Shown one piece after another: positions 1 to 64,000 of a DNA stretch of 64,000 nt (positions within the stretch are counted from its first letter, which is position 1; each line of letters begins with the position of its first letter). Below the pieces are notes generated by a model. It was given only the letters and a program-made list of their open reading frames with translations, had not been told where the DNA came from and ran no database searches. Source of the DNA: Pseudomonas sp. NC02 (GTDB taxonomy: Bacteria; Pseudomonadota; Gammaproteobacteria; Pseudomonadales; Pseudomonadaceae); NCBI RefSeq assembly GCF_002874965.1, contig NZ_CP025624.1, forward strand, positions 5,580,001-5,644,000, read 5' to 3'. The position numbers were made by a program, and so were the translations under genes.

Positions 1-1020
1 CCCGACGACTGGCATATTCATCTTCGCGATGGTGCTGCGTTGCCCCAAACCGTGGCCGATGTAGCGCGCACGTTTGGCCGCGCCATCATCATGCCTAACC
101 TGGTACCTCCGGTGCGTAACGCCGCGGAAGCCGACGCCTATCGCCAGCGCATTCTCGCTGCACGACCGGCCGGCAGCCGCTTCGAACCGTTGATGGTGCT
201 GTACCTGACCGACCGCACCCAGCCCGAAGAAATCCGCCAGGCCAAGGCCAGTGGTTTCGTGCACGCCGCCAAGCTGTACCCGGCCGGCGCGACCACCAAC
301 TCCGATTCCGGCGTCACCAGTATCGACAAGATCCTGCCGGCCATCGAAGCCATGGCCGAAGTGGGCATGCCGTTGCTGATCCACGGTGAAGTCACCCGTG
401 GCGATGTCGATGTGTTCGATCGTGAAAAGATCTTCATCGACGAGCACATGCGCCGAGTTGTCGAGCTGTTCCCGACCCTCAAGGTGGTGTTCGAGCACAT
501 CACCACCGCCGATGCCGTGCAGTTCGTCACCGAGGCTTCGGCCAACGTCGGCGCGACCATCACCGCGCATCACCTGCTGTACAACCGCAACCACATGCTG
601 GTGGGCGGGATTCGGCCGCACTTCTATTGCCTGCCGATTCTCAAGCGCAACACGCACCAGGTAGCGCTGCTCGATGCCGCCACCAGTGGCAGCGAGAAAT
701 TTTTCCTCGGTACCGACTCTGCACCTCACGCCCAACACGCCAAGGAAGCCGCGTGTGGTTGTGCCGGTTGCTATACCGCCTATGCGGCAATCGAGTTGTA
801 TGCCGAAGCGTTCGAACAACGCAACGCGCTGGACAAGCTTGAAGGGTTCGCCAGCCTCAACGGCCCACGTTTCTATGGCCTGCCGGCGAATACCGACCGC
901 ATTACCCTGGTCCGTGAAGACTGGACCGCCCCCACCAGCCTGCCGTTTGGCGAGCTGACCGTTATCCCGCTGCGCGCCGGTGAAACACTGCGCTGGCGCC
1001 TGCTGGAGGAACACCCGTGA
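1..1020 (+). CDS. pyrC: Dihydroorotase, 5' end cut off by the window
   Basis: Catalyses reversible cyclisation of N-carbamoyl-aspartate to dihydroorotate, the third step of de novo pyrimidine synthesis, in the cytosol. The frame is open from base 1. The first residues seen are [11 protein letters not shown], the conserved metal-binding HxH motif near the N-terminus, so only about ten residues including the start codon lie outside the window. The internal ATG at 40 is not the start. Further family signatures are the [13 protein letters not shown] segment with the lysine that is carbamylated in this family, the IHGE histidine and the GTDSAPH segment. The length fits the roughly 348-residue class II enzyme. 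The stop overlaps the GTG start of rnt, so the two genes are co-transcribed. Confidence 0.96.
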
Positions 1021-1694
1021 GTGAAGACCATTACGACGACGACCAGGAACACGGCGGCGGTGGTGGCGGTTCCCGTCACCCGATGGCCGAGCGTTTCCGT
1101 GGCTACCTGCCGGTTGTCATCGACGTAGAAACCGGCGGCTTCAATTGCGCCACTGACGCGCTGCTGGAAATCGCCGCCACGACCATCGGCATGGATGAAC
1201 AGGGTTTCGTGTTCCCGGAACACACCCACTTCTTCCGCGTCGAGCCGTTCGAAGGCGCCAACATCGAAGCGGCGGCCCTGGAATTCACCGGGATCAAGCT
1301 TGATCACCCACTGCGCATGGCCGTCAGTGAAGAAGCGGCGCTGACCGACATCTTCCGTGGCGTACGCAAGGCCCTGAAGGCCAATGGCTGCAAACGCGCG
1401 ATCCTGGTGGGCCACAACAGCAGCTTCGACCTGGGCTTCCTCAATGCCGCCGTGGCGCGCCTGGACATGAAGCGCAACCCGTTTCACCCGTTCTCCAGCT
1501 TCGACACCGCGACCCTTGCCGGCTTGGCCTATGGTCAGACCGTGCTGGCGAAGGCCTGCCAGGCTGCCGGTATCGACTTCGACGGTCGTGAGGCCCACTC
1601 GGCCCGCTACGACACCGAGAAGACCGCCGAGCTGTTCTGCGGCATCGTCAACCGTTGGAAACAGATGGGCGGCTGGGAAGACTTCGGCGACTGA
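1017..1694 (+). CDS. rnt: Ribonuclease T
   Basis: A 3'-5' exoribonuclease of the DEDD superfamily that trims tRNA CCA ends and the 3' ends of small stable RNAs. The 225-residue protein shows Exo I motif [10 protein letters not shown] near residue 38, [12 protein letters not shown] (Exo II) near 130, and [10 protein letters not shown] near 190 (Exo III with the catalytic histidine). It starts with GTG at 1017, inside a GTGA overlap with the pyrC stop, with GGAG upstream, so translation is probably coupled. The acidic, glycine-rich N-terminus is normal for Pseudomonas RNase T. A strong terminator follows. Confidence 0.95.
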
Positions 1695-1711
1695 AGCCAA
1701 ATCCCGCACAT

Positions 1712-1744
1712 AAAAAAACCGGCCTTCTCAGGCCGGTTTTTTTT
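1712..1744. terminator. Bidirectional rho-independent terminator between rnt and the peroxiredoxin gene
   Basis: A perfect stem AACCGGCC/GGCCGGTT is flanked by an A run on the left and a T run on the right. It can end transcription of rnt (plus) and of the convergent peroxiredoxin gene (minus). Confidence 0.9.
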
Positions 1745-1758
1745 GCTTCGAACGTGGC

Positions 1759-2361
1759 TTACAGCTTGCCAGCGTTCTCGGTCAGGTAAGCCGCAACGCC
1801 TTCTGGCGAAGCGTTCATGCCCTTGTCGCCTTTTTTCCAGTTGGCAGGGCAAACTTCACCGTGCTCTTCGTGGAATTGCAGAGCGTCGACCAGACGGATC
1901 AGCTCTTCCATGTTACGGCCCAGCGGCAGGTCGTTGATGATCTGCGAGCGTACAACGCCCTTGTCGTCGATCAGGAACGCGCCACGGAATGCCACGCCGC
2001 CTTCGGACTCAACGTCGTAGGCCTTGGCGATGTCGTGCTTCATGTCGGCAGCCATGGTGTATTTGACTTTGCCGATGCCGCCATCATTGATGGCGGTGTT
2101 GCGCCAGGCGTTGTGGGTGAAATGGGAGTCGATGGAAACGGCAACCACTTCAACATTACGCGCCTTGAAATCATCCATGCGGTGATCCAGAGCGATCAGC
2201 TCCGATGGGCAGACGAAGGTGAAGTCCAGCGGGTAGAAGAACACCAGGCCGTATTTGCCTTTGATGGCTTCAGACAGTTTGAAGCTGTCTACGATTTCGC
2301 CATTGCCGAGGACGGCGGGTACGTCGAAATCCGGGGCTTGTTTGCCGACGAGTACGCTCAT
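1759..2361 (-). CDS. Typical 2-Cys peroxiredoxin (AhpC/TsaA type)
   Basis: A thiol peroxidase that reduces H2O2 and organic hydroperoxides in the cytosol. The 200-residue protein has the thioredoxin-fold peroxiredoxin core with the peroxidatic cysteine in DFTFVCPSE near residue 50 and the resolving cysteine in GEVCPANW near residue 170. This two-cysteine spacing defines typical 2-Cys enzymes. Length and start (MSVLVGKQAPDF) match the family. From memory, the P. aeruginosa homologue sits in the same order between rnt and bfd. The gene is divergent from bfd, and the 237-base gap contains the bfd Fur site. Pairing oxidant defence with iron storage makes physiological sense, but co-regulation is inferred. 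Confidence 0.93.
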   Translation of the reverse strand: MSVLVGKQAPDFDVPAVLGNGEIVDSFKLSEAIKGKYGLVFFYPLDFTFVCPSELIALDHRMDDFKARNVEVVAVSIDSHFTHNAWRNTAINDGGIGKVKYTMAADMKHDIAKAYDVESEGGVAFRGAFLIDDKGVVRSQIINDLPLGRNMEELIRLVDALQFHEEHGEVCPANWKKGDKGMNASPEGVAAYLTENAGKL

Positions 2362-2530
2362 TGGGTATCTCCTGATGGTGGTGACTGAAGTAAAAGGATC
2401 CGTCCCAGTGTGCCGCAGCTAAACGACAAGCCTGTGACGTGATCACGCTTCGTGAAGACCGACCATCATACCGGAAAAAAGCCGTTCGTCAGTGAAGCCG
2501 CGTGCAAACACCAAGGCTTGAGAAACTACT

Positions 2531-2559
2531 TTGACAATCATTCTCGTTAACATTAAGAT
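2531..2559 (+). promoter_or_regulatory. bfd promoter overlapped by a Fur box
   Basis: TTGACA at 2531-2536 is followed after 17 bases by TAAGAT at 2554-2559, a good sigma70 promoter. The spacer and -10 contain AATCATTCTCGTT (about 2536-2548), which closely resembles the ATTCTC/GATAAT hexamers of Pseudomonas Fur boxes. bfd is a known iron-starvation gene, so Fur repression is expected. The site was called by eye. Confidence 0.68.
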
Positions 2560-2598
2560 CCGTCGCACTTAAGCCTTAAACCGCGATGGTTCTCCCTT

Positions 2599-2817
2599 AT
2601 GTATGTCTGCCTTTGCACTGGCGTCACCGACGGACAAATCCGCGAAGCAATCTACGAAGGTTGCTGCAGCTACAAGGAAGTACGTGAAACCACCGGCGTT
2701 GCCAGCCAATGCGGCAAATGCGCCTGCCTCGCCAAGCAAGTGGTACGGGAAACCCTGACGCAGCTGCAAACTGCCCAGGCTGCGATCCCCTACTCAGCAG
2801 AATTTACACACGCTTAA
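2599..2817 (+). CDS. bfd: Bacterioferritin-associated ferredoxin
   Basis: A small [2Fe-2S] ferredoxin that docks on bacterioferritin and reduces its haem, so that stored Fe3+ leaves as Fe2+. The 72-residue protein has the Bfd cysteine pattern: C4 and C6 in MYVCLC, and C38 and C41 in QCGKCAC. Length is typical. It starts at the ATG at 2599, downstream of a Fur-type promoter, and is closed by its own terminator before the bacterioferritin gene, so the two partners are regulated separately: bfd in iron starvation, bacterioferritin in iron sufficiency. Confidence 0.94.
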   Translation: MYVCLCTGVTDGQIREAIYEGCCSYKEVRETTGVASQCGKCACLAKQVVRETLTQLQTAQAAIPYSAEFTHA

Positions 2818-2834
2818 TCAGCGTGTTTTAAAGA

Positions 2835-2859
2835 ACCGGACTTAGTGTCCGGTTTTTTT
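2835..2859 (+). terminator. bfd terminator
   Basis: Stem ACCGGAC/GTCCGGT with a five-base loop followed by seven T residues, just after the bfd stop. Confidence 0.88.
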
Positions 2860-3017
2860 ATGCCCGAAATTCAAACAGTTAGCGCCAAGACGCGGAACAC
2901 AAACATTCTTATTCCGATTAATTTTCATTTATTATTCAATAACTTAGGTTTGACAGTAGTAAATGCGCAGCTCAAACTCCGCCTTATATACAGCTAATAC
3001 AGGGCAGGACCCCAATC

Positions 3018-3488
3018 ATGAAAGGCGACATCACAGTCATCCAGCAACTCAACAAAATCCTTGCCAATGAACTGGTCGCGATCAATCAGTACTTCCTGCA
3101 TGCGCGCATGTATGACGATTGGGGCCTGGAAAAGCTGGGCAAGCGTGAATACAAAGAATCCATCAAGGCCATGAAGGACGCTGACGCGCTGATCAAACGC
3201 ATCCTGTTCCTTGAAGGCCTGCCGAACGTGCAGGACCTGGGCAAGCTGAACATCGGCGAGCACACCCAGGAAATGATCAACTGCGACCTGAACTTCGAGC
3301 GCAAGAGCCACACCGACCTGAAGGCCGCCATTGCCCATTGCGAATCCAAGGGCGACTTCGGCAGCCGTGAACTGCTGGAAGATATCCTTGAAGACCAGGA
3401 AGAACACATCGACTGGCTGGAAACCCAAATCGGCTTGATCGACAAAGTGACTATCGAGAATTACCTGCAATCGCAGATGGGTGAATAA
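3018..3488 (+). CDS. Bacterioferritin, haem-binding subunit with an impaired ferroxidase centre
   Basis: A ferritin-like four-helix subunit of the 24-mer iron store. The 156-residue protein starts MKGD at 3018, normal for the family. The haem ligand Met52 is present. Against E. coli Bfr numbering, ferroxidase ligands Glu18, Glu94 and His130 and the nearby Tyr25 are kept, but Glu51 is Ala (GCC at 3168), His54 is Asp and Glu127 is Gln (CAG at 3396). Two of the bridging or terminal di-iron ligands and one histidine are therefore lost. This is the pattern of beta-type subunits reported in P. putida and other species, which bind haem but need an alpha subunit with an intact ferroxidase site. No such partner is in this window. 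The neighbouring bfd encodes the electron donor for iron release. Confidence 0.93.
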
Positions 3489-3508
3489 CCCTTCAATTCC
3501 CGGCCACT

Positions 3509-3546
3509 AAAAAGCCCCGCTCTCTTTCGAGAAGCGGGGCTTTTTA
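3509..3546. terminator. Terminator between bacterioferritin and grxD
   Basis: Stem AAAGCCCCGC/GCGGGGCTTT with A and T runs on either side. It serves bacterioferritin (plus) and the convergent grxD (minus). Confidence 0.9.
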
Positions 3547-3566
3547 TTGCCGCGGCCTAAAACAAA

Positions 3567-3905
3567 TCAGGCTTCGGTCTTCGCAGCTGCTTTGGCCGCT
3601 GCGTCTTTGATCAGTGCCTGCAACGAACCATCAGCCGCCATTTCGGTGATGATGTCGCTACCGCCGACCAGCTCACCGGCAACCCACAGCTGCGGGAAGG
3701 TTGGCCAGTTGGCGTACTTCGGCAGGTTGGCGCGGATTTCCGGGTTCTGCAGGATATCCACGTAGGCGAACTTCTCGCCACATTGCATGATTGCCTGGGA
3801 AGCCTTTGCGGAGAAGCCACACTGGGGAGCGTTAGGGGCGCCCTTCATGTAAAGCAGAATAGTGTTGTTGGCAATCTGCTCTTTGATCGTTTCGATGATA
3901 TCCAT
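3567..3905 (-). CDS. grxD: Monothiol glutaredoxin, CGFS type
   Basis: A cytosolic [2Fe-2S] cluster carrier of the Grx4/GrxD class, acting in iron-sulfur cluster transfer and iron sensing. The 112-residue protein has the diagnostic CGFS active site in APQCGFSAKA near residue 29, the WPTFPQLWV cis-proline segment near 67, and GGSDI near 82 for glutathione binding. The lysine/alanine-rich C-terminal tail is common in Pseudomonas. It lies convergent with the bacterioferritin gene, in keeping with an iron-handling cluster. Confidence 0.94.
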   Translation of the reverse strand: MDIIETIKEQIANNTILLYMKGAPNAPQCGFSAKASQAIMQCGEKFAYVDILQNPEIRANLPKYANWPTFPQLWVAGELVGGSDIITEMAADGSLQALIKDAAAKAAAKTEA

Positions 3906-4004
3906 GGAACACCTCGGCTGGAACTTTCCGACTCATGGGTCGGCACGGTGGCGCATTGTAACGCAAACCCCAGCGTGACGCTCGGACTCCCCGACAGACA
4001 ATCC

Positions 4005-6101
4005 TTACGCCGCCGCCACCTGCACCGGCACGCCGTTCAACGCTGCGTTGCCCGACAGCTCATCCAGTTGCCGCTCATCCGTCAGGTCATTCGCGCTCGC
4101 CCCCGGCTGCCCGCTGGCGATGGTCATCTGCACGCCAGGGCGGCCGTGGCCCCAACCGTGAGGCAGGCTGACCACGCCGGGCATCATGTCGAGACTGGCC
4201 AACACTTCCACCTCGATCATGCCGATCCGCGAGCTGACCCGTACCCGCTGCCCGTCAGTCAACTGGCGATGGGCAAGGTCATCCGGATGCATCAGCAGTT
4301 GATGGCGAGGCTTGCCCTTCACCAGCCGGTGGTAGTTATGCATCCAGGAGTTGTTGCTGCGCACATGCCGGCGGCCGATCAGCAGCAACTCATTCACCTC
4401 GGGCACCGGCTGCGCGGCAAAGCGCGCCAGGTCGGCAAGGATTACCGATGGTGCGGCCTGCAGATGGCCATTGGCGGTTTTCAGGCGGCCTGCGAGGTTG
4501 GGTTTCAGCGGCCCGAGGTCCAGGCCATGAGGGTGATCGGCCAGAGCGGCAATGGACAACCTGTCACCATAAGGCCCGGCCCGCAGCCCGAAGTCGATCA
4601 TCTGCGCAGGCGGCATCGTCGGTTTGAGTGTATTACCCGTCTTCTCGGCAAACGCCCGGGCCAGGCCGACGAAGATTTCCCAGTCATGCAACGCACCCTC
4701 GGGTTTCGGCAGGATGGCGCGATTGAAACGGGTGACGTTACGCACCGCGAACATATTGAAGGTGGTGTCGTAGTGATCGTTTTCCAGGGCCGAGGTGGAC
4801 GGCAGGATCAGGTCGGCATAACGCGTGGTCTCGTTGATATACAGGTCGATGCTGACCATGAACTCCAGGCCATCCAGCGCCTGCTCCAGTTGCCGGCCGT
4901 TGGGCGTGGAGAGCACCGGATTGCCCGCCACCGTCACCAGCGCACGGATTTGCCCTTCACCCTCAGTGAGCATTTCTTCAGCCAGTGCCGATACCGGCAG
5001 CTCGCCCCCGTACTCGGGTCGCCCGGAAACCCGGCTTTGCCAGCGATTGAAGTGCCCGCCGGAGGTGGAAGCCACCAGATCGACTGCCGGCGTGGTGCAC
5101 AAGGCCCCGCCGACTCGATCCAGATTGCCGGTCACCAGGTTGATCAACTGCACCAGCCAATGGCACAGCGTGCCGAACGCCTGGGTCGAAACGCCCATGC
5201 GGCCATAACACACAGCCCTTTCAGCCGCCGCAAAGTCCCGGGCCAACTGGCGGATCTGCTCGGCGGGTACCGCACATTGACGGCTCATGGCCTCGGCGGT
5301 GAATCCGGCCACGGCGTGGCGCACGTCATCCAGGCCGTCCACCGGCAGGTGACTGTCACGGGTCAGGTTCTCGGCAAACAGTGTATTGAGCAATCCGAAC
5401 AACAACGCCGCATCACCGCCCGGGCGCACGAACAGATGCTGGTCGGCCATCGCCGCCGTCTCGCTGCGGCGCGGATCAACCACCACGACTTTGCCGCCGC
5501 GAGCTTGGATGGCCTTCAGGCGCTTCTCTACATCCGGCACGGTCATGATGCTGCCGTTGGACGCCAGCGGGTTGCCGCCGAGGATCAGCATGAAATCGGT
5601 ATGGTCGATGTCCGGGATCGGCAGCAACAGGCCGTGGCCGTACATCAGGTGGCTGGTGAGGTGGTGGGGTAACTGGTCCACCGAGGTGGCGGAAAAACGA
5701 TTGCGGGTCTTCAGCTGGCCAAGGAAGTAGTTGCTGTGGGTCATCAGCCCATAGTTATGCACGCTCGGATTGCCCTGGTACACCGCCACCGCGTTCTGCC
5801 CGTGACGCGCCTGAATCGCGGCCAGGCGCTCGGCTACAAGTACAAAGGCGTCTTCCCACGGGATCGGCTGCCATTCGCTGCCCACCCGCAACATGGGCTG
5901 GTGCAGGCGGTCCGGGTCATTCTGGATGTCTTGCAGGGCCACGGCCTTGGGGCAGATATGGCCACGGCTGAACGTATCCAGGGGGTCGCCCTTGATCGAG
6001 GTGATCGCCAGGCTTCCGTCTTCGCCCTGGGTAGTTTCCAGTGTGAGGCCGCAGATGGCTTCGCACAGATGGCAGGCACGGTGGTGGAGAGTCTTGGTCA
6101 T
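4005..6101 (-). CDS. Molybdopterin oxidoreductase family protein (formate dehydrogenase/nitrate reductase-like)
   Basis: A predicted cytosolic bis-MGD enzyme of the DMSO-reductase superfamily, 698 residues. An N-terminal [4Fe-4S] motif C10-x2-C13-x3-C17-x32-C50 is followed by a CPKA segment. The long molybdopterin core includes VYQGNPSVHN and GNPLASNGS, and a C-terminal molydopterin dinucleotide-binding domain starts around residue 585. No Tat signal is visible. Where FDH and Nap enzymes carry Cys/SeCys as Mo ligand (near residue 137) this protein has NRFSATSVDQ, so the ligand may be serine or another residue. The substrate is unknown, and no electron-transfer subunit lies next to it. It is transcribed away from argF. 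Confidence 0.85.
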   Translation of the reverse strand: MTKTLHHRACHLCEAICGLTLETTQGEDGSLAITSIKGDPLDTFSRGHICPKAVALQDIQNDPDRLHQPMLRVGSEWQPIPWEDAFVLVAERLAAIQARHGQNAVAVYQGNPSVHNYGLMTHSNYFLGQLKTRNRFSATSVDQLPHHLTSHLMYGHGLLLPIPDIDHTDFMLILGGNPLASNGSIMTVPDVEKRLKAIQARGGKVVVVDPRRSETAAMADQHLFVRPGGDAALLFGLLNTLFAENLTRDSHLPVDGLDDVRHAVAGFTAEAMSRQCAVPAEQIRQLARDFAAAERAVCYGRMGVSTQAFGTLCHWLVQLINLVTGNLDRVGGALCTTPAVDLVASTSGGHFNRWQSRVSGRPEYGGELPVSALAEEMLTEGEGQIRALVTVAGNPVLSTPNGRQLEQALDGLEFMVSIDLYINETTRYADLILPSTSALENDHYDTTFNMFAVRNVTRFNRAILPKPEGALHDWEIFVGLARAFAEKTGNTLKPTMPPAQMIDFGLRAGPYGDRLSIAALADHPHGLDLGPLKPNLAGRLKTANGHLQAAPSVILADLARFAAQPVPEVNELLLIGRRHVRSNNSWMHNYHRLVKGKPRHQLLMHPDDLAHRQLTDGQRVRVSSRIGMIEVEVLASLDMMPGVVSLPHGWGHGRPGVQMTIASGQPGASANDLTDERQLDELSGNAALNGVPVQVAAA

Positions 6102-6543
6102 GGCCAGTCTCTTTTATTGTGGGCTAGGCGCTTCGGACGAAAACTATGGCCCGCCCGGGGCAGCAGCGCCAGCAACGTTCGTCGTGTGAATCCAGGGGCA
6201 TCAGGCCAGGCCATGAGGAAACATCAGGAAATGTTTCAGAAGCCTTCGGCAGCCCGCTGAAACCGACGCAGCCCGGCCTCAGCCCGCCCTCACGCATTGC
6301 AATGTGGCGCAGCGCCAGTGTACAAATGACCCGCTGCTGTCAGGAAACAGGCTTCAAAAGCGCCCTCCCCGCGTCCTTGAACTCCCCTAAAAACTGTAGC
6401 CCTATTGGTAAGACGCGACATTTAATTATAAGATCGCGCCTTCCCCTATTTCGTCGCCCCGTGCGGCTTTCGCCGCAGGTCTCGCCCGTTTTCAAAATAA
6501 ACCAGGCTTTGAGTATCTGCGGTCTGTTGCAAAAAGGTAGTTA
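6102..6543. other. Intergenic region between the molybdoenzyme gene and argF
   Basis: 442 bases with no convincing gene. The right part carries the argF promoter and ArgR operator (6404-6441). The left part should hold the minus-strand promoter of the molybdoenzyme gene, but I see no clear match. About 100 bases between the operator and the argF start form a leader of unknown role. Confidence 0.6.
6404..6441. promoter_or_regulatory. argF promoter with tandem ArgR half-sites
   Basis: On the minus strand two half-sites fit the Pseudomonas ArgR pattern TGTCGC-N8-AA. One is perfect (TGTCGC at 6420-6415, AA at 6406-6405). One is weaker (AGGCGC at 6441-6436, AA at 6427-6426). They are exactly 21 bases apart, one helical phase for a direct repeat. 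On the plus strand TTGGTA (6405-6410) and TATAAG (6427-6432), spaced 16, form a plausible promoter fully covered by the operator, fitting arginine repression of argF. Confidence 0.62.
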
Positions 6544-6546
6544 ATG

Positions 6547-7467
6547 ATGAGCGCAAGGCACTTTCTCTCCCTGATGGATTGCACGCCCGAAGAGCTGGTC
6601 AGCGTGCTCCGTCGAGGCATTGAGCTTAAAGACCTGCGTAACCGCGGCGTACTGTTCGAGCCTTTGAAAAACCGCGTGCTCGGGATGATTTTCGAGAAGT
6701 CGTCCACCCGCACCCGCGTGTCTTTCGAAGCCGGCATGATTCAGCTCGGCGGCCAGGCTATCTTCCTGTCACCTCGCGATACCCAACTGGGCCGTGGCGA
6801 GCCGATCAGCGATTGCGCGATCGTGATGTCGAGCATGCTGGATGCGGTGATGATCCGTACCTTCGCCCACAGCACCCTGACCGAATTTGCCGCCAACTCC
6901 CGAGTGCCCGTGATCAACGGCCTGTCCGATGACCTGCACCCCTGCCAGTTGCTGGCCGACATGCAAACCTTCCTCGAACAGCGCGGCTCGATCCAGGGCA
7001 AGACCGTGGCCTGGATCGGCGACGGCAACAACATGTGCAACAGCTATATAGAAGCGGCGATCCAGTTCGACTTCAAATTGCGCGTTGCCTGCCCTGAAGG
7101 CTACGAGCCGGATGCACGTTTCCTGGCCCAGGCCGGCGACCGCGTGACCATCGTCCGCGACCCGCGTGAGGCGGTCATCGGCGCACACCTGGTGAGCACC
7201 GACGTGTGGACCTCCATGGGCCAGGAAGAGGAAACCGCCAAGCGCCTCAAGCTCTTCGCCCCGTTCCAGGTCACCCGCGCCCTGCTCGACCTGGCCGCGC
7301 CGGACGTGCTGTTCATGCACTGCCTGCCCGCCCACCGTGGCGAAGAAATCAGTCTCGACCTGCTGGACGATCAACGTTCAGTAGCCTGGGCCCAGGCGGA
7401 AAACCGCCTGCACGCACAAAAAGCCCTACTCGAGTTTCTGGTTGCGCCGGCGTACCGTCCTGCATGA
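6547..7467 (+). CDS. argF: Ornithine carbamoyltransferase, anabolic
   Basis: Condenses ornithine with carbamoyl phosphate to citrulline in arginine biosynthesis. The roughly 306-residue protein shows the carbamoyl-phosphate loop SSTRTRVSF near residue 50, [11 protein letters not shown] near 130, the ornithine segment near 225 (DVWTSMGQE) and the active-site loop [11 protein letters not shown] near 265. Two ATGs are adjacent (6544 and 6547). The second gives MSARHFL, the usual Pseudomonas N-terminus, so it is chosen. The stop overlaps the next ATG (ATGA at 7464), so the ABC ATPase gene is translationally coupled. Regulation by ArgR is expected from the upstream operator. Confidence 0.96.
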
Positions 7468-8573
7468 GCCAGCCATTACTGCTGAACCTGCGCAATCTGG
7501 CATGCGGCTATCAAGACCAACGGGTGGTGCAGAACCTCAATCTGCACCTCAACGCCGGCGACATCGGTTGCCTGCTGGGCTCCTCGGGCTGCGGCAAGAC
7601 CACCACGCTGCGAGCGATTGCCGGGTTTGAGCCGGTGCATGAAGGCGAGATCAGCCTGGCAGGCGAAGTCATTTCCAGCGCCGGTTTCACACTGGCCCCG
7701 GAGAAACGTCGGATCGGCATGGTGTTCCAGGACTACGCGCTGTTTCCACACCTCAGCGTGGCTGACAACATCGCCTTCGGCATTCGCAAGCACCCGCAAA
7801 AAGAGCGTGTGGTCGCTGAATTGCTTGAACTGGTGAACCTGAAGAACCTCGGCAAGCGCTTCCCCCACGAACTCTCGGGCGGCCAGCAGCAACGCGTCGC
7901 CCTGGCTCGCGCCCTGGCGCCGGAACCGCAATTGTTGCTGCTGGACGAACCCTTCTCCAACCTCGACGGCGAACTGCGGCGCAAACTCAGCCACGAAGTA
8001 CGCGATATCCTCAAGGCGCGGGGCACCAGTGCGATTCTGGTGACCCACGACCAGGAAGAAGCCTTCGCAGTGAGTGACCATGTCGGCGTGTTCAAGGAGG
8101 GTCGCCTGGAGCAGTGGGATACGCCCTACAACCTCTATCACGAACCGCTGACACCCTTTGTCGCCAGCTTCATTGGCCAGGGTTACTTCATTCGCGGGCA
8201 GTTGAAAACGCCGGAATCGGTTACCACCGAACTGGGGGAGTTGCGCGGTAATCGTGCCTACACCTGGCCAACCGGCGGCGCGGTGGATGTGTTGCTGCGC
8301 CCGGACGACATCGTTTATGCACCGGACAGCGCCTTGAAGGCGCGGATTGTCGGCAAGACGTTCCTCGGCGCGTCGACCCTGTATCGCTTGCAGCTGCCGA
8401 CAGGCGCTCAGCTGGAGTCGATCTTCCCCAGCCACGCCGATCACTTGGTCGGTGCCGACGTGGGCATTCGCGTGGCAGCCGAGCACCTGGTGTTGTTCCA
8501 GGCCTCAGGCAGCACCGCAGCACAAATCCCTCAGGTTGAGTCAGGCGTTCGCCGCTACAGCACCGCCTCCTGA
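7464..8573 (+). CDS. ABC transporter ATP-binding protein, Fe3+/polyamine-import type
   Basis: The ATPase of an importer of the FbpC/PotA class, 369 residues, starting with MSQPLLLN in an ATGA overlap with argF. Walker [11 protein letters not shown] is near residue 38, the Q-loop [12 protein letters not shown] near 85, the ABC signature LSGGQQQR near 135, Walker [11 protein letters not shown] near 158 and the switch histidine VTHDQEE near 195. The C-terminal 130 residues form a TOBE-like regulatory domain. No permease or binding-protein gene adjoins it, so its partners are encoded elsewhere and the substrate cannot be fixed. From memory P. aeruginosa has the same argF-ATPase pair. Confidence 0.88.
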
Positions 8574-8583
8574 CGTCAACGCA

Positions 8584-9054
8584 TCACGCCCGGCCAATTT
8601 CCGCGAACTTGGCCTGGGTGTGTTCGGCCAGCACTGTCGCTGCCAACTCCACCTCAAGCCCCCTTCTCCCCGCACTGATAAAAATTGTCGGAAACGACTG
8701 CGCCGTCACATCGATGAAGGTGCGCAGGCGTTTCTTCTGCCCCAGCGGGCTGATGCCGCCCAACAAGTAACCGGTGGCCCGTTGCGCCGCTGCCGGGTCT
8801 GCCATCTCGACCTTTTTTACCCCTGCCGCCTGCGCCAACGCTTTTAAATCCAAACTTCCGACGACCGGCACAACCGCCACCAGCAGCTCGGCTTTTTCAC
8901 TGCTGGCCAGCAGGGTCTTGAACACCTGCGCCGGGTCCAGGCCCAATTTTTCCGCGGCCTCCAGACCATAGGACGCTGCCTTGGGGTCATGTTCGTAACT
9001 GTGAATTCGATGTTCGGCGCGAACTTTTTTCAACAGGTCCAATGCGGGCGTCAT
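8584..9054 (-). CDS. ybaK: Cys-tRNA(Pro)/Cys-tRNA(Cys) deacylase, YbaK/EbsC family
   Basis: A trans-editing hydrolase that clears cysteine mischarged onto tRNA(Pro). The 156-residue protein starts at 9054 ([10 protein letters not shown]); an in-frame extension to 9204 is possible but is arginine/cysteine-rich and unlike the family. Family features are the [12 protein letters not shown] segment near residue 28, FKTLLA with the conserved lysine near 45, and [12 protein letters not shown] near 102. It is convergent with the ABC ATPase gene, with only ten bases between stops. Confidence 0.9.
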
Positions 9055-9244
9055 GTGGGCTCCAGGCTTGGCAAAAAGGTGAAAAAACAGACAGCCAATT
9101 CTAGGCCAACAACACGCAAAAGGCTCTAGTCCGAAGCCCTCTGCCACGCCCTTACGCGCACCTTCCCTGCCGCTTCCCGCGCCCACGGCGCGATCATTCA
9201 TCACACCAATAATTACAAAATGACCGATCGTTCACTTTCGACCT

Positions 9245-9285
9245 TTGACAGCCGTCATTCTTGTCTATATTTTTTCGTTTACGAA
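9245..9285 (+). promoter_or_regulatory. glpF promoter with a candidate GlpR operator
   Basis: TTGACA at 9245-9250, a 17-base spacer and TATTTT at 9268-9273 give a sigma70 promoter. Immediately downstream the perfect inverted repeat TTCG-TTTA-CGAA (9274-9285) would cover the transcription start. The same half-sites recur before glpD (TTCGCAAATGAA), so this is a candidate site for the DeoR-type repressor GlpR. The 360-base gap from 9055 holds nothing else I recognise. Confidence 0.55.
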
Positions 9286-9414
9286 TACTGTAGGAATGCA
9301 CCTACGGATTCACAGCAGTAAGCCGCGAACAGGATGGGGATCCTCGCCAAGGTGAAAATCGCCGATTGCCCGTTGCGGCAAAACGCCAGACAACAACAAA
9401 AACAGAGGTTTTCC

Positions 9415-10269
9415 ATGACAACTGCTCTTCAACAGCCTTCACTTTCAAGTCAATGCATGGCCGAATTCCTGGGCACTGCGTTGCTGATCTTCTTCGGTAC
9501 CGGATGTGTTGCTGCGCTCAAGGTCGCGGGTGCCAGCTTTGGGTTGTGGGAAATCAGTATCATCTGGGGGATCGGCGTCAGCATGGCGATCTACCTGAGC
9601 GCCGGTATTTCCGGGGCTCACCTCAATCCGGCGGTCAGTATCGCGCTGTGCATCTTTGCCGATTTCGACAAGCGCAAACTGCCGTTCTACATCATCGCCC
9701 AGGTCGCCGGGGCCTTCTGTTCGGCCGCGTTGGTTTACACGCTCTACAGCAACCTGTTTTTCGATTACGAACAAACCCACCACATGATTCGCGGCACCCA
9801 GGCTAGCCTGGAATTGGCGTCGGTGTTCTCCACCTACCCGCATCCGCTGCTGGGCACGGCCCAGGCGTTCCTGGTGGAAATGGTCATCACCGCGATCCTG
9901 ATGGGCGTGATCATGGCCCTGACCGATGACAACAACGGCCTGCCCCGCGGCCCGTTGGCGCCGCTGCTGATTGGTTTGCTGATTGCCGTGATCGGCAGTG
10001 CCATGGGCCCGCTGACCGGCTTTGCGATGAACCCGGCCCGTGACTTCGGCCCCAAGCTGATGACCTTTTTCGCCGGTTGGGGTGAAATGGCTTTCACTGG
10101 CGGGCGCGACATTCCTTACTTCCTGATTCCGATCTTTGCGCCGATTGTCGGCGCCTGCCTCGGTGCTGCCGCCTATCGCGGGCTGATTGCCCGTCACCTG
10201 CCCAGCGCCGCACCTGCTACAACTGATGCAACCGAAGCAGCTGCCACCGCCAAAACCCGTACTTCCTGA
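9415..10269 (+). CDS. glpF: Glycerol uptake facilitator (aquaglyceroporin)
   Basis: An MIP-family channel for passive glycerol entry across the inner membrane, 284 residues with six predicted helices. Both NPA half-helix motifs are present: HLNPAVS near residue 73 and AMNPARD near 210; the aspartate after the second NPA favours a glyceroporin over a water channel. It starts at 9415 (MTTALQQ) behind AGAGG; a longer frame from 9334 lacks family similarity. The alanine/threonine-rich C-terminal tail is variable. First gene of glpF-glpK. Confidence 0.95.
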   Translation: MTTALQQPSLSSQCMAEFLGTALLIFFGTGCVAALKVAGASFGLWEISIIWGIGVSMAIYLSAGISGAHLNPAVSIALCIFADFDKRKLPFYIIAQVAGAFCSAALVYTLYSNLFFDYEQTHHMIRGTQASLELASVFSTYPHPLLGTAQAFLVEMVITAILMGVIMALTDDNNGLPRGPLAPLLIGLLIAVIGSAMGPLTGFAMNPARDFGPKLMTFFAGWGEMAFTGGRDIPYFLIPIFAPIVGACLGAAAYRGLIARHLPSAAPATTDATEAAATAKTRTS

Positions 10270-10275
10270 TGCGAT

Positions 10276-10310
10276 AGCCTGGACCGTACTGCCCTTTTGC
10301 GGCCCAGGCT
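10276..10310 (+). other. Hairpin between glpF and glpK
   Basis: AGCCTGG/CCAGGCT stem with a 21-base loop and no T tract. It may protect the glpF mRNA end or partly attenuate reading into glpK. No function is proven. Confidence 0.35.
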
Positions 10311-10319
10311 GTTTACTGA

Positions 10320-11855
<1,536 letters not shown>

Positions 11856-11949
11856 GCCAAGCGCCGGACGCGCATAGGGTTGTAACTGGCAGGGAGCAGA
11901 TTCCTGCGTCATCATGGGCCACTTTTTACGGCAGCCCAAAGGACGCACC

Positions 11950-12705
11950 ATGAATCTGCCTCCCCGCCAGCAACAAATCCTCGAACTGGTTCGCGAACGC
12001 GGCTATGTGAGTATCGAGGAAATGGCGCAGCTCTTCGTTGTCACCCCGCAAACCATCCGCCGCGATATCAATCAACTGGCGGAAGCCAATCTGTTGCGCC
12101 GCTACCATGGCGGCGCAGCCTATGACTCCAGCGTTGAAAACACCGCGTACGCCATGCGTGCCGACCAGATGCGCGACGAAAAACAGCGCATCGGCGAAGC
12201 CATCGCCGCGCAAATCCCCGATCACGCCTCGCTGTTTATCAACATCGGTACCACCACCGAATCGATCGCGCGTGCGCTGCTTAACCACAGCCACCTGAAA
12301 ATCATCACCAATAACCTCAACGTCGCCATGATGCTGAGTGCCAAAGACGACTTCGACGTACTCCTGACCGGCGGCAACGTGCGCCGGGATGGCGGCGTGG
12401 TAGGCCAGGCCAGCGTCGACTTTATCAACCAGTTCAAGGTCGATTTTGCCCTGGTGGGCATCAGCGGCATCGATGAAGACGGCAGCCTGTTGGACTTCGA
12501 TTACCAGGAAGTACGGGTTTCCCAGGCGATCATTGCCAATGCGCGCAAGGTGATCCTGGCGGCGGACTCCAGCAAATTCGGGCGCAACGCCATGATTCGC
12601 CTGGGACCGATCAGCTTGATCGATTGTTTAGTCACCGATCAGCAGCCGGTCCCGGCACTGGTGCAACTGTTGAATCAGCACAAGATTCGACTGGAAGTGG
12701 TGTAA
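11950..12705 (+). CDS. glpR: Glycerol-3-phosphate regulon repressor, DeoR family
   Basis: A repressor released by glycerol-3-phosphate. The 251-residue protein has an N-terminal DeoR helix-turn-helix ([19 protein letters not shown] to [13 protein letters not shown], residues 5-40) and a DeoRC sugar-phosphate domain with [10 protein letters not shown] near 98 and [14 protein letters not shown] near 140. The start is the ATG at 11950 (MNLPPRQQ); the frame opens earlier at 11914 without family similarity. It sits between glpK and glpD and probably controls both flanking units through the TTCG-N4-CGAA-like sites. Confidence 0.94.
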
Positions 12706-12712
12706 GCCTATA

Positions 12713-12733
12713 CAGGGGGTGTCCTGCCCCCTG
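12713..12733 (+). other. Hairpin after glpR
   Basis: CAGGGGG/CCCCCTG stem with a seven-base loop just past the glpR stop. There is no T run, so it is an imperfect terminator or mRNA-end hairpin. Confidence 0.4.
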
Positions 12734-12820
12734 ATGTTCACAAATTTTCCTTTCTTCGCCCTTCGATCAGTATTTTCAATCGAAGCGGGCTGGCTGTACC
12801 TGCGTTTATAAGCTACCATT

Positions 12821-12843
12821 TTCGCAAATGAACATTTATGTTC
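12821..12843. promoter_or_regulatory. Candidate GlpR operator region upstream of glpD
   Basis: TTCGCAAATGAA (12821-12832) resembles the glpF site TTCGTTTACGAA with one change. It overlaps GAACATTTATGTTC (12830-12843), an inverted repeat with six-base arms. Both lie 36-58 bases before the glpD start. Assignment to GlpR is inferred from position. Confidence 0.45.
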
Positions 12844-12878
12844 GAATTCCAATACGAAAAAGATTGCGAGGCCAGCCG

Positions 12879-14417
12879 ATGAACCCTTCTACCTTGCCTG
12901 CCCCACCGCTTGCCGAAGTCTATGACGTCGCCGTTATCGGTGGCGGGATCAATGGCGTCGGGATTGCAGCAGACGCAGCCGGTCGCGGTTTGTCGGTATT
13001 CCTTTGCGAAAAGGACGACCTGGCCAGCCACACTTCCTCCGCGAGCAGCAAGCTGATCCACGGTGGCCTGCGTTACCTGGAGCATTACGAATTCCGCCTG
13101 GTGCGCGAAGCCCTGGCTGAACGTGAGGTGCTGTTGGCCAAGGCCCCGCACATCGTCAAGCAGATGCGCTTTGTATTGCCTCACCGCCCGCACCTGCGTC
13201 CGGCATGGATGATTCGCGCCGGCCTGTTCCTGTATGACCATCTGGGCAAGCGGGAAAAACTCGAAGGCTCCAAGAGCCTCAAGTTCGGCCCCGACAGCCC
13301 GCTGAAAAGCGAAATCACCAAAGGCTTCGAATACTCCGATTGCTGGGTCGACGACGCCCGCCTTGTAGTACTCAACGCCATGGCTGCGCGGGAAAAGGGT
13401 GCGCACATCCACACCCAGACCCGTTGCGTCAGCGCACACCGCAGCAAAGGCCTGTGGGAAATGAACATGGAACGTGCCGACGGCAGCCTGTTCTCGATCC
13501 GCGCCCGAGCGCTGGTGAACGCTGCCGGCCCGTGGGTGGCCAAGTTCATCAAGGATGACTTGAAGCTGGATTCGCCCTACGGCATCCGTCTGATCCAGGG
13601 CAGCCACCTGATCGTACCGAAGCTGTATGAAGGCGCCCACGCGCACATCCTGCAGAACGAAGACCAGCGTATCGTCTTCACCATTCCGTACCTGAATCAC
13701 CTGACCATCATCGGCACCACCGACCGCGAATACACCGGCGACCCGGCGAAAGTGGCGATTACCGAAGGTGAAACCGACTACATGCTCAATGTGGTCAACG
13801 CGCACTTCAAGAAGCAGCTGAGCCGCGATGACATCGTGCACACCTATTCCGGCGTGCGCCCGTTGTGCAACGACGAGTCCGACAACCCGTCGGCCGTGAC
13901 CCGCGACTACACCCTGGCGCTGTCCGGCACCTCGGGCGAGGCGCCGTTGCTGTCGGTGTTCGGCGGCAAGCTGACCACCTACCGCAAGCTGGCCGAATCG
14001 GCGATGGCACAACTGGCGCCTTACTTCACGCAGATGCGCCCAAGCTGGACGGCTACAGCCACCCTGCCCGGCGGCGAAAACATGAGCACGCCAGAAGCCC
14101 TGGCCGATGCAATCCGTAGCAAATACGACTGGGTGCCGAGCGAGATTGCCCGTCGCTGGTCCACCACTTACGGCAGCCGCACCTGGCGCCTGCTGGAAGG
14201 CGTGCAATCGCTGGCGGACATGGGTGACCACCTCGGTGGCGGCCTGTACACCCGCGAAGTCGATTACCTGTGCGCTGAAGAATGGGCCACTCAGCCCCAG
14301 GACATCCTGTGGCGCCGCAGCAAATTGGGCCTGTTCACCACGCCGCAGGAGCAGGAGAACGTGCAGCGTTACCTGTCCAAGGTTGAGCACAACCGCGGCA
14401 AGATCGAAGCGGCCTGA
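12879..14417 (+). CDS. glpD: Aerobic glycerol-3-phosphate dehydrogenase
   Basis: A membrane-associated FAD enzyme that oxidises glycerol-3-phosphate to dihydroxyacetone phosphate and passes electrons to ubiquinone. The 512-residue protein shows the FAD dinucleotide motif VIGGGINGVGIAADAAGRG near residue 20, SSKLIHGGLRYLE near 55, GTTDREYTGDP near 278 and the VFGGKLTTYRKLAE segment near 363. The start is the ATG at 12879 (MNPSTLP) with GCGAGG upstream; 17 extra in-frame codons from 12828 would run through the candidate operator and are rejected. A strong terminator follows. Confidence 0.96.
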   Translation: MNPSTLPAPPLAEVYDVAVIGGGINGVGIAADAAGRGLSVFLCEKDDLASHTSSASSKLIHGGLRYLEHYEFRLVREALAEREVLLAKAPHIVKQMRFVLPHRPHLRPAWMIRAGLFLYDHLGKREKLEGSKSLKFGPDSPLKSEITKGFEYSDCWVDDARLVVLNAMAAREKGAHIHTQTRCVSAHRSKGLWEMNMERADGSLFSIRARALVNAAGPWVAKFIKDDLKLDSPYGIRLIQGSHLIVPKLYEGAHAHILQNEDQRIVFTIPYLNHLTIIGTTDREYTGDPAKVAITEGETDYMLNVVNAHFKKQLSRDDIVHTYSGVRPLCNDESDNPSAVTRDYTLALSGTSGEAPLLSVFGGKLTTYRKLAESAMAQLAPYFTQMRPSWTATATLPGGENMSTPEALADAIRSKYDWVPSEIARRWSTTYGSRTWRLLEGVQSLADMGDHLGGGLYTREVDYLCAEEWATQPQDILWRRSKLGLFTTPQEQENVQRYLSKVEHNRGKIEAA

Positions 14418-14430
14418 TCAGCCCGACGTA

Positions 14431-14466
14431 AAAAAGCCCCTGCACCGAAAGGTCCAGGGGCTTTTT
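14431..14466. terminator. Terminator shared by glpD and the Sel1-repeat gene
   Basis: GCCCCTG/CAGGGGC stem with an A run before and a T run after. The T run abuts the stop codon of the minus-strand Sel1 gene, so it serves both strands. Confidence 0.88.
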
Positions 14467-15188
14467 CATGCCTGCAGATGACGCTGATAGCGCAGGCCCA
14501 TTTCACGAATCCCGCTGAAGGCTGAGCCCAGCAACACGGGATAAGCCGCCTGCAAAAAGCCTGGCGTGGCCGTCGCGAGGGCCCGCTCCAACCATAGGCA
14601 GGCCTGCACTTCGTCGCCGTCGTGAGCCAGCTCCGCAGCATGGTTGTATTGCCCGCGGAAATCCCCGGCCTCGGCTGAGCGCTGATACCACTGGCGCGCC
14701 AGTTGAACATCCTTGGGCACCACCACGCCTTCATGGTGGAACCGACCCAACAGGTTCATCGACTTGGCGTGCCCCTTGGCCGCAGCCTGGCGGAAGAGTT
14801 CATATGCCGCGACAAGGTCACGCTCCACACCACGGCCACGCGTCAGCAACTGGCCGTAGTTATACAAACCCCAATCCAGCCCCAGATCGGCGGCCTTGCG
14901 GTAATGCCGCGCACTGTCTTCCAAGTCGACCTCGCAGCCCCACCCATTCTCCAGGCAGCGCCCGATCATGTTGATCGCCATGGGGTGACGCTGCCGCGCA
15001 GCGATGCGAAACCAGCTCAACCCCAGCGCCTCATCCTTCTGCACGCCACGACCGTCGAGCAGCAGCTGGGCCAGGGTCGCCTGTGCGTCGGCATCTCCCA
15101 GCTGTGCCGCATGCATCACCCAGCGCACATAGGCACGCGGGTTATCACCGATATCCGAGGGCTCGCTGCCTGGCTGTGCGCTCTGCAT
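14466..15188 (-). CDS. Sel1-like repeat protein
   Basis: A 240-residue protein built of Sel1/TPR-like alpha repeats from about residue 20 to 200: repeated blocks of the form A-x2-LG-x-(L/Y)-x3-G-x-GV-x2-D-x2-A-x2-(W/Y)-(F/Y)-x2-A-A. Such proteins act as scaffolds. No signal peptide is evident. It is divergent from the TonB receptor at 15314. From memory, a Sel1 gene also neighbours piuA in P. aeruginosa, there with the dioxygenase gene piuC, which is absent here. The function is unknown; an iron-uptake link is only suggested by position. Confidence 0.8.
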   Translation of the reverse strand: MQSAQPGSEPSDIGDNPRAYVRWVMHAAQLGDADAQATLAQLLLDGRGVQKDEALGLSWFRIAARQRHPMAINMIGRCLENGWGCEVDLEDSARHYRKAADLGLDWGLYNYGQLLTRGRGVERDLVAAYELFRQAAAKGHAKSMNLLGRFHHEGVVVPKDVQLARQWYQRSAEAGDFRGQYNHAAELAHDGDEVQACLWLERALATATPGFLQAAYPVLLGSAFSGIREMGLRYQRHLQA

Positions 15189-15258
15189 TCCTGCCCCGAG
15201 TAGCGATCAAGGACCGCAAAAAGTTTCATGATTTATTTGGTTACAAAGTATTACATTT

Positions 15259-15275
15259 GAGATCGCTTATCAATT
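15259..15275 (+). promoter_or_regulatory. Possible Fur box upstream of the TonB receptor
   Basis: GAGATCGCTTATCAATT matches about 12 of 17 positions of the Pseudomonas-type Fur sequence GAGAATCATTATCATT, 39 bases before the receptor start. Siderophore receptors are usually Fur-controlled. The match is imperfect. Confidence 0.42.
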
Positions 15276-15313
15276 ACGATCGCATCTCACTAACACTAAC
15301 AAGAGATTACTCA

Positions 15314-17638
15314 ATGGCTACCGGCATCAGTTCTGCCCCCCTCTCATCGCGGCATTTGCTCGCGTCGGCAGTGGGCCTGGCAGTGGCTGCGCAAGGAGGA
15401 TTCAGTTACGCGGCGGAGCCCGCACCAGAAGACAACACAGGGGTCATCCAACTCGGCGCGACCAGCATCGAAGGCCAGGCCCCGAGCCAGAGCGTCTACA
15501 ACCCTGTGGCGCCTTCTTCCCCCAAGTACACCGAGGCCCTGCGCGACACGCCGCAGACCATCACGGTGGTACCCAAGGAAGTCATTCATGACCAGAACCT
15601 GCTGACCCTGCGCGACGTGCTCAGCACCGTGCCGGGGATCACCTTCGGGGCCGGCGAAGGTGGCAGCGGGTATGGCGACAGCATCAACCTGCGCGGCTTC
15701 TCCGCCAGCGGCGACATCTACGTGGACGGCGTGCGCGACAGCGCGCAGTACAGCCGCACCGACCCGTTCAACCTGGAGCAGGTCGAAGTCGTCAGCGGCG
15801 CAAGTTCGGTGTATTCCGGCTCCGGCGCGGTCGGTGGCACCATCAACCTGGTGAGCAAACAGCCGGAATTACGCGACAAAACCACCATCAGTGCGGGCAT
15901 CGGCACCGATAACTACAAGCGCACCACCCTGGACACCAACCAGACGCTCAACGACACCACCGCGTTCCGCCTGAACCTGATGGCCCATGGTAACGACGTG
16001 CCTGGCCGCGATTATGAAGATTACGAACGCTGGGGCATCGCGCCCTCCATCGCGTTTGGCCTGGGAACGCCGACACGTGTCACCGTCAGTTATGAGCACC
16101 AGAAAGACGACAACACACCGCAATACGGTATCCCGATCTACAACGGCAAGCCCATGCCGGGCGTGGGTTGGAGTGACTACTACGGCTACCACAACATCAA
16201 TGACCAGCAAATCACATCGGACTCGTTCAGCCTGAAGCTCGAACACGACTTCAACGACGCCGTCTCGGTGCGCAACTTCACCCGCGTCGAGCGGGTGCGC
16301 CAGGACCTGCGCGCCTCAGGCCCCGAAGGTGCATTGACCGGCTGTCTGGCCAGCGGCACCCAGATCACCGGCGCCCCTTGCGCCGCAGGCCTGCAGCCGG
16401 GCTACTTCCAGCCAAGCGGCGGCTCACTGGGTAACGAGCGCAACACCCAGAACAAGATGTTCACCAACCAGACCGACGTCACCAGCCACTTCAGCACCGG
16501 GTTCATCGACCACACGCTGGTGACCGGCATCGCCATCAGCCGCGAGGAATACGAGGCGGATACCGGTAAATGGCTGACCAACGCCAACGGCAGCACCATC
16601 GTCCCACCACCGGTCAGCTACAGCGATCCGAACTCCGAATGGTCCGGCCCCGTCAACTTCACCCGGGCCGCCCACATTGACGGCGCGCTGAACAACCGCG
16701 CCGCCTATGCCTTCGACACGCTCAAGCTCAACCCACAGTGGGAAATCAACGGCGGCCTGCGTTACGAGCACAACGCCGGCAGCTCGGTGACCAATGCCTA
16801 TTCCAGCACTGGCGTGGAAACGCCCGGCACTCGCTACGGCCAGGCGGATGACCTGACCTCCTACCGCCTGGCGCTGGTCTACAAACCGGTGGAAAACGGC
16901 AGCTTCTATATCGCCTACGGCAACAGCAAGACGCCGTCCCAGGCCAGCGTCAATGGGGGTTGCTACACCCCGGCCAAAAGCTCAAGCATCGCCACCAACA
17001 ACTGCGATGTTTCCCCGGAAACCGCCGTCAGCTATGAGATCGGCACCAAATGGGACCTGCTCGACAATGCCCTCTCGCTGACGGGCGCGATCTTCCGCAA
17101 TGACCGCACCAACTATAAAGTCGCCGACAATGACCCGAGCAACCTGAGCGGCACCCAGACCCTCGACGGCAAGGCACGTGCAGACGGTGTGGCGCTGGGC
17201 CTGAGCGGCCAACTTACTGACCACTGGAAAGTCTTCGCCAACTACACCTACCTGAACACTCGTGTGCTGCGCAGCGCCAGCGATTACACCCTGGCGACCA
17301 CCGGCATCGACGTGCAGAAAGGCGAGCCGCTGACCTTCACCCCCAAACATGCAGCCAGCATCTGGACGGTGTACGACCTGCCCTACGACTTCCAGGTGGG
17401 CTACGGCATCACGGCGCAAACCAAGCAGTACCTGGTCAGCGCCGCCAACTCGCCGACTTCCCCCGGCTATGCGGTGCAGCGTGCGATGCTCGGTTACAAG
17501 GTCAACAAACAGTTGAACCTGCAGCTGAACATCAACAACCTGTTCGACAAGGAGTACCTCACCCGTATCCGCAACAACGGTTGGGCAGTGCCCGGCGATG
17601 GCCGCGCGGCAGTGGTGTCGGCCGACTATACGTTCTGA
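15314..17638 (+). CDS. TonB-dependent catecholate siderophore receptor, PiuA/Fiu-like
   Basis: An outer-membrane ferric-siderophore receptor of 774 residues. It has a signal peptide (about residues 1-35, AVGLAVAAQGGFSYAA), then a TonB-dependent plug domain (RDTPQTITVVPKEVI, LRDVLSTVPGITFGAGEGG, ... INLRGFSASGDIYVDGVRD, VEVVSGASSVYSGSGAVGGTINLVSK, residues 75-195), then a 22-strand barrel ending in NLFDKEYLTR and a C-terminal aromatic residue (YTF). The plug wording and length resemble PiuA/Fiu catecholate receptors. The start at 15314 (MATGISS) is chosen because the longer frame overlaps the divergent Sel1 gene. Confidence 0.9.
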   Translation: MATGISSAPLSSRHLLASAVGLAVAAQGGFSYAAEPAPEDNTGVIQLGATSIEGQAPSQSVYNPVAPSSPKYTEALRDTPQTITVVPKEVIHDQNLLTLRDVLSTVPGITFGAGEGGSGYGDSINLRGFSASGDIYVDGVRDSAQYSRTDPFNLEQVEVVSGASSVYSGSGAVGGTINLVSKQPELRDKTTISAGIGTDNYKRTTLDTNQTLNDTTAFRLNLMAHGNDVPGRDYEDYERWGIAPSIAFGLGTPTRVTVSYEHQKDDNTPQYGIPIYNGKPMPGVGWSDYYGYHNINDQQITSDSFSLKLEHDFNDAVSVRNFTRVERVRQDLRASGPEGALTGCLASGTQITGAPCAAGLQPGYFQPSGGSLGNERNTQNKMFTNQTDVTSHFSTGFIDHTLVTGIAISREEYEADTGKWLTNANGSTIVPPPVSYSDPNSEWSGPVNFTRAAHIDGALNNRAAYAFDTLKLNPQWEINGGLRYEHNAGSSVTNAYSSTGVETPGTRYGQADDLTSYRLALVYKPVENGSFYIAYGNSKTPSQASVNGGCYTPAKSSSIATNNCDVSPETAVSYEIGTKWDLLDNALSLTGAIFRNDRTNYKVADNDPSNLSGTQTLDGKARADGVALGLSGQLTDHWKVFANYTYLNTRVLRSASDYTLATTGIDVQKGEPLTFTPKHAASIWTVYDLPYDFQVGYGITAQTKQYLVSAANSPTSPGYAVQRAMLGYKVNKQLNLQLNINNLFDKEYLTRIRNNGWAVPGDGRAAVVSADYTF

Positions 17639-17651
17639 CAGAGCCACACCC

Positions 17652-17685
17652 AAAAGCCCCGGGAGCCACACTCCCGGGGCTTTTT
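17652..17685 (+). terminator. Terminator of the TonB receptor gene
   Basis: AAAAGCCCCGGGAG/CTCCCGGGGCTTTTT stem-loop with a T run, 14 bases after the stop. Confidence 0.9.
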
Positions 17686-17712
17686 CATGGGCGATACAGG
17701 CCCACGCCGCCA

Positions 17713-17757
17713 TTCGGTTTTCCGAACGCCATAGCTCAACCTATTCGGTTTGCCGGA
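17713..17757. promoter_or_regulatory. Two AauR boxes upstream of gltI
   Basis: TTCGGTTTTCCGAA (17713-17726) is an exact match to the inverted repeat TTCGG-N4-CCGAA described for AauR in P. putida. TTCGGTTTGCCGGA (17744-17757) is a second copy with one changed base. They lie about 77 and 108 bases upstream of the sigma54 -24 element, typical enhancer spacing, and are 31 bases apart, three helical turns. The AauR gene is encoded at 23211. Confidence 0.82.
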
Positions 17758-17833
17758 CCAAAACAGGAGAAAAAACCCGTAACACAAAGTTAATCTCTAT
17801 ATAAATCATATGGTTAACCTTTTATTTCTGGTC

Positions 17834-17849
17834 TGGCACGACTCATGCT
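17834..17849 (+). promoter_or_regulatory. Sigma54 promoter of gltI
   Basis: TGGCACG-ACTC-ATGCT matches the -24/-12 consensus TGGCACG-N4-TTGCW at all but one position, with the invariant GG and GC ten bases apart. Paired with the upstream AauR boxes it predicts sigma54/AauR-dependent expression of the glt operon. The rest of the 336-base gap holds no gene. Confidence 0.82.
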
Positions 17850-17974
17850 CTACACTCGTAGGCGATTGCCTGAGGCGCCTCAGGAGCCGTCACAGGCTTT
17901 CGCAGTACTGTTTATATAAAAACGTGGCCGTCCCAACCGGTCTCATAAAAAAAACAAATGTCGAGGAAGTATTG

Positions 17975-18901
17975 ATGCGCATCGTTCCCCATATCCTGGG
18001 CGCAGCTATCGCTGCTGCTCTGATCAGCACTCCAGTTTTCGCCGCCGAACTCACCGGCACACTGAAGAAAATCAACGACTCCGGCACGATCACTCTCGCT
18101 CACCGCGACAGCTCCATTCCGTTTTCCTATATCGCGGATGGTTCGGGCAAACCCGTGGGCTACTCCCACGACATTCAGCTGGCTATCGTTGAAGCCCTGA
18201 AAAAAGACCTGAACAAACCCGACCTGAAGACCAAGTACAACCTGGTCACCTCGCAAACCCGTATCCCGCTGATCCAGAACGGCACCGCGGATATCGAGTG
18301 CGGCTCCACCACCAACAACGCCGAACGCGCCCAGCAGGTTGACTTCACCGTCAATATCTTCGAAATCGGCACCCGCCTGCTGGTCAAGAAAGACAAGGAA
18401 GGCAAGCCGTCCTACAGCGATTTCGCCGACCTGAAAGGCAAGAACGTCGTGACCACCGCCGGCACCACGTCCGAGCGCATCATCAAGGCGATGAACGCCG
18501 ACAAGCAGATGGGCATGAACGTCATCTCCGCCAAGGACCACGGCGAGTCCTTCCAGATGCTGGAAAGCGGCCGCGCCGTTGCCTTCATGATGGACGACGC
18601 GCTGCTGGCCGGTGAAGAAGCCAAGGCCAAGAAGCCGGACGACTGGGTCATCACCGGTACTCCACAGTCCTTCGAAGCCTACGCCTGCATGGTTCGCAAA
18701 GACGACCCAGCCTTCAAGAAGGCCGTGGATGATGCGATCGTCGGCCTGTACAAGTCCGGCGAGATCAACAAGATCTACAGCAAGTGGTTCGAGAGCCCGA
18801 TCCCACCAAAAGGCCTGAACCTCAACTTCCCGATGAGCGACAAGGTCAAGGATCTGATCGCCAACCCAAGCGACAAGCCAGCGCCTGACGTAAAAATCTG
18901 A
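17975..18901 (+). CDS. gltI: Glutamate/aspartate ABC transporter periplasmic binding protein
   Basis: Captures glutamate and aspartate in the periplasm for the GltJKL importer. The 308-residue protein has a signal peptide (MRIVPHILGAAIAAALISTPVFA, cleaved near residue 23) and a type 2 periplasmic-binding fold with HRDSSIPFSY near residue 42, DIECGSTTNN near 109 and GTTSERI near 163. The start at 17975 lies behind GAGGAAG and begins the signal peptide. A hairpin separates it from gltJ, fitting higher expression of the binding protein than of the membrane parts. Confidence 0.95.
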   Translation: MRIVPHILGAAIAAALISTPVFAAELTGTLKKINDSGTITLAHRDSSIPFSYIADGSGKPVGYSHDIQLAIVEALKKDLNKPDLKTKYNLVTSQTRIPLIQNGTADIECGSTTNNAERAQQVDFTVNIFEIGTRLLVKKDKEGKPSYSDFADLKGKNVVTTAGTTSERIIKAMNADKQMGMNVISAKDHGESFQMLESGRAVAFMMDDALLAGEEAKAKKPDDWVITGTPQSFEAYACMVRKDDPAFKKAVDDAIVGLYKSGEINKIYSKWFESPIPPKGLNLNFPMSDKVKDLIANPSDKPAPDVKI

Positions 18902-18920
18902 TACCTGACTAAGCTTATGT

Positions 18921-18946
18921 CCTGAGGGAGCCAACCCTCCCTCAGG
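18921..18946 (+). other. Stable hairpin in the gltI-gltJ gap
   Basis: A perfect ten-base stem CCTGAGGGAG/CTCCCTCAGG with a six-base loop, without a following T run. Such hairpins often stabilise the mRNA of the binding-protein gene and give partial termination. The 195-base gap contains no other feature. Confidence 0.55.
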
Positions 18947-19096
18947 CGTCTGTTGCTACCTGCTGGCTTTAATTTTGGAACACTCGACCTGGCGGTTTTC
19001 GAGCCGATCGCGTGTGCCTGGCGTTCACCGTCGGGCGGGAAAGGATCTTCCCCAAGCGGGTGCTTGTACATCGATCGATCTCGAGGGGAGACCCTA

Positions 19097-19843
19097 ATGA
19101 ATTACAACTGGGACTGGGGCGTGTTCTTCAAGTCCACCGGCGTGGGCAGCGAGACTTATCTCGACTGGTACATCGCCGGCTTGGGCTGGACCATTGCCAT
19201 CGCCGTCGTGGCATGGATTATCGCCTTGCTGCTGGGGTCCATTCTGGGCGTCATGCGCACCGTGCCAAACCGCATCGTATCGGGCATCGCGACCTGCTAC
19301 GTGGAACTGTTTCGCAACGTACCGCTGCTGGTTCAGCTGTTCATCTGGTATTTCCTGATACCCGACCTGCTGCCGCAGAACCTGCAGGACTGGTACAAAC
19401 AAGACCTCAACCCGACCACCTCGGCCTACCTGAGCGTTGTGGTGTGCCTGGGCCTGTTCACCGCCGCCCGTGTGTGCGAACAAGTGCGTACCGGCATCCA
19501 GGCGCTGCCACGGGGCCAGGAATCCGCCGCACGCGCCATGGGCTTCAAGCTGCCGCAGATCTACTGGAACGTGCTGCTGCCCCAGGCCTACCGGATCATC
19601 ATTCCGCCGCTTACCTCGGAATTCCTCAACGTCTTCAAGAACTCCTCCGTGGCGTCCCTGATCGGCTTGATGGAACTGCTGGCGCAAACCAAACAGACCG
19701 CCGAGTTCTCGGCCAACCTGTTCGAGGCCTTCACCCTGGCCACGCTGATCTATTTCACCCTGAACATGAGCCTGATGCTGCTGATGCGCGTGATCGAGAA
19801 GAAAGTCGCCGTGCCCGGCCTGATCTCCGTGGGGGGTAAATAA
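19097..19843 (+). CDS. gltJ: Glutamate/aspartate ABC transporter permease GltJ
   Basis: A HisMQ-type inner-membrane permease, 248 residues, with membrane segments including about 29-50 and 80-95 and the cytoplasmic EAA loop GQESAARAMGFKLPQIYWN (near residue 140) that contacts the ATPase. The start is the ATG at 19097 after GGGGAG; the frame extends upstream without family similarity. Its TAATG stop/start junction with gltK implies coupled translation. Confidence 0.94.
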   Translation: MNYNWDWGVFFKSTGVGSETYLDWYIAGLGWTIAIAVVAWIIALLLGSILGVMRTVPNRIVSGIATCYVELFRNVPLLVQLFIWYFLIPDLLPQNLQDWYKQDLNPTTSAYLSVVVCLGLFTAARVCEQVRTGIQALPRGQESAARAMGFKLPQIYWNVLLPQAYRIIIPPLTSEFLNVFKNSSVASLIGLMELLAQTKQTAEFSANLFEAFTLATLIYFTLNMSLMLLMRVIEKKVAVPGLISVGGK

Positions 19844-20514
19844 TGGACTTCGATTTCAGCGGCATCATCCCCGCCATCCCGGGCCTGTGGAACGGCATGG
19901 TCATGACCTTGCAGTTGATGGTCATGGGCGTGGTCGGCGGCATCATCCTGGGTACGATCCTCGCGCTGATGCGCCTGTCGTCCAGCAAACTGCTGTCGCG
20001 CCTGGCCGGCGCCTACGTGAACTACTTCCGCTCGATCCCGCTGCTGCTGGTGATCACCTGGTTCTACCTGGCGGTGCCGTTCGTGCTGCGCTGGATCACC
20101 GGCGAAGACACCCCGATCGGCGCGTTCACCTCCTGCGTCGTGGCCTTCATGATGTTCGAGGCGGCGTACTTCTGCGAAATCGTGCGGGCCGGCGTGCAGT
20201 CGATCCCCAAGGGCCAGATGGCCGCGGCGCAAGCGATGGGCATGACCTACGGCCAGACCATGCGCCTGATCATCCTGCCCCAGGCGTTCCGCAAGATGAC
20301 CCCGTTGCTGCTGCAACAGTCGATCATCCTGTTCCAGGACACCTCGCTGGTCTACACCGTGGGCCTGGTGGACTTCCTCAACTCCGCCCGTTCCAACGGC
20401 GACATCATCGGCCGCTCCAATGAGTTCCTGATCTTCGCCGGTGTCGTCTACTTCATCATCAGCTTTTCCGCCTCGCTGCTGGTCAAGCGTCTGCAAAAAA
20501 GGTTTGCCGTATGA
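19843..20514 (+). CDS. gltK: Glutamate/aspartate ABC transporter permease GltK
   Basis: The second permease of the importer, 223 residues, HisMQ family. Membrane segments lie near residues 20-45, 58-80, 90-110 and 185-215; the EAA loop [19 protein letters not shown] is near residue 125. Its start shares a base with the gltJ stop (TAATG) and its stop overlaps gltL (ATGA), so the three genes are one tightly packed unit. Confidence 0.94.
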
Positions 20515-21245
20515 TCTCTATCAAGAATATCAACAAGTGGTATGGCGACTTCCAGGTGCTGACCGATTGCAGCACCGAGGTTAAAAAAGGCGAAGTGATC
20601 GTGGTGTGCGGGCCGTCCGGCTCGGGCAAATCGACCCTGATCAAGTGCGTCAACGCCCTGGAACCGTTCCAGAAAGGCGACGTGGTGGTCGATGGCACCT
20701 CCATTGCCGACCCGAAGACCAACCTGCCGAAACTGCGCTCGCGCGTTGGCATGGTGTTCCAGCACTTCGAGCTGTTTCCGCACCTGACCATCACCGAAAA
20801 CCTGACCATCGCGCAGATCAAGGTATTGGGCCGCAGCAAGGAAGAAGCCACCAAGAAGGGCCTGCAACTGCTGGAGCGCGTCGGCCTGTCGGCTCACGCC
20901 CACAAGCACCCGGGCCAGCTTTCCGGCGGCCAGCAACAGCGTGTGGCGATTGCCCGTGCGCTGGCGATGGACCCGATCGTCATGCTGTTCGACGAACCGA
21001 CCTCGGCCCTCGACCCGGAAATGGTCAACGAAGTGCTCGACGTGATGGTGCAGTTGGCCCAGGAAGGCATGACCATGATGTGCGTGACCCACGAAATGGG
21101 TTTCGCCCGCAAGGTAGCCGACCGGGTGATCTTCATGGACGCCGGCAAGATCATCGAAGACTGCCCGAAAGAGGAATTCTTCGGCGACATCAGCGCCCGC
21201 TCCGAGCGTGCGCAGCACTTCCTCGAGAAAATCCTGCAGCACTAA
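20511..21245 (+). CDS. gltL: Glutamate/aspartate ABC transporter ATP-binding protein
   Basis: Energises import of acidic amino acids. The 244-residue polar-amino-acid ATPase has Walker [10 protein letters not shown] near residue 35, Q-loop [12 protein letters not shown] near 82, signature [15 protein letters not shown] near 138, Walker [13 protein letters not shown] near 162 and the switch histidine VTHEMGF near 193. ATGA overlap with gltK. A 67-base gap leads into aauS. Confidence 0.96.
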
Positions 21246-21312
21246 GCACTGCCCTGTTGTGGTGGGTCGGGCAACCCCACTCACCACAACTGGTTGACCC
21301 AAGGCATCTGTG

Positions 21313-23210
21313 ATGAAATGCGACCCCAACCTCTTTCGCGCCGCGCCGCCATCACTTGCCGTGAAGCCTCGTCTGATTCGCCAATTGTTCCTGCCGCCGC
21401 TGATCATCGCCCTGATGATCGGACTGGGTTACGTCGGCTTCTGGATCAGCGAGTTCTATGGGATCCGCACCCTCAGCGATACCGGCGAACGCCAACTGGA
21501 ATTGCACGCCCGCACCGTCGAGAGCGAACTCAGCAAATACACCTACCTGCCCAGTCTCCTGGAGCTGGAATCCAGCGTCTCCAGGCTGTTGGCAGACCCG
21601 AATCAAGAAACCCGCAAAACCGTCAACGACTACCTCGAAGGCCTGAACCGGCGCAGTCGCAGCCGGGCGATCTACGTGATGGACACCACCGGCCGTGTGC
21701 TGGCGACCAGTAACTGGCGCGATGCCGACAGTTACCAGGGTGAAGACCTGTCCTTCCGTGCCTATTTCCAGAATGCGGTGCGCGGCCAGCCCGGCCGGTT
21801 CTACGGCATCGGCAGCACCAACGGCGAACCCGGCTATTACCTGGCCCATGGTCTGGAAGAGCACGGCAAGATCATCGGCGTCGCCGTGGTCAAGGTACGC
21901 CTGGAAGCGCTGGAAGAGCGCTGGCAGCGGGCGCGCCTGGAGGCCTTCGTCAGTGACGAGAATGGCATCATCATTCTCTCCAGCGACCCGGCCCGTCGCC
22001 TCAAGTCCGTGCGGCCATTGAGCGATGACACCAAGGACCGCCTCGCCCACAGCCTGCAATACTACTGGGCGACGCTCAACGAGCTGGAACCACTGGCCCG
22101 CGAGCGCCTCAACGAAGGCACCGAGAAGTTGACCTTCCCGGCCAACAGCGAAGTGGTGGCCGACGAGCATGAGGTCAGCTACCTGGCCCAGACCCGCCCG
22201 CTGAACGACACCCCCTGGAATTTCACCCTGCTCACCCCGCTGAACGACCTGCGCCGGGCCGCCATCAACCAGGGCATACTGGTGGCCGTAGCCTTTGCGC
22301 TGGTGGCATTCCTGCTGATTGCCTGGAACGAGCGCCGCAAGGTGATTGCCACCCGCCTCGCCGCCCGGGAAGCCCTGCAGGAAGCCAATAACCAGCTGGA
22401 GCGACGGATTGCCGAACGCACCACCGACCTGCGGGCCAGCAACGAGCGGCTCAAGAGCCAGATTCGCGAGCGGCGCCAGGCCGAGGAAACCTTGCGCCGG
22501 GCCCAGGACGAACTGGTGCAGGCCGGCAAACTCGCGGCCATCGGCCAGATGTCCACCAGCATCGCCCATGAATTGAACCAGCCACTGGCCGCCCTGCGTA
22601 CCCTGTCGGGCAACACCGTGCGCTTCCTTGAGCGTGGGGCGCTGGACACCGCCAGTGCCAACCTCAAGACCATCAACGAACTGATCGACCGCATGGGTCG
22701 CATCACCGCCAGCCTGCGCTCCTTTGCCCGGCGTGGCGATGACCAGGGCGAAGCCAATCTAGGCAAGGCGGTGGACGCTACGTTCCAGATCCTCGGCAGT
22801 CGCCTGGAGACCCTGCCGCTGACGGTGCACCGCCACTTCAGCAGCGCGCAGTTGCAGATCGACCAGACACGCCTGGAGCAGATCCTGGTCAACCTGATGG
22901 GCAACGCCCTGGATGCGATGCAGGCGCAACCGGCCCCCGAACTGTGGCTGGAAGGCGACATCGCCGACGGCAAATATCGCCTGCGGGTGCGCGATAACGG
23001 CCACGGGATTGATCCCGAGACCCGCAAGCATTTGTTCGAACCGTTCTTTACCACCAAACCCGGCGAACAAGGCCTGGGCCTCGGCCTGACGCTGTCGGCC
23101 AGCCTCGCGGCGGCGACTGGCGGCAACCTCGCCGTCGAGCATCCGGCCAGCGGTGGTACTGCCTTTGTCCTGAGTTTGCCGCTGGCGAGCCCTCAACAAG
23201 TCGAGTCGAA

Positions 23211-23214
<4 letters not shown>
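21313..23214 (+). CDS. aauS: Sensor histidine kinase AauS, acidic amino acid sensing
   Basis: A DctB-class membrane kinase expected to sense periplasmic glutamate/aspartate and phosphorylate AauR. It has about 633 residues: TM1 near 26-46, a periplasmic Cache-type sensor region (about 47-315), TM2 near 318-338, a coiled-coil linker, the HisKA box with His419 in SIAHELNQPLAALRTL, then HATPase motifs NLMGNALDAM near 528, RDNGHGIDPE near 560 and EQGLGLGLTLS near 588. GTG at 21310 and ATG at 21313 are both usable; ATG is preferred for its spacing from AAGG. ATGA overlap with aauR. The ggt and ansB genes that I recall between transporter and kinase in P. aeruginosa are absent here. Confidence 0.88.
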
Positions 23215-24551
<1,337 letters not shown>

Positions 24552-24560
24552 GAGCGCATT

Positions 24561-24899
24561 GTGGATTTATTGTTGAAGGCGGCATTGGGTGCGGGGGTGG
24601 TGCTTATTCTGGCGGCGCTGGCCAAGACCAAGAACTACTACATTGCAGGGTTGGTGCCGCTGTTTCCGACGTTCGCGTTGATTGCGCATTACATTGTCGG
24701 CAAGGGTCGGTCGGTGGAGGATCTGAAGACCACGATCGTGTTCGGGATGTGGTCGATCATTCCGTACTTTGTGTACCTGGCGACGTTGTATGTGATGGTT
24801 GACCGGATGCGTCTGGAGGCTTCGCTGGCGGTGGCGGCGGTAGCGTGGTTGATGGCGGCTACGATTTTGGTCAGCGTGTGGGTTCGCATGCACGCCTGA
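24561..24899 (+). CDS. glpM: GlpM family inner-membrane protein
   Basis: A 112-residue hydrophobic protein with about four predicted membrane helices (near 4-22, 29-47, 60-84 and 90-110) and the conserved KTKNYYIAGLVPLFPTFALIAHYIVG segment that I recall from Pseudomonas GlpM, a protein linked to alginate production. It starts with GTG at 24561 behind AGGAGCG, nine bases after aauR, so it may be read with aauSR. In P. aeruginosa I recall glpM next to glpD; here it is about 10 kb away. Confidence 0.8.
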   Translation: MDLLLKAALGAGVVLILAALAKTKNYYIAGLVPLFPTFALIAHYIVGKGRSVEDLKTTIVFGMWSIIPYFVYLATLYVMVDRMRLEASLAVAAVAWLMAATILVSVWVRMHA

Positions 24900-24932
24900 C
24901 ATGTGGAGCCGAATGAGTGTGTTTGTCCATTT

Positions 24933-25645
24933 TTTAGGTAACGGCCGCTATTGGTTCCGCTCTTACAGCGGCTCACTTTTGAAGAGCGCAAAAGTAAGCA
25001 AAACGCTCTTGCCCCACCACTCGGCACCTCGCTTAGGCTCGGTGTGCCCTCACTCCGGCTTTGGACCGTGGGCCGCCGTCATGGGCCATCCTTGGCCCAG
25101 GACGGCTAACCCGGCGTCCTGCCGGGTTACCCACGCTCCAAAGCCTGCGTTCGGCCAGCGTGGTTTAACGGGGCGCCTAAGATCAAGATCAAAAGCAGAT
25201 CAACAGCACAGCGGCCTACTGGCCGGCTTGAGTGTTGAAGAGCAAAAGCCAAATCAAAATCTAAAGCGGGCACGGTCCAAATGTGGGAGCGGGCTTGCTC
25301 GCGAAGGTCGTTAACGATGACGCGGGCATTCTGAATGAACGCGGCGCTCTCAGGTTTTTCGCGAGCAAGCCCGCTCCCACAGAAAAGCAGATCTGTTTTC
25401 GCTCTGGTTTTTGCTTTTGCTTTTAACACTCAAGCCGGCCGGGAGGCCGCTGTGCTTTTGCTTTTGATCTTAGGCACCCCGTCAACCACGATGGCCGGAG
25501 TGCGGGCATGCCGAGCCTAAGCGAGGCACCGAGTGGTGGGGCAAAGACCTTTTACTTTTGGCTGGGCCGGCATTCCGGGCGTTTGCCAAAAGTGACTCGC
25601 TGTAAGAGCGGAACCATAAGTCGCCGTTACCTAAATAACGGATAT
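24933..25645. repeat. Long imperfect inverted repeat around a REPIN
   Basis: The arms (about 24933-25245 and 25395-25645) are reverse complements over many blocks: GGTTCCGCTCTTACAGCG with CGCTGTAAGAGCGGAACC, GCCCCACCACTCGG with CCGAGTGGTGGGGC, CCTCGCTTAGGCTCGG with its complement, and GCCGGCTTGAGTGTT with its complement. The left arm has about 100 extra bases (25060-25160) with its own hairpins. Between the arms lies a REP doublet. The 772-base interval holds no credible gene; open frames here are products of the repeat. Confidence 0.8.
25282..25381. repeat. REPIN A (inverted REP doublet)
   Basis: Two REP units with core GAGCGGGCTTGCTCGC and its complement GCGAGCAAGCCCGCTC lie head to head about 55 bases apart. 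The same doublet, including much of the loop (GGTCGTTAACGATGA), recurs at 33968-34067. Confidence 0.88.
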
Positions 25646-25671
25646 GCCCCCAAGCAACCGCTCAGCGCCCC

Positions 25672-27069
25672 CTAGCGAACAATCTTGTCCACCTGAATCC
25701 CCAGCTTCTTCAACCGATACCAAAAACTGCGCTCGGAAATCCCGATCTTCTGCGCCGCTGCAGCCTGCACCCCGTTGCTCTCCTGCAACGCAGCCATGAT
25801 GTAAGCCTTCTCTACCTCAGCCAGCGCCGCATCCAGATCCTGCGGCACACCCGGCCCGTTGCTGAGTATTGCGCCCACCCCATCCTCAGCAGGCGTCGAA
25901 GCAAACAGATACGCCGGCAAATCAATATCCTCGATCACCGGCGTCGCCGCGACAATGGTCGCCCGCTCCACACAGTTCTGCAGCTCACGAATATTGCCCG
26001 GCCAGGAATACGCCGCCATGGCCTGCAACGCCTCGGGGCTGAAACCGGTGATGCGTTTGCCCGCCGTGGCACTCAAGGTCTGGGCAAAGTGCCGGGCCAG
26101 CGGCGCGATATCTTCCACCCGCTCACGCAAGGCCGGCAGCGGAATCGGAAATACGTTCAAGCGGTAGTAAAGGTCTTCACGAAACTCTTTGTTCGCCACC
26201 GCATCCAGCAAATTCTTGTTGGTGGCAGCGATCACTCGCACATCCACCTTGCGCTCGCGCGGGTCACCCACCGGCTCGATCACCCGCTCCTGCAAGGCCC
26301 GCAGGATTTTCGCCTGCAACGCCAACGGCATGTCACCCACTTCATCGAGAAACAACGTGCCCTTGTCGGCCTGCATGAAGCGCCCGACCCGATCCGCCAC
26401 GGCGCCAGTGAAGGCGCCCTTGCGGTGGCCGAACATCTCGCTTTCCAGCAAGCCTTCGGGGATTGCCGCGCAGTTGACCGCCACAAACGGCTTGTCGGCG
26501 CGGTTGCCGTGTTTGTGGATGGCACGGGCGACCATCTCCTTGCCGGTGCCGCTTTCGCCCGTCAGCAGCACCGTAGCGTTGCTGTCGCGCACCGAGTCCA
26601 CGGCGTGCAGCACGCGGCGGAACGCCGGGCTGTCACCCACCAGGCTGTCGAACTGCGCATGTTCATCCAACTCGGCACGCATGCGCGCGTTGTCGCGCAT
26701 GATGTCGCGAAACTGCAGGGCCTTCGCCACCGTGATGTCCAGCTCGTCGATATCGAAGGGCTTGGCGATGTAGTCGTAGGCGCCGTTGCGCATCGACTGC
26801 ACCGCGTTCTTCACGGTGCTGTAGGCGGTCATCACGATCACCGGCAGTTGCGGGTAGCGCACCTTGATTTCCGCCAGCAGCGCCGGCCCGTCCATGCCGG
26901 GCATGCGCCAGTCGCTGATCACCAGGTCGATGTCTTCCTGCTCCAGCACCTTGAGCGCGTGCAGGCCGTTGCCGGCGGTAAACACCTGGATCCCGCTCTG
27001 GCTCAAGGCCGACGAAAGCAAGTCACAGAGCTTGGGTTCGTCGTCAACTACCAATACGTTATGCGTCAT
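25672..27069 (-). CDS. Sigma54-dependent response regulator, NtrC family
   Basis: A transcriptional activator of about 465 residues. The receiver domain (1-120) has the acidic pair DDE at 9-11, phospho-acceptor Asp53 in LVISDWRMPGMDG and the AKPF lysine near 104. The AAA+ domain (about 145-375) has GESGTGKE, an intact GAFTGA sigma54 loop and GTLFLDEVGDM. The C-terminal Fis-type HTH is AAAQKIGISERSFWYRLKKLGI. The start at 27069 (MTHNVLVVDDE) gives the normal receiver N-terminus and overlaps the kinase gene by 11 bases. It is the last gene of a six-gene operon and probably activates the operon's own sigma54 promoter (32983-32998). It resembles MifR-type regulators, but I cannot assign orthology. 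Confidence 0.88.
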   Translation of the reverse strand: MTHNVLVVDDEPKLCDLLSSALSQSGIQVFTAGNGLHALKVLEQEDIDLVISDWRMPGMDGPALLAEIKVRYPQLPVIVMTAYSTVKNAVQSMRNGAYDYIAKPFDIDELDITVAKALQFRDIMRDNARMRAELDEHAQFDSLVGDSPAFRRVLHAVDSVRDSNATVLLTGESGTGKEMVARAIHKHGNRADKPFVAVNCAAIPEGLLESEMFGHRKGAFTGAVADRVGRFMQADKGTLFLDEVGDMPLALQAKILRALQERVIEPVGDPRERKVDVRVIAATNKNLLDAVANKEFREDLYYRLNVFPIPLPALRERVEDIAPLARHFAQTLSATAGKRITGFSPEALQAMAAYSWPGNIRELQNCVERATIVAATPVIEDIDLPAYLFASTPAEDGVGAILSNGPGVPQDLDAALAEVEKAYIMAALQESNGVQAAAAQKIGISERSFWYRLKKLGIQVDKIVR

Positions 27070-28837
27070 CACCATCCTCATCATCGCCGTCGTCTGCACC
27101 CTGGGCCGGAATGTACAGGCTGAAGGTGGCGCCGGCATCTGTCTCGCTGACACATTCGATGCTGCCGTCATGACTTTCCATGATCGAGAACACTTTGGCC
27201 AGACCCAAGCCCGTGCCCGAGGCCTTGGTGGTGACGAATGGTGTGAAGATCCGCTCGATCATGTCCGGCGCAATGCCCTCGCCGGTATCGCCGATGCTGA
27301 TCACCGTGTTGCCGCCCACGCTGTGGATGCCCAGGGTCAGGCGCCCGCCTCCGGGCATGGCGTCGATGGCGTTGAGAATCAGGTTCAGGCACGCCTGCTT
27401 GAGCTGCTTGGCATCGGCATAAATCGTCGCGCCGGGAGCCGCATCATCAATTTGCGCGTCGATGTTATGGGTCGCAAGCTCAGGCCCGCAGAAGCCGAGG
27501 ATCTCCTCCACCACCGGGCGTGCCGCCTGCACAGTGCGCAGCGGTGCACTGGGTTTGGCGAAGTCGAGGAATTCGGTGATCAGGTCGTTGATCCGGCTGA
27601 CTTCGCTGATCACGTATTCGAGGTGACGCTTGTCGGTTTCCGGCAAATCGGCGCGGCGGTGCAGCAACTGGGTGGCCGTCTTGATAATGCCCAGCGGGTT
27701 GCGAATTTCGTGGGCCAGGCCCATCGCGACTTCGCCCAGTGCATGCAGGCGGTCGCGGCGGCGCAGTTGCGCTTCCAGGTGATGCAACTCACCGAGGCGC
27801 TCGGTCATGTGGTTGAAGGTGCTGCTCAGTTGCGCCAGCTCGTCGCCGCCGCTGACCGCCACACGATGCTGATAGTTACCCGAGATCACCGCGCTGACGC
27901 CTTCGGACAGATCCCGCAATGGCCGGGTCAGGCGCTGGGACACCAGCATGCCCGCACCAAGGGACAACGCCGAGCTGAGCAGGAAGATCAACACGAACAG
28001 ATTGCTCTGGTTCACCAGGCCCACCAGGCTGGTATGGCGCAGCAAGCCACTGAAGATCACCCCTTGCAGCTCGCCGGCATCGTTGAAGATCGGCCAGTAC
28101 AAACCGCTGTAGTTGTTGGTGAACTGTTCGCTGGGCTGCTTGGTGCTGCGCAGCGCAGATTCGATACTCGAAGGAATCCGCGCGGGGTGATCGACAAAGC
28201 GCTGGGTGGAGAAAATCTCCGAAAACCCGCTGGGGTTGGCCAGGTACAAGCGCAGGTCGAGGGAATGCACATCGGCCACGCTGGTCAGGAAACTGCTGTC
28301 CAGATAAGTGGCCACCAGCAGTTGATAATCGACGCCGTCCTCGCTGGTCTCGAAGGTGGACACCACAACCCCGGTGGTCACGCCACCCACTTCGACCGTC
28401 TGCAACACCGCATTACTGGCCAGGTTGATTTGCTTGACGATGTCGTCGGCGGCGGTGGTAAACACGATTTTGTGGTCACTGCTGCGGATCAGCGCGACCA
28501 CGTCGATGTCGGTGGCGGCGGCAATATCAGCGGTCAGCTTGTCGTGTTTCTCGGCCTGGCGCGACGACGGCGGCTTGGTGTAGCGCAGGAACAGTTGGGC
28601 GACCCGGGCGTTGTCGTGGAGGATGTCGCCGATCTCGTCCTTGACGATCTTGGTCGACTCCTGCAGCCAGATACGCACGTTACTGTCGAAGATCTGCGAC
28701 AGCGTCGTCGCGGCCAGCTCCGCCGCGATCATCGTCGGAATTACCGTCACCAGCCAGAACGCCAACACCAGCTTGCGCTGGACGCTCCAACGCGAAATGG
28801 CAAAGGGGCGGGCTTTTTGGCGGGTCTTGTTGATCAT
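27059..28837 (-). CDS. Membrane sensor histidine kinase with periplasmic sensor and HAMP
   Basis: The partner kinase of the overlapping sigma54 regulator, 592 residues. TM1 is near 22-46 (LVLAFWLVTVIPTMIAAEL), followed by a large periplasmic region 47-275 of double-Cache appearance, TM2 near 279-299, a HAMP domain about 300-352, HisKA with His376 in GLAHEIRNPLGIIK, and a HATPase domain with LNLILNAIDAMPGG, IGDTGEGI and GTGLGLAK. The acidic C-terminus (DDEDGDD) is overlapped by the regulator start. Its first codon shares one base with the stop of the acyltransferase gene, so sensor and enzymes are translated as a unit. The ligand is unknown; a product or substrate of the operon enzymes is a natural guess. 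Confidence 0.88.
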   Translation of the reverse strand: MINKTRQKARPFAISRWSVQRKLVLAFWLVTVIPTMIAAELAATTLSQIFDSNVRIWLQESTKIVKDEIGDILHDNARVAQLFLRYTKPPSSRQAEKHDKLTADIAAATDIDVVALIRSSDHKIVFTTAADDIVKQINLASNAVLQTVEVGGVTTGVVVSTFETSEDGVDYQLLVATYLDSSFLTSVADVHSLDLRLYLANPSGFSEIFSTQRFVDHPARIPSSIESALRSTKQPSEQFTNNYSGLYWPIFNDAGELQGVIFSGLLRHTSLVGLVNQSNLFVLIFLLSSALSLGAGMLVSQRLTRPLRDLSEGVSAVISGNYQHRVAVSGGDELAQLSSTFNHMTERLGELHHLEAQLRRRDRLHALGEVAMGLAHEIRNPLGIIKTATQLLHRRADLPETDKRHLEYVISEVSRINDLITEFLDFAKPSAPLRTVQAARPVVEEILGFCGPELATHNIDAQIDDAAPGATIYADAKQLKQACLNLILNAIDAMPGGGRLTLGIHSVGGNTVISIGDTGEGIAPDMIERIFTPFVTTKASGTGLGLAKVFSIMESHDGSIECVSETDAGATFSLYIPAQGADDGDDEDGDDA

Positions 28838-29961
28838 CAGGTTTCGCTTATCGCAGCAGCCATGGCAGGGTCGGATCGATCCGGTCGGAGAAACACTTTT
28901 GCAACGAACAGCGCACGGTTGACCAGCCAGTTACGGTGGCGGAAAAACATGCTGTTGCCCTGGAACTCGCAGCCCAGCAGCAACTTGCTGGCATAGCCGG
29001 CCTGACCACATTCATATAACGCAATATCGTTGCGAATACAGTAGTCGATGTTGGTTAACCAACTGCGCACCGCCAGGCTGTATTCGCGACTGTAGTTACT
29101 GTCTTCGCCGAAAAACTTGTCAATCAGGCGATCCCGGTTAAGCAGGATCAGGTTGAACGCCACCAGTTGCTCGTCCACCCAATAAAGCACACAGACCGCA
29201 CGTTCCTGCAGCTGTTCAAGGATACCGGTGAAATAGCCTGCCGGCAGTCGCTCGAACTGCAGGTCGGAGCGTTCCAGGGTGGCCTCATACAGCGCCATGA
29301 TGCGCGGCAGTACGTCGTCGATGTTGCGTCGCCACTCGACACGCGGCCCCGGCGCACGCAGTTTGCGGCGCAGGTCCTTGCGGGTGGCTTTGTCCAGGGA
29401 ACCGAGGTAAGCGTCCACTGAACCAAAAGGGATCGGCAACAAGGCCGTTGGCAGGCTGGGCATGCTCTGGAAACCCGCGCCTAGGCAGCTGTTTGACCAG
29501 CCTTCGTCCCTGGTCGGTGCATCCTTGACCGCCACCAGCCCGACGCGGAACGTATCGGCATCCTGGCGCGCGGCAGCGAGCAATTGCGCAAGCAGAGCCT
29601 CGCGCCCTGATTCGGCAACGTGGCTGGCGATGCCCGCATTGCACTGCTCCGCCACCGGCGAGCCGATGGCATACAGGCCCAACTTCAAAACACCCGGCCA
29701 CAGTCGCTCCAGGCGCTCGGTAAAGCGCTTGCCTACGCCTGACACGGTGGTGTCCAGGCGATACCGCGTGATGAACGCCGGTGCGACCGCCACCAGCCTT
29801 GCATCGTCAAACACCGCGAGGTAGCGCCACTGAAAGTCATCAATAGCGGCGTTTTCCACGGCCACGTAATAGTCCCAATCCTCCAGGGCATCGGGAAAAC
29901 AGTCGTTCCAGGCACTGCGTTCGATGGCCCGAATGGTCGAAAAGGCTTGGGCGGTGATCAC
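28837..29961 (-). CDS. GNAT/FemAB-like acyltransferase, uncharacterised
   Basis: A 374-residue protein. The C-terminal half (about 180-340) has the GNAT-like layout YLGSLDKATRKDLRRKLR, then VCVLYWVDEQLVAFNLILLN and CIRNDIALYECGQAGYASK, typical of the long acetyltransferase-6 (BioF2/FemAB-like) proteins that transfer acyl or aminoacyl groups to amines. No signal peptide or membrane helix is clear. It lies 16 bases after the hydrolase gene and one base into the kinase gene. Substrate unknown; within the operon it could acylate an amine made by the class III aminotransferase. Confidence 0.7.
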   Translation of the reverse strand: MITAQAFSTIRAIERSAWNDCFPDALEDWDYYVAVENAAIDDFQWRYLAVFDDARLVAVAPAFITRYRLDTTVSGVGKRFTERLERLWPGVLKLGLYAIGSPVAEQCNAGIASHVAESGREALLAQLLAAARQDADTFRVGLVAVKDAPTRDEGWSNSCLGAGFQSMPSLPTALLPIPFGSVDAYLGSLDKATRKDLRRKLRAPGPRVEWRRNIDDVLPRIMALYEATLERSDLQFERLPAGYFTGILEQLQERAVCVLYWVDEQLVAFNLILLNRDRLIDKFFGEDSNYSREYSLAVRSWLTNIDYCIRNDIALYECGQAGYASKLLLGCEFQGNSMFFRHRNWLVNRALFVAKVFLRPDRSDPAMAAAISET

Positions 29962-29977
29962 GTCAAATCCTTAGGGT

Positions 29978-30844
29978 TCAAGCCAGCTGTCGATAATCTT
30001 CAGGTGCCTCTGTGGCGTGTGCGTGCTGCCCGACAAACTCGGCACTCAACTCGATCACCCGACGGTATTGCAGGTCGACGGTGATCATGTGGTAGCAGTT
30101 GTCCAGCAGGATCTTGGTCACGGGGCCGCCGAGATGGCGTTCCACGTAATCGGCGTTCCAACGGCTGGTTATGTCATCCTCGATGGAATGCAGCACCAGG
30201 GCCGGGGTCTTGATCGATGGCATGAGCTTCTTCACCACGGCATTCATCCAGTGCAACTCGCGCACCGTGACGCCCTCCATGGTCAAGAGACCCGCCTCGC
30301 TGCTCTCCCCTTCCTTCATCTGCCGCTCGACGATCGCCCGCAGGCGCTCGTTCTTGATGCCGTAGGGCGGCTTTTCAGTAAAGCGGAACAGGCGCACACC
30401 GAAGGGAATACGGATCAGCAAGGGCGTGATGAACGCCATCTTGTTGATGCTCCAGCCGTCGTACTTCAACGTCGTGGAGTACATCAGCAAGCCGGCAACC
30501 TGGCCGGGGAACTGCGACGCCACGTACATCGACATCACCGCGCCCATCGACAAGCCGCCGACGAATACCTGCTCGTGACGCTGTTTCACCGCGACGAAGG
30601 TCTTGCGCACGCCTTCGTACCAGTCCTGCCAGCCGGTGGCTTGCAGGTCGCTGTTGTCCCCGCAGTGGCCGGCCAGGGTCGGCACGTACACCGTGCAGTT
30701 ACCGACCTTGGCCAACCCCTGGGCCACCCGACGGAGTTCCGTCGGGGTGCCCGTCAGGCCGTGGATCAACAAGATCCCAATCGGACCGCTACCGAGAACG
30801 AAGCCGGCATCACCTTCACCGAGGTCGATCTCGTGGCTGCTCAC
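29978..30844 (-). CDS. Alpha/beta hydrolase, carboxylesterase/monoacylglycerol-lipase-like
   Basis: A cytosolic serine hydrolase of 288 residues similar in layout to Est30/YvaK carboxylesterases. The HGLTGTPTE oxyanion region is near residue 28, the nucleophile elbow GLSMG (Ser near 98) is in VGGLSMGAVMSMY, the acid is likely in HSIEDDITS near 220, and the catalytic histidine is in NCYHMITVD near 253. ATGA overlap with the aminotransferase gene. The substrate is unknown; an ester or amide intermediate of the operon pathway is plausible. Confidence 0.82.
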   Translation of the reverse strand: MSSHEIDLGEGDAGFVLGSGPIGILLIHGLTGTPTELRRVAQGLAKVGNCTVYVPTLAGHCGDNSDLQATGWQDWYEGVRKTFVAVKQRHEQVFVGGLSMGAVMSMYVASQFPGQVAGLLMYSTTLKYDGWSINKMAFITPLLIRIPFGVRLFRFTEKPPYGIKNERLRAIVERQMKEGESSEAGLLTMEGVTVRELHWMNAVVKKLMPSIKTPALVLHSIEDDITSRWNADYVERHLGGPVTKILLDNCYHMITVDLQYRRVIELSAEFVGQHAHATEAPEDYRQLA

Positions 30845-32235
30845 CGTTTGGTCGCTCGCACAAGCAGTTGCTCGAGCAGCTTCAGGCCCAGGTCGATTTC
30901 CGGGTAGCTGATTTCCAGCGACGGTGCCAGGGTGATCACGTTCTTGTAGTAGCCGCCCACGTCGAGGATCAGGCCGAGTTTCTGACCGTCAACCACCATG
31001 TCGCCCTTCATGCCTTCCTCGACCATGTAGTCCAGGGTCGCCTTGTCCGGAGTGAAGCCGTCCGGGCCGCAGATTTCGCAGCGCAGTGCCAGGCCCAGGC
31101 CGTCGACGTCGCCGATGATCGGGAAGCGCTTTTGCAGCTCTTGCAGGCCGGCCAGGAAGTATTTGCCCTTGGCCATGACCATCGCGCCGTAGTCGACTTC
31201 GCTGGTCATCTTGAACATTTCCAGGCCTACCGCGGTGCCCAACGGGTTGGACGCGAAGGTGGAGTGGGTGGAGCCTGGCGGGAAGATCTTAGGGTTGATC
31301 AACTCTTCCTTGGCCCAGATGCCGCCCAGCGGGTTCAGGCCGTTGGTCAATGCCTTGCCGAAGACGATCACGTCCGGCTTGACGTCGAAGTGTTCGATCG
31401 ACCACAGCTTGCCGGTACGCCAGAAGCCCATCTGGATTTCGTCGACAACCATCAGGATGCCGTGCTGGTCGAGGACCTGCTTGAGCTCGCTGTAGAAGTT
31501 CATCGGCGGGATCACGTAGCCGCCGGTGCCCTGGATCGGCTCGACGTAGAAGGCGGCGTATTCGCTCTGGCCGACTTTCGGGTCCCACACACCGTTGTAT
31601 TCGGTTTCGAACAGACGGGCGAACTGCTGCACGCAGTGGCTTCCGTATTCTTCCTTGGTCATGCCTTTAGGGCCGCGGAAGTGGTACGGGAACGGGATGA
31701 AGTTGGCGCGCTCGCCGAAGTGGCCATAGCGACGACGGTAGCGGTAGCTCGAAGTGATCGACGAAGCGCCAAGGGTACGGCCGTGGTAGCCGCCTTCGAA
31801 GGCGAACATCAGGCTCTTGCCGTTGGTGGCGTTACGCACCACTTTCAGGGAGTCTTCGATGGACTGCGAACCGCCCACGTTGAAGTGCACACGACCGTCG
31901 AGGCCGAATTTTTTCTTGGCGTCGACTGCAATCATTTCCGACAGCTCGATCTTGCCTTTGTGCAGGTACTGGCTGGCGATTTGCGGCAGGGTGTCGATCT
32001 GCTGTTTCAGCGCGTTGTTCAGGCGCGGGTTGGCGTAACCGAAGTTAACGGCCGAGTACCACATTTGCAGGTCGAGGTAAGCCTGGTCTTCGGTGTCCCA
32101 CACGTAGGAGCCTTCGCAGCGGCTGAAAATGCGCGGCGGGTCGATGTAGTGAACGGTGTCGCCGTAGGAGCAGTACTTGGCTTCTTTATCCAGAAGAACC
32201 TGGTCTTCTGCGGTAGCGATGCGGATATCAGACAT
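30841..32235 (-). CDS. Class III PLP-dependent aminotransferase
   Basis: A 464-residue fold-type I enzyme. It shows NVGGSQSIEDSLKVVRN near 120, the GGYHGRT PLP-phosphate segment near 150, VEPIQGTGG near 230, the aspartate pair in MVVDEIQMGFWRTGK near 260 (Asp holding the pyridine nitrogen), and the Schiff-base lysine in VIVFGKALTNG near 290. Such enzymes move an omega-amino group (diamines, beta- or gamma-amino acids), and a few are phospho-lyases or epimerases. The operon also has a phosphatase, so the substrate may be derived from a phosphorylated precursor. It overlaps both neighbours (8 and 4 bases). Confidence 0.85.
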   Translation of the reverse strand: MSDIRIATAEDQVLLDKEAKYCSYGDTVHYIDPPRIFSRCEGSYVWDTEDQAYLDLQMWYSAVNFGYANPRLNNALKQQIDTLPQIASQYLHKGKIELSEMIAVDAKKKFGLDGRVHFNVGGSQSIEDSLKVVRNATNGKSLMFAFEGGYHGRTLGASSITSSYRYRRRYGHFGERANFIPFPYHFRGPKGMTKEEYGSHCVQQFARLFETEYNGVWDPKVGQSEYAAFYVEPIQGTGGYVIPPMNFYSELKQVLDQHGILMVVDEIQMGFWRTGKLWSIEHFDVKPDVIVFGKALTNGLNPLGGIWAKEELINPKIFPPGSTHSTFASNPLGTAVGLEMFKMTSEVDYGAMVMAKGKYFLAGLQELQKRFPIIGDVDGLGLALRCEICGPDGFTPDKATLDYMVEEGMKGDMVVDGQKLGLILDVGGYYKNVITLAPSLEISYPEIDLGLKLLEQLLVRATKR

Positions 32236-32938
32236 GGTGGAAGAGTTCCTGATTGTCGGAAGAGGTGCTGAAGGAGGTGGCGTTGGCGGCGATGCCCTGA
32301 GGCAGCTTGGCCAGCAATGCCGGCAGTTCGGCGAAGGTGTCGAACCGCGCGTAAGGGATGTTGTTGGTTTCGCAGTAGTCGGCCAGGCTGGCCTTGGCGA
32401 AGACGAAGTCGGCGGTGGAGGCCACGCACATGTCGGACTTGCCGTCGCCGATCACCAGCACGCGCTTGTTGCGCGGCGTGGACTTGCACTTGCAGTTGCC
32501 GGAGGCGGCACGGCAGGCGTCGCTGGCATACGGGAAGTCGATGCGCCAGCTGTTCTGGTCGACCTGGCGCAGGCGGTTGGCGAGGATCGGCAGCAAGGTC
32601 ACGTAGTTGCGCGACAGAATCCGCGCGATGCCTTGTTCGATGCCATCGCTGACCACTTCAATGGAAGCGCCCAGGCCCATGACGTGGTCGACGAAGTCCG
32701 GGAAGTCCGGATCGATCTCGACGCTGTCGAAATACGCCAGCAACTCGGCCGGGGTCGCCTTGATCAGCGCCAGTTGACGGCTCAGGCATTCGCGCGAACC
32801 GATGTGCCCATCCAGCCATTCCTGCTCGATGGTTTCCCACTCGGGGCCGGCGAAGCGTTGGAGGACGTTGTCGATGACGTCGGTAGGAGTGATAGTCCCG
32901 TCGAAGTCACACACGATATGCCAGTGGATCATCTGCAT
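32228..32938 (-). CDS. MtnX-like HAD-IB phosphatase
   Basis: A 236-residue HAD-superfamily phosphatase related to MtnX/phosphoserine phosphatases. Motif I is CDFDGTIT near residue 10 (Asp nucleophile and acid), motif II VVSDG near 95, motif III lysine in the CKCKSTPRNKRV segment and motif IV IGDGKSDMC near 165. An insertion with four cysteines (CRAASGNCKCK) could bind metal. It is the first gene of the six-gene operon, 45 bases downstream of a sigma54 promoter match. Substrate unknown. Confidence 0.82.
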   Translation of the reverse strand: MQMIHWHIVCDFDGTITPTDVIDNVLQRFAGPEWETIEQEWLDGHIGSRECLSRQLALIKATPAELLAYFDSVEIDPDFPDFVDHVMGLGASIEVVSDGIEQGIARILSRNYVTLLPILANRLRQVDQNSWRIDFPYASDACRAASGNCKCKSTPRNKRVLVIGDGKSDMCVASTADFVFAKASLADYCETNNIPYARFDTFAELPALLAKLPQGIAANATSFSTSSDNQELFHHV

Positions 32939-32982
32939 TTACCTATGAAGTAGGAACGCGCTGTTGCGCTTGCAGGGGATAG

Positions 32983-32998
32983 AGCATGGAGTGTGCCA
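32983..32998 (-). promoter_or_regulatory. Sigma54 promoter of the six-gene operon
   Basis: Read on the minus strand, TGGCAC-ACTCC-ATGCT agrees with the -24/-12 consensus TGGCAC-N5-TTGCW at all but one position, with GG and GC ten bases apart. It is almost identical to the gltI promoter in this window. It is placed 45 bases before the phosphatase start and points into an operon whose last gene is a sigma54 activator. Confidence 0.75.
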
Positions 32999-33060
32999 AG
33001 TGCCACCAACCCCTGTTTTCAAAGGGTTTGGCGGGTATCGGCGTGTGGTTGTGTCGGAAC

Positions 33061-33088
33061 TTGCTACAATTTTTGTAGCTTGCTACAA
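33061..33088. promoter_or_regulatory. Triple half-site element, candidate enhancer for the operon's regulator
   Basis: Three copies of the heptamer GCTACAA/TTGTAGC in alternating orientation: GCTACAA 33063-33069, TTGTAGC 33073-33079, GCTACAA 33082-33088. They form two overlapping palindromes with 3- and 2-base spacers. The element lies 63-92 bases upstream of the sigma54 -24 box, an enhancer distance, and also upstream of the divergent MipA-like gene. Binding by the operon's regulator is inferred. Confidence 0.6.
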
Positions 33089-33161
33089 CCTAGATGAGTG
33101 CTTGCCTAAGGCAGGGCGTTTGCGCGTTCATGCGCGCATGTTCACAAAAGGAAATGGCTCC

Positions 33162-33932
33162 ATGTTCAGGGTTACTTTTGCTGTATTCACCGGCTTGCTG
33201 GGGCTGTGGGGCGTTTGCGGCGCTGCGCTGGCGGACGGAATTACCGGTGAAGCCGGCGCAGGCGTCAGCTATCAGCCCCACGATCCGACGGGCAGCCGCT
33301 ACGAAACGCGGCCGATCCCGTATTTCGACCTGGATTGGGGGAGTGTCAGCCTGGGTACCGACGATGGGCTGACCTGGAGTGCCCTGAATACCCATGGCTT
33401 TACTGCCGGGCCTTACATCAACTACTTGCCGGGGCGGACGGCCAATGGGTCGCTGCGGGGCTTGCGTGATGTTTCGGATATGGCCGAGATCGGCGGCTTC
33501 ATCCAATACGCTCCGGCTGAGTTCTGGCGGGTGTATGCGCAGGTGGGCCAGGCCGTGGGCGGGGCGCGTGATCAAAGCGGCGTGGTGGGCAAGCTCGGCG
33601 GCGAGTTGGGTTATCCGTTGGGGAGCGGCATTATCGGCAGCACCGGCTTGATGGCGCACTTTGCCGATGCCCGCCAGGCGCAGACGTTTTTCGGGGTGGA
33701 TGCCAATGAGGCTGCGGCCTCGGGGTTTCGGCCGTATAACGCCAGTGCCGGGTTTCAGAACCTGACGTTGACGCAGAGTTTTGAGTTTCCTTTGGATGCG
33801 AAGTGGTCGCTGTTGACCAGTGCCAGTTGGATACACCTGGTGGGGTCAGCGGCCAATAGCAGCATCGTCAAGGAGACCGGGGATGTGAATCAGGGGCAGG
33901 TGCAGACGGCCATCAGCTATAAGTTTGATTGA
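33162..33932 (+). CDS. MipA/OmpV family outer-membrane protein
   Basis: A 256-residue exported protein. It has a signal peptide (MFRVTFAVFTGLLGLWGVCGAALA, cleaved near residue 24), then a beta-rich mature part with GAGVSYQP near 30, YEVRP-like YETRPIPYFDLDW near 45, the FTAGPYINY segment near 80, and a C-terminal strand ending in SYKFD. The MipA family includes the scaffold of murein hydrolases and OmpV-like porins. The start at 33162 opens the signal peptide behind AAAGGAA; ATG 33138 is possible in frame. It is divergent from the six-gene operon and shares its control region. Confidence 0.8.
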   Translation: MFRVTFAVFTGLLGLWGVCGAALADGITGEAGAGVSYQPHDPTGSRYETRPIPYFDLDWGSVSLGTDDGLTWSALNTHGFTAGPYINYLPGRTANGSLRGLRDVSDMAEIGGFIQYAPAEFWRVYAQVGQAVGGARDQSGVVGKLGGELGYPLGSGIIGSTGLMAHFADARQAQTFFGVDANEAAASGFRPYNASAGFQNLTLTQSFEFPLDAKWSLLTSASWIHLVGSAANSSIVKETGDVNQGQVQTAISYKFD

Positions 33933-33967
33933 AGCAACAGCAAAATCAAAGGCGGGCACGCTCCAAA

Positions 33968-34067
33968 TGTGGGAGCGGGCTTGCTCGCGAAGGTCGTTAA
34001 CGATGACTCGGGCATCCTGATTCAACGCGGCGCCCTCTGGTTCTTCGCGAGCAAGCCCGCTCCCACA
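33968..34067. repeat. REPIN B (inverted REP doublet)
   Basis: Same family as the doublet at 25282-25381: GAGCGGGCTTGCTCGC at the left and GCGAGCAAGCCCGCTC at the right, with a matching GGTCGTTAACGATGA loop block. The flanks CGGGCACG(C/G)TCCAAA and GCTTTTGCTT(C/T)TAACACTCA are also shared, so the repeat unit exceeds the REP pair. Confidence 0.88.
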
Positions 34068-34135
34068 TAAAGCGGCTCTGCTTTTGCTTCTAACACTCAG
34101 GTCGGCTGCTTTTGATTTTTATCTGACAGCCCCAT

Positions 34136-34789
34136 TCAGCCCTTGGCCTCACTGATAATCTGCCGAATCGCCCCGACAAACGCCTCAGCCGGCTGCCCAC
34201 CACTCACCGCGTACTGATCGTTGAACACGATGGTAGGCACAGAAGTCACCCCGCGAGACACCCACAACTGCTCCTGCTCCCGCACCTCGGCGGCATATTC
34301 GTCCGAAGCCAGAATTTCCTCTGCCCGCACACGGTCCAGCCCAACACCCTCGGCAATCCCCGCCAACGTCCCGTGATCAGACGGATCCTGCTGGTCAGTG
34401 AAATACGCCTTGAACAATGCTTCCTTGAGGTTGTACTGCAACCCCTCAAGCCCCGCCCAATGCAACAGGCGATGCGCATCAAACGTGTTGTAGATACGAC
34501 TCTGCCCGTCCGTACGAAACGCAAACCCCAACTCCGCCCCCATATCACGAATCCGCGCCCGGTTAGCCTGGGACTGCTCAGCCGTGGAACCGTACTTTTC
34601 AGTGATGTGCTCGGTAATGTTCTGCCCTTCGGCAGCCATGTTGGGGTTCAGCTCAAACGGCTGGAAATGAATCTCGGCCTGCACCTCCGGACCCAGTTGG
34701 TCCAGGGCCTCGGTCAAGCCACGCAGGCCAATGATGCACCAGGGACACGACACGTCGCTGACGAAATCGATTTTCAGGGGAGTACTCAT
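34136..34789 (-). CDS. DsbA-family thioredoxin-fold oxidoreductase, FrnE-like
   Basis: A 217-residue cytosolic protein with the DSBA/2-hydroxychromene-isomerase fold. The CPWC redox motif is near residue 15 in DVSCPWCIIG, followed by FQPFELNP near 42, an alpha-helical insert, and the cis-proline loop GVTSVPTIVFN near 180. No signal peptide, so it is not a periplasmic DsbA. FrnE-like proteins act as disulfide isomerases or reductases under stress. It is probably monocistronic. Confidence 0.88.
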   Translation of the reverse strand: MSTPLKIDFVSDVSCPWCIIGLRGLTEALDQLGPEVQAEIHFQPFELNPNMAAEGQNITEHITEKYGSTAEQSQANRARIRDMGAELGFAFRTDGQSRIYNTFDAHRLLHWAGLEGLQYNLKEALFKAYFTDQQDPSDHGTLAGIAEGVGLDRVRAEEILASDEYAAEVREQEQLWVSRGVTSVPTIVFNDQYAVSGGQPAEAFVGAIRQIISEAKG

Positions 34790-34851
34790 GACTAGGCAAC
34801 CTCGCTGGCATTAAACGCCGGAAAGGTCCCACGATACACCCCGTCAAGCCC

Positions 34852-35871
34852 TTACAAAACCTTCGCAGGCACCACCGGGTCGATCTGCGCCCAATGCGCC
34901 GCATCCTGCCGATGCGCTTGCAAGTAGGGCAAGACCGCCGCCAGCAACGGCGCCTTGAACGCCTCCTGGAAACGATGGGCCAGCCCCGGAATCAGCCGCA
35001 GCTGGCTGCCCTGGATATGCGCCGCCAGGTGCACCCCATGCATCACCGGCAACAACGGATCGGCCGTGCCATGCACCACCAGCGTCGGCACCCGCAGTTG
35101 ATTGAGCAACGGCACCCGGCTCGGTTCGGCAAGGATCGCCATGATCTGGCGCTTCACACCGTCAGGGTTGAACGCCCGGTCGTACGACTGCGCCGCCTGC
35201 TGCAACAGCACCTTGCGGTCATCCTTCACATAAGGACTGCCCAGCGCCGCCAGCAGGTCGGCCTGTTGTTCCAGGGCCACTTCACGATTGGGCGCGCTGC
35301 GGCGCGACAACAGTTGCACCAGCGCCGCACTCGGTGCCGGCAGGCCTTCGGCGCCGGAGCTGGTCATGATCAGCGTCAGGCTTTCCACTCGTTGCGGCGC
35401 CATGGCCGCCAGGTGCTGGGCGATCATGCCGCCCATGCTCGCGCCCAGCACGTGGAATTGCTGAATGTGCAAGCCGTCCATCAAGCCCAGTGCGTCATCC
35501 GCCATGTCGGTCAGGGTGTAGGGCGCCGCCACCGGCAGACCGAGCTTGTAGCGCAGCACTTCAAAAGTCAGGTTGGCGCTGGCCGGTGCCTGGCGCCAGG
35601 TGGACAGCCCGACATCACGGTTGTCATAACGAATCACCCGAAAGCCCTGCTCACACAGGGCCACCACCACTTCGTCCGGCCAGTGGATCAACTGCCCGCC
35701 CAGGCCCATCACCAGCAGCAAGGCCGGGTCGGAGGCACGACCAATGCTCTGGTAGGCCAGGCTCACCTGTTCCAGATCAACCCGTTCAGTCGGGACATTC
35801 ACATCACATCGAGAAGCCGCAAAGGACGGCAGGCCGAATAACAGAGCGGCCATGAAAAACAACACGCGCAT
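34852..35871 (-). CDS. Exported alpha/beta hydrolase
   Basis: A 339-residue serine hydrolase with a signal peptide ([18 protein letters not shown], residues 1-18). The elbow GASMGG near 127 carries the nucleophile; [11 protein letters not shown] near 260 carries the acid; PGLAHRFQE near 290 the histidine. The [12 protein letters not shown] segment near 82 resembles esterases of the RdmC/aclacinomycin methylesterase group. The start at 35871 begins the signal peptide; a frame extension to 35940 adds a second hydrophobic stretch and is less likely. Substrate unknown. Confidence 0.8.
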
Positions 35872-36074
35872 GAAAAACACCGAAACGCAGAACCCCAGTA
35901 GAGCGCGAGTCTGATGAACTTTGTACAAGCGCGCTGCCACAGTTCAGTGACAGTTTGATGAAGGGCGCCCAACGGTCATCCGCGTATCTATCTATCACCT
36001 CACGCCCTGGCCCCGCCTTTTTAATGGTGCATTCACCGGCAAGCCCGGTCTCACCAGAGCATGAACACACCATC

Positions 36075-39000
36075 ATGAGTGACCTCACCCTACTTCCCCC
36101 GTCTGCCACCCTGAGCGACTTCGCCTCACCGTCGCTTCCAGGCCAGGCCCGCCTCCAGGACCAGAGCCTGTCCCTGCAAGCCTCAGCGCGCTGGCGCGAA
36201 AGCCAACAGGAACTGCATCAACTGATTGCCCAGGCACCCGGCGTGCGCGACTCCATCGAACAATCGCTCACAGAGCATTGGCAACTGGGCGCCGCACCGG
36301 TCGGCCTGGGTTTTCTCAAGACCGAAGATCACGACGAGCACTTCGTCAGCCTGGTGGATGCCTGGGGATTTATCTGCCAGTTTCCAGACATCTCCCCCAC
36401 CCTGGATGCCCGCAGCACCGTGGTCGGCCTGGCGTCCCACCGCCTGTCAGCCCTCACGCCCGTGCAATTGCTCAAGCGGCTCCAGGCACTGGGCCTGGGG
36501 AAACTGCTCAGCGCCCGCTGGGAAAACTATTGGAGTACCCGGGCGCCGGGTACGCCGTTGTCCCGTCGCGAGCGGGCGGCACAACTGTACTGCCAGCATT
36601 TCGAGGCCTGCGGGCAATCGGCCTATGCCCAGGGAAGGCTGGGTGCCCAACAACTGATCTCGTTGCAGACAGTGCTCAACCCGGTCACCACCCCCAATGG
36701 CGTACGCCCCGTCGAGACCTGCCAGCTGGCGTTGCTGCTGCCCGACCAGAGCAAGGTCAAATTGGCTGGCGCCTGGGTCATCTCCGTGGGCCAGGAGCCG
36801 CTGTTGACACAAACCCTGTACCTGCCCTGCCGGCAACCCGGCGTGATGGTCTTCAGCCAACGCCGCGACATGGAGCAGTGGCTGGTCGCAGCGCATCAGC
36901 AACTGATCCCGCCGGACGTCGCGGCTGACGCTGTCACCGTCGAATACAGCTCGCGCACCGAACCCCTGGAGCACGGCATTCTGGACCTGCTGTCGCACCT
37001 GCACGCGGCTCAGTTGGAAAGCCTGCGCAACCGTCATCGCAATGGCAGTGACCTGGCCCGTTACGCCAGCCATGCCCTGGATGATGCCGACCGCCTGGAC
37101 AGCCAGCGCCGGGAAATCCCGATGCTTATCGCACCGCATCAACCGGCAGCTACGCCCGGCCCGGACGCTGACGACCTGCCTCCTGCCCTGCCCTTCGGCC
37201 ACCTCAGCGCCGACATTGCCCTGGGCCAGCGCTGGGCCGCGATCAGGCTGCAACGCAGCTCACTGGAACGCTTCCTGGGCGATGGCCCTGAGCAAACCGC
37301 CCGGCTGGCGCAGTTGAAGGGTTTGATGCAAGCGCTGAAAGACGCAGAGCAGGCCGGCAATGATGCCGCCAGCGGCCTGCTGGCAAAAAAAGCCGCCTTC
37401 GATCAACTTGAGCTGCGGCAAAAACCCAATCCGGACTATGACGCGCTCTACCAGGCGCGGCTCGCCGCCCTGCGCGCCGAGGGCGCCATCCAGCATGCGC
37501 TCCAGCAGATCAGCGATGAAGAACACGGCCTGCTCCTGGCCGTCACGGAACACCCCGCGGCCCCGGAACGCCGCCCGGCTGTCGCGGTGACCCGCCTGAT
37601 CCTCTCCAGCCGTGACCCAAGGGAAGGTTCCGAGGAGCTGACAGGCCTGTTGCTCATCACCCAGACCAGCGCGCTGACCTCTTCGGCGCCCCACAGCCTG
37701 TTGCTGTACTGGCCCGGCAATGCAGGCGGCCTGCAGCGTTTCGAATCCCGCCAAGCCCTGGAACACTCGCTGTTCAAGCTGTCGAGCGAAGCGCAGGACG
37801 TCACCCTGCAATTGTCGCTGCTGACCGGCGACCCGATTGAATACTCGTTGCAACAGCAGCTGTACGCCAGCGAACAACAGGCGTATGCGCTGATCTCCCT
37901 CTTCCCGGTGCCTCCGTTCGGCCAGGAGCGAACCGAAGGCCTGGACAAACTCAAAGAACAAACCCTGTTTACCCTGCAAACCCCGGTGTGCCTGGCGCGG
38001 GAACTGGCGTATGGACAACTGCTCGAGCAACAACGCAGCAGCACCCTGGCCGGGGCACTGCCTGGGGAGTTGAGCCAGTTGCCGGCAGATGAACGCCTGG
38101 CGCTCAAGCACCTGATACACGCGCAGATCAGCGCCCTGCATCGCTCGCAGCAATTGCTCGAACGCGAGCTGGAACCTTTCGACGATTTCGGCCAGCGCCG
38201 CCTGGACCAACGCCTGCGCGAAGACTTCCAGCTTGAACACACCTGGTCGGTGCAACTGGACCTGCCCGATACGGTCAGCCAGGAGCGCGAATACCTGTCC
38301 GAATACGCGGGCCCGGGTACACCGTTCAAGTATGTGACGGTGCCCAGTGCCCGCCGCAGCACCCTGTCATTGTTGCAACTGGCCCAGCAAAACATCGACC
38401 CGACGCTGGCCCAGCGCCTGACCTACATGAAGCTCGATGTCTCCGGCCCCAATGCCCCTGAAACCACCCGGCTGACCACCGGCCTGTCCCTGGAATACCT
38501 GAAGACCCTGGTCAAGGAGCTGGACCTCGCCGGGGCCTACGAAAGCTTGATCACCCGCACCTTCCTCGGTGATCCCGCGGCGGCGCCTTTCACCACGCAG
38601 CACCGTCGCGAATGCCTGACCGAGCCCCTGCGCCTGATGCTCATGCTGCAAGGCAAACGCGCGCGGGCCCTGGGGCGAGTCGACGACAACGATCTGCGGC
38701 TGCTGAGCATAGCCATCGACGCCGACAACGCGGATGCCTGGCAGGTGGAAGACAAGAAAATCGTGCTGCTGCCGGCCACCCTGAGTGCGGGCGGTGAAGA
38801 TACCGACTTCGGTCCGACCACCCTGTCAGGGGTCACCTTCATCCAGGAACAAATCTCCGGCACAACCCTGCTGTACCTGCCAAACAGCCCGGACAACCAG
38901 GACCTGCGGCGCTACCCGAGCCTGGAACTGGCCCGCAAGGCGCTCTACGACCTCAGCCTGGTCAGCGGCATGAGCGCCTACCTGGCCGGCCTGGCCATCA

Positions 39001-41651
39001 AGGGCGACACCGCCGCCCACCTCGCCCGGATCGCCCAGGCCCAGCAACGGAATTTTGATCCGGTCTTTGCCGTCGGAACCCCGTGGCCGGCCACCACCTC
39101 GCTGGCCGCCCATTTGCTGAACGCCCATATGGGCCGCGTCATAGAAGCGCACCGCGCGACCTCGCGCTCCAACGCGGCCTTGTTGCTGGAGCAGAATGCG
39201 CTGCGCGCCGGGCTGATCTTCAACTACCTGAAAATCGCCCTGGGGCTGGTGCCTTTCGTGGGTTCGGTCGTCGCGTTGTATGACGCCTGGTCCAGTGCCA
39301 ACCTGGCCACTGCTGCGTTCCTGCGCGGGAACGTCGGCCATGGCCTGGCCGAGGTCGAGGCGGTGCTGTTGTCGCTGATCGACTGCGCCATGGACATTCT
39401 GCCGGGCAGCCTCGCCCTGCCGATCAACGCCCGCGCTGCCACGCGCCAGCGTCAATTGCGCCATCTGGCCAGCAGCGCCGCCAGCCTGCACCTTCCCTCG
39501 GTCACCCAGGCTCGGCGGGCGGCACAGCGTTTCGCCGGTTATGAATATGAAGGAGTGATCTCGCTGGCCGGGCTGCAACCGCAGACCCACGGTTTTTATC
39601 GCAATGTGTACCGGCATACCGAAGGCGACTTCATCGTGCGGCGCGGGCGCATCTATCAGGTTGAGCTGGCCGGCGATCCCCTGGACTGGCGCCTGAGCCC
39701 GACCCGCAGCAAAACCTACAAGCAGCCGATTGCCCTGGATGAAAACGGCGAATGGGACACTCACTACGGCGTCTACGGCAGCGCATTCAAGGGCGGCCTG
39801 GCGGGTGGCGGCAGCGTGCTCGGGCATATGGCCGAAGTGCTTGATCCGATCTGGCCCCAGTCGATCCGTGATTACTTGCCACGCTGGTGGACCGACCGCG
39901 CCCTGCGCCGCCAACAGGCGCTGGCCAACAGTATCAACAGCCGCGAAGACCTGATTGCGCTCTCCATTAACCGAACCGAAGAACTGATGGCCCGCACCGA
40001 CAGCGCAGGCCCGGCGATCCGCAGAGCCTTCGAGCAGGACATCGAACTGTACAGCCGCCAGTATCAGGAACTGACGGAGTTCGTGCCCTTTACCAGCGGC
40101 AACCGCCAGCGCGCGATCAGAGAGGACATGAGCCGCAATGCGGCGCGCCTGACCCTGACCACCCTGAACCGGGCGCGCTATCACTTCAAGCAGATCGAGG
40201 CACGGATCCTGGAGCTTGGAACCCATAACATGACCGCTATCTCCCCCGAGGTTTTCGACACCTTGGCAATCGTTCCCGCCATGCTGGAGATCCTGCGGCA
40301 GCGTAAAAGGATCAGCAGCGAGATTCTGCGTGACCTGGACCGGATCGATGCCGACTTTTCCCAGTTCAACCGCTGGTTCGATCAGGTTACCGATGCCGCC
40401 CACCGTACCCGGCTAAGCCCGATGCTGGAGCAATTCCGACGTACGCTCAATGACAGCTACCGCACGCACCTGAAATTTTTACACCGCTTCGATACCCTTG
40501 AGACTTACCCCGAAGTTGCCGAGCTGTCTTGGTTCTACTTGCGGGCCCAGGCCCGGGACAGCTACGCCAAAGTCAACCGCGCATGGGCTTCGCATTTTGA
40601 ACTGCCCAACGCCAGCGCCAACATCACACAGCGGCGCAAGGTGCTGGAAGACTGCATACAGGCCTATGAACAATTCCGGCTGACCATCCGCACCTGGAAC
40701 CTCGGTTACCCGCAGCATTTCGACCAGGCGCAACTCAGTGCGTTTTTCGTCGACATTGACCAGATGATCGAACTCGCCCGCCGGGCCATCAAGGAGTCGC
40801 CGGCAAGCCGCCCACCGGCCGGGCAACCCGTGCGGCGGGTATTCGACACCGAGGACAATATTTCCCTGGTGGGCACCGAGAGCATCGACCCACAAACCCA
40901 AGCCACCACTTACCAGGTTGAGAGCGCCAGCGGGCGCGTCGAGACCTGGGTGAAGGGCCCCGGCGGCAAATCCCGGCTCAAGGACAGTGCCGCCTCGGAA
41001 CCCGCGCCGCCGGAGTCCAACGTCAAGCCGTTCGTGGTGAGCGAAGCCAGGGCTCGCCTGGACAACGTCGCGCTGTACGAAAGCCGCGCCACCGCCTACA
41101 CCGAGCAAAAAATGCTGCCGGTGGACCTGGAGCACCTGCTGGTCAGCGAAGCGGCCGAGTTGAACCTGCGGGCCAATCGCCTGGAACGCCTGGACCCTAC
41201 CGAGGACCTCGTGCGCCAACTGCGGGCCAAGGCCATGGAGCTGACCATCAAGGGCCGCAACCTGCGAATCCGCCAGACCCTCGCCAGCAAAACCCCCACC
41301 GAAGGCTATCTGGACTACCTTCGCGAACAACGGGTGGTGGAGATTCGCAAGGGCGAACCGGCCCGCAACCTCAATGAAGGCAAGAAAGGACGGGCGGATT
41401 ATCTTCAGGAATACGTGATTCAGGACCTGACACAAACGCCGCCCGCCACCCTGTGGTATGCGCACTTTCATTACGACAAGGCCGGGGCGCAGTTCGACGA
41501 GTTCACCAAGGCCCACTTGAAGATTCCCGAGCAGCGCAACCTGGGCCTGCAATGGCAAGTCGCCCAGGCGCAAGCCGGGGCCGCGGTGGACCCTATCTGG
41601 CGCGGCAATATCGGGCGAGCGCTGGCCACCCGGCACTTTGCCGGGGTGTAA
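36075..41651 (+). CDS. Giant toxin-like protein with dermonecrotic-toxin-type region (DUF6543-like)
   Basis: A 1858-residue protein of the large Pseudomonas family that I associate with the dermonecrotic toxin/DUF6543 domain. No signal peptide. The N-terminal two thirds are alpha-helical with repeated CREC/RREC-like segments (for example QHRRECLTEPLRLMLMLQGK near 855). A hydrophobic hairpin lies near 1045-1110 (LKIALGLVPFVGSVVALYDAW). Then comes the GYEYEGVISLAGL...GFYRNVYR...GDFIVRRGRIYQV block near 1155-1195, a long helical stalk, and a C-terminal region (about 1700-1858) that I do not recognise. The order of a helical N-part, hydrophobic hairpin and linker parallels the effector at 57830, but LRR and NEL domains are absent. 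The start at 36075 (MSDLTLLPP) is favoured; the frame opens at 35955. Confidence 0.78.
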   Translation: MSDLTLLPPSATLSDFASPSLPGQARLQDQSLSLQASARWRESQQELHQLIAQAPGVRDSIEQSLTEHWQLGAAPVGLGFLKTEDHDEHFVSLVDAWGFICQFPDISPTLDARSTVVGLASHRLSALTPVQLLKRLQALGLGKLLSARWENYWSTRAPGTPLSRRERAAQLYCQHFEACGQSAYAQGRLGAQQLISLQTVLNPVTTPNGVRPVETCQLALLLPDQSKVKLAGAWVISVGQEPLLTQTLYLPCRQPGVMVFSQRRDMEQWLVAAHQQLIPPDVAADAVTVEYSSRTEPLEHGILDLLSHLHAAQLESLRNRHRNGSDLARYASHALDDADRLDSQRREIPMLIAPHQPAATPGPDADDLPPALPFGHLSADIALGQRWAAIRLQRSSLERFLGDGPEQTARLAQLKGLMQALKDAEQAGNDAASGLLAKKAAFDQLELRQKPNPDYDALYQARLAALRAEGAIQHALQQISDEEHGLLLAVTEHPAAPERRPAVAVTRLILSSRDPREGSEELTGLLLITQTSALTSSAPHSLLLYWPGNAGGLQRFESRQALEHSLFKLSSEAQDVTLQLSLLTGDPIEYSLQQQLYASEQQAYALISLFPVPPFGQERTEGLDKLKEQTLFTLQTPVCLARELAYGQLLEQQRSSTLAGALPGELSQLPADERLALKHLIHAQISALHRSQQLLERELEPFDDFGQRRLDQRLREDFQLEHTWSVQLDLPDTVSQEREYLSEYAGPGTPFKYVTVPSARRSTLSLLQLAQQNIDPTLAQRLTYMKLDVSGPNAPETTRLTTGLSLEYLKTLVKELDLAGAYESLITRTFLGDPAAAPFTTQHRRECLTEPLRLMLMLQGKRARALGRVDDNDLRLLSIAIDADNADAWQVEDKKIVLLPATLSAGGEDTDFGPTTLSGVTFIQEQISGTTLLYLPNSPDNQDLRRYPSLELARKALYDLSLVSGMSAYLAGLAIKGDTAAHLARIAQAQQRNFDPVFAVGTPWPATTSLAAHLLNAHMGRVIEAHRATSRSNAALLLEQNALRAGLIFNYLKIALGLVPFVGSVVALYDAWSSANLATAAFLRGNVGHGLAEVEAVLLSLIDCAMDILPGSLALPINARAATRQRQLRHLASSAASLHLPSVTQARRAAQRFAGYEYEGVISLAGLQPQTHGFYRNVYRHTEGDFIVRRGRIYQVELAGDPLDWRLSPTRSKTYKQPIALDENGEWDTHYGVYGSAFKGGLAGGGSVLGHMAEVLDPIWPQSIRDYLPRWWTDRALRRQQALANSINSREDLIALSINRTEELMARTDSAGPAIRRAFEQDIELYSRQYQELTEFVPFTSGNRQRAIREDMSRNAARLTLTTLNRARYHFKQIEARILELGTHNMTAISPEVFDTLAIVPAMLEILRQRKRISSEILRDLDRIDADFSQFNRWFDQVTDAAHRTRLSPMLEQFRRTLNDSYRTHLKFLHRFDTLETYPEVAELSWFYLRAQARDSYAKVNRAWASHFELPNASANITQRRKVLEDCIQAYEQFRLTIRTWNLGYPQHFDQAQLSAFFVDIDQMIELARRAIKESPASRPPAGQPVRRVFDTEDNISLVGTESIDPQTQATTYQVESASGRVETWVKGPGGKSRLKDSAASEPAPPESNVKPFVVSEARARLDNVALYESRATAYTEQKMLPVDLEHLLVSEAAELNLRANRLERLDPTEDLVRQLRAKAMELTIKGRNLRIRQTLASKTPTEGYLDYLREQRVVEIRKGEPARNLNEGKKGRADYLQEYVIQDLTQTPPATLWYAHFHYDKAGAQFDEFTKAHLKIPEQRNLGLQWQVAQAQAGAAVDPIWRGNIGRALATRHFAGV

Positions 41652-41748
41652 AGGCGGCGGGACTTGAGCACGACGGTCGACAGGCCTATCAACATGAGAC
41701 AAACTCAACCGATCCGAATTTGTCACAAGTTATATTCATGGAGACCCC

Positions 41749-42666
41749 GTGCTCGAAATCCGCCATCTCAAGACCCTGCACGCCTTGCGCGAAGCCGACA
41801 GCCTGGTGGAGGCCGCTGAGCGCCTGCACCTGACGCAATCAGCACTCTCCCACCAGTTCAAGGAACTGGAAGAGCGCATGGGCATGCAGTTATTCGTGCG
41901 CAAGACCAAGCCGCTGCGCTTCACCAGCGCCGGCCTGCGCCTGCTGCAACTGGCGGACGCCACCCTGCCCTTGCTGCGCGGTGCCGAACGCGACATCGCG
42001 CGCCTGGCCGGCGGCACGGCCGGGCGTTTGCACATGGCCATCGAGTGCCACAGTTGCTTCCAGTGGTTGATGCCGACCATCGACCAGTTCCGCGATGCCT
42101 GGCCGGAAGTCGAGCTGGACCTGGCCTCCGGCTTCGCCTTCGCGCCGCTGCCGGCCCTGGCCCGTGGCGACCTGGACCTGGTGGTGACCTCGGATCCGCT
42201 GGAGCTGCCGGGCATCACCTATGTACCGCTGTTCACCTACGAAGCCATGCTCGCCGTGGCCAACCAGCACCCGCTGGCGAACAAGCCGTACATCGTGCCC
42301 GAAGACCTGATCAGCGAAACCCTGATCACCTACCCGGTGGAGCGGGATCGCCTGGACATCTTCACCCGCTTCCTGGAACCGGCGGATGTAGAACCGGCCC
42401 AGGTGCGCACCTCGGAACTGACGGTGATGATGATGCAGTTGGTGGCCAGCGGTCGCGGCGTGTGCGGCATGCCCCATTGGGCGCTGCATGAATACAGCTC
42501 CCGGGGGTATGTGAAGGCCAAGCGGCTGGGGGAGAAAGGTTTGTTTGCCACGCTGTACGCCGGGATTCGCGCCGACATGCTGGACGCGCCGTACATGCGT
42601 GATTTTCTGCTGACGGCCAAGGACACCTCGTTTTCGACCCTGGACGGCGTCAGCGCCGTTCGCTGA
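41749..42666 (+). CDS. metR: LysR-type methionine regulator MetR
   Basis: An activator of methionine-biosynthesis genes that responds to homocysteine, 305 residues. The LysR HTH occupies residues 1-60 (EIRHLKTLHALREADSLVEAAERLHLTQSALSHQF), followed by RMGMQLFVRKTKPLRFTSAG. The substrate domain opens with MAIECHSCFQWLMP, which matches E. coli MetR (IAIECHSCIQWLTP). The start is GTG at 41749 behind GGAG. No methionine gene adjoins it. Confidence 0.9.
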   Translation: MLEIRHLKTLHALREADSLVEAAERLHLTQSALSHQFKELEERMGMQLFVRKTKPLRFTSAGLRLLQLADATLPLLRGAERDIARLAGGTAGRLHMAIECHSCFQWLMPTIDQFRDAWPEVELDLASGFAFAPLPALARGDLDLVVTSDPLELPGITYVPLFTYEAMLAVANQHPLANKPYIVPEDLISETLITYPVERDRLDIFTRFLEPADVEPAQVRTSELTVMMMQLVASGRGVCGMPHWALHEYSSRGYVKAKRLGEKGLFATLYAGIRADMLDAPYMRDFLLTAKDTSFSTLDGVSAVR

Positions 42667-42681
42667 CCTGTAGCGGATACC

Positions 42682-42776
42682 TGTGGCGAGGGAGCTTGCT
42701 CCCGCCGGGCTGCGCAGCAGACCCAAAAATCCTGGGGCCGCTTCGCGCCCCAGCGGGAGCAAGCTCCCTCGCCACA
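42682..42776. repeat. REPIN C
   Basis: TGTGGCGAGGGAGCTTGCTC at the left pairs with GAGCAAGCTCCCTCGCCACA at the right, with an inner GC-rich hairpin. It lies between metR and the NUDIX gene. Confidence 0.85.
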
Positions 42777-42779
42777 AGA

Positions 42780-43190
42780 TCAGGCAGGGATCAGAGAGGC
42801 GCGGTAGAACGGCAGAATCAAATCCCGGGTCAGCGGCGCAAGCTGCAAACCGCCGTCGCCCGCCGGGTCGATCCAGCACACCTCTTCAATCTCGGCAGCC
42901 GGTGTCACAGGCACGTCGATGTGCACTTGGAACAATTCGGCCTGCACCACGAACCCCGGCTCATTCGCCGCCGGCGCCGAGAACTGCCCAAGGTACACAG
43001 CCGCCGCCGGATCAACTCGCAGGCCCAGTTCTTCGTGCAGCTCACGGGCCAAAGCCTCTGCGGGTTGCTCGCCGGCATCGATCTTGCCGCCCGGCTGCAT
43101 GAAGGCCTGGGTGCCGCGCTTGCGTACCAGCAGGGTCTGGCCGTCGCTGCCGATCAGCAGGGCGGCGGCGATGCGAATGGTGGAGGTCAT
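42780..43190 (-). CDS. NUDIX hydrolase
   Basis: A 136-residue nucleoside-diphosphate-X hydrolase. The Nudix box GKIDAGEQPAEALARELHEELG spans about residues 34-55 and fits G-x5-E-x7-RE-x2-EE-x-G. The N-terminus IRIAAALLIGSDGQTLLVRKRG is typical. The start is the ATG at 43190; the extension to 43229 is not family-like. Substrate not predictable. Confidence 0.9.
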   Translation of the reverse strand: MTSTIRIAAALLIGSDGQTLLVRKRGTQAFMQPGGKIDAGEQPAEALARELHEELGLRVDPAAAVYLGQFSAPAANEPGFVVQAELFQVHIDVPVTPAAEIEEVCWIDPAGDGGLQLAPLTRDLILPFYRASLIPA

Positions 43191-43238
43191 GAAAAGGTCG
43201 CCTTGAATACAAAGGCGCAAGGATCCCATGAACCGGTC

Positions 43239-44585
43239 TCACCCCGAAAGCAGTGCCTCATCCGGCTCCTTGATGAACACGCTGTACTTCGCCCCTTCCA
43301 TCGCCTCGAACGCAATCAGCTTGTCCACCAGCGGCAGGTTCAACACCTTGCCGGCGTTGAGCAGCAGCATGCCGTTGTCGGCGTTGAGGTTGCGCGCCAG
43401 CACCATGCCTTCGGCCAGTTCGCGGGTGGTCAGGACCTTCACCGACGGGTCGCCCAGGGTCACGTCACTGAGGAACGCGGCGCAGGCCTGGATGAAGTCC
43501 TCGACCATGTCCGGGTCGTAAAGGCGCCCGGCGTATTTGCGGATGTAGAGCAGCGCTTCGTCGCTGTTCATCTGCCGTTCGAGGATCAAGCCGCGTTGCA
43601 GTTCGATGAAGTCCACCGCCAGTTTCAACAGGCGCGAACCTACAGGTATTGCTTCGCCCTTGAGGTGGTCGGGAAAGCCGCTGCCGTCCCAGCGTTCCTG
43701 GTGATGGCGGATCAAGCGTGCCGCGTCTTTCATCGGTTCCAGGGTCATCAGCAACGATTCGCTCTGGGCCGGATACGCCCGGTACCGCTCACGGTAGGTG
43801 CTGTGCAGCAGGTCGCTGGGAGAGACCATCATGTTGTCGCTCCAACTCAACTTGCCGATGTTGTAGAGCGCGGCGGCCATGGTCAGGTCGCGATTGCTGG
43901 CCTCATCCAGGCCGCGGCCGTGGCACCAGGTGCGCACCAGCTCGATGATCTGCCGGTTGGTTTGCTTGGCTCGGGGCAAGCGCAGGTTGGCCAGCAGCGA
44001 GAACACTTCGGTGCCGGTGGCGTAGCTGTGTTTGAGTTCTTCGTAGGCCAGGTCGAGCATGTCAGCGGTTTGCTGCAGCTCGCTGGTGCGTGAGGCCACG
44101 CGTTTTTCCAGGCTGGCGTTGAGTTGCTTGAGTTCGTCGTTCTGCTGGCGGGTCAATTGCTCCAGGCGCAGGCGCTCACGCTCGGAGTGTTGATGGGCCA
44201 GGGATTGCCGCAACGCCAGCAGCAGTTCTTCGTCTTTCCAGGGTTTGCTCAGGTAGCGGTAGATCTGCCCTTCGTTGATGGCCTTGATGATCAGCGTCAG
44301 GTCGGTTTCACCGGTCAGCAGGATGCGCACGGTGTGCGGGTAATCATGGTGGATCTGCGCAAGCAGGGTGGCGCCGTCCATGTCCGGCAGGCGCGCGGCA
44401 CTCATCACCAGGTCGACGGGTTGCTGCGCCAGAATCGCCAGCGCGTGAGCGGCGTCGGTGGCGCTGCATAATTCAAAGGGTTCCAGGCGCAGCAACTGCG
44501 TCAGGCGGTCCAGCACGTCCGGGTGTGCGTCAATCAACAGCACTACCGGGCGGTCGGGATTTGCGAAGGTCACTGACTCTCCCAT
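43239..44585 (-). CDS. Response regulator with degenerate receiver and degenerate HD-GYP (YN-GFP) domain
   Basis: A 448-residue two-domain protein. In the N-terminal receiver (10-130) the phospho-acceptor aspartate is replaced by Ala63 (LVMSAARLPDMDG instead of IxSDxxLPxxDG), while LLTGETD and the YLSKPW lysine remain. A coiled coil (130-185) leads to an HD-GYP-type domain where the metal/catalytic HD pair is Tyr241-Asn242 (AALYNIGK for LLHDIGK) and GYP is GFP (HHQERWDGSGFP). It is thus unlikely to be a c-di-GMP phosphodiesterase; a binding or scaffold role as reported for YN-GYP PA2572 is more likely. The start at 44585 (MGESV) is chosen over an extension to 44699. Confidence 0.86.
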   Translation of the reverse strand: MGESVTFANPDRPVVLLIDAHPDVLDRLTQLLRLEPFELCSATDAAHALAILAQQPVDLVMSAARLPDMDGATLLAQIHHDYPHTVRILLTGETDLTLIIKAINEGQIYRYLSKPWKDEELLLALRQSLAHQHSERERLRLEQLTRQQNDELKQLNASLEKRVASRTSELQQTADMLDLAYEELKHSYATGTEVFSLLANLRLPRAKQTNRQIIELVRTWCHGRGLDEASNRDLTMAAALYNIGKLSWSDNMMVSPSDLLHSTYRERYRAYPAQSESLLMTLEPMKDAARLIRHHQERWDGSGFPDHLKGEAIPVGSRLLKLAVDFIELQRGLILERQMNSDEALLYIRKYAGRLYDPDMVEDFIQACAAFLSDVTLGDPSVKVLTTRELAEGMVLARNLNADNGMLLLNAGKVLNLPLVDKLIAFEAMEGAKYSVFIKEPDEALLSG

Positions 44586-44714
44586 GGGGCACCTCGTATA
44601 GCGTCGATGTGCGTGTCCTACGGTCAAGGTAACAGCCTCCTGGCCATTACCCAGCAGTTTAGTCGGTTTTTCTTTGCGGTGATGGCCTTGAGACATCACT
44701 TCGTCAGATGGGCA

Positions 44715-44747
44715 TAAAAAAGGGCCACTTCATTGAATGAAGCGGCC
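44715..44747 (-). terminator. Terminator of the L31 gene
   Basis: Stem GGGCC-A-CTTCATT/AATGAAG-C-GGCCC with a run of six A on the left, which is the U run for minus-strand transcription. Confidence 0.85.
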
Positions 44748-44767
44748 CTGAGGTAACGCGCGGTGCA

Positions 44768-45040
44768 TCACGCCTCGGCGGTTTTACCGGCCGAACCAAA
44801 CGATGCAAATCGCTTGTTGAAGCCGGCGATGCGGCCTTCGGACTGGGTCTTGCGCTGTTGGCCGGTGTACACCGGGTGCGAGGCACTGGACACGTCCAGG
44901 AGCACGTAGGGATAGGTGTTGCCGTCGCTGTGTTGTTGCGTACGGTCCGTTTCCACGGTGGAACCGATCAGGAAGAAAACGTCGGCGGCGGTGTCATGGA
45001 ACAACACGGTGCGGTAGTCGGGGTGGATACCAGGTTTCAT
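44768..45040 (-). CDS. rpmE2: 50S ribosomal protein L31, type B (zinc-independent)
   Basis: A paralogue of L31 that replaces the zinc-ribbon form when zinc is scarce and so frees zinc. The 90-residue protein begins [29 protein letters not shown], typical of type B L31, and lacks the CxxC zinc-binding cysteines of type A; no cysteine is present at all. The C-terminus contains [10 protein letters not shown] and [11 protein letters not shown] Zur box lies 32 bases upstream and a terminator 20 bases downstream, so it is a single-gene unit. Confidence 0.95.
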
Positions 45041-45071
45041 AAGGCCTCCGGGGCGTCTGGGTGAACATCAA

Positions 45072-45088
45072 GTGTTATACAGTAACAC
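45072..45088. promoter_or_regulatory. Zur box of rpmE2
   Basis: The inverted repeat GTGTTA-TACAG-TAACAC has six-base perfect arms and contains GTTATAC-AGTAAC, matching the proteobacterial Zur motif GTTATAN-NATAAC closely. It is positioned over the expected rpmE2 promoter. Confidence 0.78.
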
Positions 45089-45140
45089 AAATGATGCACC
45101 CAAACGAGAACCGATTGCAATAAGAATAGACCCCGAGCTT

Positions 45141-46466
45141 CTATGCGGCTTCCTGGAAGTCCATTTCCGGGGGCTGCCGGGAGAAGCCCCGCGTCAGGAA
45201 ACCCAGGTACACCAGGCCAATCGCCAACCAGCTCAGGCCCAGGTAAATCGCCAGGTGATCAAGGCTGACCATCAACCACAAATCCGCCACCAGGCCGATG
45301 GTCGGGAACACCAGGAACAGCACCAACTCCCGCAAACCGCGCTGCTTGGCACCGATCCAGTAGTGGAAGATCACCGACAGGTTCACCAGGCTGAAAGCCA
45401 GGAACGCACCGAAGTTGATGAACGAGGTGGAGGTGGTGACGTCCAGTCTCAACGCCAGTAACGCAACCACCGCGCACAGCAGGATGCTGTTGACCGGCGT
45501 ACCGAAGCGCGCGTGCAAGGTACCGAAGAACGACTTGGGCAACACCCCGTCGCGCCCCATCGCAAACAGCAACCGCGAACCACTGGCCTGCGCTGACAGC
45601 CCCGAGGCGAACTGGCCGACGATCAGGCCGATCAGGAAGATCGATACAAACAGGTCGCCGCCAATGTTGCGGGCAATCTCGTAGGCGGCAGAATCCACGT
45701 CGGTGAACTCAAACGATGGGTGGGCGATCTGCACGAAGTACGACACACCGACGAAGATCAGCCCGCCGATCAGGGTGATCAGCATGATCGCCCGGGGAAT
45801 CGTGCGGCGCGGGTCGCGGGTTTCTTCGGTCAGGGTGCTGACCGCGTCAAAGCCCAGGAACGAATAGCAGGCGATCGCCGCACCGCTCATGATCAACGGC
45901 ATTTGCATCTGGCCGTTGAAGAACGGGGTGATGGTCCACAGCGGCTTGCTCGCATCACCGCCGATGTAGTGGATGCACAGCGCGACGAAGGCGACCAGCA
46001 CCAGGAACTGCACCAGCATCAGCAAGGCGTTGATGCCGTTGGCGAGTTTCAGGCCGATGATGTTGATCACACTGGTGACCCCGATAAACGCCAGTACCCA
46101 GACCCATTGCGGCACGGCCGGGAAAGCCGAATGCAGGTAGGCCGCGCCGATCAGCCAGATGGCCATGGGCAGGAACAGGTAGTCGAGCAACACCGCCCAA
46201 CCGGCGATAAACCCAAGCTTGGGGCTGATGGCCTTGCGCACATAGCTGTAGGCGGACCCGGCCACCGGGAACGCCGAGGCCATGCGGCCGTAGCTCATGG
46301 CGGTGAAGAACATCGCCACCAGGGCGGCCAGGTAAGCGGCCGGGACCATGCCGGCGGTGGATTGCGCCAGGATACCGAAGGTGCCCAGGACAATGATCGG
46401 TGTCATATAGGCGATGCCAAACAGCACCACCGACCCTAACGACAGGGTGCGTTGCAAACGAGCCAT
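45141..46466 (-). CDS. APC-superfamily permease, PuuP-like
   Basis: An inner-membrane amino acid or polyamine importer, 441 residues with about 12 helices. Segments shared in wording with E. coli putrescine importer PuuP are IAYMTPIIVLGTFGI near 18, FPVAGSAYSYVRKAISP near 65, LLDYLFLPM near 93, CYSFLGFDAVSTLTEET near 200, and SGLSAQASGSRLLFAMGRD near 280. The start is the ATG at 46466 (MARLQRT). It lies downstream of the nitrilase-family gene on the same strand, with a REPIN between, so they may be functionally linked. Confidence 0.84.
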   Translation of the reverse strand: MARLQRTLSLGSVVLFGIAYMTPIIVLGTFGILAQSTAGMVPAAYLAALVAMFFTAMSYGRMASAFPVAGSAYSYVRKAISPKLGFIAGWAVLLDYLFLPMAIWLIGAAYLHSAFPAVPQWVWVLAFIGVTSVINIIGLKLANGINALLMLVQFLVLVAFVALCIHYIGGDASKPLWTITPFFNGQMQMPLIMSGAAIACYSFLGFDAVSTLTEETRDPRRTIPRAIMLITLIGGLIFVGVSYFVQIAHPSFEFTDVDSAAYEIARNIGGDLFVSIFLIGLIVGQFASGLSAQASGSRLLFAMGRDGVLPKSFFGTLHARFGTPVNSILLCAVVALLALRLDVTTSTSFINFGAFLAFSLVNLSVIFHYWIGAKQRGLRELVLFLVFPTIGLVADLWLMVSLDHLAIYLGLSWLAIGLVYLGFLTRGFSRQPPEMDFQEAA

Positions 46467-46571
46467 GAGCGATTCTCCGCGCAATTATTAGATTTATGGC
46501 AGAACTGAAGTCGGTGCAGCGAACGCAATAATTTTTATGGTTGAAGCAGCTTTTTGGTGAAATGCAGCTTC

Positions 46572-46668
46572 TGTGGCGAGGGGGCTTGTCCCCCGTTGGG
46601 CTGCGAAGCGGCCCCAGAAAAAGCGGGAGCGCTTCGCACTCCAACGGGGGACAAGCCCCCTCGCCACA
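46572..46668. repeat. REPIN D
   Basis: TGTGGCGAGGGGGCTTGTCC at the left and GGACAAGCCCCCTCGCCACA at the right, loop about 55 bases with a second short palindrome. Same REP subtype as the copies around the RAYT gene. Confidence 0.87.
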
Positions 46669-46694
46669 ACAGCATCCTTGCCACGAGACCCGTG

Positions 46695-47516
46695 TCAGGG
46701 TTTGGGGATCAACAACTCCCGCGTCCCGTCCTCGCGCTCAATCACCTCCCCCGGCAATTTCAAGCGCTGGTCATCCAGGTAGCGATAGTCCTGTCGCGCC
46801 GCCGCCAGTTGCCCCAGGTCCAGTTCAACCCTGAACTGCCCTTCCCCGCGCCCGGCTTCAAACAGCAAGCTGCCAAACGGGTCGACCAGCGCACTGCCAC
46901 CGGCGAACATCAGGCCGTCGTCGCCCTCTTCCACTCGGTTGACCATCAGCGCGAACGCCTGGTTTTCCTGGGCGCGGGCCATGATCGCAGTGCGGTGGGT
47001 GGGGCCGTACGGGTCCATGTTGCCGTTGGTGACGATCAACACTTCAGCGCCCAACTGCGCCAGGGCCCGGGCGGTTTCCGGGAATTCGATGTCGTAGCAG
47101 ATCAACAGGCCGACTCGCACGCCGTTCCACACGCAGGTGGCGTAGCGGTCACCCGGGGTGAAGACGCCGCGGTCCGAGGCCCACAGGTGGGTCTTGCGAT
47201 AGCGCAGGGCGATGCCGTCCGGGGTGATCATCAAGGTGGTGTTATAGAATTGGCCCGCGTCGCTCTCGGCCATGCCGATCACCACGGCGATATTGCGCGC
47301 ACGGGCGGCCTGGATAATCGCCTGCACGGTCGGGCCGTCCACCGGCTCGGCCACCTCGGCCACGGTGCCGGCGGTCGGGAAGCCCATCAGGTGGGTTTCC
47401 GGGAATACGACCAATTGGGTATCCGCCGCACACGCAGCAATTGCCGCCAACGCGCGCTCAAGGTTGTAAGCTGTGCCGTTATCGCGGCCTGCCAGCTGGG
47501 CAAATTCGACCTTCAT
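46695..47516 (-). CDS. Carbon-nitrogen hydrolase (nitrilase superfamily amidase)
   Basis: A 273-residue cytosolic amidase or carbamoylase-type enzyme. The catalytic triad is visible: Glu in VVFPETHLMG near 40, Lys in RYRKTHLW near 110 and Cys in LLICYDIEFPE near 144. The N-terminus MKVEFAQLAGRDNGTAYNL recalls the R-stereoselective amidase RamA of Pseudomonas, but this is from memory and uncertain. The start is the ATG at 47516. It is divergent from a LuxR regulator and followed by a PuuP-like permease, suggesting uptake and hydrolysis of an amide or polyamine compound. Confidence 0.86.
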   Translation of the reverse strand: MKVEFAQLAGRDNGTAYNLERALAAIAACAADTQLVVFPETHLMGFPTAGTVAEVAEPVDGPTVQAIIQAARARNIAVVIGMAESDAGQFYNTTLMITPDGIALRYRKTHLWASDRGVFTPGDRYATCVWNGVRVGLLICYDIEFPETARALAQLGAEVLIVTNGNMDPYGPTHRTAIMARAQENQAFALMVNRVEEGDDGLMFAGGSALVDPFGSLLFEAGRGEGQFRVELDLGQLAAARQDYRYLDDQRLKLPGEVIEREDGTRELLIPKP

Positions 47517-47609
47517 GGTTATTCCTTGTTCTTTATCTGTGGCGCAGTATGCGCAGCCGCGAACACTCGGGAAATCACGCAGCCGGGTTAACCCTATGGG
47601 GGTAGATGC

Positions 47610-48374
47610 ATGACATTGTCGCTGGAAGACATCGCCTGGCACCGTTCGGTGGGGCAGATGATAGACGCCCTGGACCAGCCGAATTTCTGGACGCAACTGG
47701 TCCGGTTGCTGGACCAATATGTGCCGTTCGACAGTTGGGTGGTGTTGCTGTTCAGCAGTGAGCACAAGCCCCTGGTGTTCGCCGAATGCCCCGGCCAGGA
47801 CGGCGAACCCGACCATCTGTTCCAGGATTACCTCAACGGTTTATACCTGCTCGATCCCTTCTACATCGCCAGCCGCGAACACTCGCGCACCGGACTGTTT
47901 CGCCTGGCCGAAGTGGCCCCGGAGCATTTCGAGCTGACCGAGTATTACCAGCGCTACTTCCGGCTGAACGTGGTGGCCGATGAAATCCAGTTCAATTGCC
48001 AGCAACCGGACGGGCGAACCCTGTGCCTGTCCCTGGGCTCCAAACAGCGCTTTGACCCACAGCAGATTGCCCTGCTGTCGCTGATTCAACCGTGGGTACT
48101 GGGCTTGCTGCGCCAGCGCCTGCCCCATGAACTCAACCAGGTGAGCGCTCCGGAGCAGCCGATCCACAACGATGGCTGGGGCGCGCAACTCACCGCGCGG
48201 GAGCTGGATGTGGGCCGTTTGATGCTCAGTGGTTGCTCCAGCAAGGAAATCGCTCGTAAGCTGGAAATCTCTGTTGAAACCGTGAAAGTCCATAAGAAAC
48301 ACATGTACAGCAAGCTAGGGATCAAATCCCAGTCGGAGCTGTTCTCGATTTTTCTGCAGGCGCAAAACGCCTGA
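47610..48374 (+). CDS. LuxR-family transcriptional regulator
   Basis: A 254-residue regulator. The N-terminal 180 residues form a ligand-sensing region that I do not recognise; it has no clear acyl-homoserine-lactone motif and no luxI gene is near. The C-terminal GerE helix-turn-helix spans about 190-250 (LTARELDVGRLMLSGCSSKEIARKLEISVETVKVHKKHMYSKLGI). It is divergent from the nitrilase gene with 93 bases between, and is its likely regulator. A short repeat ACCC-TAT-GGGGGT (47591-47603) lies just before the start and might be an autoregulatory site. Confidence 0.86.
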   Translation: MTLSLEDIAWHRSVGQMIDALDQPNFWTQLVRLLDQYVPFDSWVVLLFSSEHKPLVFAECPGQDGEPDHLFQDYLNGLYLLDPFYIASREHSRTGLFRLAEVAPEHFELTEYYQRYFRLNVVADEIQFNCQQPDGRTLCLSLGSKQRFDPQQIALLSLIQPWVLGLLRQRLPHELNQVSAPEQPIHNDGWGAQLTARELDVGRLMLSGCSSKEIARKLEISVETVKVHKKHMYSKLGIKSQSELFSIFLQAQNA

Positions 48375-48382
48375 TCGAGCCC

Positions 48383-48481
48383 TGTAGGAGCGAGCTTGCT
48401 CGCGAAAAACGTCAATGCACCGCGGTCATCCAGACAACCGCGCTATCGTTAACGACCTTCGCGAGCAAGCTCGCTCCTACA
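48383..48481. repeat. REPIN E
   Basis: TGTAGGAGCGAGCTTGCTCG at the left pairs with CGAGCAAGCTCGCTCCTACA at the right; the loop contains GTTAACGACCTTCGCG, related to the loops of REPINs A and B. It begins eight bases after the LuxR stop. Confidence 0.87.
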
Positions 48482-48504
48482 GGATAAAAACTAAGGAACC
48501 CTGT

Positions 48505-50124
48505 ATGAGCCTGTCCTTGTTAAGCCGTTACGCGTTCTTTGCCGTCTGCGTCATTTTCACCCTCGCCAGCATGCCGTTTATCGAACACGAATGGCTGTGG
48601 CCGATCGCCGTGGTCACCGGCATCCTTAGCCTGATCGGCATTTTCGACCTGCTGCAAAGCCCCCACGCGGTGCGCCGCAACTACCCGATCCTGGGCAATA
48701 TCCGTTACCTGGTGGAAGGCATCCGTCCGGAAATCCGCCAGTACCTGCTGGAATCCGACAGCGACGCCCTGCCCTTCTCCCGGGCCCAGCGCTCGCTGGT
48801 CTATTCCCGCGCCAAGAATGAAAGTGCCGACAAACCCTTCGGCACGCTGATCGACGTGTACCAGTCGGGCTTTGAGTTTATCGGCCACTCCATGCGCCCC
48901 GCGCCGCTGAGCGACCCCAGCGCGTTTCGCGTGATCGTCGGCGGCCCGCAATGCAAGCAGCCCTACTCGGCCTCGGTGTTCAATATCTCGGCCATGAGCT
49001 TCGGTTCGCTGAGCGCCAACGCGATTCGCGCGCTCAACCAGGGGGCCAAGCTCGGCAACTTCGCCCATGACACCGGTGAAGGCAGCATCAGCCCCTATCA
49101 CCGGGAAAACGGCGGCGACCTGACCTGGGAGCTCGGCAGCGGCTACTTCGGCTGCCGCACCAGCGCCGGCCTTTTCGACCCGGAACGCTTCGCCGTGCAG
49201 GCGCAGAACCCGCAAGTGCGGATGATCGAAATCAAGATGAGCCAGGGCGCCAAACCGGGCCACGGCGGGATCCTGCCCAAGCACAAGGTGACCCAGGAAA
49301 TCGCCGACACCCGCGGCATCATGATGGGCGAGGACTGCATCTCGCCGTCGCGCCACAGCGCGTTTTCCACTCCCATCGAAATGATGCACTTCATCGCCCA
49401 GCTGCGTGAACTGTCGGGCGGCAAACCGGTGGGCTTCAAGTTCTGCCTGGGCCACCCGTGGGAATTCATGGGCATCGCCAAGGCCATGCTCGAAACCGGC
49501 ATCCTCCCGGACTTTATCGTGGTGGACGGCAAGGAAGGCGGCACCGGCGCCGCGCCGGTGGAGTTCACCGACCACATCGGCGTGCCGCTGCGTGAAGGCT
49601 TGCTGTTCGTGCACAACACCCTGGTGGGCTTGAACCTGCGGGACAAGATCAAGCTCGGCGCCAGCGGCAAGATCGTCAGCGCGTTCGACATCGCCAGCGT
49701 GCTGGCCATCGGTGCCGACTGGGCCAACTCGGCGCGGGGCTTCATGTTCGCCATCGGCTGTATCCAGTCGCAAAGCTGCCACACCAACAAATGCCCCACC
49801 GGGGTGGCCACCCAGGACCCGTTGCGCCAGCGCGCACTGGTGGTGCCGGACAAGGCCCAGCGCGTGTTCAATTTCCACCGCAACACGTTAAAGGCCCTGG
49901 CAGAAATGCTCGCTGCCGCCGGTCTCGACCACCCTTCACAACTGTCGGCCAAGCACCTGGTGCGGCGCATGTCGGCCACCGAGATCAAGTTGTTTTCGCA
50001 GCTGCATGTGTTCCTGAAACCTGGCGAATTGCTCACCGGCGAAGTGAACGGCGAGTTTTATTCGCGCATGTGGCAGATGGCGCGGGCGGACAGTTTTGAG
50101 CCGAATGAAATCGCCGCGGCCTGA
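48505..50124 (+). CDS. FMN-binding glutamate synthase family protein, membrane-anchored
   Basis: A 539-residue protein with the FMN/TIM-barrel synthase domain of glutamate synthase but no amidotransferase part. Two N-terminal helices (about 8-26 and 32-52) anchor it in the membrane. The synthase domain (about 130-500) includes SAMSFGSLSANAIRALNQGA near 163, GEGSISPYH near 192, the KMSQGAKPGHGG loop near 250 and VVDGKEGGTGAAP near 340, and a cysteine cluster (CIQSQSCHTNKCPTG near 422) that would bind the iron-sulfur centre. Physiological substrate unknown. The start at 48505 follows AAGGA. Confidence 0.85.
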   Translation: MSLSLLSRYAFFAVCVIFTLASMPFIEHEWLWPIAVVTGILSLIGIFDLLQSPHAVRRNYPILGNIRYLVEGIRPEIRQYLLESDSDALPFSRAQRSLVYSRAKNESADKPFGTLIDVYQSGFEFIGHSMRPAPLSDPSAFRVIVGGPQCKQPYSASVFNISAMSFGSLSANAIRALNQGAKLGNFAHDTGEGSISPYHRENGGDLTWELGSGYFGCRTSAGLFDPERFAVQAQNPQVRMIEIKMSQGAKPGHGGILPKHKVTQEIADTRGIMMGEDCISPSRHSAFSTPIEMMHFIAQLRELSGGKPVGFKFCLGHPWEFMGIAKAMLETGILPDFIVVDGKEGGTGAAPVEFTDHIGVPLREGLLFVHNTLVGLNLRDKIKLGASGKIVSAFDIASVLAIGADWANSARGFMFAIGCIQSQSCHTNKCPTGVATQDPLRQRALVVPDKAQRVFNFHRNTLKALAEMLAAAGLDHPSQLSAKHLVRRMSATEIKLFSQLHVFLKPGELLTGEVNGEFYSRMWQMARADSFEPNEIAAA

Positions 50125-50190
50125 GCCCGCACTGAACAACCCCGCTGAACCGGACCACCGAACGGCATCGTTGAAACAAGGAGCCTCACC

Positions 50191-50487
50191 ATGCCGTTAC
50201 TCGACTTCACCGCCCTTGCCGCCCAACTGCCGGACACCTGGAAATCCACCCGCGTGGGCCAGGTCGGCCCGGCGCGGATCAAGGTGCTGCGCATGGATGC
50301 ACAGGCTTATGAAGAAGAAACCCACGACTACAACGAAGGGCTGTTGGTGATCGACGGCCTTTTGCGCCTGTCTATTGGCGAGGAGGCCATCGACGTCGGC
50401 GCCGGTCAGATGTACCTGGTTGAAGCCGGCATCGCCCACGCGGTACTCGCCGGCAGCCAAGGCACGCTGGTGATCATCGACGTTTAA
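50191..50487 (+). CDS. Small cupin-domain protein
   Basis: A 98-residue single-domain cupin. It shows two beta-rich cupin motifs: HDYNEGLLVIDGLLRLSIG near 45 and GQMYLVEAGIAHAV near 72 (with the C-terminal histidine). The first motif has only one histidine with E, so metal binding is uncertain. AAGGAG lies before the start. It follows the FMN protein by 66 bases and may be co-transcribed. Confidence 0.75.
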   Translation: MPLLDFTALAAQLPDTWKSTRVGQVGPARIKVLRMDAQAYEEETHDYNEGLLVIDGLLRLSIGEEAIDVGAGQMYLVEAGIAHAVLAGSQGTLVIIDV

Positions 50488-50630
50488 ACAAAGCGATGAG
50501 ACATTCAGCAAAAAACTCAGCTTTGCAATTGCTTACAAATACCGCCAACCTGCGCCCGCCCGACGTACGGCTCGACTGAAGCCGTCGTCCACTTGTCATT
50601 ACTAAACCCCTTGTTCAAGAGCCCGCTGCC

Positions 50631-51755
50631 ATGTTGAACGGACGCGACCCGCGCATCGATTTTTTTCGGGGCCTGGCGTTGATCTTTATTTTCTGGGATC
50701 ACGTGCCCCACAACCCTCTGGGCCAGATCACCTTGCGCAACTTCGGTTTCAGCGACGCGGCGGAAGTCTTCGTGTTCCTGGCCGGTTATGCGGCCGTGCT
50801 GGCCTACGGCAAGATCCTGCAGCGCGACGGTTATCTGATCGCCTGCGTGAAGATCTGGCGGCGCACCTGGGTGCTGTACGTGGTGCACATCTTCCTGCTG
50901 GCGATGCTGATGGGCATCGTGTTCTTCGCCAACAGCCATGTGGAAACCCGCGACCTCGTTGAAGAGATGGGCCTGACGCACTTCGTCACCCATCCCCAGC
51001 AAGCCCTGGTGGATGAACTGTTGCTGCGCTTCAAACCCAACCTGATGGACCCGTTGCCGCTGTACATCGTGCTGCTGGGTTGCCTGCCGCTGGTGTTGCC
51101 GTTGCTGTTGCGCAAGACCTCGGCGGTGGTGGCTGTTTCGCTGGCGGTGTACTTGCTGGCCCCGCACCTGGGCTGGAACCTGGCGGCGATTGCCGACGGC
51201 GTGTGGTACTTCAACCCGGTGACCTGGCAGTTGCTGTTTGTGCTGGGCGGCGCGGCGGCGATTCATGCCGGGCAACCCCGCCCTGTCGAGACTCGGCGCC
51301 TGTTGCGTCAGCCATTGTTCGTCGCTGCGGCGGTGTATGCGCTGTTGGCGGGGGTTCTCACGCTCTCGTGGCGCTGGCCGGAAATCCACGACGCGCTGAT
51401 GCCGTCGGCGCTCAGTGACCTGCTGTACCCCATCAGCAAGACCGACCTGTCGCCCGTGCGTTTGCTGCATTTTCTGGCCCTGGCCTATGTCACCGCCAAG
51501 CTGTTGCCTGGCCGCGAATGGACGCAGAACTGGTTGGCCCGACAAACCTGCCGTATGGGGCGCTACTCCCTGGAAGTGTTCTGCCTGGGGGTGCTGCTGG
51601 CGCCACTGGCAGACATGATCAATGCGATCACCGGCGATGCCTTCGCCATGCAGATTTTCACCGCACTGGTAGGCGCCGGGTTGATGGCGTTGCTGGGGGC
51701 CTGGCTGGACTTGAACAAGCGGCTCACGCAACCGGCGCGCGTCGCCACCGCCTGA
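50631..51755 (+). CDS. opgC: OpgC-type membrane acyltransferase
   Basis: A polytopic inner-membrane protein, 374 residues with about ten helices, of the OpgC family that succinylates periplasmic glucans. Key features are the N-terminal RDPRIDFFRGLALIFIFWDHVPHNPLG with the conserved arginine and histidine, NFGFSDAAEVFVFLAGYAAVLAYG near 36, and CRMGRYSLEVFCLGVLLAP near 305. No other glucan gene is adjacent. It ends in a strong terminator. Confidence 0.87.
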   Translation: MLNGRDPRIDFFRGLALIFIFWDHVPHNPLGQITLRNFGFSDAAEVFVFLAGYAAVLAYGKILQRDGYLIACVKIWRRTWVLYVVHIFLLAMLMGIVFFANSHVETRDLVEEMGLTHFVTHPQQALVDELLLRFKPNLMDPLPLYIVLLGCLPLVLPLLLRKTSAVVAVSLAVYLLAPHLGWNLAAIADGVWYFNPVTWQLLFVLGGAAAIHAGQPRPVETRRLLRQPLFVAAAVYALLAGVLTLSWRWPEIHDALMPSALSDLLYPISKTDLSPVRLLHFLALAYVTAKLLPGREWTQNWLARQTCRMGRYSLEVFCLGVLLAPLADMINAITGDAFAMQIFTALVGAGLMALLGAWLDLNKRLTQPARVATA

Positions 51756-51760
51756 AAAAC

Positions 51761-51785
51761 AAAAAGCCCCGAAAGGGGCTTTTTG
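51761..51785. terminator. Terminator shared by opgC and the ProY-like permease gene
   Basis: AAAAAGCCCC-GAAA-GGGGCTTTTT, a perfect tetraloop hairpin with A and T runs, between convergent genes. Confidence 0.93.
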
Positions 51786-51800
51786 TTGAGCGCAGGAAAC

Positions 51801-53213
51801 TCAGCTCGCGGTGCGTGCCGCCGCTTGAGTCGGCTGCAACTTGAACACGTAGAACAACACCGTCAGCAGCACCAGGAACACCGGCCCCACGTAGAGCGCC
51901 ACACGGGTGTCCGGGAAGTACGCCATCAGGCCAACCACCAGCACCAGGAACGCCAAGGCCAGGTAGGAGCTGACCGGGTACAGCCACATGCGGTATTTAA
52001 GGCCGTCACGTTCGGCCTGGGTCAGGCTCTTGCGGAACTTGAGCTGGGCCAGGAGGATCATCAGCCAGGTCCAGATCGCGCCGAAGGTAGCGATGGAAGT
52101 GACCCAGACGAAGACTTTTTCCGGGACCATGTAGTTGAGCAGCACGCCCAGCAACAGCACGAAGATCGACAGCAGCAGCGCCTTGCGCGGCACGCCGTTG
52201 CTCGAGGTGGTACCGAACGTGGCCGGGGCCTGGCCGTTCTGTGCCAGGCTGTAGAGCATCCGCCCGGTGCTGAAGATACCGCCGTTGCACGACGACAACG
52301 CTGCGGTGATCACCACGAAGTTGATGATGCCGGCGGCGGTCTTGATACCCAGGCGCTCGAAGGTCATCACGAACGGGCTGCCCTGGGTGCCGATTTCGTT
52401 CCACGGGTAGATCGACAGGATCACGAACAACGCACCGACGTAGAACAGCAGGATGCGCCAGAACACCGAGCCGATGGCACTCGGGATGGTCTTCTGCGGG
52501 TTCTTCGCTTCACCGGCGGTGAGGCCGATCATCTCTACGCCCAGGTAGGCGAACATCACCATCTGCAGGGACATCAACACACCCTGCACGCCATTGGGCA
52601 TAAAGCCGCCGTGGGTCCACAGGTTGGAAATGCCCAGGGCGACGCCATCGTTGCCAAAGCCGAACGCGATGATGCCGACGCCGCCGATCACCATGGCGAT
52701 GATGGTGACGATCTTGATCAGTGCGAACCAGAACTCGAACTCACCGAAGGCCTTGACCGCGATCAGGTTGATGGTGCCCATGCTGATCAGTGCTGCCAGG
52801 GCCCAGATCCAGCGGGGTGTATCGGGGAACCACACGCCCATGTACACGGCGACGGCCGTGATTTCTGCCACGCAGGTCACCAGCCACAGGAACCAATAGT
52901 TCCAGCCGGTGAGAAAGCCCGCCAGCGGGCCGAGGTAATCCTGGGCGTAGCGGCTGAACGAACCGGCCACCGGGTTGTGCACGGCCATCTCGCCGAGGGC
53001 GCGCATGATCACCAGGATCGCCAGGCCGCCGATGATGTACGACAGCATGATCGCCGGGCCGGCCATTTCAATGGCCTTGGCCGAGCCTAGGAACAGGCCG
53101 ACGCCGATGCATGCACCGAGGGCCATCAGGCGAATATGCCGTTCGCCGAGTTCGCGTTTCAGCGGACCGCCCTGAGCGGTCTCGCCGTGGGGCAGATGAT
53201 TGCCAGCTGGCAT
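51801..53213 (-). CDS. AAT-family amino acid permease, ProY-like
   Basis: An inner-membrane amino acid:proton symporter, 470 residues, 12 helices. It aligns in wording with E. coli ProY: RHIRLMALGACIGVGLFLGSA near 25, GGLAILVIMRALGEMAVHNP near 62, GPLAGFLTGWNYWF near 95, VKAFGEFEFWFALIK near 155 and YPWNEIGTQGSPFV near 295. Such permeases take up proline, histidine or aromatic amino acids; specificity is open. Its 5' region to 53580 shows no recognisable leader element. Confidence 0.85.
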   Translation of the reverse strand: MPAGNHLPHGETAQGGPLKRELGERHIRLMALGACIGVGLFLGSAKAIEMAGPAIMLSYIIGGLAILVIMRALGEMAVHNPVAGSFSRYAQDYLGPLAGFLTGWNYWFLWLVTCVAEITAVAVYMGVWFPDTPRWIWALAALISMGTINLIAVKAFGEFEFWFALIKIVTIIAMVIGGVGIIAFGFGNDGVALGISNLWTHGGFMPNGVQGVLMSLQMVMFAYLGVEMIGLTAGEAKNPQKTIPSAIGSVFWRILLFYVGALFVILSIYPWNEIGTQGSPFVMTFERLGIKTAAGIINFVVITAALSSCNGGIFSTGRMLYSLAQNGQAPATFGTTSSNGVPRKALLLSIFVLLLGVLLNYMVPEKVFVWVTSIATFGAIWTWLMILLAQLKFRKSLTQAERDGLKYRMWLYPVSSYLALAFLVLVVGLMAYFPDTRVALYVGPVFLVLLTVLFYVFKLQPTQAAARTAS

Positions 53214-53889
53214 AGGGATACAACCTCGTCTTGTTATTGGATATGAACCACCGAGTCCGGGGCGTCATGGCGGGTCTGCCATGGCGTACCGTTGCCGGAT
53301 CACCTTTTGGGTAAAACGGTCTGGCCGGGCCAGATCAGCGGGGGTGCAGTATAAAAAGCTAAACCCAGGGGTTTTCACTCTATAAACGGCAAGATTCAGC
53401 GGGAACTCTCGGTAAAGGCGCCTTTTGCGGAGGAGCATCACCTGGTTAGCGTAGGAATCATCGCCACCAAACGGCGGCGAGTATTGCACGGTAATGGTGC
53501 AGCGTCATGCCCCTACCTTTGGCGGGTTTACGGGTGGGGGAGGCTCTAGCTCGACGGTTTGGGGTTATGTGGCGGGGTTATCTGTGACGAGCGGGCTTGT
53601 CTGTGGCGAGGGGGCTTGTCTGTGGCGAGGGGGCTTGTCTGTGGCGAGGGGGCTTGTCCCCCGTTGGGCTGCGTAGCAGCCCCAAAACCTGCCATAAGTT
53701 CTATCCGGAAAAATGCGGTGTCTTTACTGGGGCTGCTGCGCAGCCCAACGGGGGACAAGCCCCCTCGCCACGGACAAGCCCGCTCGCCACAAATCTACCT
53801 TCGAGAAACACGCCGACACTGAACTGCAAGAGAGCACTCCACAGCAGCTGCTAACGTCAATTGACTACTTCCCCTCAAGGAGCAAAGGA
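53214..53889. other. Intergenic region between the permease and the RAYT gene
   Basis: 676 bases. The left 370 hold the minus-strand permease promoter, perhaps with a -10 TATACT around 53350, and no credible gene. The right part is REP DNA (53583-53791), then about 100 bases leading to the RAYT start with AAGGAGCAAAGG as ribosome site. Confidence 0.6.
53583..53791. repeat. REPIN F with four head-to-tail REP units
   Basis: Left side: four contiguous 19-base units at 53583, 53602, 53621 and 53640. The first reads TGTGACGAGCGGGCTTGTC and the other three TGTGGCGAGGGGGCTTGTC. Right side: two inverted units, GACAAGCCCCCTCGCCAC (53754-53771) and GACAAGCCCGCTCGCCACA (53773-53791). The outer right unit has the GCCCGCTC variant matching the outer left unit (GAGCGGGC), so one REP pair is nested inside an older pair. 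Confidence 0.9.
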
Positions 53890-54348
53890 ATGCTTCATCA
53901 ACCCAACTCTCATCTGTTACGCCGTGGTCGACATTCAGAATCTGGCCGTCCTTATCTGATTACCGCCGTGGTTCACAACCGGCAACCCCTGTTCAAAGAC
54001 TTCCATTTGGGAAGACTACTGGTAGCAGAATTCAGGAAGACCCATGAATTGGGAATGGTCGACTCTCTGGCATGGGTCGTCATGCCTGATCACTTTCATT
54101 GGCTATTTGAGCTGCAAGGCACAACGTTGTCGCAGGCTGTGGGACGTACCAAATCCCGCAGCACCCTCACCATTAATCGCGCACGCGGCAGCAAAGAACG
54201 ATTCTGGCAACTTGGCTACCATGACCGAGCAGTGCGTAGCGATGAAGACCTTCGCAAAATTGCCCGCTACATCATCGCCAATCCTCTGCGAGCGGGCCTG
54301 GTCGAACATATTGGTGACTACCCACTATGGGACGCAGCCTGGCTCTGA
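53890..54348 (+). CDS. REP-associated tyrosine transposase (RAYT)
   Basis: A single-copy-type Y1 HUH endonuclease related to IS200/IS605 transposases that cleaves REP hairpins as single strands. The 152-residue protein carries the HUH motif His68-Phe-His70 in VVMPDHFHWLF and the likely catalytic Tyr127 in ARYIIANPLRAGLV, placed as in the E. coli REP transposase. LGRLLVAEF and the basic RTKSRST stretch are also RAYT features. The start is the ATG at 53890 behind AAAGG. REPINs lie on both sides in inverted orientation. Confidence 0.92.
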   Translation: MLHQPNSHLLRRGRHSESGRPYLITAVVHNRQPLFKDFHLGRLLVAEFRKTHELGMVDSLAWVVMPDHFHWLFELQGTTLSQAVGRTKSRSTLTINRARGSKERFWQLGYHDRAVRSDEDLRKIARYIIANPLRAGLVEHIGDYPLWDAAWL

Positions 54349-54357
54349 TTTTTCCTG

Positions 54358-54508
54358 TGTGGAGAGGGCTTGTCTGTGGCGAGGGGGCTTGCCCCCCGTT
54401 GGGCTGCGCAGCAGCCCCAGTAAACACACCGCATTTCTTCAGGAAGATCTTCATGGCAGGTTTTGGGGCTGCTGCGCAGCCCAACGGGGGACAAGCCCCC
54501 TCGCCACA
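54358..54508. repeat. REPIN G, inverted copy of REPIN F
   Basis: Left units TGTGGAGAGGGCTTGTC (54358-54374) and TGTGGCGAGGGGGCTTGCC (54375-54393); right unit GACAAGCCCCCTCGCCACA (54490-54508). The loop reads like the reverse complement of the REPIN F loop (GCCCCAGTAAACACACCGCATTT against AAATGCGGTGTCTTTACTGGGGC), so the two flank the RAYT gene as an inverted pair. Confidence 0.9.
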
Positions 54509-54586
54509 AACAGCATCACACTCACAAATCCCCCCCACTCGCCCACCACCGTCTAAGCTTCAACCAAGTCCGATCAATCTACGTAA

Positions 54587-57500
54587 ATGGATCAATCGAC
54601 TATGGGCGCTTTATGGCAAAACGCTTCGACCAAGGCTGCGGTATCCACCGATAGCCCGGATGAACAGCCGTTGCCACAAAGCCCTCCTCCCCGCCGACGG
54701 TTGTGGTGGCGGCTGTTCTGGCTGGTGCTGCTGATTGCGCTGATCGCCCTGGGCTTTGCCGCCCTGCGGGAAATGCGCACTTCAAGGTTGCAGGCCAAGA
54801 CCTTCTCCGACATTGCCTCAACCCTCACCTACCAAATGCATTCGGGCCCCAGCGATGCGCGGGTTTACCCTGGCGCCGGGCCCTTTGACAAGCGCCTGGG
54901 CTACAGCGCCCTCGGCGAGTTCCTGCCGCGCTTGATCAAGCGTGACTACCTGATCCAGGCTCAAGCGCGCTTCTCCCCCGACCTGATGGCCTACGCCCAG
55001 CGCGGCCTGTTCGTGCCCTACCCGGAAAAGATCCAGGCCGGCCTGACCATCACCGATTGCCGCGCCGCGCCGCTGTATCAGTTCACGTATCCACAACAGT
55101 TCTACCCAAGCTTTGCGGCGATCCCGCCGGTGGTGGTCAGCAGCCTGCTGTTTATCGAAGACCGCGACCTGCTGGACCCGAAAAACCCGCAACTCAACCC
55201 GGCCGTGGATTGGCCGCGCTTTGCCAAGGCCGCCTGGTCCCAGGTGGCGAAGCTCTTGCACCTGCCCGGCCAGACGGCAGGCGGCAGTACCCTGGCCACG
55301 CAGCTGGAAAAATACCGCCACTCGCCCGACGGCCTGACCCTGTCCGGCGGCGAGAAAATCCGCCAGATGATTTCTGCCAGCGTGCGCGCGTATCAGGACG
55401 GCCCGCAAACCCTTGCCGCTCGCCAGGACATCGTGCGCGACTACCTCAACAGCGTGCCCCTGTCGGCGGTACCCGGCCATGGCGAAGTGCACGGCATGGC
55501 CGAAGGCTTGCGCGTGTGGTACGGCGCCGACTTCAACCAGACAAACGCGCTGCTCATCGGCACCGACCCCAAACAGCTGTCGCAAAAGGGTCTGGCGTTG
55601 CGCGAGGTGCTGTCGCTGATGATCGCCCAGCGTCGCCCGTCTCACTATCTGTCCAAGGGCCACAAGGAACTGGCGGACCTCACCGACAGCCACATCCGCC
55701 TGCTCGCACAAAACAACGTGATCGACCCGGCGCTGGCCAGCGCAGCCCTCGCCAGCAAAGTCACCTACCGTGACTGGCAGCAACAACCGACGATCCAGCC
55801 AATCGAAACCAACAAGGGCATCAGCGTCGCCCGCACTCGCCTGGCCGCCCTGCTCAACCAGCCGCTGTACGACCTCGACCGACTCGATCTCTCTGCCACG
55901 AGCACCTTGCAAGCCGACCTGCAAAGCCAGGCCAGCACGTACCTCAAGCAACTCGCCGACCCCACTTTCGCCGCGCAGATCGGCCTGCTCGGGCCCACGC
56001 TGCTGACGCCCGCCAGCACCGCTCAGGTTCGCTACAGTTTCAACCTCTACGAGATGACACCCGACGGTGCCCGCGTGCGCGTGCAAACCGACAGCACCGA
56101 CCAGCCATTCGACATCAACGAAGGCAGCAAGCTGGAACTGGGTTCAACCGCCAAGCTGCGGGTGATGACCACCTACCTGCAAATCGTCAGCGAGCTGCAC
56201 GACAAATACGGCGCGATGCCGGCTGCCCAGTTGCGCAAGATTCCGGTGGACGACCAGGACCGCATCACCCGCTGGGCCCTCGATTACCTGATCCAGAACA
56301 GCGACCGCAACCTGCCGGCCATGCTCGACGCCGCCCTCAATCGCCAATACTCGGCCAACACCGGCGAAGGCTTTTTCACCGGCGGCGGCATGCACCACTT
56401 CCACAACTTCCGCAGCCAGGACAACGGCCGCAATCCCACCTTGATCGAGGCCCTGCGCGAGTCCATCAACCTGCCGTTCATTCGCTTGATGCGCGACCTG
56501 GTGCGCTACACCACCTACCAGGGCCCGAACAACAGCGCCGAGTTGCTCAAGGACGACAACGACCCGCGCCGCCAGGAATACCTGGCCCAGTTTGCCGACC
56601 GCGAGGGCACTACGTTCCTGCTCAAGTTCTGGAAAAAGTACCGCAACAAAGATACCCAGGCGCGCCTCGATACTTTCCTCGATGGCATGCACCCCACCGC
56701 CATCCGCCTGGCCGCCGTACACCGCTACCTGCTGCCCAACGCCAGCCAGGCGAGTTTCAACAGCTTCGTCCGCTCGCACTTGAGCAGCGTCAAAAGCCCT
56801 GAAAAACTCACCGACGAGCGCCTCGAAAAGCTCTACCAGAATTACGGCCCCGGCGCCTACGACCTGCCTGACCAAGGCTATATCGCCAAGGTTCACCCGC
56901 TGGATCTGTGGCTGATGGGCTACCTGCTGAACAACCCCGACGCCACCTTCACCCAGGCCACCGCCGCCAGTGAACACGAGCGCCAGGAGGTTTACAGCTG
57001 GCTGTTCAAGAGCCGCCACAAGAGTGCCCGCGACAGCCGCATCCGCACCATGCTGGAGATCGAAGCGTTCCTCGATATTCACCAGCGCTGGCAAAAAGTC
57101 GGCTACCCCTTCGACCATCTGGTGCCGTCGCTTGCCACGGCCATCGGCAGCTCCGGCGACCGCCCGGCGGCCCTGGCGGAACTGGTGGGGATCATCCTCA
57201 ACGATGGCGTGCGCCAGCCCACCCTGCGTATCGACAGCCTGCGCTTTGCCGCCGACACCCCGTACGAAACCCGCTTGGTCAACGACCCCAATCGCGGCAA
57301 GCGCGTGATGCCTTCCGAGGTGGCCACGGCACTCAAGGGGGCGCTGTCCCAGGTGGTGGACGCGGGCACTGCACGGCGCGTGTCCGGCAGTTTCAAACTG
57401 GCGGACGGTACGCCTTTGGCCATGGGTGGCAAGACCGGTACCGGCGACAACCGGATCGAAGCCATCGGCGCCGGCGGGCGGATTCTCAGCTCCAAGGCGA

Positions 57501-57694
57501 TCAACCGCACGGCGACCTTCGTGTTCTACATCGGCGAGCATCATTTCGGCACGTTGACCGCCTTCGTCCCCGGCGCTTCGGCCCAGGGTTTCAAGTTCAC
57601 TTCGGCGTTGCCGGTACAGGTACTCAAGGGCATGGCGCCGATTCTTACGCCCTATCTGCAACCGGGCAACAACAGCTTATGCAGCGTGCGCTGA
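54587..57694 (+). CDS. Class A penicillin-binding protein-like transglycosylase/transpeptidase
   Basis: A predicted bitopic inner-membrane protein, 1035 residues, larger than usual PBPs. A proline/arginine-rich cytoplasmic tail precedes a TM near 40-62. A divergent GT51 glycosyltransferase domain (about 160-330) has LFIEDRDLLDP (normally EDxxFxxHxG), TAGGSTLATQLEKYRHSP (for GASTITQQL) and IRQMISASVRAY. The transpeptidase-like region has LGSTAKLR near 520 (SxxK), SINLPF near 625 (SxN) and GGKTGTGDN near 945 (KTG), with a long insertion between the last two. All three penicillin-binding motifs are therefore present. The start at 54587 is uncertain, with no clear ribosome site; ATG 54602 is an alternative. 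Confidence 0.8.
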   Translation: MDQSTMGALWQNASTKAAVSTDSPDEQPLPQSPPPRRRLWWRLFWLVLLIALIALGFAALREMRTSRLQAKTFSDIASTLTYQMHSGPSDARVYPGAGPFDKRLGYSALGEFLPRLIKRDYLIQAQARFSPDLMAYAQRGLFVPYPEKIQAGLTITDCRAAPLYQFTYPQQFYPSFAAIPPVVVSSLLFIEDRDLLDPKNPQLNPAVDWPRFAKAAWSQVAKLLHLPGQTAGGSTLATQLEKYRHSPDGLTLSGGEKIRQMISASVRAYQDGPQTLAARQDIVRDYLNSVPLSAVPGHGEVHGMAEGLRVWYGADFNQTNALLIGTDPKQLSQKGLALREVLSLMIAQRRPSHYLSKGHKELADLTDSHIRLLAQNNVIDPALASAALASKVTYRDWQQQPTIQPIETNKGISVARTRLAALLNQPLYDLDRLDLSATSTLQADLQSQASTYLKQLADPTFAAQIGLLGPTLLTPASTAQVRYSFNLYEMTPDGARVRVQTDSTDQPFDINEGSKLELGSTAKLRVMTTYLQIVSELHDKYGAMPAAQLRKIPVDDQDRITRWALDYLIQNSDRNLPAMLDAALNRQYSANTGEGFFTGGGMHHFHNFRSQDNGRNPTLIEALRESINLPFIRLMRDLVRYTTYQGPNNSAELLKDDNDPRRQEYLAQFADREGTTFLLKFWKKYRNKDTQARLDTFLDGMHPTAIRLAAVHRYLLPNASQASFNSFVRSHLSSVKSPEKLTDERLEKLYQNYGPGAYDLPDQGYIAKVHPLDLWLMGYLLNNPDATFTQATAASEHERQEVYSWLFKSRHKSARDSRIRTMLEIEAFLDIHQRWQKVGYPFDHLVPSLATAIGSSGDRPAALAELVGIILNDGVRQPTLRIDSLRFAADTPYETRLVNDPNRGKRVMPSEVATALKGALSQVVDAGTARRVSGSFKLADGTPLAMGGKTGTGDNRIEAIGAGGRILSSKAINRTATFVFYIGEHHFGTLTAFVPGASAQGFKFTSALPVQVLKGMAPILTPYLQPGNNSLCSVR

Positions 57695-57829
57695 TGGGCC
57701 TATCCCTGCGCTTTTCACTTGCGGATTACTGAGGGATCCGCCGCGGTTTCCACCCACTATTCAAACTTATCCGCAGCCGTGCCGGTGCATAGACTCAAGC
57801 CTTCTTTTTGAGCTCTACAGGTTGCCCCC

Positions 57830-60800
57830 ATGGCCGACATACCCGACCAGTCCCTGCACCACGCGTTTATCGAAAACGCCCTGCCGCACTGGCTGAAAAC
57901 CACCTCGCCACTCCGCCTGTGCGCACTCAACGACGTCGCCCACCAAGGCATCCGCCACTATCCCCATGCCAGCGCCAGCCAGCATCAAGCGCTCAAGCCC
58001 GCGATCGCCGCACACTGGCAGCAGCAGGCTGCGATGGACCAGCGATTCCAGGCATTGACCGACGTGTACGCCTTCGCCGAACCGCTGCTGAAAAATGCCT
58101 TGAAGGCCTATGGCGAGATTGACGTCAGAACCACCTGCCTGCGGCTGTATGCCAGCGCCAAAGTTGCCTGGTGGGTGCACGATTTCAATCGTGGGGAGCA
58201 AAGCAAAACCCTGTCGCTGCTGGACGTCGCGCTGGCCAACTTTGCCGCCTCGGACACCTTCGTCGACTACGCCTTCCTGTCCGCCGAAGACCCACGCGGG
58301 CAGCGGGATACACTGACCTTGCGCCACTCCATCACCGGCGCGTTATTGACCGCTGAACAGTTCAAGCACATCTGCCGCACCCTGGACCTGGGCGCCCGCT
58401 ACCAGAAAAGCCTGCGCCAGGCCCTGGGGTTCTATGACCCGGCGGTGACCCGGGCCGTGCGCCTGCAGATGATTGCCACTCAGAAGACTGCCCTGGGTAC
58501 GGCGGCGCACCTGGCCTTGATCAACCGGGACATCGACGCCGATGCCCACGGCGCCGTGCTCGACCTGATCGCCGGCCGCGTCGCGCTGCTGGACGGTCAG
58601 GCGCTTGGATGCCATACCCTGAGCCTGATGAACACGGCATTGACCGGCATCCTGTTGCTGTTTGTCCCGCAGCCCACCCGACCCGTCGGCAAGGTGCTGG
58701 TGTACATCCCCGCAGACCCCGAACACCCTCTGAAGCAATACCCTTCGCCTGCGGCCTTCCTCAGCCACCTCACGGAAAAACTGCGGGACAGCCAGCGCTA
58801 CCAGACCTTCTTCAGCCAGTTCATCGACCACGCCAGGCGCGGTGAATTCTTTGCCGGGCTCAATACACGCTTGAGCCGTGTGCGCTGGCATCAAACCGCC
58901 CACACCGACCCGCGTCCCAGCTGGCGCGACACCCCGACCACCCAGCCAAACCTGCAATTCAGCGTGCAGGCTATCGGTGACGATCACATCAATCGCTCAA
59001 CGCTCGCCGCCGAAAATGACCTGTGGAATTACCAGTACCGCCTCAAGTTGAACAAGATCGTCAACGATGCCCTGGACATCGCCGTGCCCACCGCCACCGC
59101 CGACCGCCACGCGCGCTGGGCCTGGTGGGACAACCTGGAAAAAATCCTCGGGGATATCTTCAATGCGGCGCTGCTGGTGCTGACGCCCTTCGTGCCGCTG
59201 CTGGGTGAAGCGATGCTCGCCTACAGCCTGTACCAGATCACCGACGAGGTGTTCGAGGGGATTGTCGATTGGGCTCAGGGGCGCGGTGCCGAGGCGGCGG
59301 AGCAAGTGGTCGCGGTGGCCGACAGCGTGATCCAGTTTGCCTTGTTCGGTGCTGCCAGCCAGTTGGGCCATGTCGCACGGCTCAAGCTCAGCCCCTTCGT
59401 CGAAGGCTTGCGCCCGGTGGTGCGGCCCGACGGCAGCACGCGCCTGTGGCACCCGGATATTGCGCCCTATGCTGTGAAACACCTCGACCAGCCGCCCATT
59501 GTCGACGGCCTGCACACCCATCGGGGCAAGCAGATCCTCGCGCTGCAAGGTGCTCACTTCGAAGTGCAGGCAGACCCTGAAACCGGCGACACGCGTATCG
59601 CTCACCCGGAGCGCGCCAACGCCTATCAACCCCTGGTGCGGTTCAACGGCGACGGCGCCTTCGTACATGAAGCCGAGCAACCGCGCACCTGGGACAGCGC
59701 CACGCTGATGCGCCGCCTGGGGCCGCGCACGGCGCCCTTCAGCAACCAGCAACTGCAGCAGATGCAACGCATCAGCGGTGCCGACGACGGTGTGCTGCGC
59801 AACCTTTACATGCAAAACCGGCCGACCCCGCCGCTGCTGGAAGCGACCCTCAATCGCTATGAAGCCCAGCGCGCTGCCACACAGACCGTGCACACCATTC
59901 GCGCCGGCGCACCGCTGCCGCTGGATGCGACGTCCGCCTGGTTCGAGCAGACCATCACCGAGCTGCCGGGCTGGCCCCAAACCAAGGCATTGGAAGTGTT
60001 CGTGCGCTCGGACAAGAGCGGTGACTCCCACAAGTACGCCAACCCGCAGGCATCGCCGGCCGACACGCTGCAATTGAGCTTGGCCGAGGTGATGTCCGGC
60101 GAGTTGCCGGCGCGGGTGCTGGAGTTTCTCGATGAGCCGTCGATCAGGCACCTGCTGGGCGGCGACGTGCTGCAAGCACTGCGCGTGCAAACCTTGCGCG
60201 ATCAACTGGCGGACTCGGTGGCGCGCCAGACCGGTGACATCGCCGACTACATCCATCAAGCCCGCCAGGTCAGCGCCGATCCCCATGGACGCCGTTTGCG
60301 CGAACAGGTCAGCCCGCTGGACCGGCCGCTGGCCGACACCCTGCTGGCCGGCACAACCCCGGCCGAACGGCAAACCCTGGACCACCACGTACCGCTGCGC
60401 CTGCTCAATCAGGCCAGGGAACTGAGCTTCGCCCAGCACAGTGTCCAGGCCTACGCGGGGTTCTTCCCGCCCTGGGCGATCACCGAAGGTACCGAGCGCC
60501 TGGTGCTCAATACCCTCAAGCGCTACAGCGATGGCTTTGGCGACCTGCACCTGCAAATCCGCGATCGCCTGGTCAGCGGTACGCTGCGTTGTGAAGCCGG
60601 GCCGGCCGATGCCCGCCGGCGCCGGGTGCTGGTGCGCCAGAACGACATGGGCTACGAACTGTTCGATCAGCAGGGCCAGCGCCTGCATGGGCCGGATACC
60701 CTGTATGAATGCCTGTTGCGCGCGCTGTCCGAAGCGCAGCAACGTGAACTGGGCTACCGGCCCGGCCAGGGCGCCGGGCTCAAGCATTGGCTGATGGAAA

Positions 60801-62935
60801 CCCTCGAACCCCTGGCCGAACGGCGCCGAGTGCTGGCCGAGCCACCGCTGCGCAGTACGGCAGATGTGCAGACCACCACCCTGCTCGGCGGCGCGGCCCT
60901 CGGCGGGTTGCGCCGCGCCCAGGAGCACCTGGGCCAGGCCCGCGCCCGGGAGGTGCTGGCCAGTCTGTTCCCGACCCTGGAGGAGGAACGCCTGCAGCGG
61001 TTCCTCAATGAGATCGGCCCGGGGCTGAACAACGATGTCCTCAATCGCCTGGTCCTGCAGCGGCACAACCTGTACCGGGAGCTGGAGCAATGGAAGCGCC
61101 TGCCCGGCCCCCATCCCAAAAACAGCCGCATGGCCCGGGAGGAAAAACTGCGTAAAAATATCATTGCGCACAAACTCTATCGCTGCTGGGAAGACCGCCT
61201 CGCCGAGCACCGCGACGACTTGGGCCAGGTGCAGAGCGGCGCGAGCCTGGACCTCAGCGCCCTCGACCTGCCCGGCAGCCTGCCGCTGCTGGGCAATGGT
61301 TTCGAGCACGTCACCCAACTGAAGCTGGCCAACTGCATGTTCAACGACAGCCAGTGGCCCTTTCTGCAGGCATTCCCGTCCCTGCGGGAGCTGGACGTCA
61401 GTGCGAACGAACTGACGCGGCTGCCCGAGCCCATCGCCAACATGCGCTACCTGCGCGACCTCAACCTGGGGGAAAACCAGATCACGCTGCTCAACGGCGA
61501 CGTTGCGCGCCTGAAAAACCTCAAGCACCTGCGCAACCTGAACCTGTACCGCAACCCGCTGACGCAGCCACCGAACATCTCGAAAATGCCGCACCTGCGC
61601 CGCCTGTTCCTGAGCCGCACCCCCATCACCCAATGGCCCACCGGGCTGTTTGCCCACCCACGGGAGGAGGGTTTCCTGCTGGACCTGAGCCAAACCCGGA
61701 TTGATCATGTGCCAGCGCTCATGGCCGATAGCGCCGAGGCCCGGACCGTCGCCCATACCCGCCTGGACCGCAACACCCTGCTCAACGACCAGCGCCTGCT
61801 GTACGAGCAGTACCGCGAAGCCGCCGGACTGGACCCCAACCGCAGCTATGAACCCCGTGGAGAGAGCGGCCCGTGGCTGGAACGGGTCAGGCCGCCGTTA
61901 CTGGGCAGGCGCCAGGAGCTGTGGCAAGCGGTGGAGCGCGAGCACGGCTCCCAGGGTTTGTTCGAGGTGATCAAGGCCCTTGAAGCGCCCGACTTCTTCC
62001 AGCGGCCCCAGGACATGGACACCTATTGGGACAATCTTGAAACGTTGCGCGAGCGCGTCTGGCGTTTGCTGGAGGCGGCCCACAACGATACGGCGCTGCG
62101 TGAAAAGCTGTTCAAGATGGCCAGTTTTCCCGGCCTGTGCGCCGACGGCAGTGCACAGATTTTCAATGACCTGGGCATCGAAGTGCTGGTCAGCGAAGCC
62201 CAGCGTTACTCCGCCTCGGCCAGCGAGCGCGAGGGCAAACTGGTGACGCTGGCAAAGGGCAATGCACGGCTCAAGCAATTGAACCGCATCGCCAGCGAGG
62301 ACATTGCCCATCGGCTCAAACCCGAAGCCGAAGGCGGCCTCGGCCAATGGCTGCGTTCGCAACGACGGGAGGGCGTGATGGGTAACGTGGACGACGTGGA
62401 GGTCTACCTGAGCTACCAGACCTCCCTGGCCAAGCGCCTCGACCTGCCCTGGCTGTCGGAACACATGCTGTACCGCGACACCGGCGACGTAAAACCCACG
62501 CAGATCGAACAGGCCTACAGCACGGTGCTGGAGCTGGGCGAAGGCGATGGCCTGGTCAACCAGATGTTGCTGGAGCCCTATTGGGAACAGTACCTGCACG
62601 ACCACCACCCGAACACCCTTGAGGCCAATGCCCGGCATTTCGACGAACAATGCGCACGCCTTGATGAACTGCAGGAAGCCCAGGCCAGGCTGGCCCAGGC
62701 CAACGGCTTACCCGCCGAGCAGAAGGAAGCGTTGAGGCTCACGCTGATCGGCCTCGCCGACGCCCTGGGTGTACCGCACCCGCAGGTGCTGACCGGGCAA
62801 CCCATGACGGACGACAGCTACAACCTGCTGCTCAACGAACTGGGCTACCGCGAAAAACAATGGATGCGCGAGTTGACCCACCAGGCTTTGGAACGCCACA
62901 GCCAACAACGTAACCGCGTCACGCGCCAGGTCTGA
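57830..62935 (+). CDS. LRR-NEL effector-like protein, predicted E3 ubiquitin ligase
   Basis: A 1701-residue protein without signal peptide. Residues 1-1130 form a helical dermonecrotic/DUF6543-like region with a hydrophobic hairpin near 440-475 (FNAALLVLTPFVPLLGEAML). Leucine-rich repeats span about 1150-1290 (LRELDVSANELTRLPEPI, LRDLNLGENQITLLNGD, LRNLNLYRNPLTQPPN). The C-terminal part (about 1340-1690) looks like a NEL domain of the IpaH/SspH class: Cys1437-Ala-Asp1439 in FPGLCADGSAQ is the CxD catalytic motif, followed by the helical EVYLSYQTSLAKRLDLP and NQMLLEPYWEQYL parts. NEL proteins ubiquitinate host proteins after type III injection, so action on a eukaryotic host is inferred. No chaperone or secretion gene is adjacent. 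Confidence 0.84.
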   Translation: MADIPDQSLHHAFIENALPHWLKTTSPLRLCALNDVAHQGIRHYPHASASQHQALKPAIAAHWQQQAAMDQRFQALTDVYAFAEPLLKNALKAYGEIDVRTTCLRLYASAKVAWWVHDFNRGEQSKTLSLLDVALANFAASDTFVDYAFLSAEDPRGQRDTLTLRHSITGALLTAEQFKHICRTLDLGARYQKSLRQALGFYDPAVTRAVRLQMIATQKTALGTAAHLALINRDIDADAHGAVLDLIAGRVALLDGQALGCHTLSLMNTALTGILLLFVPQPTRPVGKVLVYIPADPEHPLKQYPSPAAFLSHLTEKLRDSQRYQTFFSQFIDHARRGEFFAGLNTRLSRVRWHQTAHTDPRPSWRDTPTTQPNLQFSVQAIGDDHINRSTLAAENDLWNYQYRLKLNKIVNDALDIAVPTATADRHARWAWWDNLEKILGDIFNAALLVLTPFVPLLGEAMLAYSLYQITDEVFEGIVDWAQGRGAEAAEQVVAVADSVIQFALFGAASQLGHVARLKLSPFVEGLRPVVRPDGSTRLWHPDIAPYAVKHLDQPPIVDGLHTHRGKQILALQGAHFEVQADPETGDTRIAHPERANAYQPLVRFNGDGAFVHEAEQPRTWDSATLMRRLGPRTAPFSNQQLQQMQRISGADDGVLRNLYMQNRPTPPLLEATLNRYEAQRAATQTVHTIRAGAPLPLDATSAWFEQTITELPGWPQTKALEVFVRSDKSGDSHKYANPQASPADTLQLSLAEVMSGELPARVLEFLDEPSIRHLLGGDVLQALRVQTLRDQLADSVARQTGDIADYIHQARQVSADPHGRRLREQVSPLDRPLADTLLAGTTPAERQTLDHHVPLRLLNQARELSFAQHSVQAYAGFFPPWAITEGTERLVLNTLKRYSDGFGDLHLQIRDRLVSGTLRCEAGPADARRRRVLVRQNDMGYELFDQQGQRLHGPDTLYECLLRALSEAQQRELGYRPGQGAGLKHWLMETLEPLAERRRVLAEPPLRSTADVQTTTLLGGAALGGLRRAQEHLGQARAREVLASLFPTLEEERLQRFLNEIGPGLNNDVLNRLVLQRHNLYRELEQWKRLPGPHPKNSRMAREEKLRKNIIAHKLYRCWEDRLAEHRDDLGQVQSGASLDLSALDLPGSLPLLGNGFEHVTQLKLANCMFNDSQWPFLQAFPSLRELDVSANELTRLPEPIANMRYLRDLNLGENQITLLNGDVARLKNLKHLRNLNLYRNPLTQPPNISKMPHLRRLFLSRTPITQWPTGLFAHPREEGFLLDLSQTRIDHVPALMADSAEARTVAHTRLDRNTLLNDQRLLYEQYREAAGLDPNRSYEPRGESGPWLERVRPPLLGRRQELWQAVEREHGSQGLFEVIKALEAPDFFQRPQDMDTYWDNLETLRERVWRLLEAAHNDTALREKLFKMASFPGLCADGSAQIFNDLGIEVLVSEAQRYSASASEREGKLVTLAKGNARLKQLNRIASEDIAHRLKPEAEGGLGQWLRSQRREGVMGNVDDVEVYLSYQTSLAKRLDLPWLSEHMLYRDTGDVKPTQIEQAYSTVLELGEGDGLVNQMLLEPYWEQYLHDHHPNTLEANARHFDEQCARLDELQEAQARLAQANGLPAEQKEALRLTLIGLADALGVPHPQVLTGQPMTDDSYNLLLNELGYREKQWMRELTHQALERHSQQRNRVTRQV

Positions 62936-62948
62936 CCGTATGGGTGTG

Positions 62949-63920
62949 TCATGGCACCCCCATTACCAGTACGCCGCTGCCGTTCAACGGCCCCTCGACA
63001 GGCAGGGACCCCGCCTGCTTGACCAGGGCGAACGTTACAACGTCGCTCCCGGAACTGTTGGTGATACGGGTCAGGAACGAGCCATTGACTCGAACCGCAG
63101 TCCCCTGACGGACAAGGGCCGTGCCCACGTTCGGATTGCTCATCACCAGCGCATTGGCGTTGAACGAGGACGGCGTGCCTTTGTAGGTAATGGTGATCGG
63201 CGTGGTAATCCCCGGGTCCGGGCACCGGTAGGTGAGCGTGCGATCGGTACGAACGGTGGTTGATACGGGGTCGGTGCCTATCGCCCTCTGGTGCACGTTG
63301 CCGAAGTTGATTTCGATCGGTTGGTTATTGTTGATCGTGCACGACGACGGGGAGATGGTGAAGTCGTTGTTGGCGATGTACGTAAGCTGCAGGCTCGTGG
63401 AAAAGGAATCGTAGTTGTTGGTCTGGTCGAGACGTAACACGCCCAGAGTGTCACCTATTCGAATGTCGATCGGGTTGGTCGGGTTGTTGCGGATCAATAT
63501 ATAAGGGATGACATCGATCGGGATCGGAGACGTATTGTTAGGCATGGTCGCGATCCTGATACCCGCCTGGATAGGCGTGTTCCAATAACTGCCATTGATA
63601 CGCAAGCCGGTCGTCTGGCTGACGAACTTCGGACCAGGCGACCAGGCCGGGCCGATCCTCGTCCCGGTGGCCCAGTAGTCCTGCCGTCCATCCGGGGTAT
63701 AGCTGTCCGGTTCAAACCGGCATTCGATCCTCACCCCGGACAGGAGAATGCGCGGCTCATTCACCTCCAGCCGCACATTCACCGGAACCTGCAGGTTCAA
63801 CGTCCCGCCAATGCTCACCCGTTGCCAATTGCCGCCATTGACCCGGCAATCAGCCGCTTTCACGGTCGTCGTGACGCCAGCCAAAGCAAGCAGCACAACG
63901 GCTCCAAATAGTCGTTTCAT
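62949..63920 (-). CDS. Fimbrial adhesin/tip-like protein
   Basis: A 323-residue exported protein. It has a signal peptide (MKRLFGAVVLLALAGVTTTVKA, residues 1-22), then a beta-rich region (23-190) and a C-terminal pilin-like domain (about 195-323) opening with SPSSCTINNNQPIEINFGNVH, typical of chaperone-usher subunits, with a second cysteine in LTYRCPDPG. The two-domain arrangement fits a FimH/MrfF-like tip adhesin, normally the last gene of a fimbrial operon. The start at 63920 opens the signal peptide. Another subunit gene ends 36 bases upstream. Confidence 0.78.
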   Translation of the reverse strand: MKRLFGAVVLLALAGVTTTVKAADCRVNGGNWQRVSIGGTLNLQVPVNVRLEVNEPRILLSGVRIECRFEPDSYTPDGRQDYWATGTRIGPAWSPGPKFVSQTTGLRINGSYWNTPIQAGIRIATMPNNTSPIPIDVIPYILIRNNPTNPIDIRIGDTLGVLRLDQTNNYDSFSTSLQLTYIANNDFTISPSSCTINNNQPIEINFGNVHQRAIGTDPVSTTVRTDRTLTYRCPDPGITTPITITYKGTPSSFNANALVMSNPNVGTALVRQGTAVRVNGSFLTRITNSSGSDVVTFALVKQAGSLPVEGPLNGSGVLVMGVP

Positions 63921-63956
63921 GTTGTTCTCTTTCATCCCATGCATAACGGTTTAGCG

Positions 63957-64000
63957 TTACGGATAATCCAGCGTAAACGTCGAAGTCACACGGTAGCTGC
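63957..64000 (-). CDS. 3' end of a fimbrial subunit gene, cut by the window
   Basis: On the minus strand the sequence entering at 64000 reads SYRVTSTFTLDYP followed by TAA at 63959-63957. A C-terminal beta strand ending in FTLDYP is typical of chaperone-usher fimbrial subunits, and the tip-adhesin gene follows after 36 bases on the same strand. Only about 13 codons are visible, so the call rests on the ending and the context. Confidence 0.5.
   Translation of the reverse strand, partial: SYRVTSTFTLDYP

Follow-up and report, generated by a model that had tools for sequence, protein, structure and literature searches.

The locus studied here raises the question of why metabolic enzymes should be encoded in one operon with their own sensor kinase and sigma54 activator, and what such an operon makes and senses. 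It lies in a stretch of 64,000 nucleotides of the Pseudomonas sp. NC02 genome (the window), where all six genes are carried on the minus strand as a compact operon. A divergent mipA gene lies just beyond the span 25672..33088, and the two have a common regulatory region. The features, in plain order, are as follows.

32228..32938, minus strand: gene 1, HAD-IB phosphatase of the MtnX-like subfamily (TIGR01489, 83.6 bits against a cut-off of 81.55)
30841..32235, minus strand: class III PLP enzyme of aminotransferase fold, AT (PF00202, 1.9e-72, 244.6 bits against a cut-off of 30.5)
29978..30844, minus strand: alpha/beta hydrolase, monoacylglycerol-lipase-like (PF12146)
28837..29961, minus strand: FemAB-like dual-GNAT transferase (PF04339, 39.5 bits against a cut-off of 27)
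27059..28837, minus strand: membrane sensor histidine kinase, cytoplasmic part nearest ZraS/AtoS
25672..27069, minus strand: NtrC-type sigma54-dependent response regulator with receiver, AAA+ and Fis HTH domains
33162..33932, plus strand: divergent gene for a MipA/OmpV-family outer-membrane protein (PF06629, 121.4 bits against a cut-off of 24.2)
32983..32999, minus strand: predicted sigma54 promoter TTGGCAC-N5-ATGCT (TTGGCACACTCCATGCT), a one-mismatch match at a conserved position
33063..33079, minus strand: predicted regulator operator GCTACA-AAAAT-TGTAGC, a conserved dyad
33073..33088, strand not assigned: second dyad TTGTAGC-TT-GCTACAA, overlapping the predicted operator and adding a third half-site

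From the HAD gene to the kinase gene, the first four boundaries are -8, -4, +16 and -1 bases. With the regulator start placed at MTHNVLV (27069), the coordinates give a kinase/regulator boundary of -11; the upstream start taken by automatic start selection gives -26. The single-strand layout described in the initial annotation (overlaps of 8, 4, 1 and 11 bases and one 16-base gap) was therefore reproduced with the 27069 start, and the protein families claimed for the six genes agreed with Pfam. In one relative, 282 bases separate the hydrolase and FemAB genes.

Published gene order matches the locus to PFLU1127-1132 of P. fluorescens SBW25, where a unit of three genes, with a predicted RpoN site, is followed by GNAT, kinase and RpoN-dependent regulator genes, near aauR (PFLU1134) (PMC10621929, PMC10482368). 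The SBW25 kinase and the regulator PFLU1132 are known from motility-rewiring experiments (PMC10621929). The passages dealing with this locus examine the pair as a source of rewiring in flagellar control and state that the native targets of PFLU1132 are not known; they place 1127-1129 and 1130-1132 in separate operons, divided by a predicted Rho-dependent terminator (PMC10621929, PMC10482368). The gene set as a system was not found described in the open-licence literature, judged by titles and abstract openings. The earlier statement that no pathway with this set had been described thus stands for the gene set in the literature searched but not for the locus, whose kinase and regulator have been studied (PMC10621929). 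The enzyme system is widespread and apparently undescribed.

Sequence comparison indicates that the six-gene operon is one form of a wider enzyme system. Its core, consisting of AT, the MtnX-like HAD phosphatase and the lipase-like hydrolase, is present across Pseudomonadota. A GTDB scan with two AT signature peptides identified at least 586 stretches encoding an AT relative; the 80 loci retained scored highest against an alphaproteobacterial first sequence, and are a biased sample with near-copies included. AT is the most conserved member, with 93-99 % identity in 27 other Pseudomonas loci and mostly 65-75 % (minimum 55 %) outside the genus, and its distribution is patchy (34 of 119 Pseudomonas genomes). 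It belongs to the class III aminotransferases by PF00202. At the arginine position typical of GABA/ornithine-type class III enzymes, R398 of E. coli GABA-AT, threonine was found in 133 of 139 loci, the other six having been missed by the search pattern, while all three solved relatives covering the site (of four displayed) have arginine. A GABA/ornithine-type assignment was rejected on the basis of this replacement. The phosphatase carries a DFDGT motif in 132 of the 133 loci that gave a HAD match, and falls only within the broader MtnX-like subfamily, as it scored 94.1 bits against a cut-off of 303.2 for the MtnX (methionine salvage) equivalog. The best solved relative of the hydrolase is a thermostable monoacylglycerol lipase (9.2e-29).

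The regulator has receiver, AAA+ sigma54 and Fis-type HTH domains above the Pfam cut-offs, with a GAFTGA motif visible in its translation, and is a member of the NtrC family. By score, ZraSR and AtoSC are the closest curated families to the two-component pair, but the scores are under the curated cut-offs and the target genes differ. Identification as AtoC (491.4 bits against 714), ZraR (410 against 760) or PEP-CTERM PrsR (405.5 against 502.6) was therefore rejected. With the hydrolase at 20.2 bits against 202.75 for the exosortase/PEP-CTERM hydrolase 2 family, an exosortase/PEP-CTERM system was rejected as well. Structurally, ZraS came closest to the kinase core, which filled the fold-search lists for the whole-kinase model (pLDDT 75.0); the model also contains two beta-rich segments. 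A sub-threshold match of the periplasmic part to sCache_3_3 (E 0.021, 15.6 bits against a cut-off of 28.8), together with one in the kinase of a distant locus (L102, E 0.00062, also under the cut-off), weakly supports the 'Cache-like' label given to the sensor.

Linkage of the enzymes to this regulator, as the initial annotation expected for other genomes, was the rule in Pseudomonas (NtrC-type regulator in 40 of 42 loci) but the minority case outside it, where 17 of 71 loci had an NtrC-type and 28 an OmpR-type regulator. The two Pseudomonas misses were a match just under the score cut-off (476 bits) and a short contig. Two-component genes adjoin the core in 43 of the 71 distant loci at the cut-offs used. 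Regulator type changes 11 times on the best quick AT tree, with a minimum of 4 to 7 per type already required by the starred branches.

One-mismatch sigma54 matches were no rarer than chance within the window (3 found, 4.09 expected). Across loci, the first gene was preceded by a sigma54 site in 57 of 57 NtrC-type loci (a strong site in each) versus 2 of 27 OmpR-type loci, which supports the promoter proposed to point into this gene, and the site had the same place in all 29 Pseudomonas loci examined (two mismatches or fewer). Upstream of it, a 17-bp dyad (GCTMCA-N5-TGKAGC, two mismatches or fewer) was present in 56 of 57 NtrC-type and 0 of 27 OmpR-type loci; this pattern was derived from the same sequences in which it was counted, the outside controls being only the OmpR-type loci and random windows, of which 1.9 % matched at one mismatch or fewer and 8.1 % at two or fewer. 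The consensus of NtrC itself, TGCACCAnnnTGGTGCA, is reported as a 17-bp dyad too, with bases that differ from those of the predicted operator (PMC8743547). The second dyad was found in 29 of 29 Pseudomonas loci (three mismatches or fewer), and its perfect form occurs once in the genome. Since promoter and operator track the NtrC-type regulator in distant genera and are missing with OmpR-type regulators, a positive loop appears to be built into the NtrC-type loci. Sigma54-dependent activation of the operon by its own regulator is very probable, and the predicted operator, which recurs in very distant bacteria, is most likely the site through which the regulator acts. On this comparative evidence the regulatory half of the initial annotation is strongly supported, and PFLU1132, an orphan regulator and a model of evolutionary rewiring, gains a precise and testable predicted native promoter and operator.

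The NC02 genome contains four perfect matches to the degenerate dyad; the operon site alone has GCTACA/TGTAGC arms, and the spacers of the other three are all GC-richer. At one mismatch or fewer the degenerate operator matched 82 places in the genome versus 202 for a reversed control pattern, and the first dyad pattern at two mismatches or fewer gave 68 versus 79, with no excess. No targets beyond the operon are therefore claimed in this genome. No convincing operator or promoter was found at a second locus (L059) with arginase-like, EamA, DegT and FemAB2 genes.

The product was approached through the transferase and the partners of the core. The model of the FemAB-like protein (pLDDT 91.8) has the dual-GNAT FemX fold, and its best fold matches were the aminoacyl-tRNA-dependent peptide synthases FemX and FemA, then MprF, at 10-18 % identity to FemX/MprF-type structures; no PDB sequence match was obtained at E < 0.05. 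Because of this fold, an amino-lipid product is favoured. At a probability of roughly 0.6, the locus is a self-contained, envelope-linked biosynthesis locus whose product would be a cationic amino-lipid used in the envelope. The FemAB gene is absent from 6 of the 34 AT-bearing Pseudomonas genomes and is therefore dispensable to the system.

Recurrent partners of the core are an arginase-like protein, two EamA proteins, the FemAB-like transferase, and MipA/OmpV or an ABC exporter, to which some lineages add KAS and ACP, DegT or a desaturase. In NC02 the arginase-like and two EamA proteins are encoded elsewhere in the genome. Another genome (G079), considered to have its arginase-like gene elsewhere, has a contig break beside an AauR-type gene and was not counted as such. 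None of the 42 Pseudomonas-type loci yielded KAS, ACP, DegT or exporter (FtsX, HlyD, TolC) genes, and the case for a lipid therefore draws on other lineages. In a Xanthomonadaceae-type locus (L095) the EamA partners are weakly ArnE/F-like (32.6 against 92 and 31 against 99 bits, under the cut-offs) and the DegT partner is weakly ArnB-like (NCBIfam score under the cut-off). The set resembles MprF/FemX and the Arn lipid A pathway, but identity is low and this system has an extra phosphatase and PLP enzyme. Pair counts in the 71 distant loci (both/first only/second only/neither), used as patterns and not as tests, were 51/2/0/18 for FemAB and arginase-like, 26/17/0/28 for two-component system and MipA, and 0/26/18/27 for MipA and FtsX. 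When relatedness was considered, 3 or 4 independent contrasts remained on supported branches and none was significant; most agreed with the pair patterns, with a few discordant for FemAB and EamA. The amine-containing product proposed earlier finds partial support in AT, the FemX-like fold and the arginase-like partner.

A mechanism can be proposed for the favoured envelope amino-lipid. The core is frequently accompanied by a two-component system of its own; in loci where this is NtrC-type, sequence comparison places a sigma54 promoter, usually with the dyad, before the core. An envelope condition or compound would trigger the kinase, perhaps in concert with MipA, the outer-membrane barrel. 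Phosphorylated regulator would bind the predicted site at 33063-33088 and activate the sigma54 promoter at 32983-32999, yielding the enzymes and extra kinase and regulator in a positive loop. Less certainly, the PLP enzyme may use a precursor that is strongly anionic and probably either phosphorylated or bound to a carrier; the HAD enzyme may take off a phosphate, the hydrolase may trim or free an acyl ester, and the FemAB-like enzyme may link the amine to an amino acid or an acyl group. The arginase-like and two EamA proteins might complete the product and move it to the outer membrane or medium. The sequence of these enzymatic steps is guesswork. A more specific version, in which the product is a new class of cationic envelope lipid, is doubtful. 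Here the core would make a lipid-linked amine, a soluble FemX/MprF-like enzyme would aminoacylate it and an ArnE/F-like pair would flip it, all under a sigma54 circuit assisted by MipA; if true, Pseudomonadota would widely possess a stand-alone alternative to both MprF and Arn. More broadly, this is a widespread enzyme system with hints of cell envelope modification or supply.

Tripartite exporter genes adjoin the core in Xanthomonas sacchari and on Agrobacterium plasmids. These, the patchy spread of AT among Pseudomonas genomes and the fold kinship of the FemAB-like model with streptothricin peptide synthases would also suit a secreted specialised metabolite (antibiotic, surfactant or metallophore) in place of an envelope lipid. 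This is possible but somewhat unlikely, as no NRPS or modular PKS genes were recognised among the recurrent families looked at (a subset of ORFs) and the FtsX, HlyD and TolC genes were not found in the 42 Pseudomonas-type loci. The autoregulated layout, the frequency of two-component genes beside the core in distant loci and the recurrence of exporters and small EamA proteins could instead reflect a quorum-like positive feedback, along the lines of the initial annotation, in which a small exported amine is sensed by the operon's own kinase. Such a diffusible signal is improbable: the core persists through frequent changes of regulator type, a pattern better matched by control through local conditions than by a dedicated product receptor, and Pseudomonas loci without FemAB (L113-L118) retain the same kinase type, so the kinase does not need a FemAB-modified product. 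Many NtrC-type systems govern uptake and catabolism. Sensing and degradation of an exogenous amine or lipid would fit this type of control, a possibly degradative phosphatase, transaminase and esterase, and adjoining genes taken for AauSR and an acidic amino-acid transporter (aauR being reported as PFLU1134 in SBW25), but is very improbable, because no uptake transporter or dehydrogenase was recognised in the conserved set and other lineages repeatedly carry KAS, ACP, desaturase and exporters. The alternatives have the regulatory half in common with the favoured model and differ from it in product or purpose.

The response regulator ParR is not known to act as a sigma54 activator. In P. aeruginosa, polymyxin sensing by MipBA-ParRS likewise links a MipA/OmpV barrel to a two-component system, but the enzymes of the present operon are without counterpart in mipBA as described there (PMC10936184). 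The mipA gene was present in 42 of 42 Pseudomonas-type loci (in G048 the contig ends just past it) and in 26 of 71 distant loci, where it accompanied 26 of 43 cores with a two-component system versus 0 of 28 without (relatedness uncorrected). For the kinase, the presence of MipA and the envelope context point to an envelope signal at least as much as to the product itself.

The initial annotation had placed six genes of the window in one operon, and their arrangement on a single strand bears this out; the operon is real.

25672-32938, minus strand: six genes, in transcription order HAD-IB phosphatase (HAD), class III PLP enzyme (AT), alpha/beta hydrolase, FemAB-like transferase (FemAB), sensor kinase and NtrC-type regulator
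32983-32999, minus strand: predicted sigma54 promoter

Overlaps of 8, 4 and 1 bases were found at the HAD/AT, AT/hydrolase and FemAB/kinase boundaries, with a 16-base gap between hydrolase and FemAB; the kinase/regulator overlap, worked out from coordinates, is 11 bases when the regulator starts at MTHNVLV. All 29 Pseudomonas loci keep the 8-base HAD/AT overlap and 27 of them the 4-base AT/hydrolase overlap; the gap between hydrolase and FemAB ranges from 10 to 282 bases. A divergent MipA/OmpV gene (mipA) starts from the operon's own regulatory region. Downstream of the regulator gene, a REP-like intergenic sequence rich in inverted repeats was seen by eye (25260-25560). Two genes, DsbA-like and alpha/beta hydrolase, separate mipA from a 1898-residue ORF (35955-41651, plus strand), three segments of which match Pfam domain ToxA_N (dermonecrotic toxin N-terminal).

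The sigma54 loop that had been proposed as built into this operon is well supported by promoter and dyad counts in NtrC-type versus OmpR-type loci. The 350 bp preceding the inferred HAD start were searched with a sigma54 consensus under our own scoring, in which GG and GC were obligatory. All 57 NtrC-type loci (40 Pseudomonas-type, 17 distant) had a strong site, compared with 2 of 27 OmpR-type loci, 8 of 47 others and 1.9 % of random windows (n=4320). Among these eight others, two are Pseudomonas loci (L046, L186), one (L092) ends before the regulator's expected place, in two (L103, L107) the NtrC-like regulator is more distant, and one (L101), of the same genus, is a short contig; L164 and L187 have no such explanation. 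Inspection of 17 distant upstream regions revealed a common dyad, as GCTACA-N5-TGTAGC in Pseudomonas, Camelimonas and Nevskia, CTACA-N5-TGTAG in Mesorhizobium and GCTCCA-N5-TGGAGC in Bosea and locus L102. Counted back as GCTMCA-N5-TGKAGC at ≤1 (≤2) mismatches, it occurred in 39 (40) of 40 Pseudomonas-type and 12 (16) of 17 distant NtrC-type loci (the sets that also supplied the motif), versus 0 (0) of 27 OmpR-type loci, 3 (5) of 47 others and 1.9 % (8.1 %) of random 400 bp windows from the same loci (n=8640). One distant NtrC-type locus (L179) had no dyad at ≤2 mismatches; the best match in another locus, L089, is hardly an operator, as it overlaps its own promoter. With GCTACA/TGTAGC arms the dyad is single in the NC02 genome (33063-33079), and phylogenetic footprinting suggests that it is the regulator's operator.

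PFLU1127-1132 of P. fluorescens SBW25 agrees with the window in gene order and neighbour, a likeness drawn from gene order rather than sequence. The passages on this locus in two reports (PMC10621929, PMC10482368) give PFLU1130 as GNAT, PFLU1131 as kinase, PFLU1132 as regulator and PFLU1134 as aauR, cite from another study a predicted RpoN site upstream of PFLU1127/8/9, and describe increased PFLU1130/1/2 expression with the PFLU1131-del15 mutation. In the first report, a second-step deletion fuses PFLU1131 and PFLU1132 to the PFLU1127 promoter, raising them by 4.26 and 3.79 log2 units versus the delta-fleQ strain, and a positive feedback loop is already raised as a possibility for the fusion strain (PMC10621929).

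Among 119 Pseudomonas genomes, AT was found in 34, a FemAB-like match in 29 (an orthologue in 28) and an arginase-like partner in 26, all within the 28; the arginase-like gene was found in 0 of 6 genomes with AT but without FemAB and 0 of the 85 remaining. A search for the proposed gene order recovered the six genes plus mipA in 28 of 28 FemAB loci, where the regulator gene carries its paralogue's label as the result of an overlap rule. Beyond mipA, 21 of the 28 have an arginase-like gene and two EamA genes, and two more have EamA genes without the arginase-like gene. A contig breaks beyond mipA in genome G079 and ends at mipA in G048; NC02, G095 and G031 have no arginase-like or EamA genes beyond mipA. 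NC02, G095, G031 and G048 encode elsewhere an arginase-like gene of another subfamily (79–100 % mutual identity), which adjoins a FemAB paralogue and in NC02 lies near 6.55 Mb. Where the region was fetched (loci L059, L061 and L064; L059 is NC02 6545909-6565856), the EamA pair is also beside this gene. These loci hold a second, Xanthomonas-type set (arginase-like, EamA, FemAB2, with DegT in L059 and L064), occurring in genomes without in-locus arginase/EamA genes. A desaturase-like ORF lies in the fetched stretch of 7 of 42 Pseudomonas-type loci.

The distribution indicates a system wider than the window shows. Of 398 genomes from the phylum, 26 gave an AT match with E ≤ 1e-120, five of them Pseudomonas; carriers include Xanthomonas sacchari and plasmids of Agrobacterium, Sinorhizobium and Bartonella. 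Among the 71 distant loci flanked by >8 kb on each side, partners counted by bit-score cut-offs were HAD (68), hydrolase (65), FemAB (53), arginase-like (51), EamA (49), MipA (26), FtsX permease (18), KAS (17), DegT (17), desaturase (15), HlyD (14), ACP (13) and TolC (4), with an NtrC-type regulator in 17 and an OmpR-type in 28. These counts indicate that HAD, AT and hydrolase are the core. FemAB, arginase-like and EamA genes are present or absent jointly, the arginase-like gene being present in 51 of 53 loci with FemAB versus 0 of 18 without, with too few relatedness-corrected contrasts for a test. The best quick AT tree required 11 changes of regulator type. Support is poor for 39 of its 101 inner branches, and the supported ones by themselves force a minimum of 4 to 7 changes per regulator type.

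Envelope sensing at this locus is plausible because of the links of MipA/OmpV to two-component systems. In the 71 distant loci MipA/OmpV was present only alongside a two-component system, and never together with the FtsX permease. Published work proposes MipA and MipB as polymyxin co-sensors for ParRS in P. aeruginosa (PMC10936184) and, in Burkholderia thailandensis, assigns a MipA/OmpV gene to the envelope-stress regulon controlled by BesRS (PMC9426598).

In some Hyphomicrobium-group loci (L129, L134, L139, L152, L164 and others) the only recognised members are HAD, AT and one or two hydrolases, part of these also having an FtsX-type exporter; this minimal form may reveal the chemistry. A DUF2147 protein recurs next to the core in alphaproteobacterial loci (L091, 4692-5297, by Pfam; L134 and L164, from the sequence by eye).
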